DNA of 64,000 nucleotides from an uncultured Clostridia bacterium (GTDB lineage: Bacteria > Bacillota > Clostridia > Christensenellales > Aristaeellaceae), in NCBI GenBank assembly GCA_946414315.1, contig CAMKNZ010000010.1, positions 1 through 64,000 on the forward strand, given 5' to 3'. This document shows positions 1 to 64,000 of the stretch, piece by piece. Under the pieces are notes generated by a model. That model had not been told where the DNA came from. It saw nothing but the letters and a program-made list of their open reading frames with translations, and did not search any database. How positions within the stretch are numbered: the stretch's first letter is position 1; each line of letters starts with the position of its first letter. The position numbers and the translations under genes were made by a program.

Positions 1-664
1 AGGAATAATGCCGGTACATGGCATGGGCAAACTTCAGGTAGTCGTATTCCTCCAGGGCTTCCACAATCGCTTCGTGCTTCACGACAGAATTTGCCAGATG
101 GGGCAGCTTTTCCTCCAGCTGATAGCCGGAATCCACGGCCCAGATCGCGTTCAGCAGGGACATGAGCACCGGATTACCCACGGAGCTGAAAAGCAGCTGG
201 TGAAATTCCCGGTCCTCCCGGGCAAAAGCGCCGCTCTCCTCCCAACTGACGCGCATCTGCGATACGATCTCCCGCATCTTCGCGATATCCTCCTGCCGGA
301 TGCTGTCAAATGCCTGGCGCATATAGCCCAGCTCCAGCGTTTTTCGGATGTCGAACATCTGGCGGATCTTCTTCTCATCCTCCGCCAGGCGGAAGAAGAG
401 CGCGTTCTGGAAAATGAAATCCATCGTGAATTCCCGCACTTCCGTTCCCCGCCCCGGGCAGGCCTCCACCATGCCCATCAGCTCCATGCTTTTGATGGCC
501 TCCCGGATCACGTTGCGGCTGACCCCGATCTCCCGGGAAAGCTCTGCCTCACTGGGCAGCAGATCCCCTGGCTTCAGCTGGTGGCGCAAAATATAGTCAT
601 GGATTTCCCGGAAGGCAGTGATGTATCGTTTTTCCCGCTGTTTTTCCTGTCCTTCGGCACTCAA
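1..664 (-). CDS. FadR-type GntR transcription regulator (C-terminus beyond window)
   Basis: This is a GntR-superfamily repressor or activator of the FadR subfamily. The N-terminal winged helix (about residues 10-75, with PSEAELSREIGVSRNVIREA) binds DNA, and an all-helical FCD ligand domain starts near residue 85 and runs off the window. I chose a TTG start at 662-664 because GGAGG lies 9 bases ahead of it; a GTG at 671-673 is in frame but touches the same GGAGG. It is divergent from the ABC/lyase operon at 917-5723, and a short palindrome lies between them, so it very probably controls that operon and itself. FadR-type regulators usually respond to acidic sugars or short organic acids. The ligand cannot be read from sequence. 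Confidence 0.88.
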   Translation of the reverse strand, partial: MSAEGQEKQREKRYITAFREIHDYILRHQLKPGDLLPSEAELSREIGVSRNVIREAIKSMELMGMVEACPGRGTEVREFTMDFIFQNALFFRLAEDEKKIRQMFDIRKTLELGYMRQAFDSIRQEDIAKMREIVSQMRVSWEESGAFAREDREFHQLLFSSVGNPVLMSLLNAIWAVDSGYQLEEKLPHLANSVVKHEAIVEALEEYDYLKFAHAMYRHYS

Positions 665-692
665 AACGGTCACCCTCCTGTCATTCGGTGCT

Positions 693-707
693 AAATGTCC
701 TACATTT
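693..707. promoter_or_regulatory. Probable FadR-type operator (AAATGT-N3-ACATTT)
   Basis: A perfect inverted repeat, AAATGT CCT ACATTT, lies between the start of the regulator and the promoter of the transporter operon. A TGT-N3-ACA core is typical of FadR-subfamily operators. Its position would let the regulator act on its own gene and on the divergent operon. Confidence 0.55.
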
Positions 708-806
708 CGAGACCATTATATCGGAACCAGGGAAGCGTGTCAAGGCGTAACACGTCATATTTGGCTTGTTTTATCCCATTTTTTCAATTTTTTCTTCAAA
801 ACAGGG

Positions 807-835
807 TTGACAGACGTTTTTAATTGTAGTATATT
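807..835 (+). promoter_or_regulatory. Sigma-70-type promoter of the ABC/lyase operon
   Basis: TTGACA at 807-812 and TATATT at 830-835 are separated by 17 bases. They lie about 80 bases ahead of the binding-protein start in an AT-rich stretch. Confidence 0.7.
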
Positions 836-916
836 TCAGTCAGAACCTGTGAAACGCAGGAAGAGAACCGTTATCAGCCGGGAAAACCGGCCAATCAAAA
901 AAGGAGGATCCAGATT

Positions 917-2185
917 ATGAAGAAACTCATCGCCCTGTTCCTGTGCCTGATCCTGGCGCTGCCGGCGTTCGCTCTGGCGGATGACCAGGTGGAAATCACC
1001 CTGTGGACCTACCCCATCGGCAGCTGGGGAAATGCCGAAACCGTGGACGGCATCATCAAGGACTTCAATGCCGTGCATCCTGAGATCAAAGTGACCGTTC
1101 AGTACCTGGACTACCAGTCCGGTGATGATCAGGTGACCACAGCCATCGAAGCGAAGACCACGCCCGACATCATCATGGAAGGTCCGGAACGCCTGGTCGC
1201 CAACTGGGGCGCGGCCGGCAAGATGCTGGACATCAGCGACCTGTGGGCAGACACGAAGGATGACATCATCGCTGCCAGCGCTGCCGTGGAAGCGGCCTGC
1301 AAAAACGCCGAAGGTGTCTACTATGAATATCCGCTGTGCATGACCACCCACTGCATGGTCATCAACTACAACGATTTCGAAAAAGCCGGTGCCCTCCAGT
1401 ATATTGATGAAGAAAAGCACACCTGGACCACCGAAGGCTTCCTGAACGCACTGGACGCGCTGAATGCAGCCGGTTTCGCCCCCACCGCGGTCGTATACTG
1501 CGGCGGCCAGGGCGGCGACCAGGGTACCCGCGCGCTGGTAACCAACCTGTATTCCGGCCAGTTCACCGCGCCGGATCACTCCGCCTACACCATGGACAGT
1601 GAAGCGAACATCAAGGCGCTGCAGCTGCTCCAGCAGCTCGTGAAAGACGGGAAGCTGGATGCTGATGCCGGTATCGTCGCCGGTGATGAAATCGCCCTGT
1701 TCTGCAACTCCACCATCTCCATCGGCTTCTGCTGGAACGCCTCCGCAGCCGTTTCCAACAAAGCCAGCCTGGCGGAAGACGTGAAGGTATTCCCGATGGC
1801 CTTCCCCTCTGACGACGGCGTGCCGGAACTGCAGGGCGGCATCTGGGGCTTCGGCCTGTTCGACAATGGCGATGAAGCCAAAGTGGCCGCTGCCAAGACC
1901 TTCGTGAAGTGGGTATGTGACGATCCGGCCCAGGCCGCGAAGAGCGTATACGCCTCCGGTTTCTTCCCCACCCGCGCTTCCCTTGGCGACATCTACGCCG
2001 GCACCGACAAGGCTGAGAACGGCGAGTATGCCATCTTCATGCCCTACCTCGGCGACTATTACCAGGTCACTCCCAACTGGGCCGCGCAGCGGACCGAATG
2101 GTGGAACCTGCTCCAGCGCATCTTCGCCGGCGGCGATGTGGCGGCTGAAGTAGCGGTCTACTGTCAGAACGCGAATCAGAAATAA
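917..2185 (+). CDS. ABC transporter sugar-binding protein (family 1)
   Basis: This is the extracellular binding protein (422 residues) of a carbohydrate ABC importer. It starts with a signal peptide (MKK, hydrophobic core to residue 15, ALA-DD cleavage site near residue 21). No cysteine follows the cleavage site, so it is not an evident lipoprotein. The mature part has the family-1 layout, including the early VEITLWTYP strand and a late aromatic segment near PNWAAQRTEWW. The start has AAGGAGG 9-10 bases upstream. It is the first gene of an operon with two permeases, a lyase and an esterase. A strong hairpin directly downstream may let it be made in excess over the permeases. Substrate is inferred from the neighbours as a sialic-acid-like sugar. 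Confidence 0.9.
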   Translation: MKKLIALFLCLILALPAFALADDQVEITLWTYPIGSWGNAETVDGIIKDFNAVHPEIKVTVQYLDYQSGDDQVTTAIEAKTTPDIIMEGPERLVANWGAAGKMLDISDLWADTKDDIIAASAAVEAACKNAEGVYYEYPLCMTTHCMVINYNDFEKAGALQYIDEEKHTWTTEGFLNALDALNAAGFAPTAVVYCGGQGGDQGTRALVTNLYSGQFTAPDHSAYTMDSEANIKALQLLQQLVKDGKLDADAGIVAGDEIALFCNSTISIGFCWNASAAVSNKASLAEDVKVFPMAFPSDDGVPELQGGIWGFGLFDNGDEAKVAAAKTFVKWVCDDPAQAAKSVYASGFFPTRASLGDIYAGTDKAENGEYAIFMPYLGDYYQVTPNWAAQRTEWWNLLQRIFAGGDVAAEVAVYCQNANQK

Positions 2186-2217
2186 TCCATAGAACCGGTA
2201 TCAATCCATGACGAATC

Positions 2218-2266
2218 AGGCGCGTCTCCGTTCCCCCTCCGGGCCGGGGGCGCGCCTGTCCTTTTT
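2218..2266 (+). terminator. GC-rich hairpin with T-run between binding protein and permeases
   Basis: AGGCGCG (2218-2224) pairs with CGCGCCT (2251-2257), and an inner CCCCC pairs with GGGGG; CTTTTT follows. It probably acts as a leaky terminator or a 3' stabiliser that raises the binding-protein to permease ratio. Confidence 0.6.
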
Positions 2267-2284
2267 AAGGAGGGAAATATCCCG

Positions 2285-3208
2285 ATGACGACCCGAGCTT
2301 TCCCCGCCCGCAGGGTGGTTTCCCCGGCCATGAGAGCGGCGCGCCGGCGGGAAAACATCGCCGCTTATCTCTTCATGGCGCCCAGTCTGGTCTTCTTCCT
2401 GGGCTTCGTGATTTTCCCCATGGGCATGTGCCTGGTCACCAGCTTTTTCAATTACACCATGACCGATTTCAGCTGGATCGGTCTGGCCAATTACGTCGAA
2501 ATGTTCCAGGATGCCATCTTCGGCAAGGCGCTGGTCAACACGATTGTCATCGTGCTGGTCAGCGTGCCGGTCACCTGTATGTTTTCCCTGTGGGTGGCAT
2601 CGCTGATCTATAAAATGAGGGACCGCCACACATCCTTCTTCCGGTGCGTTTTCTACCTGCCAGTGGTCACCGGTTCCGTAGCGGTCACCGTGGTCTGGAA
2701 ATGGATTTTCAACAACTATTACGGCGTGCTGAACTATGTGTTCAAAAACCTCGGGCTGATCACCCGGAATATCAACTGGCTGGGCAATCCGGACTACGCC
2801 CTGGCCTGTATCATCACGATCCTGCTGACCACTTCCGTCGGGCAGCCCATCGTGCTCTACGTCTCCGCCCTGAGCAACGTGGACCATTCCCTGATCGAGG
2901 CGGCTTCCGTGGACGGAGCGACAAACATGCAGGTGTTCTGGAAGATCAAATGGCCCCAGGTCATGCCCACCACCCTTTATATCCTGGTCATCACCACGAT
3001 CAACAGTTTCCAGTGTTTCGCACTGATCCAGCTGCTGACCTCCGGCGGGCCAAACAATTCCACCCAGACCATTATGTACTACATCTACTACAACGCCTTC
3101 AAGCTGAGCCGCTACGGATACGGCAGCGCCATGGGCATCATCCTGGCGATCATTATCGCCGTGTTCAGCGCGATTCAGTTCAGGCTGGCCAAGACCGATA
3201 ACGGCTGA
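2285..3208 (+). CDS. Sugar ABC transporter permease, MalF/UgpA type
   Basis: This inner-membrane permease (307 residues) has about six membrane helices. A basic N-terminus (RRVVSPAMRAARRREN) precedes the first helix near residue 32. The ATPase-docking EAA loop is visible as EAASVDGA about 90 residues from the C-terminus. AGGAGG lies 11 bases ahead of the ATG. It pairs with the next permease, 14 bases downstream. No ATPase gene is present in the operon; as is common in Firmicutes, a shared MsmX-type ATPase elsewhere probably energises it. Confidence 0.9.
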   Translation: MTTRAFPARRVVSPAMRAARRRENIAAYLFMAPSLVFFLGFVIFPMGMCLVTSFFNYTMTDFSWIGLANYVEMFQDAIFGKALVNTIVIVLVSVPVTCMFSLWVASLIYKMRDRHTSFFRCVFYLPVVTGSVAVTVVWKWIFNNYYGVLNYVFKNLGLITRNINWLGNPDYALACIITILLTTSVGQPIVLYVSALSNVDHSLIEAASVDGATNMQVFWKIKWPQVMPTTLYILVITTINSFQCFALIQLLTSGGPNNSTQTIMYYIYYNAFKLSRYGYGSAMGIILAIIIAVFSAIQFRLAKTDNG

Positions 3209-3222
3209 AAGGAGGAGACCTT

Positions 3223-4113
3223 ATGCAAACGACTGCAAACCTGCCGCGCCGGATCAAAGACAAGCCGGACAATACGGATCACAGCGTCCATCAGGTAACC
3301 GCCTACACCGTGATCGGGGTCATCCTGCTGATTATCCTGGCGCTGCTGTTCATCTTCCCGCTTTACTGGATCCTGACCGGATCCTTCAAGACCCAGCAGG
3401 CAGTCAATTCTGCCGTGCCGGTCTGGTTCCCTACGGGTGAAACCGTCACCATGCGCAACTATAACGAGCTGTTCAACCGCCCGGCGATTACCTGGCTGCT
3501 GAACACCGTGTTCATCTGCGCCGCGGCTATGGGCCTGACCTGTATTGCGGCCTCCATGGGCGGTTATGCACTGGCCAAAAAACGCTTCTCCGGGCGGGTG
3601 CTGCTCTTCTCCGTATTCATCTGCGCCATGGCCCTGCCCAAGCAGGTTATCCTGATCCCGCTGCTGAAGGAACTGGCTTTCCTGAAGCTGCACAATACGC
3701 TCTGGGCTGTGATTCTGCCGACTGTAGGCTGGCCCTTCGGCGTTTTCCTGATGAAGCAGTTCAGCGAGAATATTCCCGGGGAGCTGCTGGAGGCCGCCCG
3801 GATCGACGGCGCCGGCGAAGCACGGACCTTCATCGAGATCGTCATTCCGCTGATCAAGCCGGGCATCGGTGCCCTGGCGATCTTCACCTTCATCACGGCC
3901 TGGAACGACTATTTCCTGCAACTGATCATGCTGAACGATACCAAGGTGCTGACAATCTCCCTGGGCATCGCCAAGCTGCAGACGGAACTGTCCACGGACT
4001 TCGGCCTGATCATGGCCGGCGCGGCCCTGGGTTCCGTCCCGATCATCATTATTTTCCTGATCTTCCAGAAATTCTTCACCCGCGGCATCACCATGGGTGC
4101 TGTCAAGGGCTAA
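3223..4113 (+). CDS. Sugar ABC transporter permease, MalG/UgpE type
   Basis: This is the second permease (296 residues) of the importer. A long basic cytoplasmic N-terminus precedes helix 1 (about residues 28-48, VIGVILLIILALLFIFPLYW). The EAA loop reads EAARIDGAGE. The conserved MalG-type C-terminal end (RGITMGAVKG) is present. AAGGAGG stands 8 bases ahead of the ATG. It would form a heterodimer with the preceding permease and use the binding protein at 917. It is followed closely by the lyase gene, which supports one transcript for uptake and breakdown. Confidence 0.9.
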   Translation: MQTTANLPRRIKDKPDNTDHSVHQVTAYTVIGVILLIILALLFIFPLYWILTGSFKTQQAVNSAVPVWFPTGETVTMRNYNELFNRPAITWLLNTVFICAAAMGLTCIAASMGGYALAKKRFSGRVLLFSVFICAMALPKQVILIPLLKELAFLKLHNTLWAVILPTVGWPFGVFLMKQFSENIPGELLEAARIDGAGEARTFIEIVIPLIKPGIGALAIFTFITAWNDYFLQLIMLNDTKVLTISLGIAKLQTELSTDFGLIMAGAALGSVPIIIIFLIFQKFFTRGITMGAVKG

Positions 4114-4137
4114 CCATTCCAGGGAAGGAGTATGCAT

Positions 4138-5055
4138 ATGTCTGTTCAGAAATACCGGGGCGTGATCCCCGCGTTCTATGCCTGCTATGACGAGGAAGGC
4201 CGTATCAGTCCCGACCGGGCCAAGCGCCTGGCCAGGCACCTGGTGAACAAGGGCGTTCAGGGCCTCTATGTAGGCGGTTCCTCCGGGGAATGCATCTACC
4301 AGGAAAAGGAAGAGCGCATGGCCCTGCTGGAGGCGGTCATGGAGGAAGTGAAGGGCGAATGCCTGATCATCGCTCATGTGGCCTGTAACAATACTGAGGA
4401 ATCCTGCCAGCTGGCCGCCCATGCGGAGCGCGCAGGCGTGGACGCCATCGCCAGTATTCCCCCGATCTACTTCCGGCTGCCAGAATACGCCATCGCGCAG
4501 TACTGGAACGATATTTCCGCAGCGGCGCCAAACACTGACTTCATCATCTATAACATTCCCCAGCTGGCCGGCGTCACCCTGACCCCGGGGCTCTTTAAAA
4601 CCATGCGGCAGAATCCGCGGGTAATCGGCGTCAAAAACTCCAGCATGCCCACCTATGATATCGAGATGTTCCTGCGGGCCGGCGGAGAAAACTGTGTGGT
4701 TTTCAACGGACCGGATGAGCAGTTTGTCGCCGGCCGCTGCTGCGGCGCGGCAGGCGGTATCGGCGGCACCTATGCGGCGATGCCGGAGCTGTTCCTGACC
4801 ATGGACCGGCTGATCCGCGAAGGTACACCGGAAAAAGCCCGGCCCATCCAGCACGAGGTCAATGCCATCATTGAGGATATGTGCGGATGCCACGGCAGCA
4901 TGTACGCCGTCATCAAGGCCATTCTGAAAATCAACGAAAACCTGGAGCTGGGTTCTGTGCGCAGGCCCATGCCGGCGCTGATCCCGGAAGACATGCCGAA
5001 GGTGGAAGCCGCGGCAGCGAGGATCCGGGAAGCCATCCGGACCTTTGCCGGCTGA
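4138..5055 (+). CDS. DapA-family aldolase, N-acetylneuraminate lyase-like
   Basis: This class I aldolase (305 residues, TIM barrel) belongs to the DHDPS/NAL family. Visible elements are GGSSGE (carboxylate-binding loop), the tyrosine of YNIPQLAGVTLT, the Schiff-base lysine in GVKNSS, and FNGPDEQF followed by GGIGGTYA. The YNIP-x-L-x-G and NG-x-DE...GGIG-TY patterns match N-acetylneuraminate lyases better than dihydrodipicolinate synthases. I chose the ATG at 4138 because AAGGAG is 7 bases ahead of it; the ATG at 4132 is too close. With the importer and an SGNH esterase it suggests cleavage of sialic acid to N-acetylmannosamine and pyruvate. Another 2-keto sugar acid is possible. No NanE or NanK is visible, but they could lie left of the window. 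Confidence 0.8.
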   Translation: MSVQKYRGVIPAFYACYDEEGRISPDRAKRLARHLVNKGVQGLYVGGSSGECIYQEKEERMALLEAVMEEVKGECLIIAHVACNNTEESCQLAAHAERAGVDAIASIPPIYFRLPEYAIAQYWNDISAAAPNTDFIIYNIPQLAGVTLTPGLFKTMRQNPRVIGVKNSSMPTYDIEMFLRAGGENCVVFNGPDEQFVAGRCCGAAGGIGGTYAAMPELFLTMDRLIREGTPEKARPIQHEVNAIIEDMCGCHGSMYAVIKAILKINENLELGSVRRPMPALIPEDMPKVEAAAARIREAIRTFAG

Positions 5056-5069
5056 GGGGGAAAAAGCCT

Positions 5070-5723
5070 ATGAAAAAGCATATTGTCTGTTTCGGGGATT
5101 CCAACACCCACGGGTACTGCGCAGATCCGAAAGACTGCGCGGACGGCGGCATCCGGTACAACGAGTCGGAACGGTGGACCTGCCTGCTGGGAGAACGGCT
5201 GGGCCCGGACACACTGGTGCTGGAGGAAGGCCTCAGCGGCCGGACAACCGTCTTCTCCGATCCCCTGCATGAATGCATGTCCGGCCTGGACGCGATCTAC
5301 AGCGTGCTCATGAGCCATGAACCGGTGGACCTCCTGATCATCATGCTGGGCACCAACGATACGAAAGAACGCTTCAGCGCCAACGCCGCGTGCATTGGCA
5401 TCGGGATGGAGCGCCTGATTATGAAGACGAAGGAAATTCCCTGCTGGCGGGACAAGCCCCGGATCCTGGTCATCTCCCCGCCGCATATCGGCGAAGGACT
5501 TTACGCGGTCCCCGAGGGAGAGCCTATGGGCGCCGGATGTCCGGAAAAATCCCGGCAGCTGGCGAAATACTTTGCCGCTGCTGCGGAACGCCAGTGCTGC
5601 GCGTTCTTTGACGCAGAAGGTGTCGCAGAATTCAATACCCTAGACTGCATGCACCTGACCCGCAGGGGCCACCGCCAGCTGGCGGATGTTCTGGGAAAGA
5701 TCGTTCCCGAACTGCTTGACTGA
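5070..5723 (+). CDS. SGNH/GDSL-family esterase
   Basis: This is a cytoplasmic SGNH hydrolase of 217 residues. Block I is FGDSNTHG with the nucleophile Ser11. Block III is GTND (oxyanion Asn near residue 93). Block V is DCMHLTRRGH with the Asp and His of the triad. There is no signal peptide, so it acts on an imported or intracellular ester. It follows the lyase by 14 bases with a G-rich ribosome binding site. In this context a sialate O-acetylesterase role (removing O-acetyl groups before lyase action) is a reasonable inference. Family members also include arylesterases and lysophospholipases. Confidence 0.82.
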   Translation: MKKHIVCFGDSNTHGYCADPKDCADGGIRYNESERWTCLLGERLGPDTLVLEEGLSGRTTVFSDPLHECMSGLDAIYSVLMSHEPVDLLIIMLGTNDTKERFSANAACIGIGMERLIMKTKEIPCWRDKPRILVISPPHIGEGLYAVPEGEPMGAGCPEKSRQLAKYFAAAAERQCCAFFDAEGVAEFNTLDCMHLTRRGHRQLADVLGKIVPELLD

Positions 5724-5770
5724 ACCGGAGTTTCTTCTTCATCTCCTCATTTTTTTCGGTACCCTTAAAG

Positions 5771-5837
5771 GGAAACCGAGGTTGTAAACCCCGGTTTCCG
5801 GCCAACGGCAAACCTCCAGAAATGGAGGTTTGTTTTA
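5771..5837 (+). terminator. Tandem terminator hairpins after the ABC/lyase operon
   Basis: A first hairpin (arms 5771-5781 and 5789-5799, one mismatch) is followed by a second one, CAAACCTCC-N6-GGAGGTTTG, with TTTT directly after (5809-5837). The second is a standard intrinsic terminator. Confidence 0.85.
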
Positions 5838-5926
5838 TTCAATTGGTTGTACCAGGTTGTTCGAAGCAGGTATAAAAACACAACCGGATTATGCATGTTT
5901 CGCTGTATTGTGCCCCTGAATCCTGT

Positions 5927-6259
5927 TCAGGCCCGGGGCTTCCTGCGCAATACGCCGCCGGCGATATCTGACAGCATATGCCCCATCGTCTCATCCCGGT
6001 CGTTTTCCAGGGGCGGGACCAGGCATACCGCCACCAGGACGCGCAGAACCGTGGACAGGATGACCAGCGCCTTGACCCGGTCCAATCCGCCCGTGAACCA
6101 GCCCATCCCTTCCCAGGTCTCCAGGAGCGCCCCTCCGCAGAGCGTGCTAAGGGCAATCCCGACCAGGCAGGTGATGCAGGCGAAGACCGCGATATCTTTA
6201 CCTTGTTTACTATGCCTGTATAATACGTAATATGTTTTTATCGGGATCAAACTCAGCAA
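5927..6259 (-). CDS. Possible small membrane protein, unrecognised
   Basis: This is an open frame of 110 codons with a TTG start, two hydrophobic stretches (near IAVFACITCLVGIALSTL and ALVILSTVLRVLVAV) and a basic C-terminal tail. I do not recognise the family. No clear ribosome binding site precedes the TTG. The frame lies directly downstream of a truncated YaiI/YqxD start, so it may be a fragment of a larger gene in a decaying stretch rather than a functional gene. Confidence 0.3.
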   Translation of the reverse strand: MLSLIPIKTYYVLYRHSKQGKDIAVFACITCLVGIALSTLCGGALLETWEGMGWFTGGLDRVKALVILSTVLRVLVAVCLVPPLENDRDETMGHMLSDIAGGVLRRKPRA

Positions 6260-6304
6260 CTTTTATCTTGCCGAGCAAGTGCCGATTAGTTCTGTAATAA
6301 TAAT

Positions 6305-6403
6305 CTATTTAAAATCGATATTAACGGGAATGCCGTGTTCCCTGGCAATCCGCTCCGCTATCCGTGTAACCGGACAGGCATCCGCGTCAACATAAACAGT
6401 CAA
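6305..6403 (-). pseudogene. Truncated YaiI/YqxD (UPF0178) family gene, N-terminal 32 codons only
   Basis: The translation from a TTG at 6403 (with GAGGTGA upstream) begins TVYVDADACPVTRIAER, which is the PIN-like UPF0178 start with its acidic YVDADACPV motif. It stops at a TAG after 32 codons, whereas complete members have about 150 residues. What follows does not resemble the family in any frame I read. The start and ribosome binding site are preserved, so the 3' part was probably lost by deletion. Confidence 0.6.
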
Positions 6404-6486
6404 ACGATCACCTCACAGTATTTGCAGCGGTACCCAATTCAGGTAATCGCCGGAAACCAGCCGGTACATGATTCCGTGATGTCTCT

Positions 6487-6552
6487 TTTTGCAAAACGAG
6501 TTTATCACATTCATTAAAAACATCAAGTTTGCAAAGTGCATTTTGCAAACTT
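6487..6552. promoter_or_regulatory. TTTGCAAA palindrome cluster, possible operator
   Basis: A perfect inverted repeat with 11-bp arms (AAGTTTGCAAA at 6525-6535 and TTTGCAAACTT at 6542-6552) is preceded by a third copy of the core in TTTTGCAAAA (6487-6496). There is no T-run, so it reads as a protein-binding site with three TTTGCAAA cores rather than a terminator. It lies between the decayed minus-strand genes and the carboxypeptidase gene. The binding factor is unknown. Confidence 0.5.
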
Positions 6553-6714
6553 CTTACATCTGACCTGTCCGCCAGTTGTGTTTAGTATATTCGTTGCAGT
6601 ATCGAATCCCGCCGGGTTCCAAACGGAAGAATTTGCACCGGTGGGACGTCATTATTTGAGAGTGAATGTTAACGCTTGCGTGAACTGAGCCGGCGTGGTG
6701 GACAGGAGACGAAC

Positions 6715-8052
6715 ATGATGGTTTCTAATATCAGGAGATGGTTGTGCGTTTTACTGATAATTTGTCTGTCTTTCTGTTCCCTTCCCGTGTGCGCGGAGAC
6801 AACAGATGTTAAAAAGCTGCAGGAGCGCATGCTTTCCCTGGGATACGAGATCGGAAAAGCAGACGGGATACCGGGAGCGAAAACTTCTTCTGCGATTCTG
6901 CTGGCGCAGACTTTATTGGCCGATAACGAATATGATGTGCCGTTAACCGGCTCCCCGGATTCAAAAACGGTTGAGCTGATGATGCAGGAGGAAAACAGCA
7001 AACTGTTGCAAACGCTGCTGAAAGGAAGCTGGGGCTCCCGGGTCAAGGAAGCGCAGCGAAAACTGATCGAATTGAATTTCCTTCAGGACAGCGCTGACGG
7101 GAAGTATGGCGCAAATACGGAAACAGCGGTCCTTGCTTTTGAGGAGTGGCTGGCCGGGCAGGTTCCGGATCAGGTTCATACGGACGGAAGGCTCTCCGTT
7201 ACGGAATATGCGCTGCTGATGAGTGATCTGAGCGTATATGGATTTGAAGCTCCGATCTATTTTGATGATACGTATCCGGAAGAGCTGAAAGACTCCTTCC
7301 TTTATGCGGAAAATGTCTGCCTGATCAATGCGGTAACCGGAAAAGTACTGCTGGAAAAGGCAGCGGATGAGCCAGCTGAGCCGGCCAGCACCACCAAAAT
7401 CATCACACTCCTGACAGCGCTTTCCTTATGCGATCCGGATGAAACGATCGTCATTCCCGACGAAGCTGCCGATGTACCGAAGGACAGTACGCTTGTTCCG
7501 GTATCCCCGGGCGAAACAATGACCATGCGGGATCTGCTCTATGCGATGATGATTCGTTCGGGCAATGATGCGGCCAACGCTGTCGCGGTTCTTTGCGCAG
7601 GAAGTACAGAAGCTTTCGCGGAAAAGATGAACCGGACGGCGGCTGACCTGGAAATGGAGAATTCACACTTTGTCAATGCCCACGGTTATACAACGGAAGG
7701 GCATTATACAACCGCCAGGGATCTGGTAACAGCAGCACGGTACGGACTGACGCTGACGCTGTTCCGCGAAATTGTTACCTGCCTGAAATATATCTTGCCG
7801 GCAACTGAAAAGCGGGATGAACTGGTCCTGAACCTGAAATGGGAGATATTTGATCCTGAATCTGCGTACTATATTCCTCATGCGGCCGGGGTCAAAAGCG
7901 GGTATACGTCCTCTGCCGGTTTCTGTTATGTCGGTGCGTATCAGGAAAACGGAATCACCCTGATTGCCGCAGTGATGGGATGCCGGACCCGCAATATGGC
8001 CTGGACGGATCTGAAAAGACTGTTTGCCTATGGCATGGCTGTATCCGAATAA
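6715..8052 (+). CDS. D-alanyl-D-alanine carboxypeptidase with peptidoglycan-binding repeats
   Basis: This secreted serine-type peptidase S11 (445 residues) trims the terminal D-Ala of peptidoglycan stems. A signal peptide ends near residue 28 (VCAE). Two PG_binding_1-like repeats follow (about 30-75, KLQERMLSLGYEIGKADG, and 105-145). The catalytic domain shows SxxK as STTK, SxN as SGN and KTG as KSG. It ends soon after the catalytic domain and lacks the C-terminal domain of DacA/DacF. I chose the ATG at 6715, which has CAGGAG upstream. Repeats in front of an S11 domain suggest wall anchoring. Confidence 0.9.
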   Translation: MMVSNIRRWLCVLLIICLSFCSLPVCAETTDVKKLQERMLSLGYEIGKADGIPGAKTSSAILLAQTLLADNEYDVPLTGSPDSKTVELMMQEENSKLLQTLLKGSWGSRVKEAQRKLIELNFLQDSADGKYGANTETAVLAFEEWLAGQVPDQVHTDGRLSVTEYALLMSDLSVYGFEAPIYFDDTYPEELKDSFLYAENVCLINAVTGKVLLEKAADEPAEPASTTKIITLLTALSLCDPDETIVIPDEAADVPKDSTLVPVSPGETMTMRDLLYAMMIRSGNDAANAVAVLCAGSTEAFAEKMNRTAADLEMENSHFVNAHGYTTEGHYTTARDLVTAARYGLTLTLFREIVTCLKYILPATEKRDELVLNLKWEIFDPESAYYIPHAAGVKSGYTSSAGFCYVGAYQENGITLIAAVMGCRTRNMAWTDLKRLFAYGMAVSE

Positions 8053-8116
8053 GCTGATGAAAGCCATCATGTCTCCCGGCAGCAGCTGCCGGCAAATTTG
8101 AAAAAGATTTTTTCGG

Positions 8117-8145
8117 GACCGGACACGTTGTGTCCGGTCGATTTT
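8117..8145 (+). terminator. Intrinsic terminator after the carboxypeptidase
   Basis: A perfect 10-bp stem (GACCGGACAC / GTGTCCGGTC) with a three-base loop is followed by GATTTT. Confidence 0.85.
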
Positions 8146-8377
8146 CCCTTATGTTTCAACGGATCGGAGGTTTTCCGCAGGATGACTGGCAATATCTGGT
8201 AATCCGTGGATAACTTCTGCGCAGGTTGATTCATAAGGCTTAATAAGGTTTTTTCATGCATCTGATTTTCTCAAAGGGGGTGACACGCCGTGTCCGGGTC
8301 AAACGGTTCCTTTTCGGTTATGCTCTTCCTGAAAACAACATCCCCGGATGCCCGGGGTGAAGAAAGGATGTATGGGA

Positions 8378-9154
8378 ATGGAATGGTTCAAAGTTTATAC
8401 AGACTGGAATGACGCAATTAACCTGCTGACAGACGAAGAAGCCGGGCAGATGCTCAAGGCGGTCTATGCCTATGTGCTTCGCGGGGAAAAAAGAAACGGT
8501 CGGGACCGGCTGGAGCTCTTTCTGACCACGGTCTATAACGCGCTGAGCCGAGACAAGGAAAAATACGATCTCGCGGTTGCCGAAGAGACGCAGAAAAAGG
8601 AGGAGCGGCAGGAGCATGCGCGGCACGCGGCGGAGGCACGCTGGAAGCGGCAGCAGGAGAAGCAGTTGGGAGCATGTGGGGAGCAGAATGAGCATATTTG
8701 GGCATGCAAGAATAAGAATATAGATAAAGATATAGATACAGACAAAGATACAGAGAAAGAAAAAGACTCAGAGAGAGAAAGAGAAGAGAGAGAAACAACC
8801 GAAGAAACAGAAGATAAATATGATTACAGCTCTGAGCCGCCTTCGGCGGACTCAGAGCAACCGGTGATCCGAATTCCCCTGAAAAACGGGAGCGGTTATC
8901 CGATCTACCAGAGGGATGTGGATAAATACGCCAAACTCTATCCTGCCGCGGATGTGGAGCAGGAACTTCGTAACATGAAGGGCTGGTGTCTGGCCAATCC
9001 CACGAAGCGAAAAACCATAAACGGGGTGAACCGGTTTATCAACGGATGGCTGTGCAAAGCCCAGGACAAGGGCGGCAGGAAGCAGGAAGTACCGGAGAAC
9101 CCGTTTCTGGCCTATGCCCGGGGAGAAAAAGAGATCGGGGACTGGATTTTTTGA
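8378..9154 (+). CDS. DUF6291-like phage-associated protein
   Basis: This protein (258 residues) opens with EWFKVYTDWNDAINLLTDEE, the pattern of DUF6291-type proteins found in phages and mobile elements of Firmicutes. A middle segment (about residues 108-150) is almost entirely Lys, Glu, Asp and Arg, and its DNA is purine-rich. A C-terminal helical domain (QRDVDKYAKLYPAADVEQEL ... NGVNRFINGWL) resembles the DNA-binding or loader-interaction tail of phage replisome organisers. The ATG at 8378 has AAGGA 9 bases upstream. It stands alone between terminators, so it looks like a leftover phage replication gene. Function is inferred only. Confidence 0.65.
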   Translation: MEWFKVYTDWNDAINLLTDEEAGQMLKAVYAYVLRGEKRNGRDRLELFLTTVYNALSRDKEKYDLAVAEETQKKEERQEHARHAAEARWKRQQEKQLGACGEQNEHIWACKNKNIDKDIDTDKDTEKEKDSEREREERETTEETEDKYDYSSEPPSADSEQPVIRIPLKNGSGYPIYQRDVDKYAKLYPAADVEQELRNMKGWCLANPTKRKTINGVNRFINGWLCKAQDKGGRKQEVPENPFLAYARGEKEIGDWIF

Positions 9155-9412
9155 ACCGGAACGAACCCGGAATAACCCTGTCGGTCATCTCAGACGCCAG
9201 TTGTTGCAGCGTTGGTTCTCCTATCCCCTTCTGGTTCTTGACAGGTAAACCATCGATCACTAGATTTTGAGTAAGATAAAGCTTATATTCCCGGACAGAG
9301 AAACACATTCAGCATATGAATCAGGAAGGATGCAAACGGCAGTCCCGTCTGGAAGGATACCTACGTGTATGTAAAACTGTGTACGGACCAAGATTGATTC
9401 GGAGGGAATAAC

Positions 9413-10468
9413 ATGGACAAAAACTGGTCTGAGATGAACAAAGATATGCAGGCGCTGCTGTCAAAGGAAGCAACGTTCAGGGACGGGATCAGCAAACTGC
9501 TGGAGCTCAGGGAAAGCCTGTTTGAGCAGGTTGCCCAGATTATAAACACCTTCCCGGAAGAGGCGTTTTACCGGATGCCGTTTGCGGGAGCGGAAGGCTA
9601 TCACAGCAAGACGCTGGCCTATTCGATCTGGCATATCTTCCGGATCGAGGACATCGTGGCCCATGAGATGATTACGGAAGACCGGCAGGTTCTTTTTGCC
9701 CAGGGGTTTGACAAATCGACTCACTCCCCGGTCATCACAACGGGAAATGAGCTGTCCGGAGATGATATCACGGCATTCTCGAAGCAGCTGGATGTGAAGG
9801 AACTGTACCGGTACGCGCTGGAAGTAAAACAATCCTCCGATCAGATCCTGCAGCAGCTGAAGTATGTCGATCTGAAGCGCAGGTTTGGCGAAGAAATGAT
9901 CGCGAAGCTGCAAGGCACCGGCTGCGTCAGCGAGGATGAAAACGCGAACTGGCTGATCCCCTACTGGTGCGAAAAGGATATCCGGGGACTGATCAAAATG
10001 CCTTTCAGCCGGCACTGGATCATGCATATCGAGGCGATGCGGCGTATCAAGAACAGGCTGTGCAAAACAGCCCGGAAAGGCGTTGATCCGGTTGCGTACT
10101 GCGGGCTGTCCTGCAATCACTGTTTCCTGGGCGAGTGGTGCGGTTCCTGCAGGACGGTCTACAATACCTGTTCTTTCGCCACCTACTCCCCGGACGGAAT
10201 ATGTCCCAATGTGAAGTGCTGCAAAGAAAAAGGGATCGACGGATGCTATGAATGCGACAGCCTGGAGTCCTGTGAAAAAGGATTCTATGTTCCGTCAAAC
10301 GACGGCGCGAACGCGGCAAAAGCCCAGGCGCTGTACATCCGGAAGCACGGAAAGAAGGAATTCCTGAAGGTGCAGGACCGGCTTCATCAAAAGTACGATT
10401 TTTCCATGTCCCCGGAGATCCTGGGGCAGGATTACCGGGAAGGATTCAGGATCCTGGAAGAAAACTGA
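9413..10468 (+). CDS. DinB-like domain fused to cysteine-rich DUF3795 domain
   Basis: This 351-residue protein has two parts. Residues 1 to about 215 form a DinB-like four-helix bundle (HSKTLAYSIWHIFRIED carries likely metal-binding histidines). From about residue 225 there is a cysteine-rich DUF3795 module with 14 or so cysteines (CGLSCNHCFLGEWCGSC ... CYECDSLESC). DinB proteins are often metal-dependent thiol transferases, and DUF3795 probably binds metal. The reaction is unknown. GGAGG stands 8 bases ahead of the ATG. The flavodoxin gene follows after 16 bases. A very close second copy of the same length lies at 36083-37138 on the other strand. Confidence 0.85.
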   Translation: MDKNWSEMNKDMQALLSKEATFRDGISKLLELRESLFEQVAQIINTFPEEAFYRMPFAGAEGYHSKTLAYSIWHIFRIEDIVAHEMITEDRQVLFAQGFDKSTHSPVITTGNELSGDDITAFSKQLDVKELYRYALEVKQSSDQILQQLKYVDLKRRFGEEMIAKLQGTGCVSEDENANWLIPYWCEKDIRGLIKMPFSRHWIMHIEAMRRIKNRLCKTARKGVDPVAYCGLSCNHCFLGEWCGSCRTVYNTCSFATYSPDGICPNVKCCKEKGIDGCYECDSLESCEKGFYVPSNDGANAAKAQALYIRKHGKKEFLKVQDRLHQKYDFSMSPEILGQDYREGFRILEEN

Positions 10469-10484
10469 TAAGGAGGATTGAAAT

Positions 10485-11054
10485 ATGAAAAAAGTAGCGA
10501 TCGTATGGTCCAGCCCCAATACCGACGGCCTGACTGCAGCCGCAAAGAACCAGATCATGAACGGCCTGACGGAAGCCGGCGTCCAGGTGGAGGAGATCCA
10601 CCTGAACCGTAAAAAGCTGGAGCACTGCCGGGCCTGCGGGAACGGCTGGGGAACCTGCCGCACAAAAGGCAGCTGCGTGATCAAGGATGATTTTGCGGAG
10701 ATTTACCGGACGCTTGCGGAAGCGGACGGAATCGTCTGGATCAGCGCGGTTTACTGGTCTGATATGACAGAATGCTTCAAAACGTTCTTTGACCGGCTTC
10801 GCCGGTGCGACGCGGTATTTAACCATTCCCTCGCGGAAAAGCGCTGCGTCCTGGCCGCCTGTGCCGGAGGTACCGGGCGGGGTACGCTTGAATGCCTGCA
10901 GCAGATGGAAAGAGGCCTGACGCATATGGGGATGCGCGCCTATGACCGGATACCTGTCGTCAGGTACAATCAGGACTATATCCTTCCCGCGCTGTATGAA
11001 GCCGGAAAAACATATGCGGACCGTCTGGAAAACGGTTTTGACATGTACTATTGA
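10485..11054 (+). CDS. Flavodoxin-fold NAD(P)H-dependent FMN reductase family protein
   Basis: This is a 189-residue cytoplasmic flavoprotein. The N-terminal strand and phosphate loop read VAIVWSSPNTDGLTAAAKNQ, an FMN-binding signature. A C-x2-C-x5-C-x5-C cluster (HCRACGNGWGTCRTKGSC) is typical of the multimeric flavodoxin WrbA/iron-sulfur flavoprotein group, although here spacing may only give redox-active thiols. It lies between the DinB-DUF3795 gene and the DUF523 gene with short gaps, so the three are likely cotranscribed. The electron acceptor is unknown. Confidence 0.85.
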   Translation: MKKVAIVWSSPNTDGLTAAAKNQIMNGLTEAGVQVEEIHLNRKKLEHCRACGNGWGTCRTKGSCVIKDDFAEIYRTLAEADGIVWISAVYWSDMTECFKTFFDRLRRCDAVFNHSLAEKRCVLAACAGGTGRGTLECLQQMERGLTHMGMRAYDRIPVVRYNQDYILPALYEAGKTYADRLENGFDMYY

Positions 11055-11061
11055 GGAAAAG

Positions 11062-11511
11062 ATGAAGATCATGGTCAGCGCCTGCCTGCTGGGCGAAAAC
11101 TGCAAATACAGCGGCGGGAACAACCTGCGGCCGGAACTGCTCCGCCTGCTGTCCGGGCACACGGTCATTCCGGTCTGCCCGGAAGTCCTGGGCGGGCTGC
11201 CCACGCCGCGCGTTCCCGCGGAAATTGTCGCGGGAACCGTTTGGAACCGGGAGGGCGTTTCGGTAGACGACGCCTTCCGGCGAGGCGCGGAAGCTGCGCT
11301 GGATGTTGCTGAGCGGGAAAAACCGGACCTGATCATTCTCCAGTCCAGAAGCCCCAGCTGCGGGGTAAAGGAAGTCTATGACGGAACCTTCTCCGGCCGG
11401 TTGATCCCCGGCCGGGGCATATTTGCCGGACTGGCGCAGGCGGCCGGTTTCCGCGTAATGGATGTCGATGACGTCCTGGCGGAAGGAACAGAACGCCTGC
11501 TGCGTTTATGA
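11062..11511 (+). CDS. DUF523 family protein
   Basis: The 149-residue sequence starts MVSACLLGENCKYSGGNN, the hallmark of DUF523, and keeps the conserved VCPEVLGGLPTPRVPAEI segment and LQSRSPSCG. Conserved cysteines (C-x6-CKYSG, VCPE, SPSCG) suggest metal or sulfur chemistry, but no function is established to my knowledge. The ATG at 11062 follows the flavodoxin stop by seven bases, with TGAGGA upstream. Confidence 0.88.
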   Translation: MKIMVSACLLGENCKYSGGNNLRPELLRLLSGHTVIPVCPEVLGGLPTPRVPAEIVAGTVWNREGVSVDDAFRRGAEAALDVAEREKPDLIILQSRSPSCGVKEVYDGTFSGRLIPGRGIFAGLAQAAGFRVMDVDDVLAEGTERLLRL

Positions 11512-11592
11512 TTCATGGAAAGAGCAGCTTGAAGGAATAACGGATTCCGGATATACTGTTCCCCGAAAGCCGTGTGAAGGAGGTTGATGATC

Positions 11593-11799
11593 ATGGCCAG
11601 ATTTATCCCAAAGGACAAACTGAGTAAAAAAGCTCAGAAGGAACTCAACCGTCAGCGGCGTGTTACCTGGGAATTCAGCCCGGTCACAAAAACCGTTGAC
11701 AGCAGGAAGATTTATTCCCGCAAGAGGAAAGCTCAGAACCGAGATGATTACGGCCTGAGCTTTTTTCATGCCTTGCAGGGCGCAGCGGCAATCCTGTGA
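11593..11799 (+). CDS. Small basic conserved hypothetical protein (68 residues)
   Basis: A short, lysine- and arginine-rich protein that begins MARFIPKDKLSKKAQKEL and carries FSPVTKTVDSRK and KRKAQNRDDYG. Small proteins of this pattern occur in Clostridia; I know of no function. AAGGAGG lies 9 bases ahead of the ATG at 11593. Its 3' part overlaps a terminator hairpin (11728-11768), so the last residues (after about DDYG) are encoded by terminator sequence and may be under little protein-level selection. Confidence 0.7.
   Translation: MARFIPKDKLSKKAQKELNRQRRVTWEFSPVTKTVDSRKIYSRKRKAQNRDDYGLSFFHALQGAAAIL
11728..11768 (+). terminator. Terminator overlapping the 3' coding end of the small basic protein
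   Basis: AAAGCTCAG (11728-11736) pairs with CTGAGCTTT (11755-11763) and an inner CCG/CGG extends the stem; a run of six T follows the GC-rich part. The hairpin lies inside the reading frame that ends at 11799. Confidence 0.7.
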
Positions 11800-11805
11800 A
11801 TCCTG

Positions 11806-11835
11806 TAGACAGGATCATGATAAAATATATATAAT
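11806..11835 (+). promoter_or_regulatory. Promoter of the PfkB kinase/GNAT genes
   Basis: TAGACA (11806-11811) and a perfect TATAAT (11830-11835) are separated by 18 bases, about 35 bases ahead of the kinase start. Confidence 0.7.
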
Positions 11836-11870
11836 ACACATACAGAATAAAAAGAATTGTGAGACGGTAT

Positions 11871-12773
11871 ATGATGAATCAGAATCATGATGTTTATCTC
11901 TTCGGGCAGGTGCTGGGAACCCATTCTTTTCTGCTGAGGGACGGATTCCTTCAGCCGGACGAATACTCGGAAATCGCGGACCAGTACTTCCTGCCCGGCG
12001 GCGAAACGGGTACGGCGGCTACGGTACTGGCGTCCCTCGGCGTATCCGTCAGAATGGACGGCACATGGATCGGCACGGAGGTCGCGCCGATGCTGAAAGC
12101 CTTCTATGCGGACAAGTCCGTGGATTTGTCTTCCATGACCTTTACAGACGAACCCGGCGTCATGGATTATGTGGTGATCGCCGATCTGGTGCGTTCCCCC
12201 ATGGGCCGGTTCCAGACGCTGTTTGAGACCGGGAAACGATGGTGGAGCATACCGAAGGAAGCGGACATTGCCGGCTGCAAAGCGGCCGCTGTGGATCCCT
12301 TCTTCCGGGAAGAATCCCTGCTGGCGGCGGAACTGTGCTGCCGGAACGGCGTGCCCTTTGTGACCATCGACAGCCCACATGATTCTCCCCTGCATAAACT
12401 GGCCGCTGTGAATGTCGTCTCCAAGGAATGTGTGGCGGAGCATTATGCCGGCATGGAACCCGAAGCAATCGTCGAAAAGCTCCAGCGTGAAACCGACGGC
12501 CTGACCATTCTGACCCAGGGCGGCGGAGACATGCTGTATGCCCGGAAAGGCGAACCCGTTCACCGGATGAAACCGTTCTCCGTAACAGTCCGGAGCACCC
12601 TGGGGGCCGGCGATACCTTCAAAGCCGGCTGCGTTTACGGCCTGCTTCACGGGATGAAGGACGCGGATCTGGTTCGCTTCGCCAGCGCCTGCTCGGCGAT
12701 TGCCATCTCCCGCTTCCCGCTGCCGCTGAATCCGCCAAGGCCGGAAGAAGTACAGAAACTGATCGAAGAATAA
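11871..12773 (+). CDS. PfkB-family carbohydrate kinase
   Basis: This 300-residue ribokinase-like enzyme phosphorylates a small sugar or nucleoside with ATP. The N-terminal glycine-rich strand reads DVYLFGQVLGTHSFLL and is followed by LPGGETGTAATVLASLG. The C-terminal signature with the catalytic Asp is STLGAGDTFKAG. The start is uncertain: ATG at 11871 or 11874 is preceded only by a weak GAGACGG, and an upstream GTG at 11859 is in frame. It overlaps the next GNAT gene region closely. Substrate cannot be assigned. Confidence 0.85.
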   Translation: MMNQNHDVYLFGQVLGTHSFLLRDGFLQPDEYSEIADQYFLPGGETGTAATVLASLGVSVRMDGTWIGTEVAPMLKAFYADKSVDLSSMTFTDEPGVMDYVVIADLVRSPMGRFQTLFETGKRWWSIPKEADIAGCKAAAVDPFFREESLLAAELCCRNGVPFVTIDSPHDSPLHKLAAVNVVSKECVAEHYAGMEPEAIVEKLQRETDGLTILTQGGGDMLYARKGEPVHRMKPFSVTVRSTLGAGDTFKAGCVYGLLHGMKDADLVRFASACSAIAISRFPLPLNPPRPEEVQKLIEE

Positions 12774-12796
12774 TGGCTGTTCATGGAGAGATGCTT

Positions 12797-13264
12797 ATGG
12801 ACCTGACCTTCCGGAAAGCAACGGTCGACGATATCGATCTGCTGACAAAGACACGGATCGAAGTGCTTCGGGCTGCCAACAGGCTGCCTGTTGACACTGA
12901 TATGGGCGACGTGGAGAAGCAGTCCCGGTTATATTATGAAAAAGCGCTCCGTGACGGAACACATACCGCCTGTCTGGTCTTTGACCGGGACCGGTGGGTC
13001 GGTGCCGGCGGGATCAGTTATTATCAGGTGATGCCGACATACCACAACCCGAGCGGAAACAAAGCATATATCATGAATATGTATACTCATCCGGAATACA
13101 GAAGGCAAGGGATCGCCTTCAGGATGCTGGATCTCCTGGTCGGAGACGCCAGGTCAAAACAGATCGCTTTCATCTCGCTGGAGGCTACCGCCATGGGCCG
13201 TCCGCTGTATGAAAAATACGGATTTGTCCCGATGGATGATGAGATGATCCTCCCGGACGGATAA
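12797..13264 (+). CDS. GNAT-family N-acetyltransferase
   Basis: This 155-residue acetyltransferase carries the acetyl-CoA loop in MYTHPEYRRQGIAFRML (R-x2-G-x-A form) and ends with the usual LYEKYGFVPMDDEM. The ATG at 12797 has GGAGAG 6 bases upstream, inside the space after the kinase stop. It is probably cotranscribed with the PfkB kinase. The substrate is unknown; the fold is also used for antibiotic and protein acetylation. Confidence 0.85.
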   Translation: MDLTFRKATVDDIDLLTKTRIEVLRAANRLPVDTDMGDVEKQSRLYYEKALRDGTHTACLVFDRDRWVGAGGISYYQVMPTYHNPSGNKAYIMNMYTHPEYRRQGIAFRMLDLLVGDARSKQIAFISLEATAMGRPLYEKYGFVPMDDEMILPDG

Positions 13265-13355
13265 CCGTCTTTTTCTCTTCTTCGTATGTATGATATGATA
13301 GAAAAACAGGTTTGTTCAGAGAACGATCATCATCAACCTTTCGGAGGTACAGATC

Positions 13356-13952
13356 ATGAGTGAAGAAAAGAAACTGTTTGACATTTCCCAGGAAGTGTTC
13401 TCCTGCAATGTCTATCCCGGTGATCCGTCCCCGGTCATGACGCCGAAGCAGCGGATCGCCGACGGTGCGCACTGCAACCTGACCGCGTTCAGTATGTGCG
13501 CCCACAACGGCACCCATATCGACGCGCCATTCCACTTCATCCGGGACGGAAAAACCGTTGATCAGATTCCGCTGGACCGCTTCACGGGAGACTGCTTCCT
13601 GGCCCGTCACGAAGGCGATGTATCCGCCGAAGACGCCGCCGCGATTCTGCGCCGTGCGATCGATGCCGGAGCGTCGCAGCGGATCCTGATTGCCGGAAAG
13701 GCAACCGTCACGGAAGACGCCGCCCGGGTATTTGCGGGCGCCGGGCTCCTGCTGCTGGGCAATGAAAGCCAGACCGTCGGCCCGGAAAGCGGCCCCATGC
13801 AGGTGCATCTGATCCTGCTCGGCGCCGAAGTCGTCCTGCTGGAAGGGATTGTACTGAAGGATATTCCCGAAGGGAAATATTTCCTGAACGCCGCGCCGCT
13901 GAACCTGGGCGGCGTCGACGGCGCGCCCTGCCGCGCCTGGCTGATGGGCTGA
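13356..13952 (+). CDS. Cyclase family metal-dependent hydrolase (KynB-like)
   Basis: This 198-residue protein has the cyclase/arylformamidase metal site HNGTHIDAPFHF (HxGTHxDxPxH) and an N-terminal LFDISQEVFSCNVYPGDP. Members hydrolyse N-formylkynurenine, isatin or related amides and lactones. GGAGG lies 8 bases ahead of the ATG. No tryptophan-degradation genes are nearby, so the substrate is open. It is a single-gene unit ending at a bidirectional terminator shared with the thioesterase gene. Confidence 0.85.
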   Translation: MSEEKKLFDISQEVFSCNVYPGDPSPVMTPKQRIADGAHCNLTAFSMCAHNGTHIDAPFHFIRDGKTVDQIPLDRFTGDCFLARHEGDVSAEDAAAILRRAIDAGASQRILIAGKATVTEDAARVFAGAGLLLLGNESQTVGPESGPMQVHLILLGAEVVLLEGIVLKDIPEGKYFLNAAPLNLGGVDGAPCRAWLMG

Positions 13953-13960
13953 CTGTTGTA

Positions 13961-14001
13961 TAAAAAAACGTCCGGACCGGTTACGGTTCGGACGCTTTTT
14001 C
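13961..14001. terminator. Bidirectional terminator between cyclase and thioesterase genes
   Basis: Arms 13969-13979 and 13984-13994 pair over 11 positions with one G-U pair and a four-base loop. A run of A precedes and a run of T follows, so it works for both convergent genes. The TAA of the minus-strand thioesterase lies inside the hairpin. Confidence 0.85.
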
Positions 14002-14391
14002 AATTCGATCTTCCACTGCCCTGCAGAATTCGGGCATCACCCGTCTCATCCGGACGAATCTCCCTTCCTGGTCCAGGAACACATGTTCCGAGGTTCCGCT
14101 GAAAACCGGCTCGCCGTTCACCCGCATGTCATACATCATGGTGATCACCACGCCGTTGAACTCCTTCACGCCGACCGTGATGTCCACCTCGTCGCCGAAT
14201 GTGCAGGGTTTCAGGTAGTTCACCTGAATGCTTTTCACCGGAGAAAGGACGCCCTCCGCTTCCATCCGTTTGTACGGGAAACCCATCCGGTCCATGAAAT
14301 CAATCCGGGCTTCCTCCATCCAGTGGATATAGTTCGCGTGATGAACCACGCCCATCATGTCCGTTTCGTAATACTGCACCTTACGCTTCAT
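13981..14391 (-). CDS. Acyl-CoA thioesterase, YbgC/FadM type (hotdog fold)
   Basis: This 136-residue hotdog thioesterase starts with VQYYETDMMGVVHHANYIHW, the 4-hydroxybenzoyl-CoA thioesterase signature with the catalytic Asp (ETDMMG) and the HHANY motif. FMDRMGFPYKRMEAEG follows as usual. It would hydrolyse acyl-CoA or acyl-ACP. The ATG at 14391 has GGAGG 9 bases upstream and lies inside the end of a 55-residue reading frame (11-base overlap), so the two are translationally coupled. Confidence 0.88.
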   Translation of the reverse strand: MKRKVQYYETDMMGVVHHANYIHWMEEARIDFMDRMGFPYKRMEAEGVLSPVKSIQVNYLKPCTFGDEVDITVGVKEFNGVVITMMYDMRVNGEPVFSGTSEHVFLDQEGRFVRMRRVMPEFCRAVEDRIEKASEP

Positions 14392-14548
14392 CTTCCGGTT
14401 CCTCCGTCTCTGTTTCAGGAAGACCGGCTGCAGCCCGTCTTCTTTTTTCCGCTTCCTCCCGGTTCCGTCTCGCCTTGTTGAGCGCGTGCATCGCCTCAAA
14501 GGGGCCGACGATCGCCGAGATGATGATCAGGATCCAATACCACGGCAT
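14381..14548 (-). CDS. 55-residue single-pass membrane microprotein
   Basis: The peptide starts MPWYWILIIISAIVGPFEAM, a membrane helix, and continues with a highly charged tail (KARRNREEAEKRRR, then Glu-rich). GGAGG lies 7 bases ahead of the ATG. The gene overlaps the end of the HAD-kinase gene by 22 bases at its 5' end and the start of the thioesterase by 11 bases at its 3' end. The clear ribosome binding site and the protein-like helix plus charged tail support it as real. I do not recognise a family or function. Confidence 0.65.
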   Translation of the reverse strand: MPWYWILIIISAIVGPFEAMHALNKARRNREEAEKRRRAAAGLPETETEEPEDEA

Positions 14549-15723
14549 GATGCTTCCTCCGCCATCTCCGGATGCTGTTTCAGGTATTCCGTGAATTCCG
14601 GCGTCCGGGACCAGTATTTTACGCCCCAGTTGTCAAAATTCCATTCTTCCATGTAATCATTGCATTCATAGTCAATATACCAGATCAGTCCGTCCCGGAT
14701 CACGAAATTCGTCGGAAAATAATCGATGTTCAGTCCGGCCTTTTTCGCCTGCGCCGCCATCTTCCGCACCTGTTCCAGATACGGTTCGGCGTTTCCGCCG
14801 TCCCGGATCAGTTCAAAGACGGTCTTCCCCTCGATATATTCCTTGACCACCCGTTCCGCCTCATCGTCCACGGCGATCATCCCGGGGATCCGGATCCCGG
14901 CGTGCCGCAGCCGCTCCAGGTCATGCCGTTCCGCCTCGATCTTGTTGCCAAAGGCGTAATAGTCGCAGGGCTCATGGTGGATCTGCTTGAGCACGACCTC
15001 TTTCCCGTCCGCTTCCGCCAGGTAGGAATAGCCGCCTTTGCCGTGGCCCAGCAGCCGCAGGATCCGGTAATCCTTTCCGCAGGCCAGCAGGTGCATTCCC
15101 TCAGCCAGTTCCGTCAGATCCCGGACGATCCGGTCTTCCTTCCCGGTCGGCTCCACACAGGAATCCTCCGGCAGATACAGGATTGCCTGCACGCCTGCGT
15201 CCTTCGCGCAGAGTACATCCAGCGTCCGGTCTCCCACATAGGCGGTCTTCATCCGGTCCAGGCCGTATTTTTCCAGCAGGTATGTGACGCCTTCCCCGGA
15301 AGGTTTCGGCCTGAAGCCGTTCTCGGAGGTCACGATTTCCGTGAAAACCCCTTTGATCCCCAGCCTTTCCAGCAACGGCCTGCTGGTGGCGCCCCGGTGC
15401 GTATAGACAAAGTGCTTTGCTCCTTGATCCTGCAAGGCTTTCAGGGTCTCTGCCGCGCCCGGGATCAGGATGATCTCCCCGTCCTTTGCGTGGCCGACAG
15501 CCCGGTACATCTGATACAGCGCTTCGGTGCTCCTTCCGCTACCGGCGGACAGGTCCCGCAGGTATCCGGAAACCGATCCCTGTTTGACCGCCTTCAGGAT
15601 CTCTTCAGGAGTATCCGCGGCTCCGCATGCCCGGGCCACATCGACCAGGCTGGACACAATAGCGCCGTAGGAATCAAACAGCGTCCCGTCCAGGTCCCAG
15701 ATATAGGCTTTCAGTGTTTCCAT
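14527..15723 (-). CDS. HAD hydrolase fused to an aminoglycoside-phosphotransferase-like kinase domain
   Basis: A 398-residue protein with two enzymatic parts. Residues 1 to about 210 are a HAD phosphatase (nucleophile motif WDLDGTLFDS; YTHRGATS; YVGDRTLDVLCAKDAG). From about 225 a kinase-like fold follows: glycine loop LGHGKGGYSYLA, Lys in VVLKQIH, catalytic loop IDYFPTNF, and metal Asp in WYIDYE. The kinase part resembles the APH/choline kinase superfamily. One chain could phosphorylate and dephosphorylate the same small molecule. The ATG at 15723 has AAAGGA upstream. The last 22 bases overlap the microprotein gene. Confidence 0.8.
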   Translation of the reverse strand: METLKAYIWDLDGTLFDSYGAIVSSLVDVARACGAADTPEEILKAVKQGSVSGYLRDLSAGSGRSTEALYQMYRAVGHAKDGEIILIPGAAETLKALQDQGAKHFVYTHRGATSRPLLERLGIKGVFTEIVTSENGFRPKPSGEGVTYLLEKYGLDRMKTAYVGDRTLDVLCAKDAGVQAILYLPEDSCVEPTGKEDRIVRDLTELAEGMHLLACGKDYRILRLLGHGKGGYSYLAEADGKEVVLKQIHHEPCDYYAFGNKIEAERHDLERLRHAGIRIPGMIAVDDEAERVVKEYIEGKTVFELIRDGGNAEPYLEQVRKMAAQAKKAGLNIDYFPTNFVIRDGLIWYIDYECNDYMEEWNFDNWGVKYWSRTPEFTEYLKQHPEMAEEASCRGIGS

Positions 15724-15740
15724 GCTGCCATCCTTTTTTC

Positions 15741-16325
15741 TTATACTTTCCGCCTGAACAATCCGTGGCGGTTGCAGTAAGTATACACCCATCCGCTGCC
15801 GCGGAAGAAGAACCGGGCTTCCGCGTTCCCTTCCGGATACAGGGCTTTGATCTCGCAGTCATCCGGCGTCATATAGGCGATAAAGGAAAGATAATGATCC
15901 TTGCTCATCGGGTGATCCGCAGCGATACAGATCTCATCTTCCACACGCTCCGCTTTGATCCCGTGTGCCTCATCCGGCTCCTCCGCTTCCAGAGCCGGAA
16001 GCCGGATCCCGCAGCAGGAGATCATGGTTTCCCCTCTCGCAAATATCACGTTTCCGCAAACCGGGCATACATAGAACCTGCTCTTCAGCATATTGGCGGA
16101 CCGGTTCCCGTTCACGACCGCCTGTCCGCACAACAGTTCCGGAATGGAAATCCGCAGTGCTTTCCCCAGCGGTTCCAGCAGGGATACATCCGGGAATCCC
16201 CTTCCCGTTTCCCATTTTGATACGGCCTTGTCGCTCACGCAGAGTTTCTCCGCCAGCTCCGCCTGCGTCATTCCCTGCTTCTCGCGCAGCGCCCTGATTG
16301 CGGCGCCTGTCACATAGTGGTCCAT
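15741..16325 (-). CDS. XRE regulator fused to a desulfoferrodoxin-like domain
   Basis: A 194-residue protein. Residues 8-65 are an XRE/Cro helix-turn-helix (MTQAELAEKLCVSDKAVSKW). From about 85 there is a desulfoferrodoxin-like zinc/iron ribbon (CPVCGNVIFARGE ... SCCG), and then a superoxide-reductase-like segment (ADHPMSKDHYLSFIAYMT ... YCNRHGLF). Superoxide reductases use His and Cys ligands of this kind. The combination suggests a regulator that senses superoxide, iron or redox state. AAAGGAG is well placed ahead of the ATG. The HAD-kinase gene follows on the same strand 17 bases later. Confidence 0.8.
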   Translation of the reverse strand: MDHYVTGAAIRALREKQGMTQAELAEKLCVSDKAVSKWETGRGFPDVSLLEPLGKALRISIPELLCGQAVVNGNRSANMLKSRFYVCPVCGNVIFARGETMISCCGIRLPALEAEEPDEAHGIKAERVEDEICIAADHPMSKDHYLSFIAYMTPDDCEIKALYPEGNAEARFFFRGSGWVYTYCNRHGLFRRKV

Positions 16326-16395
16326 TGTTCACCACTCCTTTCACGAAAAGCATACTGCCTGTTCCGCGCGTATACAACCTACGCTCCGTAGAGCG

Positions 16396-16998
16396 CTACC
16401 TGACCTTCAGGATCAGGAAGCCCTTGATCACAAGCACGGCAAAGAAGATCAGGCCGGCATAGGGCTGCCGGGTGATCAGGAACAGGGCGGATCCGAGAAT
16501 CGTCAGCGCAATGCCGGTCACCAGGCGGTGCCTGTTCCAGACCGGTTTGTCAAAATTGCTGATCACTGCCGTGCAGATCCCGTTCAGCACCGTCAGGGAA
16601 ATGACGATGATAAAGAGGATACGGATCCAGGAACTGATGCCGTCCAGGCCGGACAGGGCCACCGTTTCACGGGATCCAGCCCCGTTTCCGAACGCCGGGA
16701 TAAACAGCAGGATCGCGGGCAGGATATCCAGCACGCCGCAGATCAGCGTCAGATACCTGCTGATGAAGTCTTTTTTCTCGTTTTCCGCAGCGGAGATAAT
16801 CTCCTCCGGGCAGATCAGTTCGTCCACCGTCACGGAAAAGAACCGGGCGATCTCCTTCAGGGAATCGATCCCCGGATATCCCCGGCCGGACTCCCATTTG
16901 GATACGGCGGTCCGGGAAACAAACAGCGCTTCCGCCAGTTCCTCCTGCGTCAGCGACCTGCTTTTTCTCAGTTCCTGCAGTTTCTCATGAAATTCCAT
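16396..16998 (-). CDS. XRE-family regulator with C-terminal membrane domain
   Basis: This 200-residue protein has an N-terminal helix-turn-helix (residues 3-60, SLTQEELAEALFVSRTAVSK) and three to four hydrophobic helices (from about residue 82, YLTLICGVLDILPAILLF, to FFAVLVIKGFLIL). Membrane-bound XRE proteins of this layout are common in Firmicutes and of unknown signal. AAGGAG lies 7 bases ahead of the ATG. It overlaps the end of the PAP2 gene by 14 bases, so the two are probably coupled. Confidence 0.85.
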   Translation of the reverse strand: MEFHEKLQELRKSRSLTQEELAEALFVSRTAVSKWESGRGYPGIDSLKEIARFFSVTVDELICPEEIISAAENEKKDFISRYLTLICGVLDILPAILLFIPAFGNGAGSRETVALSGLDGISSWIRILFIIVISLTVLNGICTAVISNFDKPVWNRHRLVTGIALTILGSALFLITRQPYAGLIFFAVLVIKGFLILKVR

Positions 16999-17665
16999 TG
17001 CTTGCTCCTTCAGCCTTCCTTTGGTCCGCCCGGACAACCGCGGCGCGGTACAGCAGATACAGAGCGCCGCTGAGCAGCACGGATCCGATGATGTCCGTGA
17101 TCCAGTGCACGCCTGAAATCAGCCTTCCGGTCACCATAAAGGTGGAAAACAGGATCACAAACCAGGTCGCCAGGCGCCGGACCTTTGCGTTTCCGCACCG
17201 ACGGTCTGTCTGAAACTTCAGGGTAGGCATTACGCTCAGCACCAGAAGCGTCGTGGAGGACGGGTAAGATGCTTCCAGATATCCGTCAATCAGCACCGGC
17301 CGGTAATTGACCGGTACCATTTCAAAGAACAGATATCCGAAGATCACCAGCAGGTAGTACGCGCCGAGCAGCAGGATATCCGCGTCCACCCTGAGCAGTT
17401 TTTTCCGCCGGATCCACTGAACCAGGCCGGCAACCCCGTAGCATCCGCAGATCAGGACCGGCACCAGCCCGAGCCAGTCCGTTACAGTGTAAAGCAGCCA
17501 GTTCACGCCGGTCAGCGCATGAAACCGGCCGTTCAGGCCGGCAAACCCGACCCCGGTTCCTTCCGGTCCGATCTTCTGCACATCGATGTACATGATCGCT
17601 GCGGTCCACAGGGCGAACAAGGCCAGCAGGCCGGCGGCGGCCGTCAGGATCTTTTTTCCTCTCAT
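16985..17665 (-). CDS. PAP2-family membrane phosphatase
   Basis: This 226-residue protein has five or six membrane helices and the three PAP2 motifs: VNYRPV (degenerate motif 1), SYPSST (motif 2) and GRLISGVHWITDIIGS (motif 3 with the catalytic His and Asp). Such enzymes dephosphorylate lipid phosphates, for example undecaprenyl pyrophosphate or phosphatidic acid. Start ATG at 17665 follows AAAGGA and GGAAAG. It is immediately followed by an overlapping membrane XRE regulator. Confidence 0.87.
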   Translation of the reverse strand: MRGKKILTAAAGLLALFALWTAAIMYIDVQKIGPEGTGVGFAGLNGRFHALTGVNWLLYTVTDWLGLVPVLICGCYGVAGLVQWIRRKKLLRVDADILLLGAYYLLVIFGYLFFEMVPVNYRPVLIDGYLEASYPSSTTLLVLSVMPTLKFQTDRRCGNAKVRRLATWFVILFSTFMVTGRLISGVHWITDIIGSVLLSGALYLLYRAAVVRADQRKAEGASNGIS

Positions 17666-17778
17666 GGTCTTTCCATCCTTTCCGTCCCGTTTCCGGGGCA
17701 GATGGAAAGTTAGCATACCCGCGCTGCGGAGAAAAGAATCAGTCCGTCACATCCGTGACACGATTCGTCACGTCGCGC

Positions 17779-18885
17779 TCAGCCGTTGCAGAGAAAGGTG
17801 GTAAAGCCCAGGTCGTATACGGTGATCTGCTGCCCGAAGAATTCCACCTGATGCCCTTCCGCTTCCCCGTTCAGGATGCTTTGAGCCCCGTCACGCAGTT
17901 TCCGGATGCACCCGGGGTAAATCGGAATGTCCGCGTGGGACGGCCAGATCTCGTCGAACTCCCCGGTCCGCTTCTCCAGCTTTTCCAGGCTGAGGATATA
18001 ATCCCGCATGTTCCGGCGTTCGCCGAACATAAAGATCCTTCCGTGCTCCTGGATGGGATCTCCGCTGATCAGCACCCGGTATTTCTCATCAAGCACCGCG
18101 ATGCTTCCGGGCGTATGTCCCGGCAGGTGGATGATCTTCAGTTTCCGGTTCCCCAGGTCGATCTCGTCGCCGTCCTGAACCGGAATCACCTTTCCGGATT
18201 TGCCGGACCGGCGGTAATGGCTTTCGTCCGCCGGGTGCATATAGAAGGATTCGAATGCTTCGTTACAGCCCGTATGGTCCCCGTCGGCATGCGTGTTCAG
18301 CAGTTCAACCGGCAGGCCGGTGAGCGCTTCCGCGATCTTCCGGGCGTGGCGGACCGTCATGCCGGTATCGATCAGGAGCGCTTTGTCCGTTCCCTTCAGC
18401 AGGAAAAAGCGGACCATGCCGTTTTCGATCCGCCAGGTATCCCCGTTCACCTGGACGGCCACAGCGCCGTACTGCTTTCCGCATCCGCTGCAGATTCCCG
18501 TATGGACGGAAACGATATGGCCGCATTCACTGCAGGTCCACTGTTCCCGTTCCTGCTCCAGGAACCGGTCCATGCCGATCTCCCGGATCGTCTGCAGGTT
18601 CTTCTTCGGCGATTCATACAGCGGATATTTCGAGGTATAGCGGTTTTCCTTCTCCATCACGTCGCCGCAGGGATAGTCCGGGCACTCGTCGCAGTATTCA
18701 TACCCCTTCTCCCTGCGTTTGGCGCAGAGAATGATCCCGCACCGCTTCGCGCAGAACTCGGGCTTGTGTTCATCGGGACCGAGGCAGCCCGGGCACGGGT
18801 CCGTCTCCGCCAGCGCCCGCTTGCAGATGCTGCAGTCCAGCCCGCAGGGCGCGATCATCCGGGCGGTGATCCGTTCATTCTTCAT
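17779..18885 (-). CDS. DUF3795 domain fused to metallo-beta-lactamase-fold hydrolase
   Basis: A 368-residue protein with a cysteine-rich DUF3795-like head (about 8-60, CGLDCSICKRALAETDPCPG ... CDECPDYPC), a zinc-ribbon linker (CSECGHIVSVHTGICSGCG, near residue 110) and an MBL hydrolase domain from about 140 to the end (LLIDTG; NTHADGDHTG; LPGHTPGS; ISGDPI; PSHADIPI). The usual HxHxDH site reads HADGDH, so the second His is replaced by Asp. AAGGAGG lies 7 bases ahead of the ATG. The gene follows a TIGR04076-like gene by 11 bases. The substrate is unknown. Confidence 0.82.
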   Translation of the reverse strand: MKNERITARMIAPCGLDCSICKRALAETDPCPGCLGPDEHKPEFCAKRCGIILCAKRREKGYEYCDECPDYPCGDVMEKENRYTSKYPLYESPKKNLQTIREIGMDRFLEQEREQWTCSECGHIVSVHTGICSGCGKQYGAVAVQVNGDTWRIENGMVRFFLLKGTDKALLIDTGMTVRHARKIAEALTGLPVELLNTHADGDHTGCNEAFESFYMHPADESHYRRSGKSGKVIPVQDGDEIDLGNRKLKIIHLPGHTPGSIAVLDEKYRVLISGDPIQEHGRIFMFGERRNMRDYILSLEKLEKRTGEFDEIWPSHADIPIYPGCIRKLRDGAQSILNGEAEGHQVEFFGQQITVYDLGFTTFLCNG

Positions 18886-18896
18886 CAGTTTCCTCC

Positions 18897-19250
18897 TTAC
18901 GGTTCTTTCCAGAACCCGCCTTTGTGGAAGTTCTTGTTCCCCAGCGGTTTCGCGGTCAGCCGGAACAGGACGCAGCCGTCCGGACAGACAATCGTCTTGG
19001 TATACTTGCTGTCCCCGCCCAGGTTCTCCAGGTCGCCGCCGCTGCGGATGGCTTCCATCAGCGGATAGAGCATCATCATGGTCTTGGAGCAGATGCCCTC
19101 CCCGTCCTGGTTTACCGGACAGCCGTAAGTGCACCTGTAAACGTCGCCGGGCTCTTCCCCGTTGCGGCAGTACCGTTCCGTATGGTCGCCCCGCAGAAAG
19201 CCGGTCACTTCGACCGTAAACTCATACTCCTCGTCATACCATTTTTTCAT
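18897..19250 (-). CDS. TIGR04076-like small protein
   Basis: This 117-residue protein has five cysteines and the late CPDGCVLFRLTA segment that resembles TIGR04076 family members, which are small proteins of unknown function in anaerobes. The assignment rests on this end motif and on the overall size. It is followed at 11 bases by the DUF3795-MBL gene and preceded by the flavodoxin gene, all on the same strand. The repeated presence of cysteine-rich partners suggests metal or thiol chemistry. Confidence 0.6.
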   Translation of the reverse strand: MKKWYDEEYEFTVEVTGFLRGDHTERYCRNGEEPGDVYRCTYGCPVNQDGEGICSKTMMMLYPLMEAIRSGGDLENLGGDSKYTKTIVCPDGCVLFRLTAKPLGNKNFHKGGFWKEP

Positions 19251-19269
19251 TGGTTCCTGTTCCTCCTTT

Positions 19270-19950
19270 TCAGGCGTCGCCGTTTACATTGCGGATGTAA
19301 TCTTCTGCGGAGATCATCGGCGTTTCCAGCGCCGCGACTGTTTCCGCGGACAGTTTCAGGCTGGCGGCATATTCGGCGCCGGCCTGCTCAAAGCGCGCCA
19401 GCAGCGGATCCGCCACGACGGCTGCCGCGGGCACGTTCAGCAGCGGCGTTTCCGGAACACATACCATGGTCGGATCCCCGAAGCAGGTTTTACACATCAT
19501 CTTCAGGCCGTCAAAATTCCCTTCCCAGTGCGGGAAACCGCAGCCGCAGATCACCAGGGTATGGATCCGGGAGAAATCGGCCAGCGCCTCATGGCGCACC
19601 GTTCCGTCCGCCTCCTGTACCATTTTCATCTGAACCAGCGGGATCGTCCGGTCCAGGAAAGCCTTCAGGTGGGAAGGCATGCCGTAGCAATACAGCGGGA
19701 AGCTCCAGATGATCACGTCCGCGTCCCGGTACAGGTCCAGGATCCCGTTCTGGTCGTCCTGGATCACGCAGTGGCCGTCCATCCGCTGCCAGCAGCCGAA
19801 GCACCCTCTGCAGGGCGCGATTTTTTTGTCAATCACGTTGATCACATGGATCTCGTGCCGATCCGTCCCCATGCCCTTCAGGAACGCTTCCGTCAGCCGG
19901 AATGTATCGCTTCTCTTTTTGGGGCTGCCGTTCAATACAAGTACTTTCAT
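19270..19950 (-). CDS. NADPH-dependent FMN reductase/flavodoxin family protein
   Basis: A 226-residue flavoprotein with MKVLVLNGSPKKRSDTFRLT (FMN phosphate loop) and CRGCFGCWQRMDGHCVIQDD, the cysteine pattern of the WrbA/iron-sulfur flavoprotein group. IIWSFPLYCYGMP is the second flavin loop. The ATG at 19950 has AGGAG 7 bases upstream. It is the first gene of a run with the TIGR04076-like and DUF3795-MBL genes, which mirrors the flavodoxin next to a DUF3795 protein at 9.4-11 kb. Confidence 0.85.
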   Translation of the reverse strand: MKVLVLNGSPKKRSDTFRLTEAFLKGMGTDRHEIHVINVIDKKIAPCRGCFGCWQRMDGHCVIQDDQNGILDLYRDADVIIWSFPLYCYGMPSHLKAFLDRTIPLVQMKMVQEADGTVRHEALADFSRIHTLVICGCGFPHWEGNFDGLKMMCKTCFGDPTMVCVPETPLLNVPAAAVVADPLLARFEQAGAEYAASLKLSAETVAALETPMISAEDYIRNVNGDA

Positions 19951-19981
19951 TTGCTTTCTCCTGAATAATCCGTGAATATGC

Positions 19982-20434
19982 TTACAGGTTATACTGCATG
20001 AATTTTCCGTTCTTTTTGAATCCGAAGGCTGTATAGAGCAGCACGCCCATGTCGGATGCCGTAATCTGCACACATCCGCAGCCGTAGGCACGGGCTTCGT
20101 CCGTCACCCGTCTCAGCAGTTCCTTCCCGATTCCGAGCCGGCGGTAGCCCGGATCCGTAAACATGCTGGAAAGCAGTCCGATCCTGCCGGAGGGGCAGCT
20201 GAAATACGGCGGTTTCTCCACAAAGGACATTCCGCTGGTTCCGACGATTTTTTCCCCGTCCAGCGCCAGCCAGGAAACAAAGGTCCCGTCAGCCAGGTGC
20301 CAATGATAGTAATCTTTCAGGGCGGGAACCAGGTCAATCTGCTCCGTCGCGCCTTCCTCCCGCAGCTGCGTGATCCGCATGCTGATGAAGGTTTCCAGAT
20401 CATCTTCCGTCAGTTTTCTGTAGGTGATGTTCAT
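19982..20434 (-). CDS. GNAT-family N-acetyltransferase
   Basis: A 150-residue acetyltransferase with the acetyl-CoA loop in DPGYRRLGIGKELL and the end FGFKKNGKFM. The start ATG overlaps the stop of the upstream alpha/beta hydrolase gene by four bases (ATGA), so the two are translationally coupled. Substrate unknown. Confidence 0.85.
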   Translation of the reverse strand: MNITYRKLTEDDLETFISMRITQLREEGATEQIDLVPALKDYYHWHLADGTFVSWLALDGEKIVGTSGMSFVEKPPYFSCPSGRIGLLSSMFTDPGYRRLGIGKELLRRVTDEARAYGCGCVQITASDMGVLLYTAFGFKKNGKFMQYNL

Positions 20435-21267
20435 TTCCTTACCTCTTCATACCACTTTCCGTTCCGGGCCGCCTGCCGCAGGAACCGGTCCGCTTCCCCG
20501 GTCAGTTCCTCCACCAGGTCCATGTCGATGTTGTGTCCGCAGTTGGAATACATAACCAGCTTGCAGTGCGGCAGGCACTGTGCCGTCCGCATCATCAGGG
20601 CAGGCGTGCTGATCGGGTCCTCCGCGCCGCCGAGGATCAGCACCGGCGTCCGGATGCTCTTCAGCGCCTCCTGCAGTTTTTCTTCCGAGCCGAGGCCCAT
20701 CAGGGGCCGGCCGTAGTCGACGGCTTTCTCCCGCGGATCCGCTTCCGGCAGGCTTTTGAGCCATTCCGCCCGTTCCGCGCGCCGCGCCTCCCGGGCTTCA
20801 TCCTGCTCAATGGGCGGATCAAAAGGCGGCGGTGCGGAGATGATGCCCTGCATCAGCATCTGCCGGTAGGACATGGTGCCCTCCGCCAGGCTGTGCGGTC
20901 CGGGAACCACCGCGACAAAGGCTGCCACCCGTTCCGGATGCCGGAGGGCCAGATGCCAGCCGACACCGGCCCCGTGGGATGCCCCCATATAGAAGAACGT
21001 ATCCAGTCCCAGTTCATCCGCCAGGCAGGCCACGTCATCCGCGAACCGGTCATACCAGCCGGTACCGTAATCCTCCGTCACAAAGGACGAAGGGGCAAAG
21101 CCGCGCAGCGTCATGCAGTATACATGGTATCCCCGCTCCGCCAGGCTTTGCTGCAGGCCTTTGGGATAGAATCCGGCCTGCGCTGAGAGAATCACTTTGT
21201 CTCCGGTTCCGTATTCGTCATAGTGCAGCGTCATTCCGTCCGCTGTGGTGAATGCATATCCTTTCAT
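20431..21267 (-). CDS. Alpha/beta-hydrolase
   Basis: A 278-residue alpha/beta-hydrolase fold enzyme. The nucleophile elbow is GASHGAG, the acid is in LGGAEDPIS and the histidine is in NCGHNIDMD. There is no signal peptide, so it acts in the cytoplasm on an unknown ester, amide or epoxide. GAGGGG precedes the ATG. It is coupled to the GNAT gene downstream and follows the YbaK gene by 12 bases. Confidence 0.86.
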   Translation of the reverse strand: MKGYAFTTADGMTLHYDEYGTGDKVILSAQAGFYPKGLQQSLAERGYHVYCMTLRGFAPSSFVTEDYGTGWYDRFADDVACLADELGLDTFFYMGASHGAGVGWHLALRHPERVAAFVAVVPGPHSLAEGTMSYRQMLMQGIISAPPPFDPPIEQDEAREARRAERAEWLKSLPEADPREKAVDYGRPLMGLGSEEKLQEALKSIRTPVLILGGAEDPISTPALMMRTAQCLPHCKLVMYSNCGHNIDMDLVEELTGEADRFLRQAARNGKWYEEVRK

Positions 21268-21279
21268 GGTCCCTCCGCG

Positions 21280-21750
21280 TTATTCCGGCTGTTTGCACAC
21301 GTCCACCCACTCCGTATAGCCGCTGCATCGTTCCAGCTCCGGAATGGTCAGTTTCACCCCGCTGTGGTCATTGCCCACCGCGGGATAAACGATCTCATGT
21401 TTCCGCAGGCTTTCGTCCAGGTATACGGTCACGCCCTCGTTCGCGCCGAAAGGGCAGACGCCGCCGATCTCGTGCCCCACCAGTGGTCCGACCAGATCCG
21501 CCGGGATCATCTTTGCCTTGCAGCCGAACCGGTCTTTATACTTCCGGTTGTCGATGCGGGCAACGCCGTCCGCCAGGATCAACACCGGCTTTCCGTCCTG
21601 CAGGAAGGACAGCGTCTTGCAGATCATCGCCTCTTCGCAGCCGATCGCTTCGGCCGCTTCCGCCACTGTCGCGCTGCTGTGTTCCGTCTCGATGATCCGG
21701 TCCGTCAGGCCGTAACCGTCCAGGTATGCCTTTGCCTTCTCAAACGCCAT
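21280..21750 (-). CDS. YbaK/EbsC-family aminoacyl-tRNA deacylase
   Basis: A 156-residue YbaK/ProX-type protein, which hydrolyses mischarged aminoacyl-tRNA such as Cys- or Ala-tRNAPro. Visible elements are SSATVAEAAEAIGC, ICKTLSF with the conserved Lys, LILADG and GHEIGGVCPFG. The ATG at 21750 is preferred because AGGAACGGAG precedes it; an ATG eight codons earlier is in frame. It heads a short set with the hydrolase and a GNAT. Confidence 0.87.
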   Translation of the reverse strand: MAFEKAKAYLDGYGLTDRIIETEHSSATVAEAAEAIGCEEAMICKTLSFLQDGKPVLILADGVARIDNRKYKDRFGCKAKMIPADLVGPLVGHEIGGVCPFGANEGVTVYLDESLRKHEIVYPAVGNDHSGVKLTIPELERCSGYTEWVDVCKQPE

Positions 21751-21819
21751 AGTTCTATGCTCCGTTCCTTTCATCGTATCACGAGTATTGTACCGCCGCA
21801 CCTTGGTATCTGGCAACAG

Positions 21820-21855
21820 AAAAGAACGTCTATTCCAAAGAAGAGACGTCCTTTT
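21820..21855 (-). terminator. Terminator of the methyltransferase/GNAT operon
   Basis: AAAAGAACGTCT and AGACGTCCTTTT form an imperfect stem; on the minus strand a T-rich stretch follows. It lies 10 bases after the stop of the methyltransferase at 21865. Confidence 0.7.
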
Positions 21856-21864
21856 CTTATCCCG

Positions 21865-22674
21865 TTAGTCCTTTCGCGAAACAATCATCAGGTGTTCCGT
21901 GTGGGTCAGGTAATCCCGCTTTTCGCAGAACCGGAGCGCGTAGTCATACCAGGCCATCCGGATCTTTTTCGGCTGCTTCGCCAGTTCATTCCTGTAGGGT
22001 GCAAGGATGCTCTCCTGGCCGAAAACAGTCTCCGTACTCAGCCCCGGAACGGATGCCAGCAGCTGCTCCGCGTCCCGGACCGTAGTCATATACGAATAGG
22101 TAAAAGCGTCAAACGCCAGGCTTTCATCCTTCGCGGCCACTTCAAAATACTGCTGTTCCCGCGGCATCAGGATGGTTTCCTGCAGATCCCGCAGTCCGTA
22201 AACCACGCCGCCGAACATCAGGATGAAACTGCTGAACAGGAATCCGCCGGGCTTCAGCACGCGCTTTGCTTCCTCAATGGCCCGGATCCTGCTTTCCTCG
22301 TTCATCAGGTGATACAGCGGTCCCATCAGGAATACGGTATCAAACGAATCGTCTGCGAACCGGGAAAGGTCCGCCGCGTCGCCCTGCTCCGCGGCAATCT
22401 TCACGCCGTACTGCCTGGCCTTCTTTTTCGCAAAGCGGACGTTCTCGTCACTCAGGTCCAGCAGCGTCACACCGTGTCCCTGCTTCGCGTAATGAATGGC
22501 GTAATGCCCGGGGCCTCCGCCGATGTCCAGAATCCTGTCACCGGGTTTGATATACCGATCCATCATCCGGATCGTGATGTATTTTTCATAGGGATGCTTT
22601 TTCTTCAGCCGGTCCCATTCCTTCTGCGGATTGGCGTTGTAATGAGATCGGATCTCGTCTTTCTTTTCCTGCAT
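21865..22674 (-). CDS. SAM-dependent class I methyltransferase
   Basis: A 269-residue methyltransferase with motif I LDIGGGPGHYAIHYAKQG, the acidic residue in VTLLDLSDENV, GDAADLSRF (motif II) and a post-motif VLKPGGFLFSSF. The target is unknown. It is the last gene of a five-gene minus-strand run (24978 to 21865) of acetyltransferases and methyltransferases that begins just after the leader cassette at 25.0-25.2 kb. Confidence 0.88.
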   Translation of the reverse strand: MQEKKDEIRSHYNANPQKEWDRLKKKHPYEKYITIRMMDRYIKPGDRILDIGGGPGHYAIHYAKQGHGVTLLDLSDENVRFAKKKARQYGVKIAAEQGDAADLSRFADDSFDTVFLMGPLYHLMNEESRIRAIEEAKRVLKPGGFLFSSFILMFGGVVYGLRDLQETILMPREQQYFEVAAKDESLAFDAFTYSYMTTVRDAEQLLASVPGLSTETVFGQESILAPYRNELAKQPKKIRMAWYDYALRFCEKRDYLTHTEHLMIVSRKD

Positions 22675-22695
22675 CCTGCTTTCCTTCTTTCTTCT

Positions 22696-23091
22696 TCAGC
22701 CTGGATTTCTGCTCATCGCCCTGTCGCCTGCGGATCCAAACCCGTACTGCGCATACAGTCCGTGAGCGTCCCGGGTCAGCAGAAGCCCGCGCAGCCCGGA
22801 AAACTTTGACGTGATATGGGATACCAGGGCTTTGCCCAGTCCCTGATCCCGGTATTCCGGGTCGATGATCACATCGCACAGATACCAGGTGGTGGCGTAG
22901 TCGCTGATCACCCGGGCAAAGCCGGTCAGTTTCTGGTCTTCCCCGCTCCGGATCCCGAAGCAGGCCGAGTTGCGCATGGACTTTTCAATGGTTTCCGTGG
23001 GGCGCCTGTCCGCCCAGTAGGTCATCTTCAGCAGCTTTTCCACCTCACAGACCTTCATCTGATCCGCGCCTTCAATGATCCTGTATTCCAT
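22696..23091 (-). CDS. GNAT-family N-acetyltransferase (short)
   Basis: A 131-residue acetyltransferase with DVIIDPEYRDQGLGKALV as the acetyl-CoA site and YAQYGFGS near the C-terminus. GGGAGGAGC precedes the ATG. It is in the middle of the GNAT/methyltransferase operon. Substrate unknown. Confidence 0.85.
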   Translation of the reverse strand: MEYRIIEGADQMKVCEVEKLLKMTYWADRRPTETIEKSMRNSACFGIRSGEDQKLTGFARVISDYATTWYLCDVIIDPEYRDQGLGKALVSHITSKFSGLRGLLLTRDAHGLYAQYGFGSAGDRAMSRNPG

Positions 23092-23105
23092 GGCCGCTCC
23101 TCCCT

Positions 23106-23663
23106 TTATCTCCTGATCTCCCGGATCATACAGTACTCGTTCAGCAGCGTGCCGTCCCTCAGCCGGATGGCATTCGGATTGATGCCGGTGATCCGGAAGC
23201 CCATTTTCTCATACAGCGCCCGGGCCCGGGTATTGCCCTCCACAAACTCCAGCTCCATCTGGATCAGGTTTTCATTCGCCTCCGCGATCCGGATCATCTC
23301 CTCAAACATCCTGGTTCCGATACCCAGATTCCAGAATTCCTTCAGCAGCGCGATCGCCACGCTGGCCCGATGCCTTGTTTTGATCCCGGTCTTCCACGCG
23401 ATCTGGCAATTTCCCGCCACCTTCCCGTCGACGATGCACACAAGCATAGCCTCGTTTTCGGAAGCGTTGATCCGGTCAAAGAGGGCTTTCTCCCCCTCGT
23501 ATGTATATTTGCCGCACTCCTCGGGATAGCGGAGAATGAATTCCGTCTCCCCCGCGGACACATACAGGTAATCCAGCACGCCCCGGATATCCTCGTCCTT
23601 CGGGCTGCGGAGCAGGGCCTTCCGGCCGTCTTTCAGTGTAAACGCTGTATCTTTGATGATCAT
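23106..23663 (-). CDS. GNAT-family N-acetyltransferase, paralogue of the gene at 42482
   Basis: A 185-residue acetyltransferase. It begins IKDTAFTLKDGRKALLRSP and carries FWNLGIGTRMFEEMIR and the closing ALYEKMGFRITG. The same order of motifs, with high identity, occurs in the protein at 42482-43033, so the two are paralogues in two separate clusters. The protein has the RimI/RimJ-like layout common for resistance-type and protein acetyltransferases. The ATG at 23663 has a G-rich ribosome binding site. Confidence 0.86.
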   Translation of the reverse strand: MIIKDTAFTLKDGRKALLRSPKDEDIRGVLDYLYVSAGETEFILRYPEECGKYTYEGEKALFDRINASENEAMLVCIVDGKVAGNCQIAWKTGIKTRHRASVAIALLKEFWNLGIGTRMFEEMIRIAEANENLIQMELEFVEGNTRARALYEKMGFRITGINPNAIRLRDGTLLNEYCMIREIRR

Positions 23664-23680
23664 TGTTTTATCCCCCCGTT

Positions 23681-24463
23681 TTATTTCTTTTTCAGGATAT
23701 CCAGCGTGTGGTGCGAGGCGCCGATCAGGTCCTGGCGTTCGCAGATCGCGAAATGGTATTCCAGCCATTTGCCGAAGGTTTCGTCATCCATGGCGTCGAT
23801 GGTTTCACGCATGTAGTTCGTCGCGCCGTCCGTCGCAACCAGCTTGATCCGTTCTGCCGGAAACTCGGCGTCCAGGGACGCGATATCCTCCGTGCGCACG
23901 AGGTCGAACAGTTCCGACGGATCGCTGGCGCAGTGCCAGTCCGGTGTAACCAGGTTCCGGTCCAGTGCGTAACGCAGGTTGTTGCCCCGGAACATAAAGC
24001 CGATCACGCTTCCCTCGTTCATGCAGTAGGCAACCAGGACAGATCCGCCGGGTTTTGTCACCCGCATGGCTTCCGCCAGGGCCCGGACCTTGTCCTCCCT
24101 TGTGTAAAGATGGTACATCGGTCCGAGCACCATCGTCAGGTCATACGCTTCGTCCGGCAGAAAGGACAGGTCCAGCGCGTTGCCCTGAAGCGCCCGGATG
24201 GGTTCCGTTCCGTCCAGCTTGGACTTCAGGACCTCCAGGTTGTGCTGAATCAGTTCCACCGCCGTGACCCGGTATCCTTCCTTCGCCAGGGTAACGCTGT
24301 ACCGGCCTGTACCGGCGCCGACTTCCAGGATGTTCGGTTCCGCGGTCTCCCCAAGACATTCTCGGATGTATTTCATGGTGGTCAGGTATTCCACCTGCCC
24401 GTGGCGGGAAAGAAGCCTTTCCTCCTCGTTATAGTTGTTGTAGTATTCGTCAAGGTAATTCAT
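23681..24463 (-). CDS. SAM-dependent class I methyltransferase
   Basis: A 260-residue enzyme with motif I LEVGAGTGRYSVTLAKEG, VTAVELIQHN, LQGNALDLSF and VTKPGGSVLVAY. The target is unknown. Its start overlaps the stop of the GNAT gene upstream by four bases (ATGA), so translation is coupled. It belongs to the operon headed by the leader cassette. Confidence 0.88.
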   Translation of the reverse strand: MNYLDEYYNNYNEEERLLSRHGQVEYLTTMKYIRECLGETAEPNILEVGAGTGRYSVTLAKEGYRVTAVELIQHNLEVLKSKLDGTEPIRALQGNALDLSFLPDEAYDLTMVLGPMYHLYTREDKVRALAEAMRVTKPGGSVLVAYCMNEGSVIGFMFRGNNLRYALDRNLVTPDWHCASDPSELFDLVRTEDIASLDAEFPAERIKLVATDGATNYMRETIDAMDDETFGKWLEYHFAICERQDLIGASHHTLDILKKK

Positions 24464-24978
24464 CCGAACAGCCTCCTGTACAGTTTTGCGGGAATCACTT
24501 CGCTCCCGTCCAGTTTCCGGATCTCCGTTTCACCCGCATAGGTCATGCCGAGCTTTTCCATCACGCGCCGGCTTTTATGGTTCTCGTTGGCGAAGCTTCC
24601 CTGGATTCCCCGGACTTTCCGCTGTGTTCTGACATATTCCAGAACGCCCCGGATCGTTTCCCCGGCATACCCGTGTCCCCACTGGTCCTTCCGCAGGTTG
24701 TACCCGATCGTCCACAGGTCGTCTTCCGGCTTGTAAAACAGCCCGCCGCTGCCGATCAGCTCCCCGGTTTCCTTCAGGACGATCCCGGCATCGTAATCAT
24801 CCGGGTCTTCCGGATCCAGGCTTTCCAGCCAGGTCCGGACGTCCTCGGCCCTGGTATAAACAGGATAGACCATATACCTCACAACATCCGGATCGCCGCA
24901 CCACCTGAATGCCGCCTGCCAGTCGTCAGGCGTCAGGTTGCGCAGGATCAGCCGTTCGGTTTCAATGTGGATTTTCAT
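24460..24978 (-). CDS. GNAT-family N-acetyltransferase (RimJ/RimL type)
   Basis: A 172-residue acetyltransferase that starts IHIETERLILRNLTPDDW, the classical RimJ/RimL opening, and has LRKDQWGHGYAGETIRGVLE as cofactor site. AGGAGG lies 8 bases ahead of the ATG, and the leader-cassette terminator lies 30 bases upstream. It is therefore the first gene whose transcription would be controlled by the proposed attenuator at 25008-25229. Confidence 0.88.
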   Translation of the reverse strand: MKIHIETERLILRNLTPDDWQAAFRWCGDPDVVRYMVYPVYTRAEDVRTWLESLDPEDPDDYDAGIVLKETGELIGSGGLFYKPEDDLWTIGYNLRKDQWGHGYAGETIRGVLEYVRTQRKVRGIQGSFANENHKSRRVMEKLGMTYAGETEIRKLDGSEVIPAKLYRRLFG

Positions 24979-25007
24979 GGTCTTGTCCTCCTGTAAAACA
25001 ATATATC

Positions 25008-25038
25008 AAAAAACCGCTTATCTGTCAGAGATAAGCGG
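25008..25038 (-). terminator. Attenuator terminator of leader cassette, copy 1
   Basis: A perfect 10-bp stem (25014-25023 with 25029-25038) and a five-base loop are followed on the minus strand by six T. The 5' arm plus loop (25024-25037) can instead pair with the last codons of the leader reading frame (25069-25080), with only a two-base bulge, so an antiterminator is possible. Confidence 0.8.
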
Positions 25039-25065
25039 CTGTTGATCGATATACGGATATACCGG

Positions 25066-25164
25066 CTACGCTTCTCTGACGGTTGGATAATGGTATACGG
25101 AAACAGAGCGGACATGGTCTTCAGTGTTCGCCGGCAGGATATTGACAAGCCAGAACCGTTTCAT
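25066..25164 (-). CDS. 32-residue leader peptide, copy 1
   Basis: A 32-codon frame starts at ATG 25164, has AAGGAGC upstream (about 11 bases), and ends with TAG at 25066. It shares 14 of 32 positions with the peptide at 45009-45107, including ANT-x2-HVR in the middle and RE at the end. It has its own promoter and terminator. The last codons (VREA) encode the antiterminator strand. I infer a regulatory leader peptide; a free-standing microprotein is the alternative. Confidence 0.65.
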   Translation of the reverse strand: MKRFWLVNILPANTEDHVRSVSVYHYPTVREA

Positions 25165-25199
25165 GCGAAGATCCGCTCCTTTCCGAATGAATTGCACAG

Positions 25200-25229
25200 A
25201 CTATACAACGAAAAAACAATTTGTGTCAA
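25200..25229 (-). promoter_or_regulatory. Promoter of leader cassette, copy 1
   Basis: On the minus strand TTGACA (25229-25224) and TATAGT (25205-25200) are separated by 18 bases. The second cassette has the same elements and spacing. Confidence 0.8.
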
Positions 25230-25250
25230 GCAGAAATTAACGGGATGCCC

Positions 25251-27902
25251 TTATTCTTCCGTCTGCTGATTCTGATGCTTCTTCTGAATCCGGCGGCGGA
25301 CCGCCTTTTCGATCTCCACGATCGGGATCACCGCCAGGGCCAGCGCCAGGGCGACAAGGTATTCCGTGATGCTGATCGGCTGGAAGGAGAACGCCCTGTT
25401 CAGGAACGGCACAAAGATTACGGCCGCCGTCACCAGCAGGGAGAACGCCAGCGTTCCCCACAGCCACAGGTTCTGCTTCTTCAGGCTGAACAGGGACCTG
25501 TTCCGGGAACGCATGTTGAAGGAATGGAAAATCTCGATCATGCTCAGGGTCAGGAAAGCCATCGTCATCCCCGCGGAAGATTCCGCGATGGCCCAGGTGC
25601 CGCTCTCCATCCGGTGGCCGGCAAAATAGCTGAACACCGTGATCGCGGCAATGACCAGCCCCTGGAACGCGATGTCGAATCCCAGGCCGTCGGCAAAAAC
25701 GCTTTCCTTCCGTTCCCTCGGCGGCCGCTCCATCACGTCCTTTTCCGCCTCTTCCATGCCCAGCGCGATGGCCGGCATGGTGTCGGTGATCAGGTTGATC
25801 CACAGGATGTGGACGGGTTTCAGGATGGAGAAGCCCATCAGCGTGGCGGAGAACACTGCCAGCACCTCCGCCAGGTTGGCGGAGAGCAGGAACTGGATCG
25901 CTTTGCGGATGTTGTCATAGATGCGGCGGCCTTCGCCCACCGCGGATACAATCGTGGCAAAGTTGTCGTCCGTCAGGATCATGTCCGCCACGGACTTGGT
26001 CACGTCGGTACCGGTGATGCCCATGCCCACGCCGATGTCCGCGCTCTTGATGGACGGCGCATCGTTGACGCCGTCGCCGGTCATGGCCGTCACCTTGCCC
26101 AGGGCTTTCCAGGCGTTCACAATGCGGACTTTATTCTCCGGCTGCACGCGGGCGTAAACGGAATACCGCCGTACGTCGTTCGCGAAAACCTCGTCCGGAA
26201 TCGCGTCCAGCTCCGCCCCGGTGATCGCCATCTGTCCGGGCTTCAGGATCCCCAGCTCCCGGGCGATGGCCATCGCGGTATCCTTGTGGTCTCCGGTGAT
26301 CATGATTGGCCGGACGCCGGCGTCCCGGCATTCCCGGATCGCGTCCCGGACCTCAGGACGGATGGGATCGATCATGCCGCACATACCGATCCAGGTCAGA
26401 TCCTGTTCCAGCTCTTCCGGCGCGTTGGAAGCGGGCCGTTCGTCATAGATCCGCTGGGCGGCGCCAAGCACCCGCAGGGCCTGGTCGGCCATGGTCTTGT
26501 TTGCTTCCAGAATCTGCTTCCGCTGGGCGTCTGTCAGCGGCACAGCCTGCCCTTTCTGCCAGATCCGGCTGCATCGGCGCAGCACCTCATCCGGCGCGCC
26601 TTTGGTAAACTGGATAAACCCGTCTCCGGCGCTTGCCCGGTGCAGGGTGGTCATCATCTTGCGCAGGGAATCGAATGGCGCCTCGTCCACTCGCGGCAGG
26701 TCCGCGGCTAGCTCGTTCTTCGGCAGCCCGTTTTTGTTCGCGTCGTTGACAAGGGCGCACTCCGTCGCCTCGCCCACCGCCTCGCCCTGTTCCAGTTCCG
26801 CGTCGGAGCACAGGGCCATGGCGGTCATCAGCAGTTTCTCATCCCCGGTCACTTTCCGGACCACGGTCATTTTGTTCTGGGTCAGGGTACCGGTCTTGTC
26901 CGAGCAGATGATCTGCGTGCAGCCCAGGGTTTCCACCGCCGTCAGTTTCCGGATGATCGCGTGGTTTTTGCTCATCCGCGTCACGCCGATGGACAGCAGC
27001 ACCGTCACCACGGCGCTCAGTCCTTCGGGGATCGCCGCCACCGCCAGGGAAACAGCAATCATAAAGGTATCCAGGACGGCCTTCCCGCCGTTCCGCACCA
27101 GGTTGATGATAAACACAAAGGCGCAGATCGCCAGGATCATGGCGGACAGTTTCCGGGACAGCTCATTCAGTTTGATCTGCAGCGGCGTTTCTTCTTCCTT
27201 CGCGCTGGTCAGCGCGTCGGCAATGGCACCCATCTCCGTGTCCATACCGGTGCCGGTCACCACGGCGTGTCCCCGGCCGTAGGTTACGATAGAGCCCATA
27301 TAGACCATATTCTTCCGGTCGCCCAGGGAGACTTCCCCGTTATCGGCAGCCGCAAGCGCTTCGCTCTGTTTTTCCACGTCTGTGGATTCCCCGGTCAGGG
27401 CGGCTTCCTGGGTCTTCATGGAAGCACATTCCACAATCCGCGCGTCCGCCGGAACTGCGTCCCCGGCTTCCAGGATCAACAGGTCCCCCCGGACCACTTC
27501 GTCTGCCCGGACGGTTTTCTGGTGTCCGCCGCGGATGACCTTGGCCGTTGCCGCCGCCACCTGCTGCAGGGCCTCGATGGCGGCCTCCGCCTTGCTTTCC
27601 TGGTATACGCCCAGGCAGGCGTTGACCAGTACGACAGCCAGGATAATCGCTGTGTCCGTCAGGCTCTCATGGGCGTATACGGCGGTCACCGCGCTGACGA
27701 TTGCCGCGATGATCAGCACGATGGTCATCGGGTCCTTCAGTTCCCCGATGAACTTCTTCAGCAGGCTGTCCTTTTTGGCTTCCCTGAGTTTGTTGGGGCC
27801 GTCGCGGGTCAGCCGCGCGCCGGCTTCTTCGTCGGTCAGGCCTTCCATGCCGGAACCGGCTTCAGCCAGCACCGCTTCTTTTTCTTCCAGATACGGTTTC
27901 AA
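25251..27902 (-). CDS. Calcium-translocating P-type ATPase (type II)
   Basis: An 883-residue P-type ATPase of the SERCA/PMR1 group that exports Ca2+ using ATP. Visible are the actuator motif TGES (about residue 175), the helix-4 ion site IPEGL, the phosphorylation site SDKTGTLTQNK (about residue 335), GDGVNDAPS in the hinge, and C-terminal helices with NLITDTMPAIALGMEE. The TTG start has GGAGG 9 bases upstream. It stands alone, followed closely by the leader cassette on the same strand. Ca2+ rather than Mn2+ or Na+ specificity is a family-level call. Confidence 0.9.
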   Translation of the reverse strand: MKPYLEEKEAVLAEAGSGMEGLTDEEAGARLTRDGPNKLREAKKDSLLKKFIGELKDPMTIVLIIAAIVSAVTAVYAHESLTDTAIILAVVLVNACLGVYQESKAEAAIEALQQVAAATAKVIRGGHQKTVRADEVVRGDLLILEAGDAVPADARIVECASMKTQEAALTGESTDVEKQSEALAAADNGEVSLGDRKNMVYMGSIVTYGRGHAVVTGTGMDTEMGAIADALTSAKEEETPLQIKLNELSRKLSAMILAICAFVFIINLVRNGGKAVLDTFMIAVSLAVAAIPEGLSAVVTVLLSIGVTRMSKNHAIIRKLTAVETLGCTQIICSDKTGTLTQNKMTVVRKVTGDEKLLMTAMALCSDAELEQGEAVGEATECALVNDANKNGLPKNELAADLPRVDEAPFDSLRKMMTTLHRASAGDGFIQFTKGAPDEVLRRCSRIWQKGQAVPLTDAQRKQILEANKTMADQALRVLGAAQRIYDERPASNAPEELEQDLTWIGMCGMIDPIRPEVRDAIRECRDAGVRPIMITGDHKDTAMAIARELGILKPGQMAITGAELDAIPDEVFANDVRRYSVYARVQPENKVRIVNAWKALGKVTAMTGDGVNDAPSIKSADIGVGMGITGTDVTKSVADMILTDDNFATIVSAVGEGRRIYDNIRKAIQFLLSANLAEVLAVFSATLMGFSILKPVHILWINLITDTMPAIALGMEEAEKDVMERPPRERKESVFADGLGFDIAFQGLVIAAITVFSYFAGHRMESGTWAIAESSAGMTMAFLTLSMIEIFHSFNMRSRNRSLFSLKKQNLWLWGTLAFSLLVTAAVIFVPFLNRAFSFQPISITEYLVALALALAVIPIVEIEKAVRRRIQKKHQNQQTEE

Positions 27903-27959
27903 TCGATTTGTCCTCCAGTGTCCGGCCCTCAGAATAGTCGGGTCGTTTGATCCATCAGT

Positions 27960-29849
27960 TTATGATACCGGTTTGATCGGATGATCAGCGGGCGCTGCTT
28001 TCTCTTCCGGTGCCTGGTCCAGCAGCATCGCAAAAGTCATCTGCGCTTCATCGGTCTCCGCTTTCTTCAGCCGGTCAAAGTACTGCTTATGCGTATCCTC
28101 CAGCACTTTTCTGTAAGCAGCGTCCCCGTTCTTGTCCAGCGTTTCCAGGAACAGGTGTTCTCTGGAAGCAAGTTCGGGATGGATGCGGACCAGCGTCGCC
28201 ATACCGGTATTGGAACAGGTACCCGCCACCCGCTTGTATTCCGCCATCAGGTTGGAAAAGATCGCGTCCGCCAGCAGGGAACACTCCCCGGCGCTCATCC
28301 GGTTGAAGTGGTTTCGCGTCATTTCGTTGATCAGGTCGGTCACCACATGAACCTTCGGTTCAATGACAGTCGCCGCTTCCTCGCTGCGTTCCGCAAAGGC
28401 TTTCTCCGCGTCATCCAGAAGATCCCGGATCAGTTCCTGGAGAACTGCCAGTTCTTTTTTACAGGTGTCGGAAAAGCCGGTGTTATTGTCGGACAGTTTT
28501 GCCGCGATCCCGGCAATATTGACCGCCTGGTCTCCCAGCCGTTCAAACTCTGTGGTCACCTTGTAATACTGGTTCAGCATCGAAACATGGAGCTCACCCT
28601 GAAGGTGCGGAAGCAGTTCCACCAGGTAGCGGCTCAGATGGTCTGTCAGCCGGTCGATCTGCATTTCCCTGGCCGCAATCTCCTCCTGCCTGGCCCCGTT
28701 GTATTCTTCCATCTGCAGCTGCGCTTTTTCAAGGTTTTCCCTGGAAAGGCTGAACATCGTCCTCAGCACGTTATAGCAGCTCTGGAGCGCCAGCGCGGGT
28801 GTGGCAAAGAACACCGGATTCAGCGCCTTGATCAGTTCCCCGTGCGGGTCTTCCTCTTCTTTCTTCTTACGGACAATCTTGTCGCTCAGTTTTTCAAAGA
28901 CGCGAAGCATCGGCAGCAGGCTGATCGCGCAGACCAGGTTAAACACGGTATTGGTATTGGCGATCATGCCGGAATTGACCGTGGCGTCCCATAACCCGTC
29001 CAGCAGGCCGAGATGATGGATGACGGTGATGACCACCAGAACCATCACGGATTTACACAGGTTGTACAGAATATTCACGATGCCGACCCGCTTTGCTTCC
29101 CGGTTTGCCCCGATGGAGCATACGATGGCCGTGGTTACGCAGTCGCCCAGATAAACGCCGACAATCACGGAATAGATCGCCTTGAACGTCAGCAGGCCGC
29201 TGGCGGAAAATGCCTGCAGGATACCGATCGTCGCGGAGGAACTCTGCAGCGCGAAAGCCACGCCCGCGCCGGTCAAATAGCCCAGGAAGGGGTTATCGCC
29301 AAGGCCCGTAAACAGGTTATCCACGGCGCCGGATTCCTGCAGCACACGGACAGCGCTGGTCATATTCAGCAGGCCGGAAAAAAGAATTCCGAATCCGATG
29401 GCGATATTGCCGATGGATTTGGAATTCCGGAGGATCCCGGTCATGATCAGAACAATTCCGATGATCAGGGCAATCGGAGCAAGGGTGGACGGTTGAAACA
29501 GACGAAGGAATGAAGAACCGGACGCGTTGATATCCAGCAGCCGGATGATCTGTCCGGTCACGGTCGTGCCCACGTTCGCCCCGACAATAATGCCAAAGGA
29601 CTGCCGCAGTGACAGGATCCCGGCTCCGACAAGGCCGGAAGTGATCACAATCGTCGCCGTGGATGACTGAATCAGCGCGGTCACGGCAATCCCAAGCAGG
29701 AAAGCTTTCAGTGCGCTGTCGGTCACTTTCTCCATCACGACTTTAAATGTTCCCGATGAGTTTTCTTTCAGGGAATCCCCCATCAGGCGCATGCCGTAAA
29801 GAAACATCGCCAGGCCGCCGAGAAGCGACAGGATATCAAAGAAATTCAT
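27960..29849 (-). CDS. Na+/phosphate cotransporter family II with PhoU-like C-terminus
   Basis: A 629-residue membrane protein of the NptA/PhoU type. The first 310 or so residues contain two inverted transport repeats, each with a QSS motif (ALIQSSTATIVITSG and FALQSSSATIGILQ). The C-terminal 270 residues are a helical PhoU-like domain with ERLGDQAVNI. It would take up phosphate with sodium, or regulate phosphate or cyclic nucleotide-linked transport. GGAGG lies directly ahead of the ATG. A strong hairpin and a coiled-coil protein gene lie downstream of its promoter side. Confidence 0.87.
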   Translation of the reverse strand: MNFFDILSLLGGLAMFLYGMRLMGDSLKENSSGTFKVVMEKVTDSALKAFLLGIAVTALIQSSTATIVITSGLVGAGILSLRQSFGIIVGANVGTTVTGQIIRLLDINASGSSFLRLFQPSTLAPIALIIGIVLIMTGILRNSKSIGNIAIGFGILFSGLLNMTSAVRVLQESGAVDNLFTGLGDNPFLGYLTGAGVAFALQSSSATIGILQAFSASGLLTFKAIYSVIVGVYLGDCVTTAIVCSIGANREAKRVGIVNILYNLCKSVMVLVVITVIHHLGLLDGLWDATVNSGMIANTNTVFNLVCAISLLPMLRVFEKLSDKIVRKKKEEEDPHGELIKALNPVFFATPALALQSCYNVLRTMFSLSRENLEKAQLQMEEYNGARQEEIAAREMQIDRLTDHLSRYLVELLPHLQGELHVSMLNQYYKVTTEFERLGDQAVNIAGIAAKLSDNNTGFSDTCKKELAVLQELIRDLLDDAEKAFAERSEEAATVIEPKVHVVTDLINEMTRNHFNRMSAGECSLLADAIFSNLMAEYKRVAGTCSNTGMATLVRIHPELASREHLFLETLDKNGDAAYRKVLEDTHKQYFDRLKKAETDEAQMTFAMLLDQAPEEKAAPADHPIKPVS

Positions 29850-30058
29850 AAAGCCTCCGCTGTGTACCGGTTTCCGAAGCCCGGACTGATCCGATGCGAG
29901 CCTGCAGCTTCATCATTCCGGCTGCCGGGAGTCTGTATCCTCCTCCGGCAGGCAGATCAATGCGCTGTTATCTGATATCGTATCACCGTATGATGCCGCT
30001 GAACAGTTGTTTTGGCATTATTTAACACAAATTTAAGGCTGCCCAGCCGCAAACAGTT

Positions 30059-30084
30059 CATGAGGTGCGTTTCCGCACCTCATG
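30059..30084. terminator. Perfect 11-bp hairpin without T-run
   Basis: CATGAGGTGCG pairs with CGCACCTCATG around a four-base loop. It follows the stop of the coiled-coil gene at 30120 on the minus strand. No T-run follows, so it may be a 3' stabiliser, a weak terminator or a protein site. Confidence 0.5.
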
Positions 30085-30119
30085 ACTCCGGACAGTTCTG
30101 TTGTTTTCAGCAGCATCCT

Positions 30120-30653
30120 TTAAACGTACCCGTACTTCCGGGACGCGTGATACTTTTCATCCTCATCCGGGAACTGAATCACCGGCACGTCCGCAGCCAT
30201 CGCGGCCGTCCGTGCGTCCCTTTCCAGATCTTCCGCCAGGTCCCGGATTTCCTTTGCTTCCCGGGTATCGCATTCCGGTAGCGCATAAACTTCCCGGCTG
30301 CCTGTCTCTGTCTTTTGCTCTTCCCGCGCCGCTTTCCGGGCTTCCCGCTCAGCTCTCCGGGCTTCCGCCTCCGCGTGAATGGCCTCCATGCGTTCTGCGA
30401 TCCGCTGATCATGCTCCGCTTTCCGGGCATCGCGGATTTCTCTCCGGACAGCCCTGACAGCCTCACGGGCGGTTTTCTCCGCTTTTCTCGCCGTCTCCCG
30501 GACATCTTCCTGTACCCGGTTCATATTGAAGTCCCGGTTCGCGAAATAGCCTAAAAGGGCGCCGAGCAGCAATCCCCTGCGCAGCGCGCGGCGGTGACGC
30601 CGTCCCCCGAACAGAAGATTTCCCAAAGACAGAATACCCAGCAGCCGAAGCAT
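30120..30653 (-). CDS. Charged coiled-coil protein with hydrophobic N-terminus, unrecognised
   Basis: A 177-residue protein. Residues 1-45 are hydrophobic with Arg/Gly (LLGILSLGNLLFGGRRHRRA) and could anchor it in the membrane. Residues 50-115 form a long helix rich in Glu, Arg, Lys and Ala, with a repeating A-R-K-A-E pattern typical of a coiled coil. A short acidic C-terminal tail follows. GGAGGAAAAGG precedes the ATG. I do not recognise a family; DUF-type apolipoprotein-like or YtxH-like stress proteins have a similar layout. Confidence 0.6.
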   Translation of the reverse strand: MLRLLGILSLGNLLFGGRRHRRALRRGLLLGALLGYFANRDFNMNRVQEDVRETARKAEKTAREAVRAVRREIRDARKAEHDQRIAERMEAIHAEAEARRAEREARKAAREEQKTETGSREVYALPECDTREAKEIRDLAEDLERDARTAAMAADVPVIQFPDEDEKYHASRKYGYV

Positions 30654-30820
30654 TTTCCTTTTCCTCCGTTTCCGGTGATTCTTTCACCGTGATGACAGCA
30701 TATCACCGTTCAACGGCGGAATACAGGACGCGCTTCGAAAGATAGCGCTGTTTATTTCTCTCTCCGCAGGAAAAATATCCCCGTGTCCTTCTGTTTCAAA
30801 GGTCCATTCCCATCAGCAGA

Positions 30821-31025
30821 TTACAGTTCGCAGATCAGTTTTACTTTCAACGACCTTTTCGTCAGAAATTCGGCATTCTCGTCCATGGATGACCTTGGAT
30901 GCTGACAGACATCAACGCCTGCGGCAATCGGTTCATCAATCATATACAGATATCCTTTTTGCGTGCCGTTATGGGTTATCACGCCGTCATCGTCATACAG
31001 AACTCTTCCACACGATCATCTTCAT
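30821..31025 (-). pseudogene. Frameshifted small gene, unrecognised
   Basis: A ribosome binding site GGAGGA and an ATG at 31025 open a frame that stops after ten codons. The next frame, from about 31010, is open and protein-like (LYDDDGVITHNGTQKGYL ... RSLKVKLICEL) and ends with TAA at 30821. A one-base shift would join both into a protein of about 65 residues. This suggests a recent frameshift, or a sequence error. Confidence 0.4.
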
Positions 31026-31067
31026 TCCTCCTGTGAGCGGTTTGCATCGGTTCTGTCCTCCGCCCGA

Positions 31068-31712
31068 TCAGATCAATATCGCAATCAGCACCGCCGAATA
31101 GTAGATCACGGAAATCAGATTCATCCATCCGCCCGAAATAATCACACGTGCGCCTTTGGGCAGTCTGCTGACCGCAGGTTTCAGCAGAAACAGCATTCCT
31201 GGGCTTAAAAGAAATATCCACCTTGGCAGTACTGTCTTCCCTGTCACGATCAGAAAGATCAGCAGAAGAAATCCAATTCCTTCACCGGCATACAGGATCA
31301 GCGGCATCTTCTGAAAATACTTCATGGCAGCATTCAGGGCGTTCCGGCCCCCGTCGTCTCCCAGAAGTCCAAGATACGCGCAGTGGCTGTGATAGGCACC
31401 GCCGATGATAATGCCAAAGCAGGATAGAAGAAAGGCAGCCATGGCAAGCGTGTATGTCTGTTCGTTGGTCATCAGCACGATATGATAGAACCCGATGCAG
31501 TACAGAAAGGCCGCGATGGGTCCGATCATGCCGCCGGCCATGACACGCCCAGCCGGCAATTCTTTCATGACGTCAATGATGGCATTGATTCTTTCTTCTG
31601 CCGAACTTTTCGGGCCGCAGGCGAAATCCTCCGGAGTGTAGTAAAGCAGCATATCCCCCGCGAACATCAGCAGAGCTCCCGCAAGTCCAATCCAGAGTGT
31701 TGTCAGCAGCAT
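31068..31712 (-). CDS. Multi-pass membrane protein, DUF6796-like
   Basis: A 214-residue protein with six or so hydrophobic helices, starting LLTTLWIGLAGALLMFAGDM. Between helices are conserved-looking polar stretches (YYTPEDFACGP and GGAYHSHCAYLG). The pattern matches the DUF6796 family, which has no known function. AGGAG stands 8 bases ahead of the ATG. No obvious operon partner. Confidence 0.65.
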   Translation of the reverse strand: MLLTTLWIGLAGALLMFAGDMLLYYTPEDFACGPKSSAEERINAIIDVMKELPAGRVMAGGMIGPIAAFLYCIGFYHIVLMTNEQTYTLAMAAFLLSCFGIIIGGAYHSHCAYLGLLGDDGGRNALNAAMKYFQKMPLILYAGEGIGFLLLIFLIVTGKTVLPRWIFLLSPGMLFLLKPAVSRLPKGARVIISGGWMNLISVIYYSAVLIAILI

Positions 31713-31864
31713 CTTCCCATCTCCTGTTTCATGGTATCATCCTCCAGGGGCTTGCACAACCCACGGGATGTCCGCCGGTCGCAGCGCACGCCGCACAGGA
31801 CCGGCAGGCTTTTGTTATTGATCGCCGCAAGGGTGAAACTGCATGATTTCCTGCCTGCGGTATA

Positions 31865-32278
31865 TCACAGCACCATGAACAGCGTTCCCGCGCCGATCAG
31901 GATGCAGCCGATCAGGGATTTTGCAGTGAATTCCTCGTGCAGGAAAACAAAGGCCAGCACCAAGGTAATAACCACGCTCAGCTTGTCGATGGGCACGACC
32001 TTCGAGGTCTCTCCGACCTGCAGGGCTTTGTAGTAGCACAGCCAGGAGGCGCCTGTGGCCAGGCCGGACAGGATCAGAAAGATCCAGCTTTTCTGGCTGA
32101 TGGACTTGATGCCGCCCTGCGTGTTCGTCAGGAACACCATGCCCCAGGCCATCACCACCACGACCACCGTGCGGATGGCCGTGGCCAGGTTGGAATTTAC
32201 GCCCTCAATGCCGATCTTGGCAAGGATGGACGTCAGCGCCGCGAACACCGCAGATCCCAATGCGAACCAGTACCACAT
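31865..32278 (-). CDS. EamA/DMT-family transporter, single-repeat (half-size)
   Basis: A 137-residue membrane protein with four to five helices and one EamA repeat (WFALGSAVFAALTSILAKIG ... YYKALQVGETSKVVPIDKLS ... LHEEFTAKSLIGCILIGAG). Full-size DMT transporters have two such repeats, so it would work as a homodimer, as known for half-size members. The substrate is unknown. GGAGG precedes the ATG. The MBL-hydrolase gene upstream ends 31 bases ahead. Confidence 0.85.
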   Translation of the reverse strand: MWYWFALGSAVFAALTSILAKIGIEGVNSNLATAIRTVVVVVMAWGMVFLTNTQGGIKSISQKSWIFLILSGLATGASWLCYYKALQVGETSKVVPIDKLSVVITLVLAFVFLHEEFTAKSLIGCILIGAGTLFMVL

Positions 32279-32308
32279 GTTTCTGCCTCCGATCTTTTTC
32301 GCAATAAG

Positions 32309-33034
32309 TCATTTTAGAGGATAAAGCTTCATTCTGTCTGCAACCGGCCTGAAACGGACAAGTTCCTTCTTCGCGAAGGGCTTCCCGTGACCCGGATACA
32401 GTATGTCCGCATCCTCCGCGGTCAGGAGATCCCAGGACCGGCCGAAAGCAGCCGGTTCTTCCACCCAGATCGTGATCCGATGGCTGCTGGGGAAACCGTT
32501 CATGGCCGCGTCTCCCGGGAAGATCGCCCGGCCCACCTTCAGCGAAACGGAATCGCCCGTGTGGCCCGGCGTGAACAGGATCCTGCCGCCGAGCCGTGTT
32601 TCCAGATCTTTCCGGGTTTCTTCCGTGATCCACACGATCCGATCGTCAAAGCCCTCGGAAAGAGGCGGAAAAAGATGCTTCCCCTTGCCCCACAGAGACA
32701 TGCATTTGCAGAAGAGGAACGCTTTCAGGGTGCTGCATCCCCCCTTGAACGGGTTCCGGCCCTTCCGGAGAACCGGCAGGCTGTCCGGATTGGCGATCAC
32801 CTGAATGTGCGGGCATTTTTCCATCAGTTCATTTAAAAACCCGGCGTGATCGTCGTGGGCATGGGTCAGAAATAGGCAGCGGATATCCGACCATTGGATC
32901 CCGTGCCGCTTCATTCTTTTTTCCACACTTTTCAGTTTGCCGGGATAGCCCGTATCAATCATGACATATCCCTCCGGGATTTCATAGATCCAGGTATTCA
33001 TGACACGGTCTCCGGCGTTAATGATCCTCATCAT
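32309..33034 (-). CDS. Metallo-beta-lactamase-fold hydrolase
   Basis: A 241-residue MBL hydrolase with a complete two-metal site: THAHDDHAGF (HxHxDH), FTPGHTGDS, FPGDAA and YPGHG. VMIDTGYPG is the first loop. It may act on a thioester, lactone or phosphodiester. GGAG lies 8 bases ahead of ATG 33034. It is probably cotranscribed with the EamA gene. Confidence 0.86.
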   Translation of the reverse strand: MMRIINAGDRVMNTWIYEIPEGYVMIDTGYPGKLKSVEKRMKRHGIQWSDIRCLFLTHAHDDHAGFLNELMEKCPHIQVIANPDSLPVLRKGRNPFKGGCSTLKAFLFCKCMSLWGKGKHLFPPLSEGFDDRIVWITEETRKDLETRLGGRILFTPGHTGDSVSLKVGRAIFPGDAAMNGFPSSHRITIWVEEPAAFGRSWDLLTAEDADILYPGHGKPFAKKELVRFRPVADRMKLYPLK

Positions 33035-33130
33035 TCTTTCGTCTCCAGCCTGATATGTGTTCTTCAGTCATTTTCCATGAACTATGCCCGGTGATACCTG
33101 CCGGCAAAATCGGGGAGATTGTCACCGGGT

Positions 33131-33706
33131 TCAGATGACTCCGGTCACGAATATCTCTGTTCCGATCAGAATCAGGATGATTCCTCCGACAATTCCGGCT
33201 TTTCCCGAAATCCGGCTGCCGATCCTTCCCCCCAGAAGAAGGCCTGCCAAACACAGGCCGAAAGTGACAATACCAATGATCAGTGATTCTGTCACGGCGA
33301 AAATCAGTTCATATTCTGCAATCGTAAATCCGACTGACAGAGCGTCAATGGAAGTGGCGATTCCCTGGATAAACAGCGCGCCGCCCTGCAGTGATTCTGC
33401 TTCACTTTGATCATGAAGTCCCTCCCATATCATCTTTCCTCCAATAAATGCCAGCAGAACCAGAGCAATCCATGGAATATAGGGTTGGAAGGCCTGAAAC
33501 GCTTCGGCGATGGAATGAACGCAAAACCAGCCCAGCAGCGGCATCACCGTCTGGAAACATCCGAATGTTCCCGCAATAATCATCCTGCGGGAAGTATGCA
33601 TGTGTGGATTGCGCAGGCCGTTGGCTACCGAAACAGAAAAGGCATCCATCGCCAGCCCGATTCCGAACAGAATGCTGTTCAGGATAAAGAGCAGATTGAA
33701 AGTCAT
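33131..33706 (-). CDS. mntP: Manganese efflux pump MntP
   Basis: A 191-residue membrane protein with six helices and the MntP acidic motifs, GLAMDAFSVSVANG in helix 1 and IATSIDALSVGF in the second repeat. It exports Mn2+. The ATG at 33706 has GGAGG 8 bases upstream. A yybP-ykoY aptamer and a terminator hairpin lie directly upstream, an arrangement known for mntP-type genes, which supports both assignments. Excess Mn2+ would turn expression on. Confidence 0.92.
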   Translation of the reverse strand: MTFNLLFILNSILFGIGLAMDAFSVSVANGLRNPHMHTSRRMIIAGTFGCFQTVMPLLGWFCVHSIAEAFQAFQPYIPWIALVLLAFIGGKMIWEGLHDQSEAESLQGGALFIQGIATSIDALSVGFTIAEYELIFAVTESLIIGIVTFGLCLAGLLLGGRIGSRISGKAGIVGGIILILIGTEIFVTGVI

Positions 33707-33721
33707 ATGATCCGCCTCCGT

Positions 33722-33757
33722 AAAAAAGATCAGGTACGGCGAAACCATACCCGATCT
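33722..33757 (-). terminator. Expression-platform terminator of the manganese riboswitch
   Basis: On the minus strand AGATCGGGTA pairs with TACCTGATCT (one G-U) around a short loop, followed by six T. It lies between the aptamer and the mntP ribosome binding site, as expected for transcriptional control. Confidence 0.85.
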
Positions 33758-33793
33758 TTCTGAAGACAAATCATGTATAGCTTCGCAGTTATA

Positions 33794-33876
33794 CATGAGT
33801 CTCGCATATTAAAGCAAGCCAGGCCTGAAGGCCAGTGTGTTGACTTACTGCGATTGACGCTTGCTACTCCCCCATG
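33794..33876 (-). promoter_or_regulatory. yybP-ykoY manganese riboswitch aptamer
   Basis: The minus strand carries GGGGAGTAGC, GTCAACACACTGG and AATATGCGAGACTC in the order and spacing of the yybP-ykoY family. AGCAAGC pairs with GCTTGCT (P2), GGCC pairs with GGCC around TTCA, and the flanking CATG-G...C-TCATG closes P1. The aptamer binds Mn2+. It sits upstream of mntP. Confidence 0.92.
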
Positions 33877-33886
33877 GAACAGGAAA

Positions 33887-33916
33887 AGTGTACAAACACA
33901 TTCTACAGTTAGTCAA
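33887..33916 (-). promoter_or_regulatory. Promoter of the riboswitch-mntP transcript
   Basis: TTGACT (33916-33911) and TACACT (33892-33887) on the minus strand are 18 bases apart and end 11 bases before the aptamer. Confidence 0.7.
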
Positions 33917-34151
33917 CACTAAAATCTTCCGTGATGATCAACCTGAAAACGGCAGCCAGTCATGACTGGAAAATATGTTTCCCCTCTTGTTTACAGGGAT
34001 AATGGGATATATGGATATCCGGTTTCGATCATTCCAATGGGGCGCATTCCTCTCCTCGAGTGAACATGTTTTTGCGGATGATTAGAGGAGAGGAAAAATC
34101 ACATGCAACGAAAAAAAGGAAAGCCTTGAAACATTGTGTCTCAAGGCTTTC

Positions 34152-34173
34152 AGTGCGGGAAACAGGACTTGAA
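34152..34173. repeat. tRNA-Leu 3'-end fragment, probable att scar (left)
   Basis: This 22-bp sequence is identical to 49342-49363, which covers the T-arm 3' part and acceptor end of tRNA-Leu. The rest of the tRNA is absent here. A hairpin (34127-34150) borders it as one does at the intact tRNA. This is the pattern left by an element integrating in the 3' end of a tRNA gene. Confidence 0.7.
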
Positions 34174-34279
34174 ATTGTTGTTGTATGATTCCCGCCTCTC
34201 CTCCATGTTCCCAGATCGTTTAATATCAACGCTTTCACGTTTCTGATCATTCCTCGTTTTTCCCACTCCATCCCAAACG

Positions 34280-34304
34280 GTGAGGGATTTCTGAGGGATT
34301 TTGG
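34280..34304. repeat. 25-bp repeat, left copy
   Basis: GTGAGGGATTT occurs twice within a 25-base stretch that is nearly identical (24 of 25) to 48710-48734. On the minus strand both copies translate to KIPQKSLT in one frame, possibly the tail of an integrase. Confidence 0.55.
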
Positions 34305-34386
34305 CAATGCAAAACTGCTCCGGTTTGTGCCTTGTAATCTGCTGCTCACCGATCCTTTCTGTTCGAGTTCCTCTGCTGAAGTTTAC

Positions 34387-35034
34387 CTATTCTGGAAGTT
34401 TCCAATTTCTTCTGATCGGATGTCGTATCACCGTTTTCAGTTTCTCCGGAGCAACTTTTCTGGCATCGCTCAGGTAGATCTCATGGTGAAGCCTCTGATC
34501 TGTGATATCCAGTGCATAACCTTGCTGTTCCATATATTCATGCATCAATGCGACTGTCTTCGGTTCCTCATCGTAGGAACCGATATGCATGCACTGTACG
34601 CAAAGGCCTTCGTCATATGTCATATACTTAACTTTGGAGAAATCTGTTTTCTTTTTCTTTGTTGCCTCATCAACAGCCCAGTCAAAATCCGCTTTGGTCA
34701 CAAAATCCGGCAGGCGGATCACAGAAATCCACCGGAAATCCTCTTTGTGGGCATAGTTGATTCCCGTAACGCCTTCCTGCCACCAGAAGCCTTCGAGCGG
34801 CGGAACAACATAATCGAAATATCCGTCAATCTGATGGTCTCCCTTTTTGCTCATCTTGATGGTGAATGCGATCCCATAGAGCAGTCCGATCGCCTGCTTG
34901 TATTTGCCATCCTTCTGGTTAGGATCACCCTGCCCACGAACAGCAAGATAATTCATTTTCGGGACCAGAACGACGCTGGGCTTTTTGTCAGGCAGATAGA
35001 ATTCCTTGTATTCCTTTTTGAAATCAAAAGCCAA
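34387..35034 (-). CDS. GyrI-like small-molecule-binding protein
   Basis: A 215-residue protein. The opening AFDFKKEYKEFYLPDKKPS, then MNYLAVRGQGDPNQKDGKYK, is typical of GyrI-like (AraC effector-binding fold) proteins that bind or hydrolyse hydrophobic drugs. A TTG start at 35034 with AAGGAGG 8 bases upstream fits this conserved N-terminus best. It follows the MerR-GyrI gene at 13 bases, so the regulator probably controls it. Confidence 0.85.
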   Translation of the reverse strand: MAFDFKKEYKEFYLPDKKPSVVLVPKMNYLAVRGQGDPNQKDGKYKQAIGLLYGIAFTIKMSKKGDHQIDGYFDYVVPPLEGFWWQEGVTGINYAHKEDFRWISVIRLPDFVTKADFDWAVDEATKKKKTDFSKVKYMTYDEGLCVQCMHIGSYDEEPKTVALMHEYMEQQGYALDITDQRLHHEIYLSDARKVAPEKLKTVIRHPIRRNWKLPE

Positions 35035-35047
35035 ATTGCGGACCTCC

Positions 35048-35839
35048 TTATTCAATCGGCAGCTGAATTTCTGTCAGCCATTCCTCCGGACTTTCTTTGT
35101 TCCAGATTCCGTCAATGTAACATTCCCGCGCCAGCCCTGCCGGTTTGTAGTTGTTCTGCTCTGCGTACTTCATTATATAAGCGTATGCATCACCAATGCT
35201 GTCATATGGTCCCTTATGAAAGATACTGAGCACTCTCGCCGGGGGAAGAATCCGGAAACTGATTTTTCCATTTCCCCTGCCCATTGTGGTCACAGCTTCA
35301 TTGTGGCGGATCCTGATATCGGTTTCCTTGTATTCACCGTCAGGATATTCGCAGAACTCATAGGGAGGTTCAGCGCATTTGATTTCCGGATTCAGCTTCA
35401 GGCATTCTTCTCCGACTGACGGAATCCACTGCATGATGTCCGAATAATGCTTCAGCACAGTTTCGGAAGAATAGATGATCTTCTCCGGAATTTGTTTCTC
35501 TGTAACCTGATACTTCATTTCTTTGTCCTCCAAAATATGATTGATGATGGAGAGACGGCTGTCGATACGATTCTTCTCTTCAGTCAATGCCTTTGCCTTT
35601 TCGGACAGGATCTGCCGTACGTCCGTTCCGGCAAGGATTGCCCTGATCTCATCGATGGATAATTCCAACTGCCTGTAAGCCCTGATGCGTGCAGCCGCTT
35701 CCAGCTGACTGGTTTCATAAAACCGGTATCCCGTCCACTCGTCAGTGGACGCCGGCAGAAGAATCCCTTCTCTTTCATAAAACCGAAGCGCTTTCACCGT
35801 CAGGTGGGACAGCTTTGAAAACTCACCGATCTTCAGCAT
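35048..35839 (-). CDS. MerR-family regulator with GyrI-like effector domain (BmrR type)
   Basis: A 263-residue activator. Residues 1-70 are the MerR winged helix (LKIGEFSKLSHLTVKALRFY), followed by a coiled coil and, from about 115, a GyrI-like effector-binding domain. BmrR-type proteins bind cationic or hydrophobic compounds and switch on an efflux or sequestration gene. GGAGG precedes the ATG. A MerR-type promoter with a 19-base spacer lies directly upstream, so autoregulation and control of the GyrI-like gene are likely. Confidence 0.88.
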   Translation of the reverse strand: MLKIGEFSKLSHLTVKALRFYEREGILLPASTDEWTGYRFYETSQLEAAARIRAYRQLELSIDEIRAILAGTDVRQILSEKAKALTEEKNRIDSRLSIINHILEDKEMKYQVTEKQIPEKIIYSSETVLKHYSDIMQWIPSVGEECLKLNPEIKCAEPPYEFCEYPDGEYKETDIRIRHNEAVTTMGRGNGKISFRILPPARVLSIFHKGPYDSIGDAYAYIMKYAEQNNYKPAGLARECYIDGIWNKESPEEWLTEIQLPIE

Positions 35840-35866
35840 CTGATCAACCTCCTCTCCTCAACGCAT

Positions 35867-35897
35867 ATTCTGGATGCTCCCCTTAGGGGAGAGTCAA
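35867..35897 (-). promoter_or_regulatory. MerR-type promoter-operator
   Basis: On the minus strand TTGACT (35897-35892) and CAGAAT (35872-35867) are separated by 19 bases; the spacer holds the perfect palindrome CTCCCCTAAGGGGAG (35877-35891). Long spacers with this dyad are the hallmark of MerR-activated promoters. Confidence 0.8.
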
Positions 35898-35922
35898 GAG
35901 AACAAGTGATTTTACAAAATTA

Positions 35923-36075
35923 TCAATCCATATCAAACACGACTCGTCCTGCCTTTCGGGTTTCTATTATTCTGAAGCCGCCTTCTTCGCAAATTCTTTT
36001 CGGCATATCTCCATCCGGCCAGAAAAAAATATTATCTCTCTGTTAATCGCCCATAAACCATTTCTCCTCATTCAT
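35923..36075 (-). pseudogene. Small gene interrupted by an in-frame stop, unrecognised
   Basis: A frame of 51 codons runs from ATG 36075 to TGA 35923, but codon 11 is TAA. The part after the stop is protein-like (FFWPDGDMPKRICEEGG, then a basic FRIIETRKAGRVVFD). It lies just after the second DinB-DUF3795 gene on the same strand. Either a decayed small gene or the tail of a lost larger gene. Confidence 0.35.
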
Positions 36076-36082
36076 AACCGGA

Positions 36083-37138
36083 TCAGTTCTCTTCCAGAAT
36101 CCTTAATCCTTCCCGGCAATCCTGTCCCAGGATCTCCTGGGTTTTGGAAAAATCATACTTCTGATGCAGCCGGTCATGCACCTTCAGGAATTCTTTCTTT
36201 CCGTGTTTGCGGATGTACAGCGACTGGGCTTTCGCCGCGTTCGCGCCGTCGTTTGACGGGATATAGAATCCTTTTTCACAGGATTCCAGGCTGTCACATT
36301 CATAGCAGCCGTCGATCCCTTTTCCTTTGCAACACTTTACATTGGGACATATTCCGTCCGGGGAGACGGTGGCGAAGGAACAGGTATTATAGATTGTTCT
36401 GCAGGAACCGCACCATTCGGCCAAGAAACAGTGATTGCAGGACAGACCGCAGTAAGCGACCGGATCGACGCCTTTCCGGGCTGTTTTGCACAGTCTGTTC
36501 TTGATGCGCCGCATGGCTTCAATGTGCATGATCCAGTGACGGCTGAAAGGCATTTTGATCAGTCCCCGGATATCCTTTTCGCACCAGTAGGGGATCAGCC
36601 AGTTCGCGTTTTCATTCTCGCTGACGCTGCCGGTGTTCTGCAGCTTCGCGATCATTTCTTCTCCGAATCTGCACTTCAGATCAGCATACGTCAGCTGTTT
36701 CAGCATCTGATCGGAGGACGTTTTCACTTCCTGAGCGTACCGGTACAGTTCCTTCACATCCAGCTGTTTCGAGAACGTTGCGATTTCATCTCCTGACAGC
36801 TCATTTCCCGTCGTGATGATAGGGGAGCAAATCGATTTGTCAAAGTCCCGGGCGAAAAGAACCTGCCGGTCTTCCGCGATCATCTCATGCGCCACAATAT
36901 CCTCGATCCGGAAGATATGCCAGATCGAATAGGCCAGCGTTTTGCTGTGATAGCCGTCTGCACCCGCAAACGGCATCTGGTAAAACGCCTCTTCCGGGAA
37001 AGTGTGCACAATCTGGGCAACCTGCTCAAACAGGTTTCCCCTGAGTTCCAGCAGTTTGCCGACCCCATCCCTGAATGTTGCTTCTTTTGAAAGCAGCGCC
37101 TGCATCTCTTTGTTCATCTCAGACCAGTTTATGTCCAT
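36083..37138 (-). CDS. DinB-like/DUF3795 fusion protein, second copy
   Basis: A 351-residue protein collinear with, and nearly identical to, the one at 9413-10468: N-terminal DinB-like bundle, then the cysteine-rich DUF3795 module (CGLSCNHCFLAEWCGSC, CYECDSLESC). All cysteines of the first copy are kept. GGAGG precedes the ATG. The neighbours differ (here GNAT and flavodoxin-like genes upstream), and similarity appears to be limited to the coding part, so it is an old or transferred duplicate inside the putative island. Confidence 0.85.
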   Translation of the reverse strand: MDINWSEMNKEMQALLSKEATFRDGVGKLLELRGNLFEQVAQIVHTFPEEAFYQMPFAGADGYHSKTLAYSIWHIFRIEDIVAHEMIAEDRQVLFARDFDKSICSPIITTGNELSGDEIATFSKQLDVKELYRYAQEVKTSSDQMLKQLTYADLKCRFGEEMIAKLQNTGSVSENENANWLIPYWCEKDIRGLIKMPFSRHWIMHIEAMRRIKNRLCKTARKGVDPVAYCGLSCNHCFLAEWCGSCRTIYNTCSFATVSPDGICPNVKCCKGKGIDGCYECDSLESCEKGFYIPSNDGANAAKAQSLYIRKHGKKEFLKVHDRLHQKYDFSKTQEILGQDCREGLRILEEN

Positions 37139-37169
37139 AATAACCCCTCCGGATCAATATATCATTGTT

Positions 37170-37700
37170 TCACAATGGTTTTTCATACAGAAGGAAGTCT
37201 GTCCAACCGGTGTTTTCCGCGTACCAGTGCTCTTTACCCCGATAAATAAATCCGTTCTTTTCATACAGATGCTGTGCCGGAAGATTGGATTCCAGTACAT
37301 CCAGCCGTACAGCTTTCTTCCCATGCTGTTTTGCCAGTTCACCGGCCAGTTCAAGGATCGTACTGCCGAGGGCTCTTCCCCGGTATTCAGGGCAGACAGC
37401 CAGGAGATGCAGCGTTGCCACCTGGTCGTTTCCCAGTTCTTCTGTCCAGGGAACAGCTTCATAATCCGACCCCTGATGCATAACGATCGCAATCATTCCG
37501 GCAACAGTATCCTGATCACCCATCAGTAGGTACATTTCACCGTCTTCAATATACGATCTGAGCCCTTCATCCGTCGGATGCCTGCCATATACCCAACGGG
37601 CGGTTTTATCGATCTCCGGTGTGTTTTCAATTACATGGATGTAATGCCTCTTCACTGTCTCCAGATCATGCGCCTGTACCAGATTCATTTTTTTCAGCAT
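37170..37700 (-). CDS. GNAT-family N-acetyltransferase
   Basis: A 176-residue acetyltransferase with LHLLAVCPEYRGRALGSTIL as cofactor site and LYEKNGFIYRGKEHWYAEN at the end. AGGAG is almost in contact with the first ATG, so the start may be the second ATG (37688). It sits between the DinB-DUF3795 copy and the flavodoxin-like gene. Substrate unknown. Confidence 0.82.
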   Translation of the reverse strand: MLKKMNLVQAHDLETVKRHYIHVIENTPEIDKTARWVYGRHPTDEGLRSYIEDGEMYLLMGDQDTVAGMIAIVMHQGSDYEAVPWTEELGNDQVATLHLLAVCPEYRGRALGSTILELAGELAKQHGKKAVRLDVLESNLPAQHLYEKNGFIYRGKEHWYAENTGWTDFLLYEKPL

Positions 37701-37712
37701 TCTCCTGTCTGC

Positions 37713-38306
37713 TTATTTTGGCGAAAAGAAAGTTTTTCCTTTCCCATATGCTTTTTGAAGATTCACATCCCAGTTTTTCTCACGGAGTTCGTTTTCCCTG
37801 GACGTATTATCATAAACGATGAATTCCATTTCCCGGGCGCGTCCGAAAAGCCTGTCGCCCAGCATTACTTTTTTCATACTGTCCAGGAGCCCGAACTGTT
37901 CGAGCCGTTCAATCGGATTGCCTGCGGAACAGAGAACGATTGCTTTGTCAAGTTCTTTCATGGCCTTTTCTCCGTATGCGAATCCATAAGACCATACCCT
38001 GTCAAACCAGCCTACCAGCTTCGCCGGAGCTTCTGTCCAGAATACCGGATAAATAAATGCGATTGCATCCACTGAATTGATCTTCTGCTGCTCGGCAAGC
38101 ACGTCACTGGCAATATCCGGTGTGTTCCTGTAATATGCATCCCTGAGGTATTCTTGTTCAGTCATTGTCGGATCAAAACCCATCTTGTAAAGATCCGACA
38201 GAATATACTCATTCCCGGAATCAATAATCCCTTTGATAAATGCGTCACGTATGTGCCTGGTGAATGAATCCTCCGACGGATGGCAGTAAACGACAAATAC
38301 CTTCAC
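37713..38306 (-). CDS. NAD(P)H quinone reductase, flavodoxin-like fold (KefF/NQO1 type)
   Basis: A 197-residue flavoprotein. VFVVYCHPSEDSFTRHIRDA is the FAD/FMN phosphate loop, and FIYPVFWTEAPAKLVGWFDR is the conserved central motif of this family. It would reduce quinones or electrophiles with NAD(P)H. The GTG start has AGGAGG 6 bases upstream. The HAD gene ends 15 bases ahead of it. Confidence 0.85.
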   Translation of the reverse strand: MKVFVVYCHPSEDSFTRHIRDAFIKGIIDSGNEYILSDLYKMGFDPTMTEQEYLRDAYYRNTPDIASDVLAEQQKINSVDAIAFIYPVFWTEAPAKLVGWFDRVWSYGFAYGEKAMKELDKAIVLCSAGNPIERLEQFGLLDSMKKVMLGDRLFGRAREMEFIVYDNTSRENELREKNWDVNLQKAYGKGKTFFSPK

Positions 38307-38321
38307 AGATTGCCTCCTGTT

Positions 38322-38972
38322 CTATCCCTTGACCAGTTCACAGATTCCCGACGGTTTCGCGACCAGGTAATCTGCCCCGGCGTTCTGTAGTTCTTCTTCA
38401 CTCCCGTAACCCCACAGGACACCGGCACTGTGCAGTCCGTTAGCCTTCGCCCCGGCAATATCCTGATCGCGGTCTCCAATCATCAGAACAGTCGATTTAT
38501 CGATGTCTCCGAATTGCTCCAGGAGACGGGCAATGACATCCGTTTTCCTACGGATGCTGCCGTCCATTGTTGCGGCTCCGTAATAATCGAAATATTGGTA
38601 CAGTTCAAAGTGCTGCAAGATCCTGATCGCGAATTCATGCGGTTTGGATGTTGCCAGCGCAATGGTGATCTTTTCCCGTTTCAGATCCTCCAGAAGTTCT
38701 GGAATGCCGTCATAAACCGAGTTCTCATAAATACCGCCCGCCCGGAAATACTCCCTGTAATACTCGACCGCTTGATTAGCCTGCTCTTTAGAAAAACCGT
38801 AATACTTCCGGAACGAATCCTGAAGCGGAGGACCGATAAATGAGTAAAGCTCGCTTCTGTCAGCTACATGGATATTATACTTTTTAAGCGCATACATAAC
38901 AGAATTGGTTATTCCGATACCGGGATCTGTTAGGGTGCCGTCGAGATCAAATAAACAAAACTGGTATTTCAT
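38322..38972 (-). CDS. HAD-family phosphatase (phosphoglycolate phosphatase-like)
   Basis: A 216-residue HAD hydrolase: FDLDGTLTDPGIGITNS, LATSKPHEFA, MIGDRDQDIAGAKANG. The cap sits between motifs I and II. This subgroup removes phosphate from phosphoglycolate, nucleotides or sugar phosphates. GGAG stands 5 bases ahead of the ATG. Followed by the flavodoxin-like gene. Confidence 0.85.
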   Translation of the reverse strand: MKYQFCLFDLDGTLTDPGIGITNSVMYALKKYNIHVADRSELYSFIGPPLQDSFRKYYGFSKEQANQAVEYYREYFRAGGIYENSVYDGIPELLEDLKREKITIALATSKPHEFAIRILQHFELYQYFDYYGAATMDGSIRRKTDVIARLLEQFGDIDKSTVLMIGDRDQDIAGAKANGLHSAGVLWGYGSEEELQNAGADYLVAKPSGICELVKG

Positions 38973-39054
38973 GCGTACTCCTTGCTCAGTTCACTTGAGA
39001 CTTTGGGAATTGGCTTCTTGTTTGCCGGACTATTGTCTGCCCGTCAATTGGACT

Positions 39055-40218
39055 TTAGCATTTCAGATAATTCTTCACATCTGCAACAAACTGATTTCCG
39101 CAACGGGCAAGTTCTCCGAGAACCCGATCTATCCCTTCCTCAGTAGTATACCAATTGTCTTTTGTAATGTTATAGCAATGAACCGGCTGCACAATAAAGG
39201 ATACGTCCGGGAAAGCCATCTGATAAAGCATTAGGCAGCGTCGCGCATGAAACGCCTTGCAGACAATCATGGCAGTTTTTATCTCAATGCCTTTCTCGTC
39301 AATGACTTTCCGGGAGAAGAAAGCATTATCACGCGTGTGCCCGGATTTGTTCTCACCGATGATAGCAGATGCAGGCACCCCGTTTTTCAGCAAAGCATCT
39401 ATGAAGAACTCGCAATCAGAATGATAATCGCCGTCGTAGATCTCTGCTTTGGCGCGAACTCCGGGCCATTTATCTCGTTTCACACTGAGTCCGCCGGAAG
39501 GAATGATCCAATTAGCATAGCCTTCCCGATAAAGCTGCGCAGCATATTCCGGTTGTTCAGGGTGAGAACCTCCGGGAAGAAAAATAGCGTCAACTTTTTG
39601 TAATTCATCAGCAACAAATATGTATTTGGAAATATCCGATATAATCCGGTTTTGCATACCTCCCGGTTTTCTTTCCGACAGAGTTATTGAATAATACTGG
39701 CTGATTTTGTTTCCTTTGTAATTGTTGTTCTCTGCAGTAAGGATACCGCCATTTTTTCTTATTGTCGCTGCTGAAGCAAGGTTGTCTTTATAGCAGCCGA
39801 GAACCACTTTCTCCATACCTTTTTCTTTACATACTGACAAAGCGTATCGGAGCATGGCTGTTGCATAGCCTTTGTTCCTTTCAGACGGTCGAACTCCATA
39901 ACCAATATCTCCGTATTTTTCAGACAGTTCCTTGGGCAATTCATATCGAATGCTGAGCAGGCCAATCAGGCGGTCCTGATCAAAGCAAAGATACAGCAAC
40001 GATTTCCCCCAAGCCTCATCACCGGTCAAAGCGTTTCTTTGTATTTTCTCTACCCACTCGGAATAATCAGAAGATGCTAAACCCAGGCTGGCGCTGATGC
40101 TGGTTTCACCATGTTCATGATGCTCACGAGCATATTCATTGAGCATCTTTTCATCGTTGATACAAGGAAGGCGGTAGCACAGGCAATCGCCTTTCTCCGT
40201 CCGGATTATATGATTCAT
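39055..40218 (-). CDS. GNAT acetyltransferase fused to YdcF/DUF218 domain
   Basis: A 387-residue two-domain protein. Residues 1 to about 185 are a GNAT domain (GYGVRPSERNKGYATAMLRY). From about 205 there is a YdcF-like DUF218 domain (DAIFLPGGSHPEQPEYA; IPSGGLS; ENKSGHTRDNAFFSRK), as in ElyC/SanA proteins that bind nucleotide- or envelope-related ligands. No membrane helix is visible. The start overlaps the stop of the PurN-like gene by four bases (ATGA), so the two are coupled. Joint function unknown. Confidence 0.8.
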   Translation of the reverse strand: MNHIIRTEKGDCLCYRLPCINDEKMLNEYAREHHEHGETSISASLGLASSDYSEWVEKIQRNALTGDEAWGKSLLYLCFDQDRLIGLLSIRYELPKELSEKYGDIGYGVRPSERNKGYATAMLRYALSVCKEKGMEKVVLGCYKDNLASAATIRKNGGILTAENNNYKGNKISQYYSITLSERKPGGMQNRIISDISKYIFVADELQKVDAIFLPGGSHPEQPEYAAQLYREGYANWIIPSGGLSVKRDKWPGVRAKAEIYDGDYHSDCEFFIDALLKNGVPASAIIGENKSGHTRDNAFFSRKVIDEKGIEIKTAMIVCKAFHARRCLMLYQMAFPDVSFIVQPVHCYNITKDNWYTTEEGIDRVLGELARCGNQFVADVKNYLKC

Positions 40219-40805
40219 AGTGCTATTTTCCCCGCAATGATGTCAGATATAACTTCCACTAAGAATTCATGTTCTCTCTCCAAAACTCTGGCGGCTAATG
40301 TCTCAGGTGTATCATCCTCATTTACTTTCATAACTGTTTGCGCCACAATTTCTCCACTGTCATACTCAGCATTTACTCTATGTATTGTTACTCCGGTTTC
40401 TTTCTCCTTCGCCGCGATAACTGCATTATGCACATTCATACCATACATTCCCTTTCCTCCATATTTAGGAAGGAGAGCAGGATGTATGTTAAAGACTCGA
40501 TTATTGTATTTTTCAAGAATTGATGTATGCAACATCCGCATATATCCTGCCAGGAATATCATATCAACAGAGTACTCATCCAATACCTGCAAGATTTTCT
40601 TTGCAAGTAATTCTTCACTGTCATATTGCCTGGAACTTAAGTGATAATTAGGAATGTTTTCCTTAGCAGCTCTCTGCAGTGCCATTGAATCTGAATTGTT
40701 GCTGATAACAACTACCACTTTAGCGTCTATGGCATGATTATTGCATCCATCGATGATTGCTTGCAGATCGCTTCCTCCGTGGGACGCGAATACAGCAATG
40801 TTCAT
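40215..40805 (-). CDS. PurN-like formyltransferase
   Basis: A 196-residue enzyme of the glycinamide ribonucleotide formyltransferase family, which moves a formyl group from 10-formyl-tetrahydrofolate. Active-site elements are FLAGYMRML, NIHPALLPKYGG (Asn and His) and AEYDSGEI (Asp). It is not with other purine genes and its bases are more AT-rich than the flanks. It is coupled to a GNAT-YdcF gene. It may formylate an amino sugar or another amine rather than GAR. GGAGGAAGG precedes ATG 40805. Confidence 0.82.
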   Translation of the reverse strand: MNIAVFASHGGSDLQAIIDGCNNHAIDAKVVVVISNNSDSMALQRAAKENIPNYHLSSRQYDSEELLAKKILQVLDEYSVDMIFLAGYMRMLHTSILEKYNNRVFNIHPALLPKYGGKGMYGMNVHNAVIAAKEKETGVTIHRVNAEYDSGEIVAQTVMKVNEDDTPETLAARVLEREHEFLVEVISDIIAGKIAL

Positions 40806-40871
40806 ATTCCTTCCTCCATAAATCCGGATCTGTCGATAATCCATTCACTCAGGATTGATCAGTCAGCCAAC

Positions 40872-41282
40872 TTACTTATCCTTCTCTTCGTATGGTTTAT
40901 TCCACGAACCGATCTCAATCAGATTGCCTTCGGGATCGGCAATATAGCAGGTCCTTTGTCCCCATGGTTCCGTTTCCGGAGGTAAAACAGATACTGCGCC
41001 GTTCTCAACAGCATCTCTGAAAGCCGCGTCAACTTCATCAAATGTATCTACATAAAGAGCAATTTCCGAATGACCGTTAAGTCCCTTTACATACTCATAC
41101 CGCCGGTGTGTCATCTCCTCAAAGTCTTTCCTGCCGTAAAGCAGAAACAGGGTTCCGTCTTTAACAAGATATACGTTTCCTGCGTCTTCCGCTTCTTTGA
41201 TCTCAAAGCCAAGAACATCCCGGTAAAACCGGATCATTTTTCCCATATCATTAACCAACAGCCCAAAGCCATCCAGCCGCAT
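40872..41282 (-). CDS. VOC/glyoxalase-family protein
   Basis: A 136-residue VOC-fold protein (RLDGFGLLVNDMGKMIRFYR; a C-terminal DPEGNLIEIGSW). The metal ligands His/Glu are only partly evident, so it may be a drug-binding or dioxygenase-type member. GGAGG stands 9 bases ahead of the ATG. Such proteins often sequester antibiotics such as fosfomycin or bleomycin; this is only a possibility here. Confidence 0.85.
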   Translation of the reverse strand: MRLDGFGLLVNDMGKMIRFYRDVLGFEIKEAEDAGNVYLVKDGTLFLLYGRKDFEEMTHRRYEYVKGLNGHSEIALYVDTFDEVDAAFRDAVENGAVSVLPPETEPWGQRTCYIADPEGNLIEIGSWNKPYEEKDK

Positions 41283-41331
41283 TATACTATTCCTCCCTGT
41301 TCTTCCGTTTGTTCTCTATTTGATCTCGTTC

Positions 41332-41793
41332 TTACAGCTTACGAATCGGGAAATACATATAATTCTTCCCGGTTTTCGGATTGCTGAAATCATTCACCGC
41401 ACCGGCCAGCGAAAGATTGTTTCCGCTCATGTATTTCAGCATCTCAGCAAATGTCTGATCGTTCTCGTGTTCCACAACCAGAAACTCATATCCGGGAATG
41501 ACCCATTTCACCCATCCTTCAGGGGCTTCTGCGTCATCCCTGCATTCTGCCCCTGCCAGATATAGTCCCCTGTTGAAATCATCCCATGGCTTAAAGGAAC
41601 GGGAAAAATCAGTCATGGTCCCCCATATGCCGACGAGGTTACCGGATTCCTCTTTTTTTGCCAGATCAGCGATCTCATCAAAATGGGTATTGGCATCCTG
41701 CCAAAGTCTCTGAATGAAGCCTTCTCCATCCAGGGTTGATCCTTCTTTTCCGATGACCACAAACGAGTCTTTGCGGATTTTCTCAATCTTCAT
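41332..41793 (-). CDS. Stand-alone GyrI-like/AraC effector-binding protein
   Basis: A 153-residue protein of the GyrI/SOUL-like effector-binding fold: KIRKDSFVVIGKEGSTLDG at the start, GLYLAGAECRDDAEAPEGW in the middle, and a late GNNLSLAGAVNDFSNP. No DNA-binding domain is attached. It could bind small hydrophobic compounds. AAGGAG precedes the ATG. It is the third GyrI-like domain in this island. Confidence 0.75.
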   Translation of the reverse strand: MKIEKIRKDSFVVIGKEGSTLDGEGFIQRLWQDANTHFDEIADLAKKEESGNLVGIWGTMTDFSRSFKPWDDFNRGLYLAGAECRDDAEAPEGWVKWVIPGYEFLVVEHENDQTFAEMLKYMSGNNLSLAGAVNDFSNPKTGKNYMYFPIRKL

Positions 41794-41929
41794 CTGTTTT
41801 CACTCCTTCCTTCGGTGAAATTCATTGTATCAGTTCATCTGATATCTTTCCCGACTTTTCCTGCTCAGGTTTGTCGGATCTGCCTGCCGAATGGAAGAAT
41901 TAACCGTTTTTCCTTATGCTGTTCCCGAT

Positions 41930-42448
41930 TCAGGTATATCCATTGTTCTTTCTGACCTCAGCCATTTCTGCAATTAATTCCTCCAACGGGCGGTATTCGC
42001 CGCCCCACCATTCAAACACATGCATGCCTTCTTCTTCAAGAACCGGCCCGGTCAGTTTCATCTGGATGCCAAGCTTTTTGAGCAGGCCCTCACGGTCAAC
42101 CGGGATTGCATCGTTTGGCGTTAGCTTTGAAAACGCTTCATAGGACACGCCGAAAACAACGTTTTCGACGCCAAGGGACGCGATCGCGCAAAGGCAGCGT
42201 TCGCATGGAGCGCAGCTAGTATACAGCACGGACTCCTTCAGAACAGTATCAGAATACCGGTTGGCGCATTTGTGAATCAGGTTGAATTCGGCATGGCCGA
42301 AGATACCTCTCTTCCAGTCTGCTGTGTTCTCAGCTTCCTCCAGGATCTCTCCGTTATGGACGAGTACTGCTCCGAAGGTGTCAAAGCCTTTCTTTCCCGC
42401 CTGGATCGCCAGTTCGTAACAGCGTTTCATGTATTTTTCGTTATCCAT
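41930..42448 (-). CDS. Cytidine/guanine deaminase-family nucleoside deaminase
   Basis: A 172-residue zinc deaminase with HAEFN (His ligand and catalytic Glu) and SCAPCERC (two Cys ligands). GAVLVHNGEILEEAEN precedes the active site. This is the CDA-superfamily group of guanine deaminases, cytosine deaminases and TadA. AGGAGG precedes the ATG. It is the last gene of the second GNAT/methyltransferase run. Confidence 0.88.
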   Translation of the reverse strand: MDNEKYMKRCYELAIQAGKKGFDTFGAVLVHNGEILEEAENTADWKRGIFGHAEFNLIHKCANRYSDTVLKESVLYTSCAPCERCLCAIASLGVENVVFGVSYEAFSKLTPNDAIPVDREGLLKKLGIQMKLTGPVLEEEGMHVFEWWGGEYRPLEELIAEMAEVRKNNGYT

Positions 42449-42481
42449 AGGCCCTCCTGTTTTCCGGGATCCGGCGGACGG

Positions 42482-43033
42482 TCACAGCCGCCGGATCATC
42501 ATATACTCATTCACAAAAGTACCGTCCCTCATGCGTATGGCATCCGGCTTTACGCCTGTGATACGGAACCCCATTTTCTCGTACAGGCCCCTTGCGCGGC
42601 TGTTTCCTTCGATAAAGTCCAGCTCGATCTGGCGGATGCCGTCCCGCGCCCTTGCCGTGCGGATCAGCTCTTCAAACATCCTTGTCCCGATTCCGAGATT
42701 CCAGTATTCCTGCAGGAGGCCGATGGCGACGGAAGCCCGGTGGCATTCCTTCATGCCTGTCCGGAACGCGATCTGGCAGTTTCCGGCGATTTTTCCGTCC
42801 ACAAGGCAGAGGATCATCATGCCATTCGGGTTATCACAGTTTCCGCGGATAAACGCCTTTTCCTTTTCAACAGGAAAACCGTCAAACTCCTCAGGGTATC
42901 TCAGGAGGAAATCCGTCTCCCCGGAGGCCTGGGTGATGAACCGGAGCATTTCTTCCGCGTCACCTTCGCACGGACTCCGGAGGATCGCCTTCCGGCCGTC
43001 TTTCAGGATAAATTCCGTATCTTTGAATATCAT
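42482..43033 (-). CDS. GNAT-family N-acetyltransferase, paralogue of the gene at 23106
   Basis: A 183-residue acetyltransferase that starts IFKDTEFILKDGRKAILRSP and carries EYWNLGIGTRMFEELIR and the ending LYEKMGFRITGVKPDAIR. It aligns along its full length with the protein at 23106-23663. Both are inside runs of GNAT and methyltransferase genes headed by the same leader cassette. The gene follows the methyltransferase by 23 bases. Confidence 0.87.
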   Translation of the reverse strand: MIFKDTEFILKDGRKAILRSPCEGDAEEMLRFITQASGETDFLLRYPEEFDGFPVEKEKAFIRGNCDNPNGMMILCLVDGKIAGNCQIAFRTGMKECHRASVAIGLLQEYWNLGIGTRMFEELIRTARARDGIRQIELDFIEGNSRARGLYEKMGFRITGVKPDAIRMRDGTFVNEYMMIRRL

Positions 43034-43056
43034 GGTTTCTTCCCTCCGTATCCTGC

Positions 43057-43854
43057 TTACGGTTTCCTGGCCATCTGCAGGTCGATGGTGTCAAAGACCG
43101 AGATGGACCCGCCGTGCCGGTTGATTGTTTCTTCGATGGCATCGAAAAAACGTTCCCGGATGCTTTCCTCAATGGTGATATGGTCGGAGTACGTGCCGAT
43201 CAGCTTCCTGTATTCAGCCGCCGATAGGTTCCGAACCCTGCGGAAGAGCATATACACCGTTTCCGTAAATCCGTACCTGCCCGCTACTGCTGCCCGGGCC
43301 GCAGCCTGCTCCTCCGTATACTCAGACAGCTTTCCGGGCTGCTTGTTGTAATAGGGGTAATAGTATTGGGCATAGGCGTCCTGGATCTTCCGGAAAAGCA
43401 CGGGATTGTCCTTTGCCTGATACGGATGGTTGGCAAAGCGGGCAAAGGCGCCTCCCGGCTTCAGCATCCGGAACACCTTCGGATAGCCGATTTCTTCCGG
43501 CACCCAGTGAAACGCAGAAGCGGAATAAACAAGGTCAAAGGAATCCTCCGGAAAGTCAGCGTCCTCGAATTTTCCGGTGATGACGGAAAAGCGGGGATAA
43601 TCCCGGAACTTTTCCCGGCACAGCTGCGCAAGCTGATCGCCGTACTCCACGGCCGTCAGTGCGCAGCCTGCTTCCAGGATGGGCAGTGTCGCCTGGCCTC
43701 CGCCAATGCCGACTTCCACGGCGCTGCGGGAGGCGTCCAGCGGCGCATAGGCAAACAGCGCCCGGTACAGTTTTTCCGGATAACCGGGCCGGATCTTCTC
43801 ATAGGTATCCGCCACGGTATTGAAGGTCCATTCTTTTCCATGGTTCACTGGCAT
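43057..43854 (-). CDS. SAM-dependent class I methyltransferase
   Basis: A 265-residue methyltransferase that opens HGKEWTFNTVADTYEKIRPG and has motif I VEVGIGGGQATLPILEAG, FEDADFPEDSFDLVYSASAF (motif II) and MLKPGGAFARF. I chose ATG 43854, which is preceded by GGGGG and fits the family's N-terminus; an in-frame TTG at 43896 overlaps the upstream gene but lacks a ribosome binding site. Target unknown. Confidence 0.87.
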   Translation of the reverse strand: MPVNHGKEWTFNTVADTYEKIRPGYPEKLYRALFAYAPLDASRSAVEVGIGGGQATLPILEAGCALTAVEYGDQLAQLCREKFRDYPRFSVITGKFEDADFPEDSFDLVYSASAFHWVPEEIGYPKVFRMLKPGGAFARFANHPYQAKDNPVLFRKIQDAYAQYYYPYYNKQPGKLSEYTEEQAAARAAVAGRYGFTETVYMLFRRVRNLSAAEYRKLIGTYSDHITIEESIRERFFDAIEETINRHGGSISVFDTIDLQMARKP

Positions 43855-43892
43855 AAGCGGAAACACCCCCTGTTCTGCCCGGTTATCATTTT

Positions 43893-44411
43893 TCAAAGCG
43901 TGATCCAGTATTTCTCCAGCTCGATCTTTTCATCCGGTTCATACACCGTGGATTCATATACGCCGCCGTTGTTCAGGATCGTCCTTTTGCTGCCCTCGTT
44001 TCCTTTGATGCAGGTGATCAGCACCCTGCCGATGCCAAGCTCTCTGCACACCGGGAGCGCGGTCTTCAGCATCTGCGTCGCATAGCCCCTGCGCCGTTCG
44101 CTGGGAGCAACGGAATAACCGATGTGGCCGCCGAACTTTTCCAGGTACTCGTTCAGGAAATGCCTGATATCAAGCATCCCGACGATTTTGTCATCCTCTT
44201 CCCGCACAAAGATGAGCTGTGTGGCCGGCACCCGGCCTTCCGGGATCGTCTTCGGATCCCTGTGCTTTGCCAGGAAATCGATCCATTCCTGCGGATCGTC
44301 GAATTTGCTGAGTCTGCCGGTACCGTCCATGGAGTCTCCGCTTTCCATAAACTCCTGCCGGTACGCCCGGATCTGCCTGTCGTATTCCATCGTCGGCTCG
44401 ATCAGTTTCAT
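43893..44411 (-). CDS. GNAT-family N-acetyltransferase
   Basis: A 172-residue acetyltransferase with IGYSVAPSERRRGYATQML as cofactor site and TILNNGGVYEST later. The YsnE/aminoglycoside-like layout (N-terminal 60 residues of helices, then FVREEDDKIVGMLDIRHFLN) is similar to the GNAT half of the GNAT-YdcF fusion. The start at 44411 overlaps the stop of the upstream 2H phosphoesterase gene by four bases. Confidence 0.86.
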   Translation of the reverse strand: MKLIEPTMEYDRQIRAYRQEFMESGDSMDGTGRLSKFDDPQEWIDFLAKHRDPKTIPEGRVPATQLIFVREEDDKIVGMLDIRHFLNEYLEKFGGHIGYSVAPSERRRGYATQMLKTALPVCRELGIGRVLITCIKGNEGSKRTILNNGGVYESTVYEPDEKIELEKYWITL

Positions 44412-44923
44412 TTGTTCATCACGCCTTCCAGTGCAAAAGATGCGATTTCCCGTGTTGGCCAGAATGCGCACAGATGCAGCCGGACGATTCTGGCTGTAAA
44501 CGGAACAAAAGATTTCACGAAAACCGGTATTGCCGCACAAATTGTTTCCGGTTCGTCAATCAGCATGGTGACATGCAGCGTCCATGGATACTGCTGCGGC
44601 GCATCCGACCGGCAGGCTTCCTGCAGCGCGTTCAGTTCCTCATTCTTCTCCGGCGCGGCAAAGAGAACCTTTCCTCCGGCGAACATGCCGATATGGCTGA
44701 GATGCACCGGTACAGGCGCATGTTCTGCCGCGGCTTTTCGCGCGATTTCGGCAGCTTCTTTCTCCTGGTCCGGGGAAAAGGTTGACAGGCTGATATGGTA
44801 AGGAAGCCCTGGCGTCTGAATGCCGGTAAATCCTGCCTCCTGCAGGGAACGATACCATCCGGACATCCGCGCCTGCGCTTCATCGTCCAGGTCTGCCATC
44901 AGTGTCAGGAACTGCTCTGCCAT
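44408..44923 (-). CDS. 2'-5' RNA ligase/2H phosphoesterase family protein
   Basis: A 171-residue 2H-superfamily protein with the paired motifs YHISLS and LHVTML, each His-x-Ser/Thr. Such proteins hydrolyse cyclic phosphates or 2'-5' bonds in RNA or nucleotides. AAGGAG lies 10 bases ahead of the ATG. It is the first gene after the second leader cassette (terminator 29 bases upstream), so it would be the first target of that attenuator. Confidence 0.85.
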   Translation of the reverse strand: MAEQFLTLMADLDDEAQARMSGWYRSLQEAGFTGIQTPGLPYHISLSTFSPDQEKEAAEIARKAAAEHAPVPVHLSHIGMFAGGKVLFAAPEKNEELNALQEACRSDAPQQYPWTLHVTMLIDEPETICAAIPVFVKSFVPFTARIVRLHLCAFWPTREIASFALEGVMNK

Positions 44924-44951
44924 TTTTCTTTTTTCTCCTTCCAGCGGAATC

Positions 44952-44984
44952 AAAAAGCCGCTTACCTGTCAGAGATAAGCGGCT
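44952..44984 (-). terminator. Attenuator terminator of leader cassette, copy 2
   Basis: AGCCGCTTA (44956-44964) pairs with TAAGCGGCT (44976-44984); on the minus strand a T-run follows. Sequence 44969-44979 can pair instead with 45014-45022, the end of the leader frame, with a two-base bulge, just as in copy 1. Confidence 0.8.
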
Positions 44985-45008
44985 GGCTGACTGATATGGA
45001 TTGCCAAT

Positions 45009-45107
45009 TTACTCTTCTCTGATCTTCCGGTAATCGGATACGACAATAACGCGGACATGTTCAACAGTGTTCGCAGACAGTACAGGGACAAATCCGAACC
45101 AGTTCAT
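45009..45107 (-). CDS. 32-residue leader peptide, copy 2
   Basis: A 32-codon frame from ATG 45107 (AAGGAG 8 bases upstream) to TAA 45009. It shares 14 of 32 positions with copy 1, including ANT-x2-HVR and RE near the end; both have aromatic residues at 3-6. The spacing promoter, ribosome binding site, frame, terminator is the same as in copy 1. No membrane segment or known toxin signature. Confidence 0.65.
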   Translation of the reverse strand: MNWFGFVPVLSANTVEHVRVIVVSDYRKIREE

Positions 45108-45138
45108 GAGAAGAGCTCCTTTCCGAAAGTTTGCGCTC

Positions 45139-45168
45139 ACTATACAACGGAAAGCAAGTAAAAGTCAA
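45139..45168 (-). promoter_or_regulatory. Promoter of leader cassette, copy 2
   Basis: TTGACT (45168-45163) and TATAGT (45144-45139) on the minus strand are 18 bases apart. Confidence 0.8.
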
Positions 45169-45221
45169 GTATTCTCCGTCTTTTGCCGGCTTTGCAGCAA
45201 GCGTCGGCTGAAAAAAAGATA

Positions 45222-45776
45222 TTAGTGCCTTACACGCCAGTACCCTCGGGTGTCCCGGTCCATCAGCCCTTCTCCGATCATATCCCTGCGGATCGTGCAG
45301 AAATCATCATAGAAATCGGCAATAATGATATTGACCTCGCGCTCAGAATAGATCCGGTCATACTCGAATTTCTGCACGATCACATCCAGAATAATCCGTT
45401 CTTTCTTGCGCTGGGTAGGAATCGCCTTCAGCTTGCCATACTCAAAGAAAGCGTCGATTACTTTCTGACGATATACGGCGTCACGCTGGGCCTGGGCGTC
45501 CGCTTCATCAGACTTCTCGCGGATGATGTCCAGCATGCTGGTTTCAAAGATGTCTTTATTGAGTGAATACATCGTATAGTACTGGCTTTTATACGATGTG
45601 ACAGCGCCTGCATCCGCCAGTTTTTTCAGGTGGAAGGAAACGGTGGGGGCGGTGATCCCAAGCCGTTCAGCCAGGCGTTCGACATACATATCTTCCATCG
45701 CCAGCGATTTCAGGATCTGCAGCCTTGACTTGTCAGACAGGCATTTGAAAAGACGAATAGCCTCGGTCTCCGTCAT
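45222..45776 (-). CDS. ArsR-family regulator with DUF2087 domain
   Basis: A 184-residue protein with an ArsR-type winged helix (about 5-80, LSDKSRLQILKSLAMEDMYV ... TAPTVSFHLKKLADAG) and a C-terminal DUF2087 domain (LKAIPTQRKKERIILDV ... RDMIGEGLMDRDTRGYW). This fusion is a known transcription-regulator architecture with unknown ligand. ATG 45776 overlaps the stop of the upstream gene by four bases. It ends 45 bases from the promoter of the second leader cassette. Confidence 0.87.
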   Translation of the reverse strand: MTETEAIRLFKCLSDKSRLQILKSLAMEDMYVERLAERLGITAPTVSFHLKKLADAGAVTSYKSQYYTMYSLNKDIFETSMLDIIREKSDEADAQAQRDAVYRQKVIDAFFEYGKLKAIPTQRKKERIILDVIVQKFEYDRIYSEREVNIIIADFYDDFCTIRRDMIGEGLMDRDTRGYWRVRH

Positions 45777-46144
45777 TCCGCTCCCTCCCATATCTTTGAA
45801 AACTTTTCCCGGATTTCCTGAACTGTGTCAAGCTTGATCTGCTCCGTCTGCATTCTGACGGTGTCATTATGCTCTCTGGCTTTTTCCAGGGCAACAGCCC
45901 AGCCTGCCGGGATCTGCTCTGCTCTCTGGACAAAAAAGGTTTTAACTGCATCTGCGTCTTCCTTGCCGGTTTTCACGGCAACGGAAAGAACAGTACGGAA
46001 AACGTCATAGATATTTGCTTTTATCTTTTCAAAGATGGCTTCATCTGTCCGCCCATCCCCATTCAGTTCCTGATTGCGTTTACCACACAGAGCAATCTTT
46101 TCCTCAAACCAGCTGTTCAGTTTTGAAATCTTCTGATCAATCAT
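45773..46144 (-). CDS. Conserved helical hypothetical protein
   Basis: A 123-residue, all-helical protein without cysteine-rich or membrane regions apart from one Cys (EEKIALCGKRNQELN). It is coupled to the ArsR-DUF2087 gene downstream by a four-base overlap, so it may be its partner or effector. I do not recognise a family. AGGAG lies ahead of the ATG. Confidence 0.7.
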   Translation of the reverse strand: MIDQKISKLNSWFEEKIALCGKRNQELNGDGRTDEAIFEKIKANIYDVFRTVLSVAVKTGKEDADAVKTFFVQRAEQIPAGWAVALEKAREHNDTVRMQTEQIKLDTVQEIREKFSKIWEGAE

Positions 46145-46178
46145 AAATCCAATCTCCTATCTTTCAGGCTCGCAACTA

Positions 46179-46207
46179 TTTATATCATAATATTATCGGA
46201 ATTGCAA
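46179..46207 (-). promoter_or_regulatory. Promoter of the hypothetical/ArsR operon
   Basis: TTGCAA (46207-46202) and TATAAA (46184-46179) on the minus strand are 17 bases apart, about 35 bases ahead of the start. Confidence 0.65.
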
Positions 46208-46299
46208 TATTGTTTTGATGATTATCTAATTATTTTCTTCAAACAGATTAATCAGTCTTTCAAGTGTTTTATTGTTTATGAAATAACCTCTGCAGCATA

Positions 46300-46368
46300 A
46301 CCACATATTGCTCCAATACGACCACTTATTGAAAATCAGTGGAATTCAGGATGGCTTTCCCATATAAT
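46300..46368 (+). promoter_or_regulatory. LytTR-type direct repeats and promoter
   Basis: ACCACATATTG (46300-46310) and ACCACTTATTG (46321-46331) form direct repeats 21 bases apart, two helical turns, ahead of TATAAT (46363-46368). LytTR proteins bind such tandem repeats; the downstream gene encodes one, so autoregulation is likely. Confidence 0.65.
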
Positions 46369-46399
46369 GCAATCACCCGGGAGAAAGGAAGCGAAAGGC

Positions 46400-46840
46400 G
46401 TGCAGGTAGAAGTCAGACTTGATTCAGCAGTGTCTGTACCCAAAGTGATCATCCTGACCGATCAGATGACGGAAGAGGTCAATGCAATTGTCCAGATGCT
46501 GTCTGACTCAGAGCCGAAACTCATTGCAGGATTCCGCGATGATACCGTGACGGTTCTGGATGAAAAAGATATCCTGAGGATTTACGCAGCAAACGGTAAA
46601 GTTTTCGCTGTGCTGCCTTCGGGAGAATACATGCTCCGGCTACGTCTGTATGAAGTGGAGGAGAGGCTGAAGCAGCACCATTTTATCCGTATCTCCAATT
46701 CCGAGATCATCAACCTGAAAAAGGTCAGGAGTTTTGACCTGAGCTTTACCGGAACGATCTGTGTGGTCCTGAATGACGGCAGTAAAACATACGCGTCCAG
46801 AAGATATGTGACGAGACTGAAAGGGGTACTTGGAATATGA
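46400..46840 (+). CDS. LytTR-family DNA-binding regulator
   Basis: A 146-residue stand-alone LytTR regulator. The DNA-binding domain covers about residues 50-145 (LRLYEVEERLKQHHFIRISN; EIINLKKVRSF; YASRRYVTRLK). No receiver domain. I chose the GTG at 46400, since AAAGGAA lies about 10 bases upstream; an in-frame ATG at 46367 lies inside the promoter. The DUF3021 gene overlaps by four bases, the common LytTR-DUF3021 pair in which the membrane protein controls the regulator. Confidence 0.85.
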   Translation: MQVEVRLDSAVSVPKVIILTDQMTEEVNAIVQMLSDSEPKLIAGFRDDTVTVLDEKDILRIYAANGKVFAVLPSGEYMLRLRLYEVEERLKQHHFIRISNSEIINLKKVRSFDLSFTGTICVVLNDGSKTYASRRYVTRLKGVLGI

Positions 46841-47301
46841 ATAAACAGCTTTGGAAGAAAGCAGGTTTGCGTGCTTTGATTGGCGCTCCGATCGGACTGG
46901 CGATCAGCATAGTCATTACAATTATCATTTCACTGGCTATGGGAGATGGGAAATATTATGCAGTCGTTCCTGAACTGACAGCCGATCTTGGTTCAGAGAT
47001 CGGTGCCGTAGTGGTCCAGACGCTCTGTTCAATGCTGTACGGAGCGGCTTTTGCCGGCGCTTCCGTGATCTGGGATACAGACTGGAACCTGACAAAGATG
47101 ACAGTCATTCATTTCCTGATCTGTTCCGCCGCCACATTCCCGATTGCTTACCTCATGAGATGGATGGAGCATACAGCCAACGGCGTCCTGAAATACTTCG
47201 GGATCTTCCTGGCTATCTATATCGCCATCTGGATCAGCCAGTATGCAAGACTGAAAAAGAATATCAGCGCCCTGAACAAAAAAGTGAATAATCTTGCCTG
47301 A
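46837..47301 (+). CDS. DUF3021 membrane protein
   Basis: A 154-residue protein with four membrane helices (starting about residues 10-30, ALIGAPIGLAISIVITIIIS) and a basic C-terminal tail. It matches DUF3021 by context and pattern. In LytTR systems such proteins inhibit the cognate regulator. The start overlaps the LytTR stop (ATGA), so translation is coupled. Confidence 0.82.
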   Translation: MNKQLWKKAGLRALIGAPIGLAISIVITIIISLAMGDGKYYAVVPELTADLGSEIGAVVVQTLCSMLYGAAFAGASVIWDTDWNLTKMTVIHFLICSAATFPIAYLMRWMEHTANGVLKYFGIFLAIYIAIWISQYARLKKNISALNKKVNNLA

Positions 47302-47308
47302 CAAAGAA

Positions 47309-47340
47309 GCCTGCGGCAGACTGAGCCGTAGGCCTCTTTT
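47309..47340 (+). terminator. Terminator of the LytTR-DUF3021 operon
   Basis: GCCTGCGGC (47309-47317) pairs with GCCGTAGGC (47325-47333), one G-U, followed by CTCTTTT. Confidence 0.85.
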
Positions 47341-47440
47341 ACTTTTCATCCTGGTTCATAATCCATGTTCCTGAGCAGAGTTCCAAGTGCCATGCACACC
47401 AGGCCCCGGATCAGGGTGTTTTTTCTTTTCCTTTGCCCTG

Positions 47441-47947
47441 TTACTCATGCAGTTCCCGTTCTTTTTCCAATGCTTCTTTCTTGCCGTGAATCCGCCCCAG
47501 AGCATACATCAGCAGCGTCGCACACAGCAGATTGATCCAGCCAAGGCGGATACTGGGATTCCATGAGTTAATAACACCGATGATCAGGTTGGCACCACCA
47601 ATGGCAAGCAGTACCTTGCCGATCCGGTCCAGATGGGAGATTTTTGAGTCAATGTCAGAATACAGGTCAAAGACCCCGTCCTCTGTCTTCTTGCGGAAAT
47701 AAATCCACATCATCATCCGTCCGACATATTCCGCGCCGGTTTCTTCCATGAACTTTACATATTGATCGTCATAGGGATGCATTTCTGTCCGGACGGTATA
47801 TTCTCCGGGTTCACAGCGGACAAAGGTATATTTGCAGAACCCTACCGACTCCAGCACCCAGCCGTTTGCGGCCATTTCGTTCAGCCATTCTTCTTCTTTT
47901 TCAAACTGCCATACCCAGAACCATCTGGTGATTGTTTTTCTTTCCAT
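47441..47947 (-). CDS. DUF2812 membrane protein
   Basis: A 168-residue DUF2812 protein: WVWQFEKEEEWLNEMAANGW is the family signature (as in FWxxxxEExWLNxMAxxGW), followed by FVRCEPGEYTVR. Two membrane helices lie near the C-terminus (LLAIGGANLIIGVI and INLLCATLLMYALG). It is directly downstream of the PadR gene (one-base gap), a standard pair in Firmicutes. Confidence 0.88.
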   Translation of the reverse strand: MERKTITRWFWVWQFEKEEEWLNEMAANGWVLESVGFCKYTFVRCEPGEYTVRTEMHPYDDQYVKFMEETGAEYVGRMMMWIYFRKKTEDGVFDLYSDIDSKISHLDRIGKVLLAIGGANLIIGVINSWNPSIRLGWINLLCATLLMYALGRIHGKKEALEKERELHE

Positions 47948-47948
47948 C

Positions 47949-48266
47949 TCACAGTTCCTCCCCGAGAATCATTTCACCGTTCCGCGCCAGTTCCTTCAGG
48001 CGCTTTACCTCATTGATCAGGATTTCTCTTCCTTTGTCTGTCAGCAGGTATTCTTTCCGGCGGCTGTCTTCATCCACGGTTTTAAGGACAATCCATCCTT
48101 TATCGCAAAGGGTGTTCAGCGCACCATAGAGCGTTCCGGCTGCCAGCCTTACACGTCCGCCGGACAATTCCTCCGTCTGCTGCATTATTCCGTATCCGTG
48201 CCGCGGCCTGTACAGGGACAGTAGAATATAATACGTTGCTTCTGTTAATGCAGGAGTTCCTGGCAT
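47949..48266 (-). CDS. PadR-family transcription regulator
   Basis: A 105-residue PadR protein with a winged helix (ALTEATYYILLSLYRPRHGY; RVRLAAGTLYGALNTLCDKG; RRKEYLLTDKGREIL) and a short C-terminal helix. GGAGGTGAGTAAC precedes the ATG at 48266. A consensus promoter overlapped by three CGATATA-type dyads is found upstream, so it almost certainly represses its own operon with DUF2812. Confidence 0.9.
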   Translation of the reverse strand: MPGTPALTEATYYILLSLYRPRHGYGIMQQTEELSGGRVRLAAGTLYGALNTLCDKGWIVLKTVDEDSRRKEYLLTDKGREILINEVKRLKELARNGEMILGEEL

Positions 48267-48288
48267 GTTACTCACCTCCATCGCCGTC

Positions 48289-48349
48289 CGATATATCGTC
48301 ATTCGATATATCGTGATGTGATTATATCGGCTTCCGATATAGTTGTCAA
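48289..48349 (-). promoter_or_regulatory. Consensus promoter with three PadR-type operators
   Basis: On the minus strand TTGACA (48349-48344) and TATAAT (48326-48321) are 17 bases apart, a perfect sigma-70 match. CGATATATCG occurs at 48289-48298 and 48304-48313, and TATATCGG-N3-CCGATATA (48323-48341) covers the spacer. These dyads fit PadR autorepression. Confidence 0.85.
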
Positions 48350-48709
48350 TACCCGAAATGAAGAAAATTGTCAGAAGCAACTCTCCTGACAATCTCAATG
48401 AAGCAAAGAAACCGAATACCTTCCTATTATATTCCACAGTAAAGAAAAGATCACTGTTTCAAGCGGCTTCTTTCACACATATAAATGGGGTTCCACGTCT
48501 GTTCAAATTCGGAGCGCACTTTATTTTTCGTTTGATCCTAGCATAATCCATAATGCCATTACAAGAATTAATAGTGAGATCGCAGGATTAATATCCATAT
48601 TTAAACGATTATTGTTCAGTTTAATCCGACACCGCAACCAACTAAGAAATACTCTATCTTTTTTTGTGTCCTAAAAAAAACGAACCACGAAGCATATGTC
48701 TTTAGTTTA
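48350..48709. other. AT-rich stretch without a recognisable gene
   Basis: The stretch between the PadR promoter and the 25-bp repeat has short, interrupted frames only and is more AT-rich than its surroundings. It lies at the inner end of the putative island and is probably decayed sequence. Confidence 0.5.
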
Positions 48710-48734
48710 GTGAGGGATTTTTGAGGGATTTTGG
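48710..48734. repeat. 25-bp repeat, right copy
   Basis: This copy differs from 34280-34304 at a single base. It lies 31 bases before the integrase fragment. The interval between the two copies is 14.4 kb. Confidence 0.55.
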
Positions 48735-48764
48735 AGTTTTCAAGTCATCAGATGTGGGACATAA

Positions 48765-49073
48765 TGGTTTGATTCCATTCCCAACCTTGTTTTTACGCAT
48801 CCGAATGGATACCACTACATTCAGCCGACGATCTGGAAGGAATTCCAGAAAATTCTGAAGAAAGCCGGCCTACAGCATTACCGGGTCCATGATCTTCGTC
48901 ATACATTCGCTGTAAACAGCATTAAAGCCGGCGATGATATCAAGACCCTGCAGGAGAACATGGGGCACTATTCCGCAGCTTTCACGCTGGATAAATACGG
49001 CCACGTTGTTGACGAAATGCGTAAAGCCAGCTCTGAAAGGATGCAGAAACTGATCGACAGTATGAGCATGTAG
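48765..49073 (+). pseudogene. Tyrosine recombinase (phage/ICE integrase), C-terminal fragment
   Basis: About 102 codons remain open up to TAG 49071. They hold the catalytic end of a tyrosine recombinase: VHDLRHTFAVNSIKAGDDI (His-x2-Arg-His), LQENMGHYSAAFTLDKYGHV (His and the nucleophile Tyr). The N-terminal 250 or so residues of a normal integrase are missing, and no start is visible. It points toward tRNA-Leu, 270 bases away, as usual for elements integrated in tRNA genes. Confidence 0.85.
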
Positions 49074-49092
49074 TCTGTGAAATGCCTTACCG

Positions 49093-49120
49093 AACCTTCC
49101 GGAAATCCGGAAGGTTTTCT
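49093..49120 (+). terminator. Terminator after the integrase fragment
   Basis: AACCTTCCGGA (49093-49103) and TCCGGAAGGTT (49106-49116) form an 11-bp stem followed by TTCTTTT. Confidence 0.8.
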
Positions 49121-49241
49121 TTTGTACACAATCTTTGGTTATCGGAAACATACCGGGAATCTGTTTCCCAGGTAACTCCACCGCCAAAAACCGCCCAGAA
49201 TTAAGCCAAAATTTTGCCAGATTAATCTGGTAGCCAAAACG

Positions 49242-49266
49242 AAAAAAAGGCTCCCATGCGGGAGCC
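49242..49266 (-). terminator. Second terminator downstream of the tRNA cluster
   Basis: GGCTCCC and GGGAGCC pair around four bases, and seven T follow on the minus strand. Confidence 0.8.
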
Positions 49267-49274
49267 AAAAATCC

Positions 49275-49307
49275 GGTAGCGGTACGGTAGCGGTACGGTA
49301 GCGGTAC
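49275..49307. repeat. Three tandem 11-bp repeats
   Basis: GGTAGCGGTAC is repeated three times without interruption between the two tRNA-cluster terminators. Function unknown; probably slippage-derived. Confidence 0.7.
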
Positions 49308-49340
49308 AAAAGGACAGAGCCCTTGAAAATCAAGGGCTCT
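49308..49340 (-). terminator. First terminator of the tRNA cluster
   Basis: A perfect 11-bp stem (49316-49326 with 49330-49340) with a three-base loop lies three bases after tRNA-Leu; TCCTTTTG follows on the minus strand. Confidence 0.8.
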
Positions 49341-49341
49341 G

Positions 49342-49363
49342 AGTGCGGGAAACAGGACTTGAA
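49342..49363. repeat. tRNA-Leu 3' end, direct repeat partner of 34152-34173 (right att)
   Basis: This is the 3' end of the intact tRNA-Leu gene and its two flanking bases. The identical left copy lies 15,190 bases away in the same orientation. Confidence 0.7.
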
Positions 49364-49427
49364 CCTGCAAGTACGTACGTACACATGAACCTGAATCATG
49401 CGCGTCTGCCAATTCCGCCATTCCCGC
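49344..49427 (-). tRNA. tRNA-Leu (anticodon CAG)
   Basis: The acceptor stem GCGGGAA/TTCCCGC, the anticodon loop TTCAGGT, a long variable arm built of GTAC repeats and the T-loop TTCAAGT are all present. The class II long variable arm supports Leu. CCA is not encoded. It is the last gene of a seven-tRNA cluster and the integration target of the island. Confidence 0.93.
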
Positions 49428-49436
49428 AGAAGATGG

Positions 49437-49518
<82 letters not shown>

Positions 49519-49549
49519 ATATTAAGTTCCCTCTTGACCCAAAGGGTGG

Positions 49550-49622
49550 AGCTGGCGATGGGACTCGAACCCGCAACCTGCTGATTACAAATCAGCTGCT
49601 CTGCCAATTGAGCTACGCCAGC
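49550..49622 (-). tRNA. tRNA-Thr (anticodon TGT)
   Basis: Acceptor GCTGGCG/CGCCAGC, D-arm TAGCTCAATTGG, anticodon loop TTTGTAA, T-loop TTCGAGT. CCA is encoded (49547-49549). Confidence 0.94.
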
Positions 49623-49659
49623 ACGAAGCTCGTTACTGCGGATCCAACCTGAAAAGTGG

Positions 49660-49733
49660 CGACCCGGAAGGGGCTCGAACCCTCGACCTCCAGCGTGACA
49701 GGCTGGCGCTCTAACCAACTGAGCTACCGGGCC
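49660..49733 (-). tRNA. tRNA-Asp (anticodon GTC)
   Basis: Acceptor GGCCCGG/CCGGGTC with discriminator G, anticodon loop CTGTCAC, T-loop TTCGAGC. CCA is encoded (49657-49659). Confidence 0.94.
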
Positions 49734-49743
49734 AAATAGGCTG

Positions 49744-49817
49744 TGGGCCTTCAGGGACTTGAACCCCGGACCAACCGGTTATGAGCCGGCCGCTCTGACC
49801 AACTGAGCTAAAGGCCC
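49744..49817 (-). tRNA. tRNA-Met (anticodon CAT, elongator)
   Basis: Acceptor GGGCCTT/AAGGCCC, anticodon loop CTCATAA, T-loop TTCAAGT. The first acceptor pair is G-C, so it is not the initiator. A lysidine-modified tRNA-Ile2 also has a CAT gene anticodon and cannot be fully excluded. CCA is not encoded. Confidence 0.88.
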
Positions 49818-49838
49818 ATATCGGAAAGGAAGAAAAAG

Positions 49839-49911
49839 TGACTCCGCCGGGATTCGAACCCGGGTAGCCGCCGTGAAAGGGCGGTGTCTTAGGCCTCTTG
49901 ACCACGGAGCC
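49839..49911 (-). tRNA. tRNA-Glu (anticodon TTC)
   Basis: Acceptor GGCTCCG/CGGAGTC, anticodon loop CTTTCAC, T-loop TTCGAAT. CCA is not encoded. Confidence 0.94.
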
Positions 49912-49930
49912 ACGTACGAGGCGATTTGAG

Positions 49931-50005
49931 TCGGGGTGAAGGGATTCGAACCCCCGGCCCCATGCTCCCAAAGCACGTGCGCTAGCCAGACTGCGCTACA
50001 CCCCG
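49931..50005 (-). tRNA. tRNA-Pro (anticodon TGG)
   Basis: Acceptor CGGGGTG/CACCCCG, anticodon loop TTTGGGA, T-loop TTCGAAT. It is the first tRNA of the cluster in the direction of transcription. Confidence 0.94.
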
Positions 50006-50141
50006 GTGCATCCTTCCCGCGGTCTATCCCGCAGGCGACTCTGATAATATACACGAATTAAAACCGATTGTCAATCACTATTTTTCCATAGCGAAAGAAA
50101 ATCTCCGTTCGGATTCATTCCCTGAACAAACCCTGTGCCTG

Positions 50142-51017
50142 TCAGTTTTCCGATTGTTTTCTGTCAAGCACAGACATAAACCAGGCGATCGCGAATCCGA
50201 TGACCAGGCAGACGGCGCAGGCAATCCAGACGCCGGTGGTTGCCAGCGGGAAGCATTCGCGGTTCTGCATGAGCAGCGTCACGGGTGATCCGATCACCAG
50301 GCCGAAAATTGCGCAGAAGGTCAGCGCGGCATGCTTTTTAAGCAGGTAATTCATGAGCTTCGCAATGACCACGATGCCCACGATCAGACCGATCGCATAC
50401 GGCAGCAGGATCGCCAGGCTACCCCAGTCCCCGCCCCGCAGGTCGTTCATGGCGTTGATGACCGGGTTGTAGTAGCCCAGCAGCATCATGATCATGGAAC
50501 CCGAAACGCCCGGAATGACCATGGTGGAAGAAGCGATCGCGCCCAGCGGGATCATCAGCAGGATGGTGCCGATGGAATGATCCACTGTCCGTGCTTCCGG
50601 CGGATTCAGCAGGGGCAGTACCACCACCAGCGCCAGGAAGAGCAGGAACAGGATCAGGCCGGGCAGTTTGGCTTCCTTCATGTTGACCCGTTTGAAAATC
50701 GCGGGAAGCCCGCCGAGGATCAGGCCGATAAAAGCAAAATTGGTAGGAAGGCGGGTGACCGGAATCTCATCGGACTTTGTCCCCAGCAGGGTGCCGATGA
50801 GCGCGGCAAAAGCAAACAGGCCGATCAGGATACCGATCAGGATCGGCAGGATCTCCCGGAAGCTTTTTTTGAACTGTTTGAAAATATTGTTGACCGCATA
50901 GATGATACGGTCATAAATACCCATGGACACCGCCATGGTTCCGCCCGATACGCCGGGAATGATATTGGAGACGCCCATCACAGCACCGCGCAGAATATCA
51001 AGAATCCAGTGCAGCAT
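50142..51017 (-). CDS. DUF368 undecaprenyl-phosphate translocase (PopT family)
   Basis: A 291-residue membrane protein with eight or so helices. The family signature is MGVSNIIPGVSGGTMAVSMG, with the second repeat VIPGVSGSMIMMLLG. DUF368 proteins were shown to recycle undecaprenyl phosphate across the membrane for envelope synthesis. AAGGAAGG precedes the ATG. It is downstream of the small export protein at 16 bases and the two are likely cotranscribed. Confidence 0.88.
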   Translation of the reverse strand: MLHWILDILRGAVMGVSNIIPGVSGGTMAVSMGIYDRIIYAVNNIFKQFKKSFREILPILIGILIGLFAFAALIGTLLGTKSDEIPVTRLPTNFAFIGLILGGLPAIFKRVNMKEAKLPGLILFLLFLALVVVLPLLNPPEARTVDHSIGTILLMIPLGAIASSTMVIPGVSGSMIMMLLGYYNPVINAMNDLRGGDWGSLAILLPYAIGLIVGIVVIAKLMNYLLKKHAALTFCAIFGLVIGSPVTLLMQNRECFPLATTGVWIACAVCLVIGFAIAWFMSVLDRKQSEN

Positions 51018-51033
51018 TGATCAAACCTTCCTT

Positions 51034-51513
51034 TCAGGTAAACAGTTGTACGCCGTTGATGACAATCAGGCTGCCCACGCCCATGATGATAGCGGCAAGC
51101 AGCACACCCAGCAGCACCGCCACGATGCTGGATTTGAAATCCATATCCAGAATGCTCGCGGCCAGGGTTCCCGTCCAGGCGCCGGTGCCTGGGAGCGGGA
51201 TGCCGACAAACAGCAGCAGAGCGATGAACAGTCCCTTTTTCCCGGCTTTTTCCTGGAGCTTTTGACCCGCTTTGTGGCCTTTTTCCAGGCACCAGGTAAA
51301 GAAGCGGCCGATATACTTCTTATCCGCACCCCATTCAAGCACCTTGCGGGCGAAAAAAAAGATCACCGGTACCGGCAGCATATTTCCCACCATGCACACA
51401 AGATAGGCCGGCAGTGTAGGAATGCCGTTGGCCAGTGCGTAAGGTAAAGCACCCCTGAGTTCGATCAGGGGAACCATGGAAATCAGGAAAGTGATCACAT
51501 AATGCTTAAGCAT
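51034..51513 (-). CDS. Small multi-drug export protein family (COG2426)
   Basis: A 159-residue membrane protein that begins VITFLISMVPLIELRGALP, the signature of the COG2426 small export protein family, with the later FVGIPLPGTGAWTGTL. Such proteins have four or five helices; the transported substrate is not established. GGAGGGG precedes the ATG. It is the first gene of a pair with DUF368. Confidence 0.85.
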   Translation of the reverse strand: MLKHYVITFLISMVPLIELRGALPYALANGIPTLPAYLVCMVGNMLPVPVIFFFARKVLEWGADKKYIGRFFTWCLEKGHKAGQKLQEKAGKKGLFIALLLFVGIPLPGTGAWTGTLAASILDMDFKSSIVAVLLGVLLAAIIMGVGSLIVINGVQLFT

Positions 51514-51588
51514 ATACCCCTCCGTCGATCAGTGCCGAACGTTCAAACGTGCGCATTATAGCATAGCCGCAAAACCATGTAAAGCCGT

Positions 51589-51834
51589 TCAGAACTGCCC
51601 TGTCATACTGTCATCGTACCATGCGTCGTCTTCCGTTTTTTCAAAGGAAGCCGCCAGGTTCTCCGGGGCGAACCGGGGATCAAAGGCCAGGTCTTTCAGC
51701 CGGTCGCGGCTGACCACCGTGTCTGTGCCGAGGCAGTCGTTGCAGCGGTAGCCGCACTCCGGGCAGACACAGCCCAGATAATCGCTTTCCGCCTGGATCA
51801 TATAGGTTCCGCATTCCTTGCAGCTGCACCTCAT
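51589..51834 (-). CDS. Small zinc-ribbon protein
   Basis: An 81-residue protein with eight or so cysteines arranged as C-x-C-x2-C and C-x-C-x2-C-x3-C-x2-C in the first 35 residues (CSCKECGTYMIQAE; CVCPECGYRCNDC), typical of zinc ribbons. The second half is acidic without recognisable motif. GGGGAGG lies ahead of the ATG. Function unknown. Confidence 0.75.
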   Translation of the reverse strand: MRCSCKECGTYMIQAESDYLGCVCPECGYRCNDCLGTDTVVSRDRLKDLAFDPRFAPENLAASFEKTEDDAWYDDSMTGQF

Positions 51835-51901
51835 GTCCGCGCCTCCCCTTTCATCCATAACAGAAAAATTATAGCATTTCCCCGTATGCGGTTCAAGGCA
51901 T

Positions 51902-51930
51902 AAAAAAGTGGGGCCGCACCGTGCGGCCCC
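51902..51930 (-). terminator. Terminator of the hpf gene
   Basis: GGGGCCGC pairs with GCGGCCCC around five bases, and on the minus strand a run of T follows. Confidence 0.85.
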
Positions 51931-52091
51931 GGGGTCAGGTTGTTCGTTCGGATCTCAGGGGATACTGTGTCGGCCTGATGCTTTCGATTCGCTAATCGCG
52001 TCAGATGTGCATGGTTCCGGTTTCCGGACGCCTCATGCTGTTTATGCATTCCGCCGTTTCCTGATTTACCTGTCCGAACGTTGAAGTCTGA

Positions 52092-52631
52092 TTATGCTTC
52101 CGGCTCCAGGAGACCCAGGTCTCCGTCCTTTCTCAGATACAGGACGTTGGTCCGGTCTGTATCTATATTCACAAAGGCGAAGAAGTTGTGGCCCAGCAGT
52201 TCCATTTCGATGGCGGCGTCTTCGACGCTCATGGGCCTGACGGGGAAGGTCTTCAGTTTGACGACCTTTCTCTCCTTCTCTTCTCCTTCCGTTCCTTCCT
52301 CAATGTATTCCGGCACATCCGGGATTTCTTCTCTCAGGTTCTTGCCCAGCTTAGTCCGGTGCTTACGGATCTGCCGCTCCATTTTTGCCAGCGCCTTGTC
52401 GATGGCAAGGAACAGGTTGTCGTCCGCGGAAGATTCGCTGCGCAGGATTACGTTCTTTCCCATGGGAACGGTGATCTCCACCACCCGCCGGTCATCCTTC
52501 TCCTTTCTCATCTTGACCAGCATCTCTGTTTCCGGCCAGAGATACTTGCCCATGGTTTCCGTCTTCTTTTCAATCCTCTGGGTGATTGCCGGGCTGACCG
52601 ACATGTTGCGTGCCTGAATTGATAGTTTCAT
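52092..52631 (-). CDS. hpf: Ribosome hibernation promoting factor, long form
   Basis: A 179-residue long-form HPF. Residues 1-100 are the RaiA/YfiA domain (KLSIQARNMSVSPAITQRIE; DDNLFLAIDKALAKMERQI). The C-terminal dimerisation domain is conserved (KTFPVRPMSVEDAAIEMELL, GHNFFAFVN, LRKDGDLGLLEPE). It binds 30S subunits and dimerises ribosomes in stationary phase. AAAGGAG precedes the ATG. It has a structured 5' leader. Confidence 0.95.
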   Translation of the reverse strand: MKLSIQARNMSVSPAITQRIEKKTETMGKYLWPETEMLVKMRKEKDDRRVVEITVPMGKNVILRSESSADDNLFLAIDKALAKMERQIRKHRTKLGKNLREEIPDVPEYIEEGTEGEEKERKVVKLKTFPVRPMSVEDAAIEMELLGHNFFAFVNIDTDRTNVLYLRKDGDLGLLEPEA

Positions 52632-52672
52632 ATATCCGATGGGCTCCTTTCAAATTAGTGAACCGGAATTTC

Positions 52673-52710
52673 TCACAGAAGGGCCTCCATTCCTGTCAGC
52701 CGTTCTGTGA
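52673..52710 (-). other. Hairpin in the hpf 5' leader
   Basis: TCACAGAA (52673-52680) and TTCTGTGA (52703-52710) form a perfect 8-bp stem with a 22-base loop, 42 bases ahead of the hpf start. A second small hairpin (GTGCC/GGCAC) lies further upstream. Possible control of translation or stability. Confidence 0.45.
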
Positions 52711-52842
52711 AAGATCGTGTGCCATCGGCACCACACCCTTTCATTTTTCCTTGTATTTATTTATTTCTACACACCTCGGAAAACTCCTTCTGTGTTTTGT
52801 ATTTTTTTTGAGATTTTCAGACCATTTTTAACATGAATGGGT

Positions 52843-53592
52843 TCAGGCCTGTTGATTCCTGTATTCTCCGGGTGTGCAGCCGGTGATTTTCTTGAAGCTT
52901 CTGGAAAAATGCGCCACGTCGGAAAAACCCGTTTCCTCCGCGATCTCGTGGATCCTGAGCGCGGGATCCTTCAGCAGCTCCTTGGCCCTTGCGATCCGCA
53001 TGCCCGCAAGCAGGTCAAAGAAACTCTGATCCGTTTTCCGGTTCAGCAATTTGGAAAGGTGCCACTGGCTCACGTATACATGGTCCGCCACTTCACTCAG
53101 GGAAAGATGCTGTTCCGTGCAGTGTTCCTTCATATAGGCCAGGGCGGCCTTGACCAGATGGTTGCCAGCCTCCCGGACAGACTCCTCGTCGGTCGTTTCT
53201 TCCCGCAGGCGGGGCATGGCGTCCAGCCGTGCGACCATCTGCCGGACCGTGTCCTTCAGCTCTTCCAGGTCGCTGGGCTTGAGCAGATAGCGGCATACGC
53301 CCAGCGTGATCGCCTGCCGGGCATAATCGAAATCACGGTACGCCGTCAGGACACTCATCTGGATCTCCGGAAACTCGCTGCGAATCGCGGCAAGCATGGT
53401 CAGTCCGTCCATATTCGGCATCCGGATGTCCGTCAGCACGATATCCGGCCGGAGCTTCCGGATCTGTTCCAGGCCGTCCGCTCCGTCGTGCGCCGTACCG
53501 GCGACCTCACAGCCCAGTTCCGCCCACGGAACCACCGTGGACAGACCGCGGAGAATCAGCCGCTCATCGTCCACCAGGATTACACGGTACAT
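52843..53592 (-). CDS. AraC-type response regulator (YesN family)
   Basis: A 249-residue response regulator. The receiver domain (1-120) has the acidic pair DDER and the phospho-acceptor Asp55 in LTDIRMPN. The C-terminal AraC helix-turn-helix pair (about 150-248) shows LSEVADHVYVSQWHLSKLLN and ITGCTPGEYR. It is the last gene of the operon GH94, hexomutase, kinase, binding protein, regulator, and probably activates this operon and the divergent ABC importer when phosphorylated. GAGGTG precedes the ATG. Confidence 0.92.
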   Translation of the reverse strand: MYRVILVDDERLILRGLSTVVPWAELGCEVAGTAHDGADGLEQIRKLRPDIVLTDIRMPNMDGLTMLAAIRSEFPEIQMSVLTAYRDFDYARQAITLGVCRYLLKPSDLEELKDTVRQMVARLDAMPRLREETTDEESVREAGNHLVKAALAYMKEHCTEQHLSLSEVADHVYVSQWHLSKLLNRKTDQSFFDLLAGMRIARAKELLKDPALRIHEIAEETGFSDVAHFSRSFKKITGCTPGEYRNQQA

Positions 53593-53601
53593 TTACACAC
53601 C

Positions 53602-54810
53602 TCACTTCCCGAAGGGATTCATCTCCATGACCCGCTTCCAGCATTCCCCGGGCGTCATCGTTCCCGCCGCCAGAGCGGGAATGCATTCCAGCAGCCATAC
53701 CTCCCGGGCGTTGTTGTTCATCGCGTCCTGAAGCGGACTGACCATATTCCTGCCCGCCTTCATATCCTCCGCGGAATCCAGCAGGCGCCCGGAAAGGGTC
53801 GAGCTGCCCAGTTCCCGGATGCTTTCCTCGCCGGTCAGCTCCGCGAACAGGGCTACGGCAGCGTCCCTGTGGCCCGATTCCCAGGCCCGGCGCGTCAGAT
53901 AGAAGCCCATGGAAACGCCGCCGAGATAACAGTCGGCAGTTCCGTTCCCGTCGCGCCGGGGCATGGGCAGCACTGCCAGCGTATCCATCATAGCAGAGGA
54001 AAAAGCCGAATCCAGCCAGCTGCCGTCCATCTGCATCGCGGCCTTTTTGCGAAGGAACAGGTCTGTGGACTCGCTTTCGTAGGTGCTTCCCGCGTTGTCG
54101 GCAAAAGCGCCGGCTTCCGCCAGTTCCCGGATCACGCCCATGGCCGTGAACCAGGAAGCAGGCACCTCCTCAAAGGTCTTCGGCCGGGCCTGCAGGTCTT
54201 CCCGGGAGGCGCAGGCAAGCAGTGCCATCTCCGCCAGATAATGCGGAATATCGGACAGGGAAACCGCGATCGGGATAATCCCGTTCTTCCGGAAGATCCG
54301 GATTGCCTCCAGCAGGGAATCCCAGTCTGTCGGCAGCGGCGCCCCATACTGTTCAAACAGGTCCGTATGGACATACAGCCCTTCCCAGAATCCCCGGACC
54401 GGTACGGCATAAACCCGGCCGTCCTCCTCCCTCAGAGCATCTGTCTCCGGCAGGCGCAGCTCAGGATACGCGGCATTGATTTCTTCCAGGGAGACCACCC
54501 GGGACAGGAGCGGCGCAGAATCAGCACCCGCGGCAAAGAAGAACAGAACATCCGGTTCATTGCCTGCTGCAAAATCCTTCAGCACCGCCGTCTTCCACGC
54601 TTCATCGCTGGCGGAGGAACGGTCGCTGACCGTATTGCCGGTTTTGGATTCATAACGTTGCAGAATTTCCACATACTCCTCCGCCGACCCGTCCTGGCCC
54701 GCGAAGCAGCTGATCGTATGCAGCGTAACGCCGCCCTCCGCCATGCCTGTGGCGGATACGGCCAGCGTCAGCAGGATCACCGCTGCAATCCATCTTCTGA
54801 TCATGTGCAT
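53602..54810 (-). CDS. Solute-binding protein (family 1) within the two-component operon
   Basis: A 402-residue family-1 extracellular binding protein: a signal peptide (MIRRWIAAVILLTLAVSATG), then YVEILQRYESKTGNTVSDRS and AAGNEPDVLFFFAAGAD. No lipobox Cys. It stands between the kinase and response regulator genes and not with permeases, so it likely presents sugar to the sensor kinase rather than to a transporter. AGGAGG lies 9 bases ahead of ATG 54810. 14 bases follow the kinase stop. Confidence 0.87.
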   Translation of the reverse strand: MHMIRRWIAAVILLTLAVSATGMAEGGVTLHTISCFAGQDGSAEEYVEILQRYESKTGNTVSDRSSASDEAWKTAVLKDFAAGNEPDVLFFFAAGADSAPLLSRVVSLEEINAAYPELRLPETDALREEDGRVYAVPVRGFWEGLYVHTDLFEQYGAPLPTDWDSLLEAIRIFRKNGIIPIAVSLSDIPHYLAEMALLACASREDLQARPKTFEEVPASWFTAMGVIRELAEAGAFADNAGSTYESESTDLFLRKKAAMQMDGSWLDSAFSSAMMDTLAVLPMPRRDGNGTADCYLGGVSMGFYLTRRAWESGHRDAAVALFAELTGEESIRELGSSTLSGRLLDSAEDMKAGRNMVSPLQDAMNNNAREVWLLECIPALAAGTMTPGECWKRVMEMNPFGK

Positions 54811-54823
54811 GATTGTTTTCCTC

Positions 54824-56545
54824 CTACTGGATCTGCCGGGGCAGCACGATCGATACCGACGTCTGCCCGGGCTGATCCGTATCCACACGGATGCTCACGG
54901 CTTCGCCGTAGATCAGCCGCAGCCGGTTGACGATATTGGCCAGTCCGAGATGATTCCCGGTGGGCCGCCCGTTCAGCGCTGCCTCGATTCTCTCCCGGTC
55001 TTCCTTTCCCGCTTCCTTGCCAGTATTGATGATCTCGATCCGCATACAGGCGTCGTTCATTCCGCACCGGAGGGTGATCGTTCCGCCGCCCGCCGGGGCG
55101 ATTCCATGCTCCACGGCGTTTTCCAGCAGCGGCTGAATCGTCAGCAGCGGCAGAACGCCGTCCATCGCTTTTTCACTGATTTCCCGGATGATCGTCAGAT
55201 CGTTCCCGAAGCGCTGCTGGATAAAGAATACATAGGCTTCCGCCACTTCCATCTCTTCCCGCAGGGTGACCAGCCGCCGGTCCTGTTTCGCCATGGAAGC
55301 GTTCAGCAGCACGGACAGGGAGGTCACCATGGAGGAAATGCTCTCCGACCCCTCGATCCGCGCCTGCCAGTTGATATCCTCCAGCGCGTTGTTGATGAAA
55401 TGCGGATTGATCCGGCTCTGCAGCGCCAGGATCTGCGCGTTCTTCAGCTCTATTTCTTCTTTATAGGTCCTGTCGATCAGTTCCTTCATCCGCAGGGACA
55501 TATGGGAGAAAGACTGCCCCAGGCGGCCCAGTTCATCACCGCCGTTCAGCGGAACTGTCACACCCAGCTCTCCCTCCTCGATCCGCCGGCTGGCGTCGGA
55601 CAGGAGCGTGATGGGCTTCACGATCCGTTTGCTCAGGTAGATACCGATCAGGATCAGGATGGGAATCAGCAGCAGGCACATGATGACCAGCCGCTGCCGG
55701 AACAGATAAATCTCTTTATACTGTTCCCGCCGGTCCATCGTCAGCCTCAGGTCCAGAGCGTTCTCTTCCCCGCCGGACAGCCGGACGTAAACCAGTTCTT
55801 CGCGGCCGTCGTCCGTCAGGCCGGGTGCTGACGCGTTCCAGTCCGCTTCTGCGTCTCCGTACGCGTCCAGGTGGATTTCCGCCCTCGCGTCCCAGGTTCT
55901 CTGCAGTTCAGTCACCGGCCCGAACAGGCGTTCGCTGTCGATTTCCAGAATCAGCATGCCATAACGTTCCATCCGCAGGCTCAGGAGATTCCGCACCAGG
56001 TACATCCGCTCTCCGACGCAGATGAACCTGCACCGGGTATCCAGCGTTTCCCCCTCCGCCAGCACAGCCTCGCGCAGGTCCTGCAGCTCCGCGGTGCTGT
56101 AGGCCGTTCCTCCCCGGGGATACATAAAGATTTCCGGATTCTTGACCGGGAAACAGGCGGCAAAGGAAATCAGCTGTTCCCGGCTGTATTTCCGTTCCAG
56201 ATAATTCCGGCACAGCCGCATGTATTCCGCGTCTCCGATGGCGCCGTCGTTCCATTTCTGCCAGGTGTCCGTCAGTTCACCGTCATAAGTGGCGTCTCTG
56301 GCCAGCTCCAGCGTCCGTTCCACATTCTGTTCCGTCAGCGTCCAGGCCTGCTCCGCGCCAGAGGTGACCGCAGCCCGGGTCTGGTCCTCCAGCCGGCGCA
56401 GCAGAAGGCTGCCGGTAAATACGCCCAGGAGCAGCACAGGGAGCAGATAGCTGAGCAGCACGATCAGGCTCACCTGTGCGCGCAGCGATTGCCGGATCCG
56501 CCCGAAAAAGCGGATCTTCGGTTCCCTTCCCCTGTCCTTTCCCAT
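54824..56545 (-). CDS. YesM/LytS-type sensor histidine kinase
   Basis: A 573-residue membrane kinase. Helix 1 lies at about 27-50, followed by an extracellular sensor part of about 240 residues, helix 2 (LVIMCLLLIPILILIGIY), a HAMP domain (RIVKPITLLSDASRRIEEG), the His-kinase segment QSRINPHFINNALEDI and an HATPase domain (QPLLENAVEHG; NTGKEAGKED; GLANIVNRL). The usual NPHFLYN reads NPHFINN. It is paired with the AraC-type regulator and has a binding-protein gene between. AGGGAAG precedes ATG 56545. Confidence 0.92.
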   Translation of the reverse strand: MGKDRGREPKIRFFGRIRQSLRAQVSLIVLLSYLLPVLLLGVFTGSLLLRRLEDQTRAAVTSGAEQAWTLTEQNVERTLELARDATYDGELTDTWQKWNDGAIGDAEYMRLCRNYLERKYSREQLISFAACFPVKNPEIFMYPRGGTAYSTAELQDLREAVLAEGETLDTRCRFICVGERMYLVRNLLSLRMERYGMLILEIDSERLFGPVTELQRTWDARAEIHLDAYGDAEADWNASAPGLTDDGREELVYVRLSGGEENALDLRLTMDRREQYKEIYLFRQRLVIMCLLLIPILILIGIYLSKRIVKPITLLSDASRRIEEGELGVTVPLNGGDELGRLGQSFSHMSLRMKELIDRTYKEEIELKNAQILALQSRINPHFINNALEDINWQARIEGSESISSMVTSLSVLLNASMAKQDRRLVTLREEMEVAEAYVFFIQQRFGNDLTIIREISEKAMDGVLPLLTIQPLLENAVEHGIAPAGGGTITLRCGMNDACMRIEIINTGKEAGKEDRERIEAALNGRPTGNHLGLANIVNRLRLIYGEAVSIRVDTDQPGQTSVSIVLPRQIQ

Positions 56546-56570
56546 ACGCTTTCTTCCCTTCCGGTCCGTT

Positions 56571-57992
56571 TCAGTCGTTCCAGTCCAGCCCGGCGAATGC
56601 CGCCATCTGTCTGACGGTCTTCCTGGCTTCCGTTTCGGTTTTGCCTTCAGCAAAGATCCGAACCCTGGGTTCCGTGCCTGAGAAGCGGACAATAACCCAG
56701 CCGTCTTCCAGATAAATCTTGCAGCCGTCCATGTAGCTGATCTTTTCCACTTTCCGTTCGAAAACCGGCAGCTGCTTCTCCGTCAGGATCAGCTTCGCGA
56801 TCCGCTCCTTGTTTTCCGGTGTCAGCGCCCAGTCGTATTCCGCGGTATGCAGTTCGCCGTACTTGTCGTACAGATCCTGTAGCAGCTCGCTGAGCTTCTT
56901 TCCGCTGACGCTGAGCATTTCCACCAGCAGGCTTGCGGCATACAGGCCGTCCTTGCCGGATATATGCCCGCGGACCGTCAGACCGCCGGAGGACTCTCCG
57001 CCGATCAGCGCGTCGTGCGCTTCCATACCGGCGGAAATATGCTTGAAGCCGACCGGCACCTCGATGCATTCCTGCCCGTAAGCCGCCGCGATCCGGTCCA
57101 GCAGGTGGGTGGTGGCGATGTTCCGCACCGCCGCGCCGCGCCATCCTTTGTATTCCAGCAGATAGTTGTACAGCAGCGCCAGGATTTCGTTGGCCGTTAC
57201 ATACCGCCCGTTTTCGTCAATAATCCCCAGCCGGTCCGCGTCGCCGTCTGTGGCGATGCCCACGTCCGCGTTATGCTCCTTTACCGCGTACTGCAGGTCC
57301 ACCAGCGTGTCCGGATTCGGCGCCGGCAGGTGCCGGCCGAAGAACGCGTCGTGCCGGTCGTTGATTACGTCGATATCGCACCGGCAGCTGTAAAGGATCG
57401 TCAGCAGGCCGGTCAGGCTCACGCCGAACATCGGATCCAGCACGATCCGCAGCCGGCGTTTCCGGATCGCGTCCGTATTGACCTGTTTCAGGATGGAATC
57501 CAGATAGGCGTCCCGCGGATCGATGATTGTGACCCTGCCCGCCGCCTTCGCTTCCTCAAAATCCATATCCCGGATGTCCGCTTCCGTCAGGCGGTTCGCT
57601 TCCTCCTGGATTGATTCCGTGACGTCCTGCGCCGCGTCCCGCCCGCCGAAGGTAAACAGCTTGATCCCGTTCCAGATTGCCGGGTTATGGCTGGCCGTAA
57701 CCATGGCCCCGTAAGGCAGTTTCTTTTCTTTTACCGTAAACATGATCTGCGGTGTCGGGCAGCTCATGTTCACAAAGAACACCCGGATTCCCTCGCCGGC
57801 CAGCACCTCGCAGAACCATATCAGGGCCTCCTTGCTGAGGAACCGCCGGTCATAGCCCACGCAGATTCCGTCTTCCGCCGCGCCTTCCCGCTTCATCCTG
57901 CGGGCCAGGGCCGCAGCCACCAGCCGGATATTCGCCTTTGTAAAATCCTCACCGATCACGGCGCGCCATCCGCCCGTACCGAATTGTATCAT
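56571..57992 (-). CDS. Phosphoglucomutase/phosphomannomutase family
   Basis: A 473-residue alpha-D-phosphohexomutase. FGTGGWRAVIGEDF opens the chain, TASHNP (catalytic Ser near residue 99), DGDADRLG (metal loop), GGESSGG (sugar loop), and FSGTEPRVRIFAEG (phosphate-binding). It would convert the hexose 1-phosphate made by the adjacent GH94 enzyme to hexose 6-phosphate. It is 16 bases downstream of the GH94 gene. GAGAGG precedes the ATG. Confidence 0.92.
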   Translation of the reverse strand: MIQFGTGGWRAVIGEDFTKANIRLVAAALARRMKREGAAEDGICVGYDRRFLSKEALIWFCEVLAGEGIRVFFVNMSCPTPQIMFTVKEKKLPYGAMVTASHNPAIWNGIKLFTFGGRDAAQDVTESIQEEANRLTEADIRDMDFEEAKAAGRVTIIDPRDAYLDSILKQVNTDAIRKRRLRIVLDPMFGVSLTGLLTILYSCRCDIDVINDRHDAFFGRHLPAPNPDTLVDLQYAVKEHNADVGIATDGDADRLGIIDENGRYVTANEILALLYNYLLEYKGWRGAAVRNIATTHLLDRIAAAYGQECIEVPVGFKHISAGMEAHDALIGGESSGGLTVRGHISGKDGLYAASLLVEMLSVSGKKLSELLQDLYDKYGELHTAEYDWALTPENKERIAKLILTEKQLPVFERKVEKISYMDGCKIYLEDGWVIVRFSGTEPRVRIFAEGKTETEARKTVRQMAAFAGLDWND

Positions 57993-58007
57993 AAAAATAC
58001 CTCTCTT

Positions 58008-60413
58008 TTATTTTTCTTGGTTTCCAAGCGTAACGACAATCCGATGGATTCCGTCCCCATAGGCCGGGATCCGGTCCACGGGTGTTCCGTCCGCGATGAT
58101 CCGGCGGACGCCCTTTTCCACATGGTCCGGATTCTCCACTTTGATCCAGTACTCCACACCGCGCCATTTCCGGACGGCGTCAAACCCGTCCCATTCCGCC
58201 GGGATGCAGGGATCAACCGTCAGGCCGTCAAAACCCGGCCGGATGCCCAGCATGTAGCGGGTCGCCGCGTAATATGCCCAGCCGGAGGATCCGGTCATGA
58301 AGGGATGCCTGGCCCTTCCGAAGGCCGTATGGTCTTTTCCCATGATGAATTGGCAGTAACTGTAGGGCTCCGCCTGCCTGATTTCCATTTTGTCGTTCTG
58401 ATTTTCCGGCAGCAGGGCGTCGTAGAACTTCATCGCCCGGCTTCCCCGTCCCAGCATGCACTCCGCCACCCATGCCCAGGGGTTGGGATGGCTGAAGATC
58501 GCGCCGTTTTCCTTCACGCCCGGATAGACCCGCGTCACAAAACCGATGCTGTCGTCCAGCGTGACAAAGGACGGCGCGTTCAGCATCAGTCCCCAGGGGG
58601 TGTAGAGCCATTCGTCCACCGCGTCCATGCAGCTCAGTCCCTGTTCCCGGTCCGCGGCGCCGCTGATCACAGCCCAGGTGTTGCTTTCCATGTGGACCTT
58701 GCCTTCCCGGGCCGTCTGTGACCCGATCGGATCGCCTTTGCCGGTGTATCCCCGCAGGAACCATTTGCCGTCCCACAATGCTTTCCGGCAGGTCTTTTCC
58801 ATCTTTTCCTTCAGCGCCCGGTACTTTTTCTCATCCGTTTCGCGCCCGAGCGCTTCTGCCGCGTCCAGGAAGTGGTTGGTCGCCCAGATCAGCAGGAAGG
58901 CCACCATCGCGCTCTCCCCGCCGCCCAGGTTCAGGCAGTCGTTCCAGTCCGCCCGCAGGCCCTTCGTCACGCCGTGGGCCCCAACCTGGGCGTAGGAAAA
59001 GTCCAGCGCCGCCTTCATATGTTCCCACACGGTGGCGCTGCCCTCGTCGGCATAGGGAATCTCCGTATCAAAGAAGGAAAGCTCTCCGCTCTCCCGCACG
59101 TTTTCCACGATCGCCGGAATCAGCCACAGCGCGTCGTCCGCGCAGGCGTCTTTCAGCCCGTGGAGCATGCTCTTCTTGTCCGCCTCCGGAATCACCGTCG
59201 GGGATTTGAATCCGTCGTCCTTTTCTTTTTCCAGCACTGCCGGATCGAACAGGTGCAGGCCGTAGCCGGCGCTCATCTGTCCGTGCAGCAGCTGACGGAT
59301 CCGCTTCAGGCACATTGCCGGTTCCGCGTGGGGAATGCACATAGCGTCCTGCGCGGTATCCCGGTAGCCCAGGCCCGTCCGTCCTCCTACTTCAATAAAG
59401 GAAGAGAAGCGGGAGAACAGGACGTTGACCTCGCTCTGATACAGGTTCCAGATGTTCAGGGACCGGTTCATGTTTTCATGGGGCGTCCGCACCTGCAGGA
59501 CGCCGAGCTTTTCGTCCCAGAAACGGCGCAGGTTTTCAAAGGCGCGGTCCGTCCCGGCCTCGTCGTAGCGCTGCCGCGCCCGGTCCGCCGCTTCTCCCTT
59601 GCCCGTGCCCAGGTAAAACAGCACTCGCGCTTCCTCGCCCGGCTTCAGAATCAGCTTTTTCTGCAGCGCGCCGCAGGGATTTCCGCCCAGCTCCGTGGAG
59701 CCGCTCAGCTTTCCGGAAGATACGCCCAGAGGGTCCTTTTCCGTGTGGTACGGGCCGATAAAGGCCTCCCGCACGCCGTCGTGCCCGTCCGGCACAAAGT
59801 TCCCCGCGAAGAACTGCCAGGCGTCCTTTTCATAATGAAGCTCGCACAGCGCCGCGTCCCGGTCGTAATGGGAGCCGGCGGCATACAGGCTCATCTGGAA
59901 GTTCTGGTTGTCCATGTCGATTTCATGGAAGGAGAACTCCACATAGCCGAAAACGCTGACCGCCCGTTCCCGGTCGGACCGGTTGGCGACACGCACGTCA
60001 AAGATCTCCACCGGATCCTCTTCGCCATCCTCCCGCGGGATGAACAGCGTCTGCTCCGCATGGATTCCTTCATATTTACAGAGGAAACGGGAATAACTCA
60101 TCCCGTGCCTCGCTTCATATTCCGCTTCTTCCAGCGGCAGTCCCGTCGGCTGCCAGCTCACGGACCAGAACTTCCCGGTCTCGTCGTCCCGGAGATAGAC
60201 ATAGTGTCCCGGCCAGTCCATCGGCACGCCGTTGGGCCGGAAGCGGGTGATCCGGTGATGCTGCGGGCTGTCCAGCCAGCTGTAGCCTCCAGCGTTGTGG
60301 GAGATCACGGTGCCCATTCGCTGGGTGCCCAGATAATTGGTAAAAGAAACCGGCACGTTGACCCGGTCGATGACATATTCGCGCGCGGCGTCGTCAAAGT
60401 ACCCGTAACGCAT
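58008..60413 (-). CDS. GH94 disaccharide phosphorylase (cellobiose/chitobiose phosphorylase-like)
   Basis: An 801-residue GH94 enzyme, close to the usual 800-810. It opens RYGYFDDAAREYVIDRVNVP with a beta-sandwich domain (NNYLGT-type motif as TNYLGTQRMGTVISHNAGGY), and the (alpha/alpha)6 barrel carries the catalytic Asp in GLGYRDTAQDAM near residue 350. It phosphorolyses a beta-linked disaccharide to a sugar 1-phosphate and a free sugar, inside the cell. The exact disaccharide (cellobiose, chitobiose, laminaribiose, others) is not clear from sequence. GGAGG lies 6 bases ahead of the ATG. It is the first gene of the operon. Confidence 0.92.
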   Translation of the reverse strand: MRYGYFDDAAREYVIDRVNVPVSFTNYLGTQRMGTVISHNAGGYSWLDSPQHHRITRFRPNGVPMDWPGHYVYLRDDETGKFWSVSWQPTGLPLEEAEYEARHGMSYSRFLCKYEGIHAEQTLFIPREDGEEDPVEIFDVRVANRSDRERAVSVFGYVEFSFHEIDMDNQNFQMSLYAAGSHYDRDAALCELHYEKDAWQFFAGNFVPDGHDGVREAFIGPYHTEKDPLGVSSGKLSGSTELGGNPCGALQKKLILKPGEEARVLFYLGTGKGEAADRARQRYDEAGTDRAFENLRRFWDEKLGVLQVRTPHENMNRSLNIWNLYQSEVNVLFSRFSSFIEVGGRTGLGYRDTAQDAMCIPHAEPAMCLKRIRQLLHGQMSAGYGLHLFDPAVLEKEKDDGFKSPTVIPEADKKSMLHGLKDACADDALWLIPAIVENVRESGELSFFDTEIPYADEGSATVWEHMKAALDFSYAQVGAHGVTKGLRADWNDCLNLGGGESAMVAFLLIWATNHFLDAAEALGRETDEKKYRALKEKMEKTCRKALWDGKWFLRGYTGKGDPIGSQTAREGKVHMESNTWAVISGAADREQGLSCMDAVDEWLYTPWGLMLNAPSFVTLDDSIGFVTRVYPGVKENGAIFSHPNPWAWVAECMLGRGSRAMKFYDALLPENQNDKMEIRQAEPYSYCQFIMGKDHTAFGRARHPFMTGSSGWAYYAATRYMLGIRPGFDGLTVDPCIPAEWDGFDAVRKWRGVEYWIKVENPDHVEKGVRRIIADGTPVDRIPAYGDGIHRIVVTLGNQEK

Positions 60414-60439
60414 ATGGAACCTCCTGTGTCTGTATTTTC

Positions 60440-60468
60440 ATTATAAGCATAGCAAAAGAAAAGCACAA
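60440..60468 (-). promoter_or_regulatory. Promoter of the GH94 operon
   Basis: TTGTGC (60468-60463) and TATAAT (60445-60440) on the minus strand are 17 bases apart, about 27 bases ahead of the GH94 start. The plus-strand promoter of the divergent permeases is less clear (GATAAT at 60597-60602 with no good -35), consistent with activation. Confidence 0.65.
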
Positions 60469-60676
60469 GCAGAAGGAACAGTCCTGTCATTTTTTGTCTG
60501 GGATTGGCATTCTGGTCCGGCTGCTGCCTGTCCTGTTCTTTTTCTGTAAACCACTTGAGCCAACACAACAACCGGAGTCAAGATTTGCCAAACTGGGATA
60601 ATGACACGAAGAATGTCTTTTTTGTAGAATTCAATTACCAAATCGGACATTGAAGGAAAGGAGCAGGCAACAAAGC

Positions 60677-61645
60677 ATGACGACCATTCAGACTGCTGTT
60701 CCGAAACCGCATCGCAGATACAGCAGCATCGCCGCAAAGAAAAAAACGTTCTGGCTGACCACCATGGCGCTGCCGGGTGCCGTCTGGCTCCTGCTGATCC
60801 GTTATCTGCCCATGTTCGGTATCGTCATCGCCTTCAAGAACTACCGTGCCTTCCGTCCCAACACCTTCTGGAACAACATCATCCAGAGTGAATGGGTGGG
60901 CCTGAAGAACTTTGAGTTCCTGAAATCCCCGGATACCGGCATCATGATCCGCAACACCCTGGGCTACAACATCCTGTGGATCATCCTGGGCCTGGTTATT
61001 TCCGTAGCCTTCGCCATCATGATGAGCGAGCTTACCTCGCGTTTCCTGGCCAAGACCTACCAGACCCTGATGTTCTTCCCTTACTTCCTTTCATGGGTTG
61101 TGGCCAGTTATTTTGTCCTGGCCTTCCTGGATCCCACCAGCGGCATGATCCCCTTCTTCCAGAAAGCCGCCGGCTTGAAAGCCACAAACTTTTATCATGA
61201 TACGACCTGGTGGCCCCTGATCCTGACGATCTGTAACCTGTGGAAAAACCTGGGCTACTCATCGGTCCTGTACCTGGCCGCCATCACCGGCATCGACACC
61301 ACCCAGTATGAAGCAGCCGCAGTAGACGGCGCCACCAAATGGCAGCAAATCTGGCATGTGACCCTGCCCGGCATCCGCCCCATGATCGTCATCCTGCTGA
61401 TCATGAACGTCGGCAAGATCTTCAACGCGGACTTCGGCCTGTTTTACAACGTGCCCCAGAATTCCGGTTCTCTGTATCCGGTCACGCAGGTCGTTGATAC
61501 CTATGTATACCGGGCCTACGCGAACACCCACAACATGGGCATGAGCTCCGCCGCCGGTTTCCTGCAGAGCTTCGTCGGTATGATCTGTATCATCGGTGCC
61601 AACGCGCTGGTCCGGAAGATCGACGCGGAAAGCTCCCTGTTTTGA
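60677..61645 (+). CDS. ABC transporter permease, LplB type
   Basis: A 322-residue permease of the LplB/YtcP-partner group, with about six helices. It starts with basic residues, then FWLTTMALPGAVWLLLIRYL, and has the group-typical MFGIVIAFKNYRAF. The EAA loop is EAAAVDGATKWQQI. The ATG at 60677 is about 13 bases after GGAG; an in-frame TTG at 60650 lies ahead of it. It is divergent from the GH94 operon and cotranscribed with the next permease and binding protein. No ATPase is present in this unit. Confidence 0.9.
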   Translation: MTTIQTAVPKPHRRYSSIAAKKKTFWLTTMALPGAVWLLLIRYLPMFGIVIAFKNYRAFRPNTFWNNIIQSEWVGLKNFEFLKSPDTGIMIRNTLGYNILWIILGLVISVAFAIMMSELTSRFLAKTYQTLMFFPYFLSWVVASYFVLAFLDPTSGMIPFFQKAAGLKATNFYHDTTWWPLILTICNLWKNLGYSSVLYLAAITGIDTTQYEAAAVDGATKWQQIWHVTLPGIRPMIVILLIMNVGKIFNADFGLFYNVPQNSGSLYPVTQVVDTYVYRAYANTHNMGMSSAAGFLQSFVGMICIIGANALVRKIDAESSLF

Positions 61646-61662
61646 ATGTGGAGGTGAAGAAA

Positions 61663-62610
61663 ATGACGACCATCAATCCCTCCGCCCGGAAAAAGATCAA
61701 GGCCGGATCTTTCTCCCTGAACCGGTTCGGTCCCGGAGCCCAGGCAGCGTTTCACATCATCCTGGCTCTGTTCTCGCTGCTGTGCATCATTCCCTTTATC
61801 TTCGTTGTCATCATCTCTTTCTCTTCAGAGGAAAGCATCCGCCAGGTCGGCTTCAGTTTTACCCCGGTTTCCTGGAGCGTCGAAGCCTTTACATATACCT
61901 TCCGTCTTGGGAACGCGCTGTGGAGAAGTTACTTCAACTCTTTCCTGATCACAATCGTCGGTACGATCCTCAGCGTCGCCATCACCATCCTCTATGCCTA
62001 TCCCCTCTTTCGCAAGGATTTCCGTTTCCGGGGATTCTTCAATTTTCTCAGTTTCTTCACGATGATCTTCGGCGGCGGCCTGGTACCGACTTTCGTCATC
62101 TGCAAGAGTGTCCTCGGTCTCAGCGACAACTATGCGGCGCTGATCGTACCGATGCTCTTCAGTCCGTTCAATGTCATCATCATGCGGACCTTTTTGCAGA
62201 CCGCCGTACCGACGGAACTGATCGAAGCCGCAACAATTGACGGCAGCGGTGAATACAACACCCTGGTACGGATCGTCCTGCCGATCGTCAAGCCCGGCAT
62301 CGCCACTGTCGCCCTGCTGGTCGCCCTTTCCTACTGGAACGAGTGGTTCCTGTCCCTCTTGTACCTGAACAAGAACATGGACATCATGCCGCTTCAGTAC
62401 CTGCTCATGCGCATGCAGCGGAACGCGGACTTCCTGGCCAAGAATTCGTCGATGCTGGGGGCCGACGCGGCCAAAGCCGTGGCCCAGCTGCCTTCTCAAT
62501 CCCTGAAAATGGCGCTTGTCGTATTCATCGTCATCCCCATCGCCTGTGCCTATCCCTTCTTCCAGCGCTATGTGGTCGCCGGGCTGACAATAGGCAGCGT
62601 TAAAGGATGA
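61663..62610 (+). CDS. ABC transporter permease, LplC/YtcP type
   Basis: A 315-residue partner permease. FHIILALFSLLCIIPFIFVV is helix 1, SFSSEESIRQVGFSF follows, and the EAA loop reads EAATIDGSGEYNTL; the end GLTIGSVKG is typical. GGAGGTGA precedes ATG 61663. It would dimerise with the preceding permease. The set matches oligosaccharide importers that use DUF3502-type or LipO-type binding proteins. Confidence 0.9.
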   Translation: MTTINPSARKKIKAGSFSLNRFGPGAQAAFHIILALFSLLCIIPFIFVVIISFSSEESIRQVGFSFTPVSWSVEAFTYTFRLGNALWRSYFNSFLITIVGTILSVAITILYAYPLFRKDFRFRGFFNFLSFFTMIFGGGLVPTFVICKSVLGLSDNYAALIVPMLFSPFNVIIMRTFLQTAVPTELIEAATIDGSGEYNTLVRIVLPIVKPGIATVALLVALSYWNEWFLSLLYLNKNMDIMPLQYLLMRMQRNADFLAKNSSMLGADAAKAVAQLPSQSLKMALVVFIVIPIACAYPFFQRYVVAGLTIGSVKG

Positions 62611-62612
62611 AC

Positions 62613-62666
62613 TCAAAAGCATCAGGCTTTTGAAATATAGGAACTCAGCATCCCCGGAGGTGCTGA
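62613..62666 (+). other. Two hairpins in the permease/binding-protein intergenic region
   Basis: TCAAAAGC (62613-62620) pairs with GCTTTTGA (62626-62633); TCAGCATC (62645-62652) pairs with GGTGCTGA (62659-62666) with one G-U. No strong T-run follows. Such hairpins at the 5' end of a binding-protein message often protect it from decay. Confidence 0.55.
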
Positions 62667-62688
62667 CAATAAAAAGGAGGATAATCCC

Positions 62689-64000
62689 ATGAAAAAAGTC
62701 CTGTCTCTCATTCTGACCCTGGCGCTGATCCTTTCCGTTCTCAGCTTCGCTGCAGCGGATGATCTGCCCACCATCACCATCATGTTCCATGGCAGCAACG
62801 TCACCGACGACAAGGCAGTACTCGAAAAAGTGAACGAGTATATCGCGGACAAAGTCGGCGCAAAGCTGGAAGTCATCTGGGGCACCTGGGGCGATTTTGA
62901 CGAAAAATCCGTCAAGGTCCTGGAAGGTGCCGACAAGGACGTGGACATCGTCTTTACTTCTTCCTGGAGTGACGACGAGTACAACAGCTTCGCCAAGAAA
63001 GGCTATTTCCTGAAGCTGGACGATCTGTTCGCGCAGTACGGCGCTGATCTGATCGCCGCCCTTCCCGAGGACCTGATGAAGGCTGCCACCATTGAAGGTG
63101 CTGAAGGCAAAGGCGTCTATGCCGTCAACGGCTTCAAAGACACAGCCACGCAGAACACCTGGGATATCAACGTTACCCTGCTGAACGAGCTTGGCTACAC
63201 CGTGGATGATGTCAAGGAAAAAGGCTTCTTCGGCTGGGGTGAAATTTTCGCCAAGGCCAAGGAAGTCAAGGGCGACAGTTTCTATCCCTTCCTGGTGGAG
63301 CCCGTCGTTGCAGAACGCATGGTCACCAACTCCATTATTGTCAGCGGTGACGGAAATGCCAACCTGCTGTCCCTGTATCTCAATCCCGACGACGTCTCCG
63401 CCGAAGGCCCCTACGGCAACAAGCTGCTGAACAAGTTTGCAACGCCTGAATACAAGGCTTTTGTGGAAAAGATGCACGAGTACTACGAAGCCGGCTACAT
63501 CGATCCCGCCCTCTCCGTAGGTGAAACTTCGAACGACTGCCGCGCCAATCACCAGAAGGACGCTTCCTACCTGATCGGCACCCAGGTTTATGCTTTCGGT
63601 TATGAATACAGCCCGGACGTCCTGTCCCGCGGTGTGGAAGTCCAGTTCCTGCCCTGCACCGAACCCTATATGGATTCCACCGTATCCCAGGGCGCCATGA
63701 TGGCAATCAACTCCGCCTCCGAGCATCCGGAAGAAGCTTTCAAGTTCCTGGTGCTGCTCAACACCGATCCGGTGCTCATGACCCTCATGAACTATGGTGT
63801 GGAAGGCATCCACTACACCCTGGATGAAGACGGCCTGGTCGTATTCACTGATGAACGCGCGAACTATTCTCCCTGGACCAACGGCGTAGGCAACGTCACA
63901 CTCCTGCCGGACACCAAGGATGAAGGCAAAGGCTTCCGTGAATCCTTTAAGGCGTATTATTCCACAGGCAAGGTTATTCCCTCCAACGGTTTCTTCTTCG
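62689..64000 (+). CDS. ABC transporter extracellular solute-binding protein, LipO-like (3' end beyond window)
   Basis: At least 437 residues of a large binding protein. The signal peptide reads MKKVLSLILTLALILSVLSF with AAA-DD cleavage; no lipobox Cys. The mature part has ITIMFHGSNVTDDKAVLEKV and VNEYIADKVGAKLEVIWGTW, the layout of LipO/DUF3502-type oligosaccharide-binding proteins (about 500 residues). AAGGAGG is 8 bases ahead of ATG 62689. It delivers the substrate to the two permeases upstream; with GH94 nearby, that is probably a beta-linked disaccharide or short oligosaccharide. Confidence 0.9.
   Translation, partial: MKKVLSLILTLALILSVLSFAAADDLPTITIMFHGSNVTDDKAVLEKVNEYIADKVGAKLEVIWGTWGDFDEKSVKVLEGADKDVDIVFTSSWSDDEYNSFAKKGYFLKLDDLFAQYGADLIAALPEDLMKAATIEGAEGKGVYAVNGFKDTATQNTWDINVTLLNELGYTVDDVKEKGFFGWGEIFAKAKEVKGDSFYPFLVEPVVAERMVTNSIIVSGDGNANLLSLYLNPDDVSAEGPYGNKLLNKFATPEYKAFVEKMHEYYEAGYIDPALSVGETSNDCRANHQKDASYLIGTQVYAFGYEYSPDVLSRGVEVQFLPCTEPYMDSTVSQGAMMAINSASEHPEEAFKFLVLLNTDPVLMTLMNYGVEGIHYTLDEDGLVVFTDERANYSPWTNGVGNVTLLPDTKDEGKGFRESFKAYYSTGKVIPSNGFFF

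Follow-up and report, generated by a model that had tools for sequence, protein, structure and literature searches.

Two candidate attenuators and their genes

A gene predicted to encode a GNAT acetyltransferase of 172 aa (24460..24978, minus strand; Pfam Acetyltransf_3, E 1e-31) lies within the window, by which we mean the whole 64-kb stretch of DNA analyzed. It is followed on the same strand by a run of genes (19270..24463) whose spacing suggests an operon. This run encodes a methyltransferase (24463-23681), two GNATs (23663-23106 and 23091-22696), a second methyltransferase (22674-21865), an aminoacyl-tRNA editing domain protein (PF04073, YbaK-like; 21280-21816), an alpha/beta hydrolase (21267-20431), a further GNAT (20434-19982), and an FMN reductase (19956-19270). 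The editing domain protein is a translation-linked enzyme amid acetyl- and methyltransferases. For ten genes at this locus, the first GNAT included, every NCBIfam model shown stayed below its cut-off; therefore, we claim no known resistance enzyme here.

Based on sequence, the region ahead of this GNAT (copy 1, 25229-25008) and a second region (copy 2, 45168-44952), both on the minus strand, look like leader-ORF transcription attenuators. Copy 1 begins with a promoter, TTGACA-N18-TATAGT (25200..25229, with TTGACA at 25229-25224 and TATAGT at 25205-25200), which was also recovered by a scan. A leader ribosome binding site, AAAGGAGC (25175..25182), precedes an ORF (25066..25164) of 32 sense codons, MKRFWLVNILPANTEDHVRSVSVYHYPTVREA (25164-25069), that ends in TAG (25068-25066). 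Within the ORF, an internal hairpin, P2 (25108..25131), pairs GCGAACA with TGTCCGC and contains one conserved A.C mismatch. The final sense codons form region R2, GTCAGAGAAGCG (25069..25080), which sequence, alignment, and a swap test identify as the proposed antiterminator strand. Next comes an intrinsic terminator (regions R3 and R4; 25008..25040), in which a hairpin at 25040-25012 has a perfect 10-bp core and two outer pairs, the R3 arm and loop contain 25037-25024, and six T follow at 25013-25008. AGGAGG then precedes the GNAT start codon, an ATG at 24978.

An earlier note on this DNA had described the copy 1 promoter, ribosome binding site, 32-codon frame, terminator, and GNAT ribosome binding site, and each lies where the note had placed it. 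The complementarity it had drawn between GTCAGAGAAGCG (25080-25069) and CGCTTATCTCTGAC (25037-25024), apart from a two-base bulge, is exact, and the other copy implied by its label “copy 1” is the one that we located at 45168-44952. In a scan of the copy 1 region, two promoter-like sites were found, compared with a mean of 0.5 in shuffled sequences, and three terminator-like sites, one of them copy 1’s own, compared with 0.2. The second promoter-like match (CTGACA-N17-TATATT, 25028-25000) falls within the copy 1 terminator and probably reflects chance.

Copy 2 has a promoter, TTGACT-N18-TATAGT (45139..45168), and a region R1, CTCTTCTC (45108..45115), between its ribosome binding site and the leader ATG; R1 is the complement of GAGAAGAG (45019-45012). 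The leader ORF, MNWFGFVPVLSANTVEHVRVIVVSDYRKIREE plus TAA (45009..45107), contains R2, TCAGAGAAGAG (45012..45022), whose partners are either R1 or R3 (TCTCTGA, 44975-44969), and the intrinsic terminator spans 44952..44984. The two copies are 20 kb apart and precede different first genes. Their peptides share 14 of 32 residues, whereas the likeness of their leader DNA exceeds that of the peptides and is highest at the ribosome binding region and the terminator. Copy 2 is followed, also on the minus strand, by genes for a 2'-5' RNA ligase superfamily protein (44408..44923; Pfam), a GNAT (44411-43893), a methyltransferase (43896-43057), and another GNAT (43033-42482). Downstream of these genes, the product of 41332-41793 (minus strand) weakly matches Cass2, an integron-associated effector binding protein (28.4 bits, cut-off 27). 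Elsewhere in the window, seven tRNA genes (Leu, Tyr, Thr, Asp, Met, Glu, and Pro) cluster at 49343-50005 on the minus strand.

Related leaders within the genus

We used peptide profiles and a covariance model to identify related leaders. A profile built from the two peptides matched 22 of 200 relatives, with strong matches confined to the window’s own genus; a profile of 22 peptides gave 44 matches in 25 of the 45 genomes available for the genus, including 9 of the 13 near-complete ones. The covariance model was built on 28 leaders, with R1:R2, P2, and the terminator as its structure and R2:R3 left out. At E 0.1, 28 of the 45 genus genomes matched, the richest of them with 10 rows. Across the family at E 0.001, matches occurred in 26 of 45 genomes within the genus and in 8 of 263 outside it, spread over five genera; across the order, a single genome beyond the family (G149) matched, weakly (E 6.8e-5).

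The final table lists 93 leaders, at most nine per genome; of the 27 genomes that carry them, 25 are among the 45 of the genus and two belong to other genera. Four of the leaders are in the window’s own genome, a 2.24 Mb bin that is 60% complete. Forty of the 93 are peptide-profile matches, after removal of four from the 44: G040b (a chance match), G027d and G033a (contig ends), and G023b (no terminator). The other 53 come from 61 further places, eight of which were excluded on visual inspection (G023d, G006, G010d, G005g, G025, G011, G042, and G010e); the first three of these appear to be deletion remnants. The ORF length window of 25-55 codons dropped nothing besides these eight. The tabulated set omits four weak sense-strand and nine antisense or overlapping covariance-model rows, G149, and six of the eight matching genomes outside the genus. 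Of the 93 leaders, 91 have a promoter matching TTGACn-N15..19-TAnnnT no more than 85 nt from the leader start, and 92 have an intrinsic terminator before the first gene according to the scan. The terminator of the remaining leader, G016d, was missed by the T-run rule of the scan, and this leader is omitted from every count over 92.

Average linkage at 35% peptide identity grouped the 92 leaders with a scored terminator into 17 classes. Single linkage, which lumped all 92 into one cluster and so allowed no test, gave way to average linkage, run with three cut-offs.

Two leaders (L053, G023:C92; L141, G023:C112:721-840) look decayed: one has no terminator, and the other lacks most of its ORF while retaining a terminator ahead of a methyltransferase. 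At L086 (G040:C7:133927-133989), an inverted repeat spells GCGAACACTGT / ACAGTGTTCGC, and we take this peptide match to be chance. The covariance model identified no leader at the GNAT relatives of 58-59% identity in Butyrivibrio (L193-L195), where the sequence upstream of L195 spans only 328 nt. A similarity search of phage and plasmid DNA with the 401-base leader region returned no match.

Conserved and competing base pairs

Four regions were compared among leaders: R1, before the leader start; R2, the ORF tail; and R3 and R4, the terminator arms. In the alignment of 28 leaders (A5), the terminator stem is paired in 99.0% of cells, with three pairs showing two-sided changes. The antiterminator R2:R3 is paired in 91.1%, also with three such pairs (e.g., AU to GC), compared with at most 51.3% in slid registers; covariation of this pairing in related genomes had been proposed in the earlier note as a check. 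P2 is paired in 85.7% with two two-sided pairs, its covariation score was reached in 0 of 500 shuffles, and its A.C mismatch is retained in 25 of the 28 leaders. R1:R2 is paired in 86.2%, also with two two-sided pairs. Within class A, the number of two-sided R1:R2 pairs is ordinary (235 of 500 shuffles), and the covariation score was reached by 4 of 500.

Because these shuffles take no account of relatedness among leaders, we used a between-class swap test in which R1, R2, or R3 was exchanged among the 17 classes (92 leaders) and the duplex energy was recomputed. Mean R2:R3 energy was -16.4 kcal/mol native versus -12.5 kcal/mol swapped, a loss of 3.9; mean R1:R2 energy was -15.1 versus -11.6 kcal/mol, a loss of 3.5. 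For both pairings, 0 of 20,000 permutations reached the native value. The native pairing exceeded the class’s own swapped mean in 16 of 17 classes for R2:R3 and in 15 of 17 for R1:R2, and dividing the leaders into 28 or 46 clusters left the result unchanged. No gain was seen for the control pairs (R1:R3, 17,499 of 20,000; mid-ORF:R3, 8,897 of 20,000). Native pairing of R1 with the mid-ORF was weaker than swapped pairing (19,768 of 20,000 permutations were no higher than the native value), a pattern that resembles avoidance of false partners competing with R2. Since R1:R2 was part of the search model, the test was repeated on leaders outside the model’s training set (64 leaders, 15 classes), again with 0 of 20,000 for both pairings. 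Frame and pairing, on whose conservation in relatives the earlier note had staked its reading, are thus both conserved across the genus.

Minimum-energy folds agree with the swap test but discriminate poorly. In simple fold counts, the background is high, with R1:R2 at 0.90 native, 0.64 swapped, and 0.40 shuffled, and R2:R3 at 0.89, 0.70, and 0.52. With R4 present, the terminator is favored in 73 of 92 folds; therefore, the switch must be kinetic.

Several leaders depart from this pattern. An anti-antiterminator that competes with the antiterminator is supported for the family by the swap test and is seen in copy 2, but fold counts give zero R1:R2 pairs in copy 1. A three-base insertion lies in R1 of copy 1 and of G034a, a nearly identical relative, and in the fold the copy 1 R1 pairs with the mid-ORF. 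R1:R2 pairing is complete (100%) in class B (19 leaders, including own3 of the window’s genome), and four leaders show a two-sided change at one pair, although a +3 slide scores slightly above it (0.151 versus 0.143). The class B antiterminator as drawn shows no two-sided change and a covariation score reached in 110 of 500 shuffles, so it is unsupported there; six or more R2:R3 pairs form in just 32% of class B leaders and in neither of the two leaders of the G015e class. In G010c (L061, G010:C35), the leader ORF passes through R2 and the terminator stem and stops inside the stem. A translating ribosome would therefore block this terminator, and the scheme proposed below would not fit.

Leader ORF and peptide constraint

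The leader ORFs are 27 to 50 codons long. In 92 of 92 leaders, no stop interrupts the start frame before R2, whereas the +1 and +2 frames are open in 4 and 26 of 92, respectively. In 75 of 92 leaders, no more than 15 nt separate the end of R2 from the stop codon, and the stop lies 24-26 nt ahead of R3 in 49 of 92. ORF indels in A5 are multiples of three, except in G020b (L076), which has a frameshift before the tail.

Within classes, pN is lower than pS in 13 of 14, with dN/dS of 0.41-0.88 and, once, 1.65; leader residues are therefore only loosely held. The conserved features of the peptide pattern suggested in the earlier note in good part reflect the RNA. The “RE” at the end of the peptide codes for R2, and the frameshifted G020b keeps the RNA tail TCAGAGAAGAG while losing the residues. 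The ANT..HVR motif overlaps P2, the internal hairpin that carries two-sided changes.

Compared with downstream proteins, leader peptides are poor in Glu (2.6% versus 8.1%) and Asp (3.1% versus 6.0%), which could stem from avoidance of GA-rich rivals of R2. They are richer in Met (6.0% versus 2.8%), His (4.2% versus 2.2%), Thr (9.2% versus 5.1%), and Tyr (6.0% versus 4.1%). No single-codon run was visible by eye in the tabulated peptides. As pointers to a particular drug, macrolide +X+ motifs and Ala/Ser/Thr content were judged too weak.

Proposed mechanism and alternatives

We consider it highly probable that these leaders are translation-dependent transcription attenuators in which three pairings exclude one another: an anti-antiterminator (R1:R2), an antiterminator (R2:R3), and a terminator (R3:R4). 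The leader-ORF attenuator and the pairing of tail with terminator arm were already part of the earlier interpretation; the part it had missed is R1, which pairs with the same tail. The leaders have a promoter, an open frame, pairing conserved with covariation, and a terminator; from this anatomy, we infer an order of events and a ribosome-targeting inhibitor as the usual trigger. With no ribosome on the leader, R2 would be captured by R1 as it emerges, and the terminator would form (OFF). Since R1 pairs with the ORF tail, untranslated RNA would thus also be OFF, this arm being absent in copy 1. A ribosome completing the short ORF would cover R2 at the stop codon, and the terminator would again form (OFF). 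A ribosome that has initiated and stalls or crawls upstream of the tail would cover R1 or keep it from closing, leaving R2 free; R2 would then pair with R3 before R4 is made, and RNA polymerase would enter the operon (ON). Such a switch would tell apart no ribosome, a fast ribosome, and a slow ribosome, and open for the slow one only.

Three other explanations were rejected. If the RNA were a riboswitch or a protein-binding element with an incidental ORF, the structured and covarying P1 and P2 would be accounted for, but not a frame open in 92 of 92 leaders versus 4 and 26 of 92 in the others, a retained start codon and ribosome binding site, or A5 indels in threes bar G020b. Rfam 15 at gathering score also identified no such family: the 64-kb window gave only the seven tRNAs and no cis-regulator, T-boxes and riboswitches included, and lax thresholds gave only sub-threshold matches, the best being the trpB motif at 24.4 bits versus 59. 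We regard this explanation as very improbable. We give equally little credence to a separate gene for a small protein, complete with terminator, ahead of an operon with its own promoter; the ORF does have a strong promoter, a ribosome binding site, and a terminator, but the gap of ~30 nt between the copy 1 terminator and the GNAT leaves no space for a promoter, and the tail is matched class-specifically to the terminator arm. An amino-acid or tRNA starvation attenuator of the trp/his type, in which the leader senses charged tRNA and the operon answers starvation, would share an identical four-region logic, and both the richness of some classes in Met, Tyr, Thr, or His and the tRNA-editing domain protein in the copy 1 operon would suit it. 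The absence of single-codon runs noted above, the lack of any residue run common to the 17 classes, and the absence of amino-acid biosynthesis enzymes from the 40 Pfam-scanned proteins, which cover part of the first genes, make sensing of a single amino acid less likely; amino-acid transport and synthetase genes were likewise not found downstream among those 40. Overall, we judge starvation sensing improbable.

A drug-specific arrest peptide, with each class arresting on the compound that its own operon handles, is a possibility that we take seriously but think unlikely. There are many classes, each partly with its own gene set, mild purifying selection acts in 13 of 14 classes (dN/dS 0.41-0.88), and the known leaders of ermC, msrD, and similar genes are described as arresting in this way in the available text of two papers (PMC12121999, PMC12421871). 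Against this, the constraint is weak and dN/dS is 1.65 in one class, the class containing copies 1 and 2 (own1) precedes seven different first-gene clusters, and the best conserved residues sit in RNA helices. Such a loose peptide would better fit a general sensor of slow translation. Because the device stands ahead of many operons per genome, we read the translation-dependent attenuators as an RNA-only regulon that would induce acetyl- and methyltransferases under translation stress; the multi-copy switch in this one rumen genus probably turns on these operons only when the leader ribosome stalls. The fuller version is a distributed, protein-free translation-stress regulon, in which one design was copied and diverged before up to about 10 operons per genome, the peptide serves mainly as a ribosome track, and any slowed ribosome turns the whole set on; we put this at a little under an even chance.

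Relation to known attenuators

In the vmlR leader of Bacillus subtilis, as described in the available text (PMC9226507), a uORF, an anti-antiterminator, an antiterminator, and an intrinsic terminator are combined, and stalling of a ribosome on the uORF keeps the anti-antiterminator from forming. The scheme proposed here would have the same four parts and stall logic, compared by description rather than by sequence; copies 1 and 2 have a translated-looking uORF with a ribosome binding site, an intrinsic terminator, and an antiterminator that overlaps the terminator arm. Whereas vmlR is reported there as a single leader with a three-codon uORF inside the anti-antiterminator, an ABC-F gene, and a response to cognate drugs, the present leaders form a family with ORFs of 27-50 codons, R1 upstream of the start codon, and GNAT/methyltransferase operons. 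The best reading would be vmlR-type attenuation copied before many operons, with a presumed inducer.

The toiL uORF of E. coli topAI-yjhQ is proposed, in the portion available, to sense ribosome inhibitors of several classes, with stalling anywhere unmasking the downstream gene (PMC12121999). That proposal fits the loose peptide constraint in our leaders, but toiL acts via translation and Rho-dependent termination, with no intrinsic terminator (PMC12121999). The wblC leader is described as responding to starvation as well as to a wide variety of inhibitors (PMC12421871). The WblC/whiB7-type and ARE ABC-F attenuators of Actinobacteria use ribosome-mediated attenuation, as proposed here; according to the available text, the WblC/whiB7 leader controls one transcription factor and through it a regulon, whereas here the leader itself seems to have been copied before each operon (PMC12421871). 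Related attenuators before more than one gene per genome are also described for Firmicutes his leader peptides (hisS*, hisZ) and ABC-leaders, but the former sense codon runs before tRNA synthetase paralogs and the latter precede ABC transporter paralogs; the available part of that paper makes no mention of acetyltransferase or methyltransferase attenuators (PMC2965389). We found no paper on this leader family among the open-access papers searched, and an earlier description may exist in subscription papers or preprints. The kind of switch is known; its multi-copy form is what would be new. Inducible attenuators are usually described gene by gene, and this family would represent an RNA switch spreading into a regulon without a protein regulator, and its natural sequence variation provides covariation data on the R1/R2/R3/R4 logic.

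Genes downstream of the leader family

At least 73 of the 93 leaders are followed within 140 nt by the start of a gene with a ribosome binding site; this count is a lower bound, with the GNAT-like first gene of G319 lying outside it and only ~330 nt downstream covered for G008g. First-gene families were named from BLAST clusters, with Pfam run on representatives only. They include 31 class I methyltransferases (30 + 1), 18 GNATs, six GNAT and/or nitroreductase proteins, and one marginal GNAT. A few are predicted to encode a phosphodiesterase, a 2'-5' RNA ligase, a HAD protein, a nucleoside phosphorylase, an alpha/beta hydrolase, or an RsgA-like protein (by eye for G017). Class B leaders precede related genes in many genomes; own3 (L081:3120-5958, G000:C1) is followed by a methyltransferase, then an RsgA GTPase and an APH-family phosphotransferase.

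If the distributed regulon exists, the set switched on would comprise unstudied GNATs, methyltransferases, and 2'-5' RNA ligase-like, RsgA-like, and APH-like proteins, and rumen Clostridia would have, in these operons, a new reservoir of enzymes that modify ribosomes or antibiotics. The leaders would mark unannotated acetyl- and methyltransferases that a rumen bacterium deploys when its ribosomes are hindered, and because the leader tells when the GNATs are made, the question of their targets becomes testable.

Two first-gene families (L140:544-951 and L167:3013-3336; 136 and 108 aa) are without a Pfam match. Among named records, the nearest is the sheep rumen MAG RGIG6893, with a GNAT at 97% identity.
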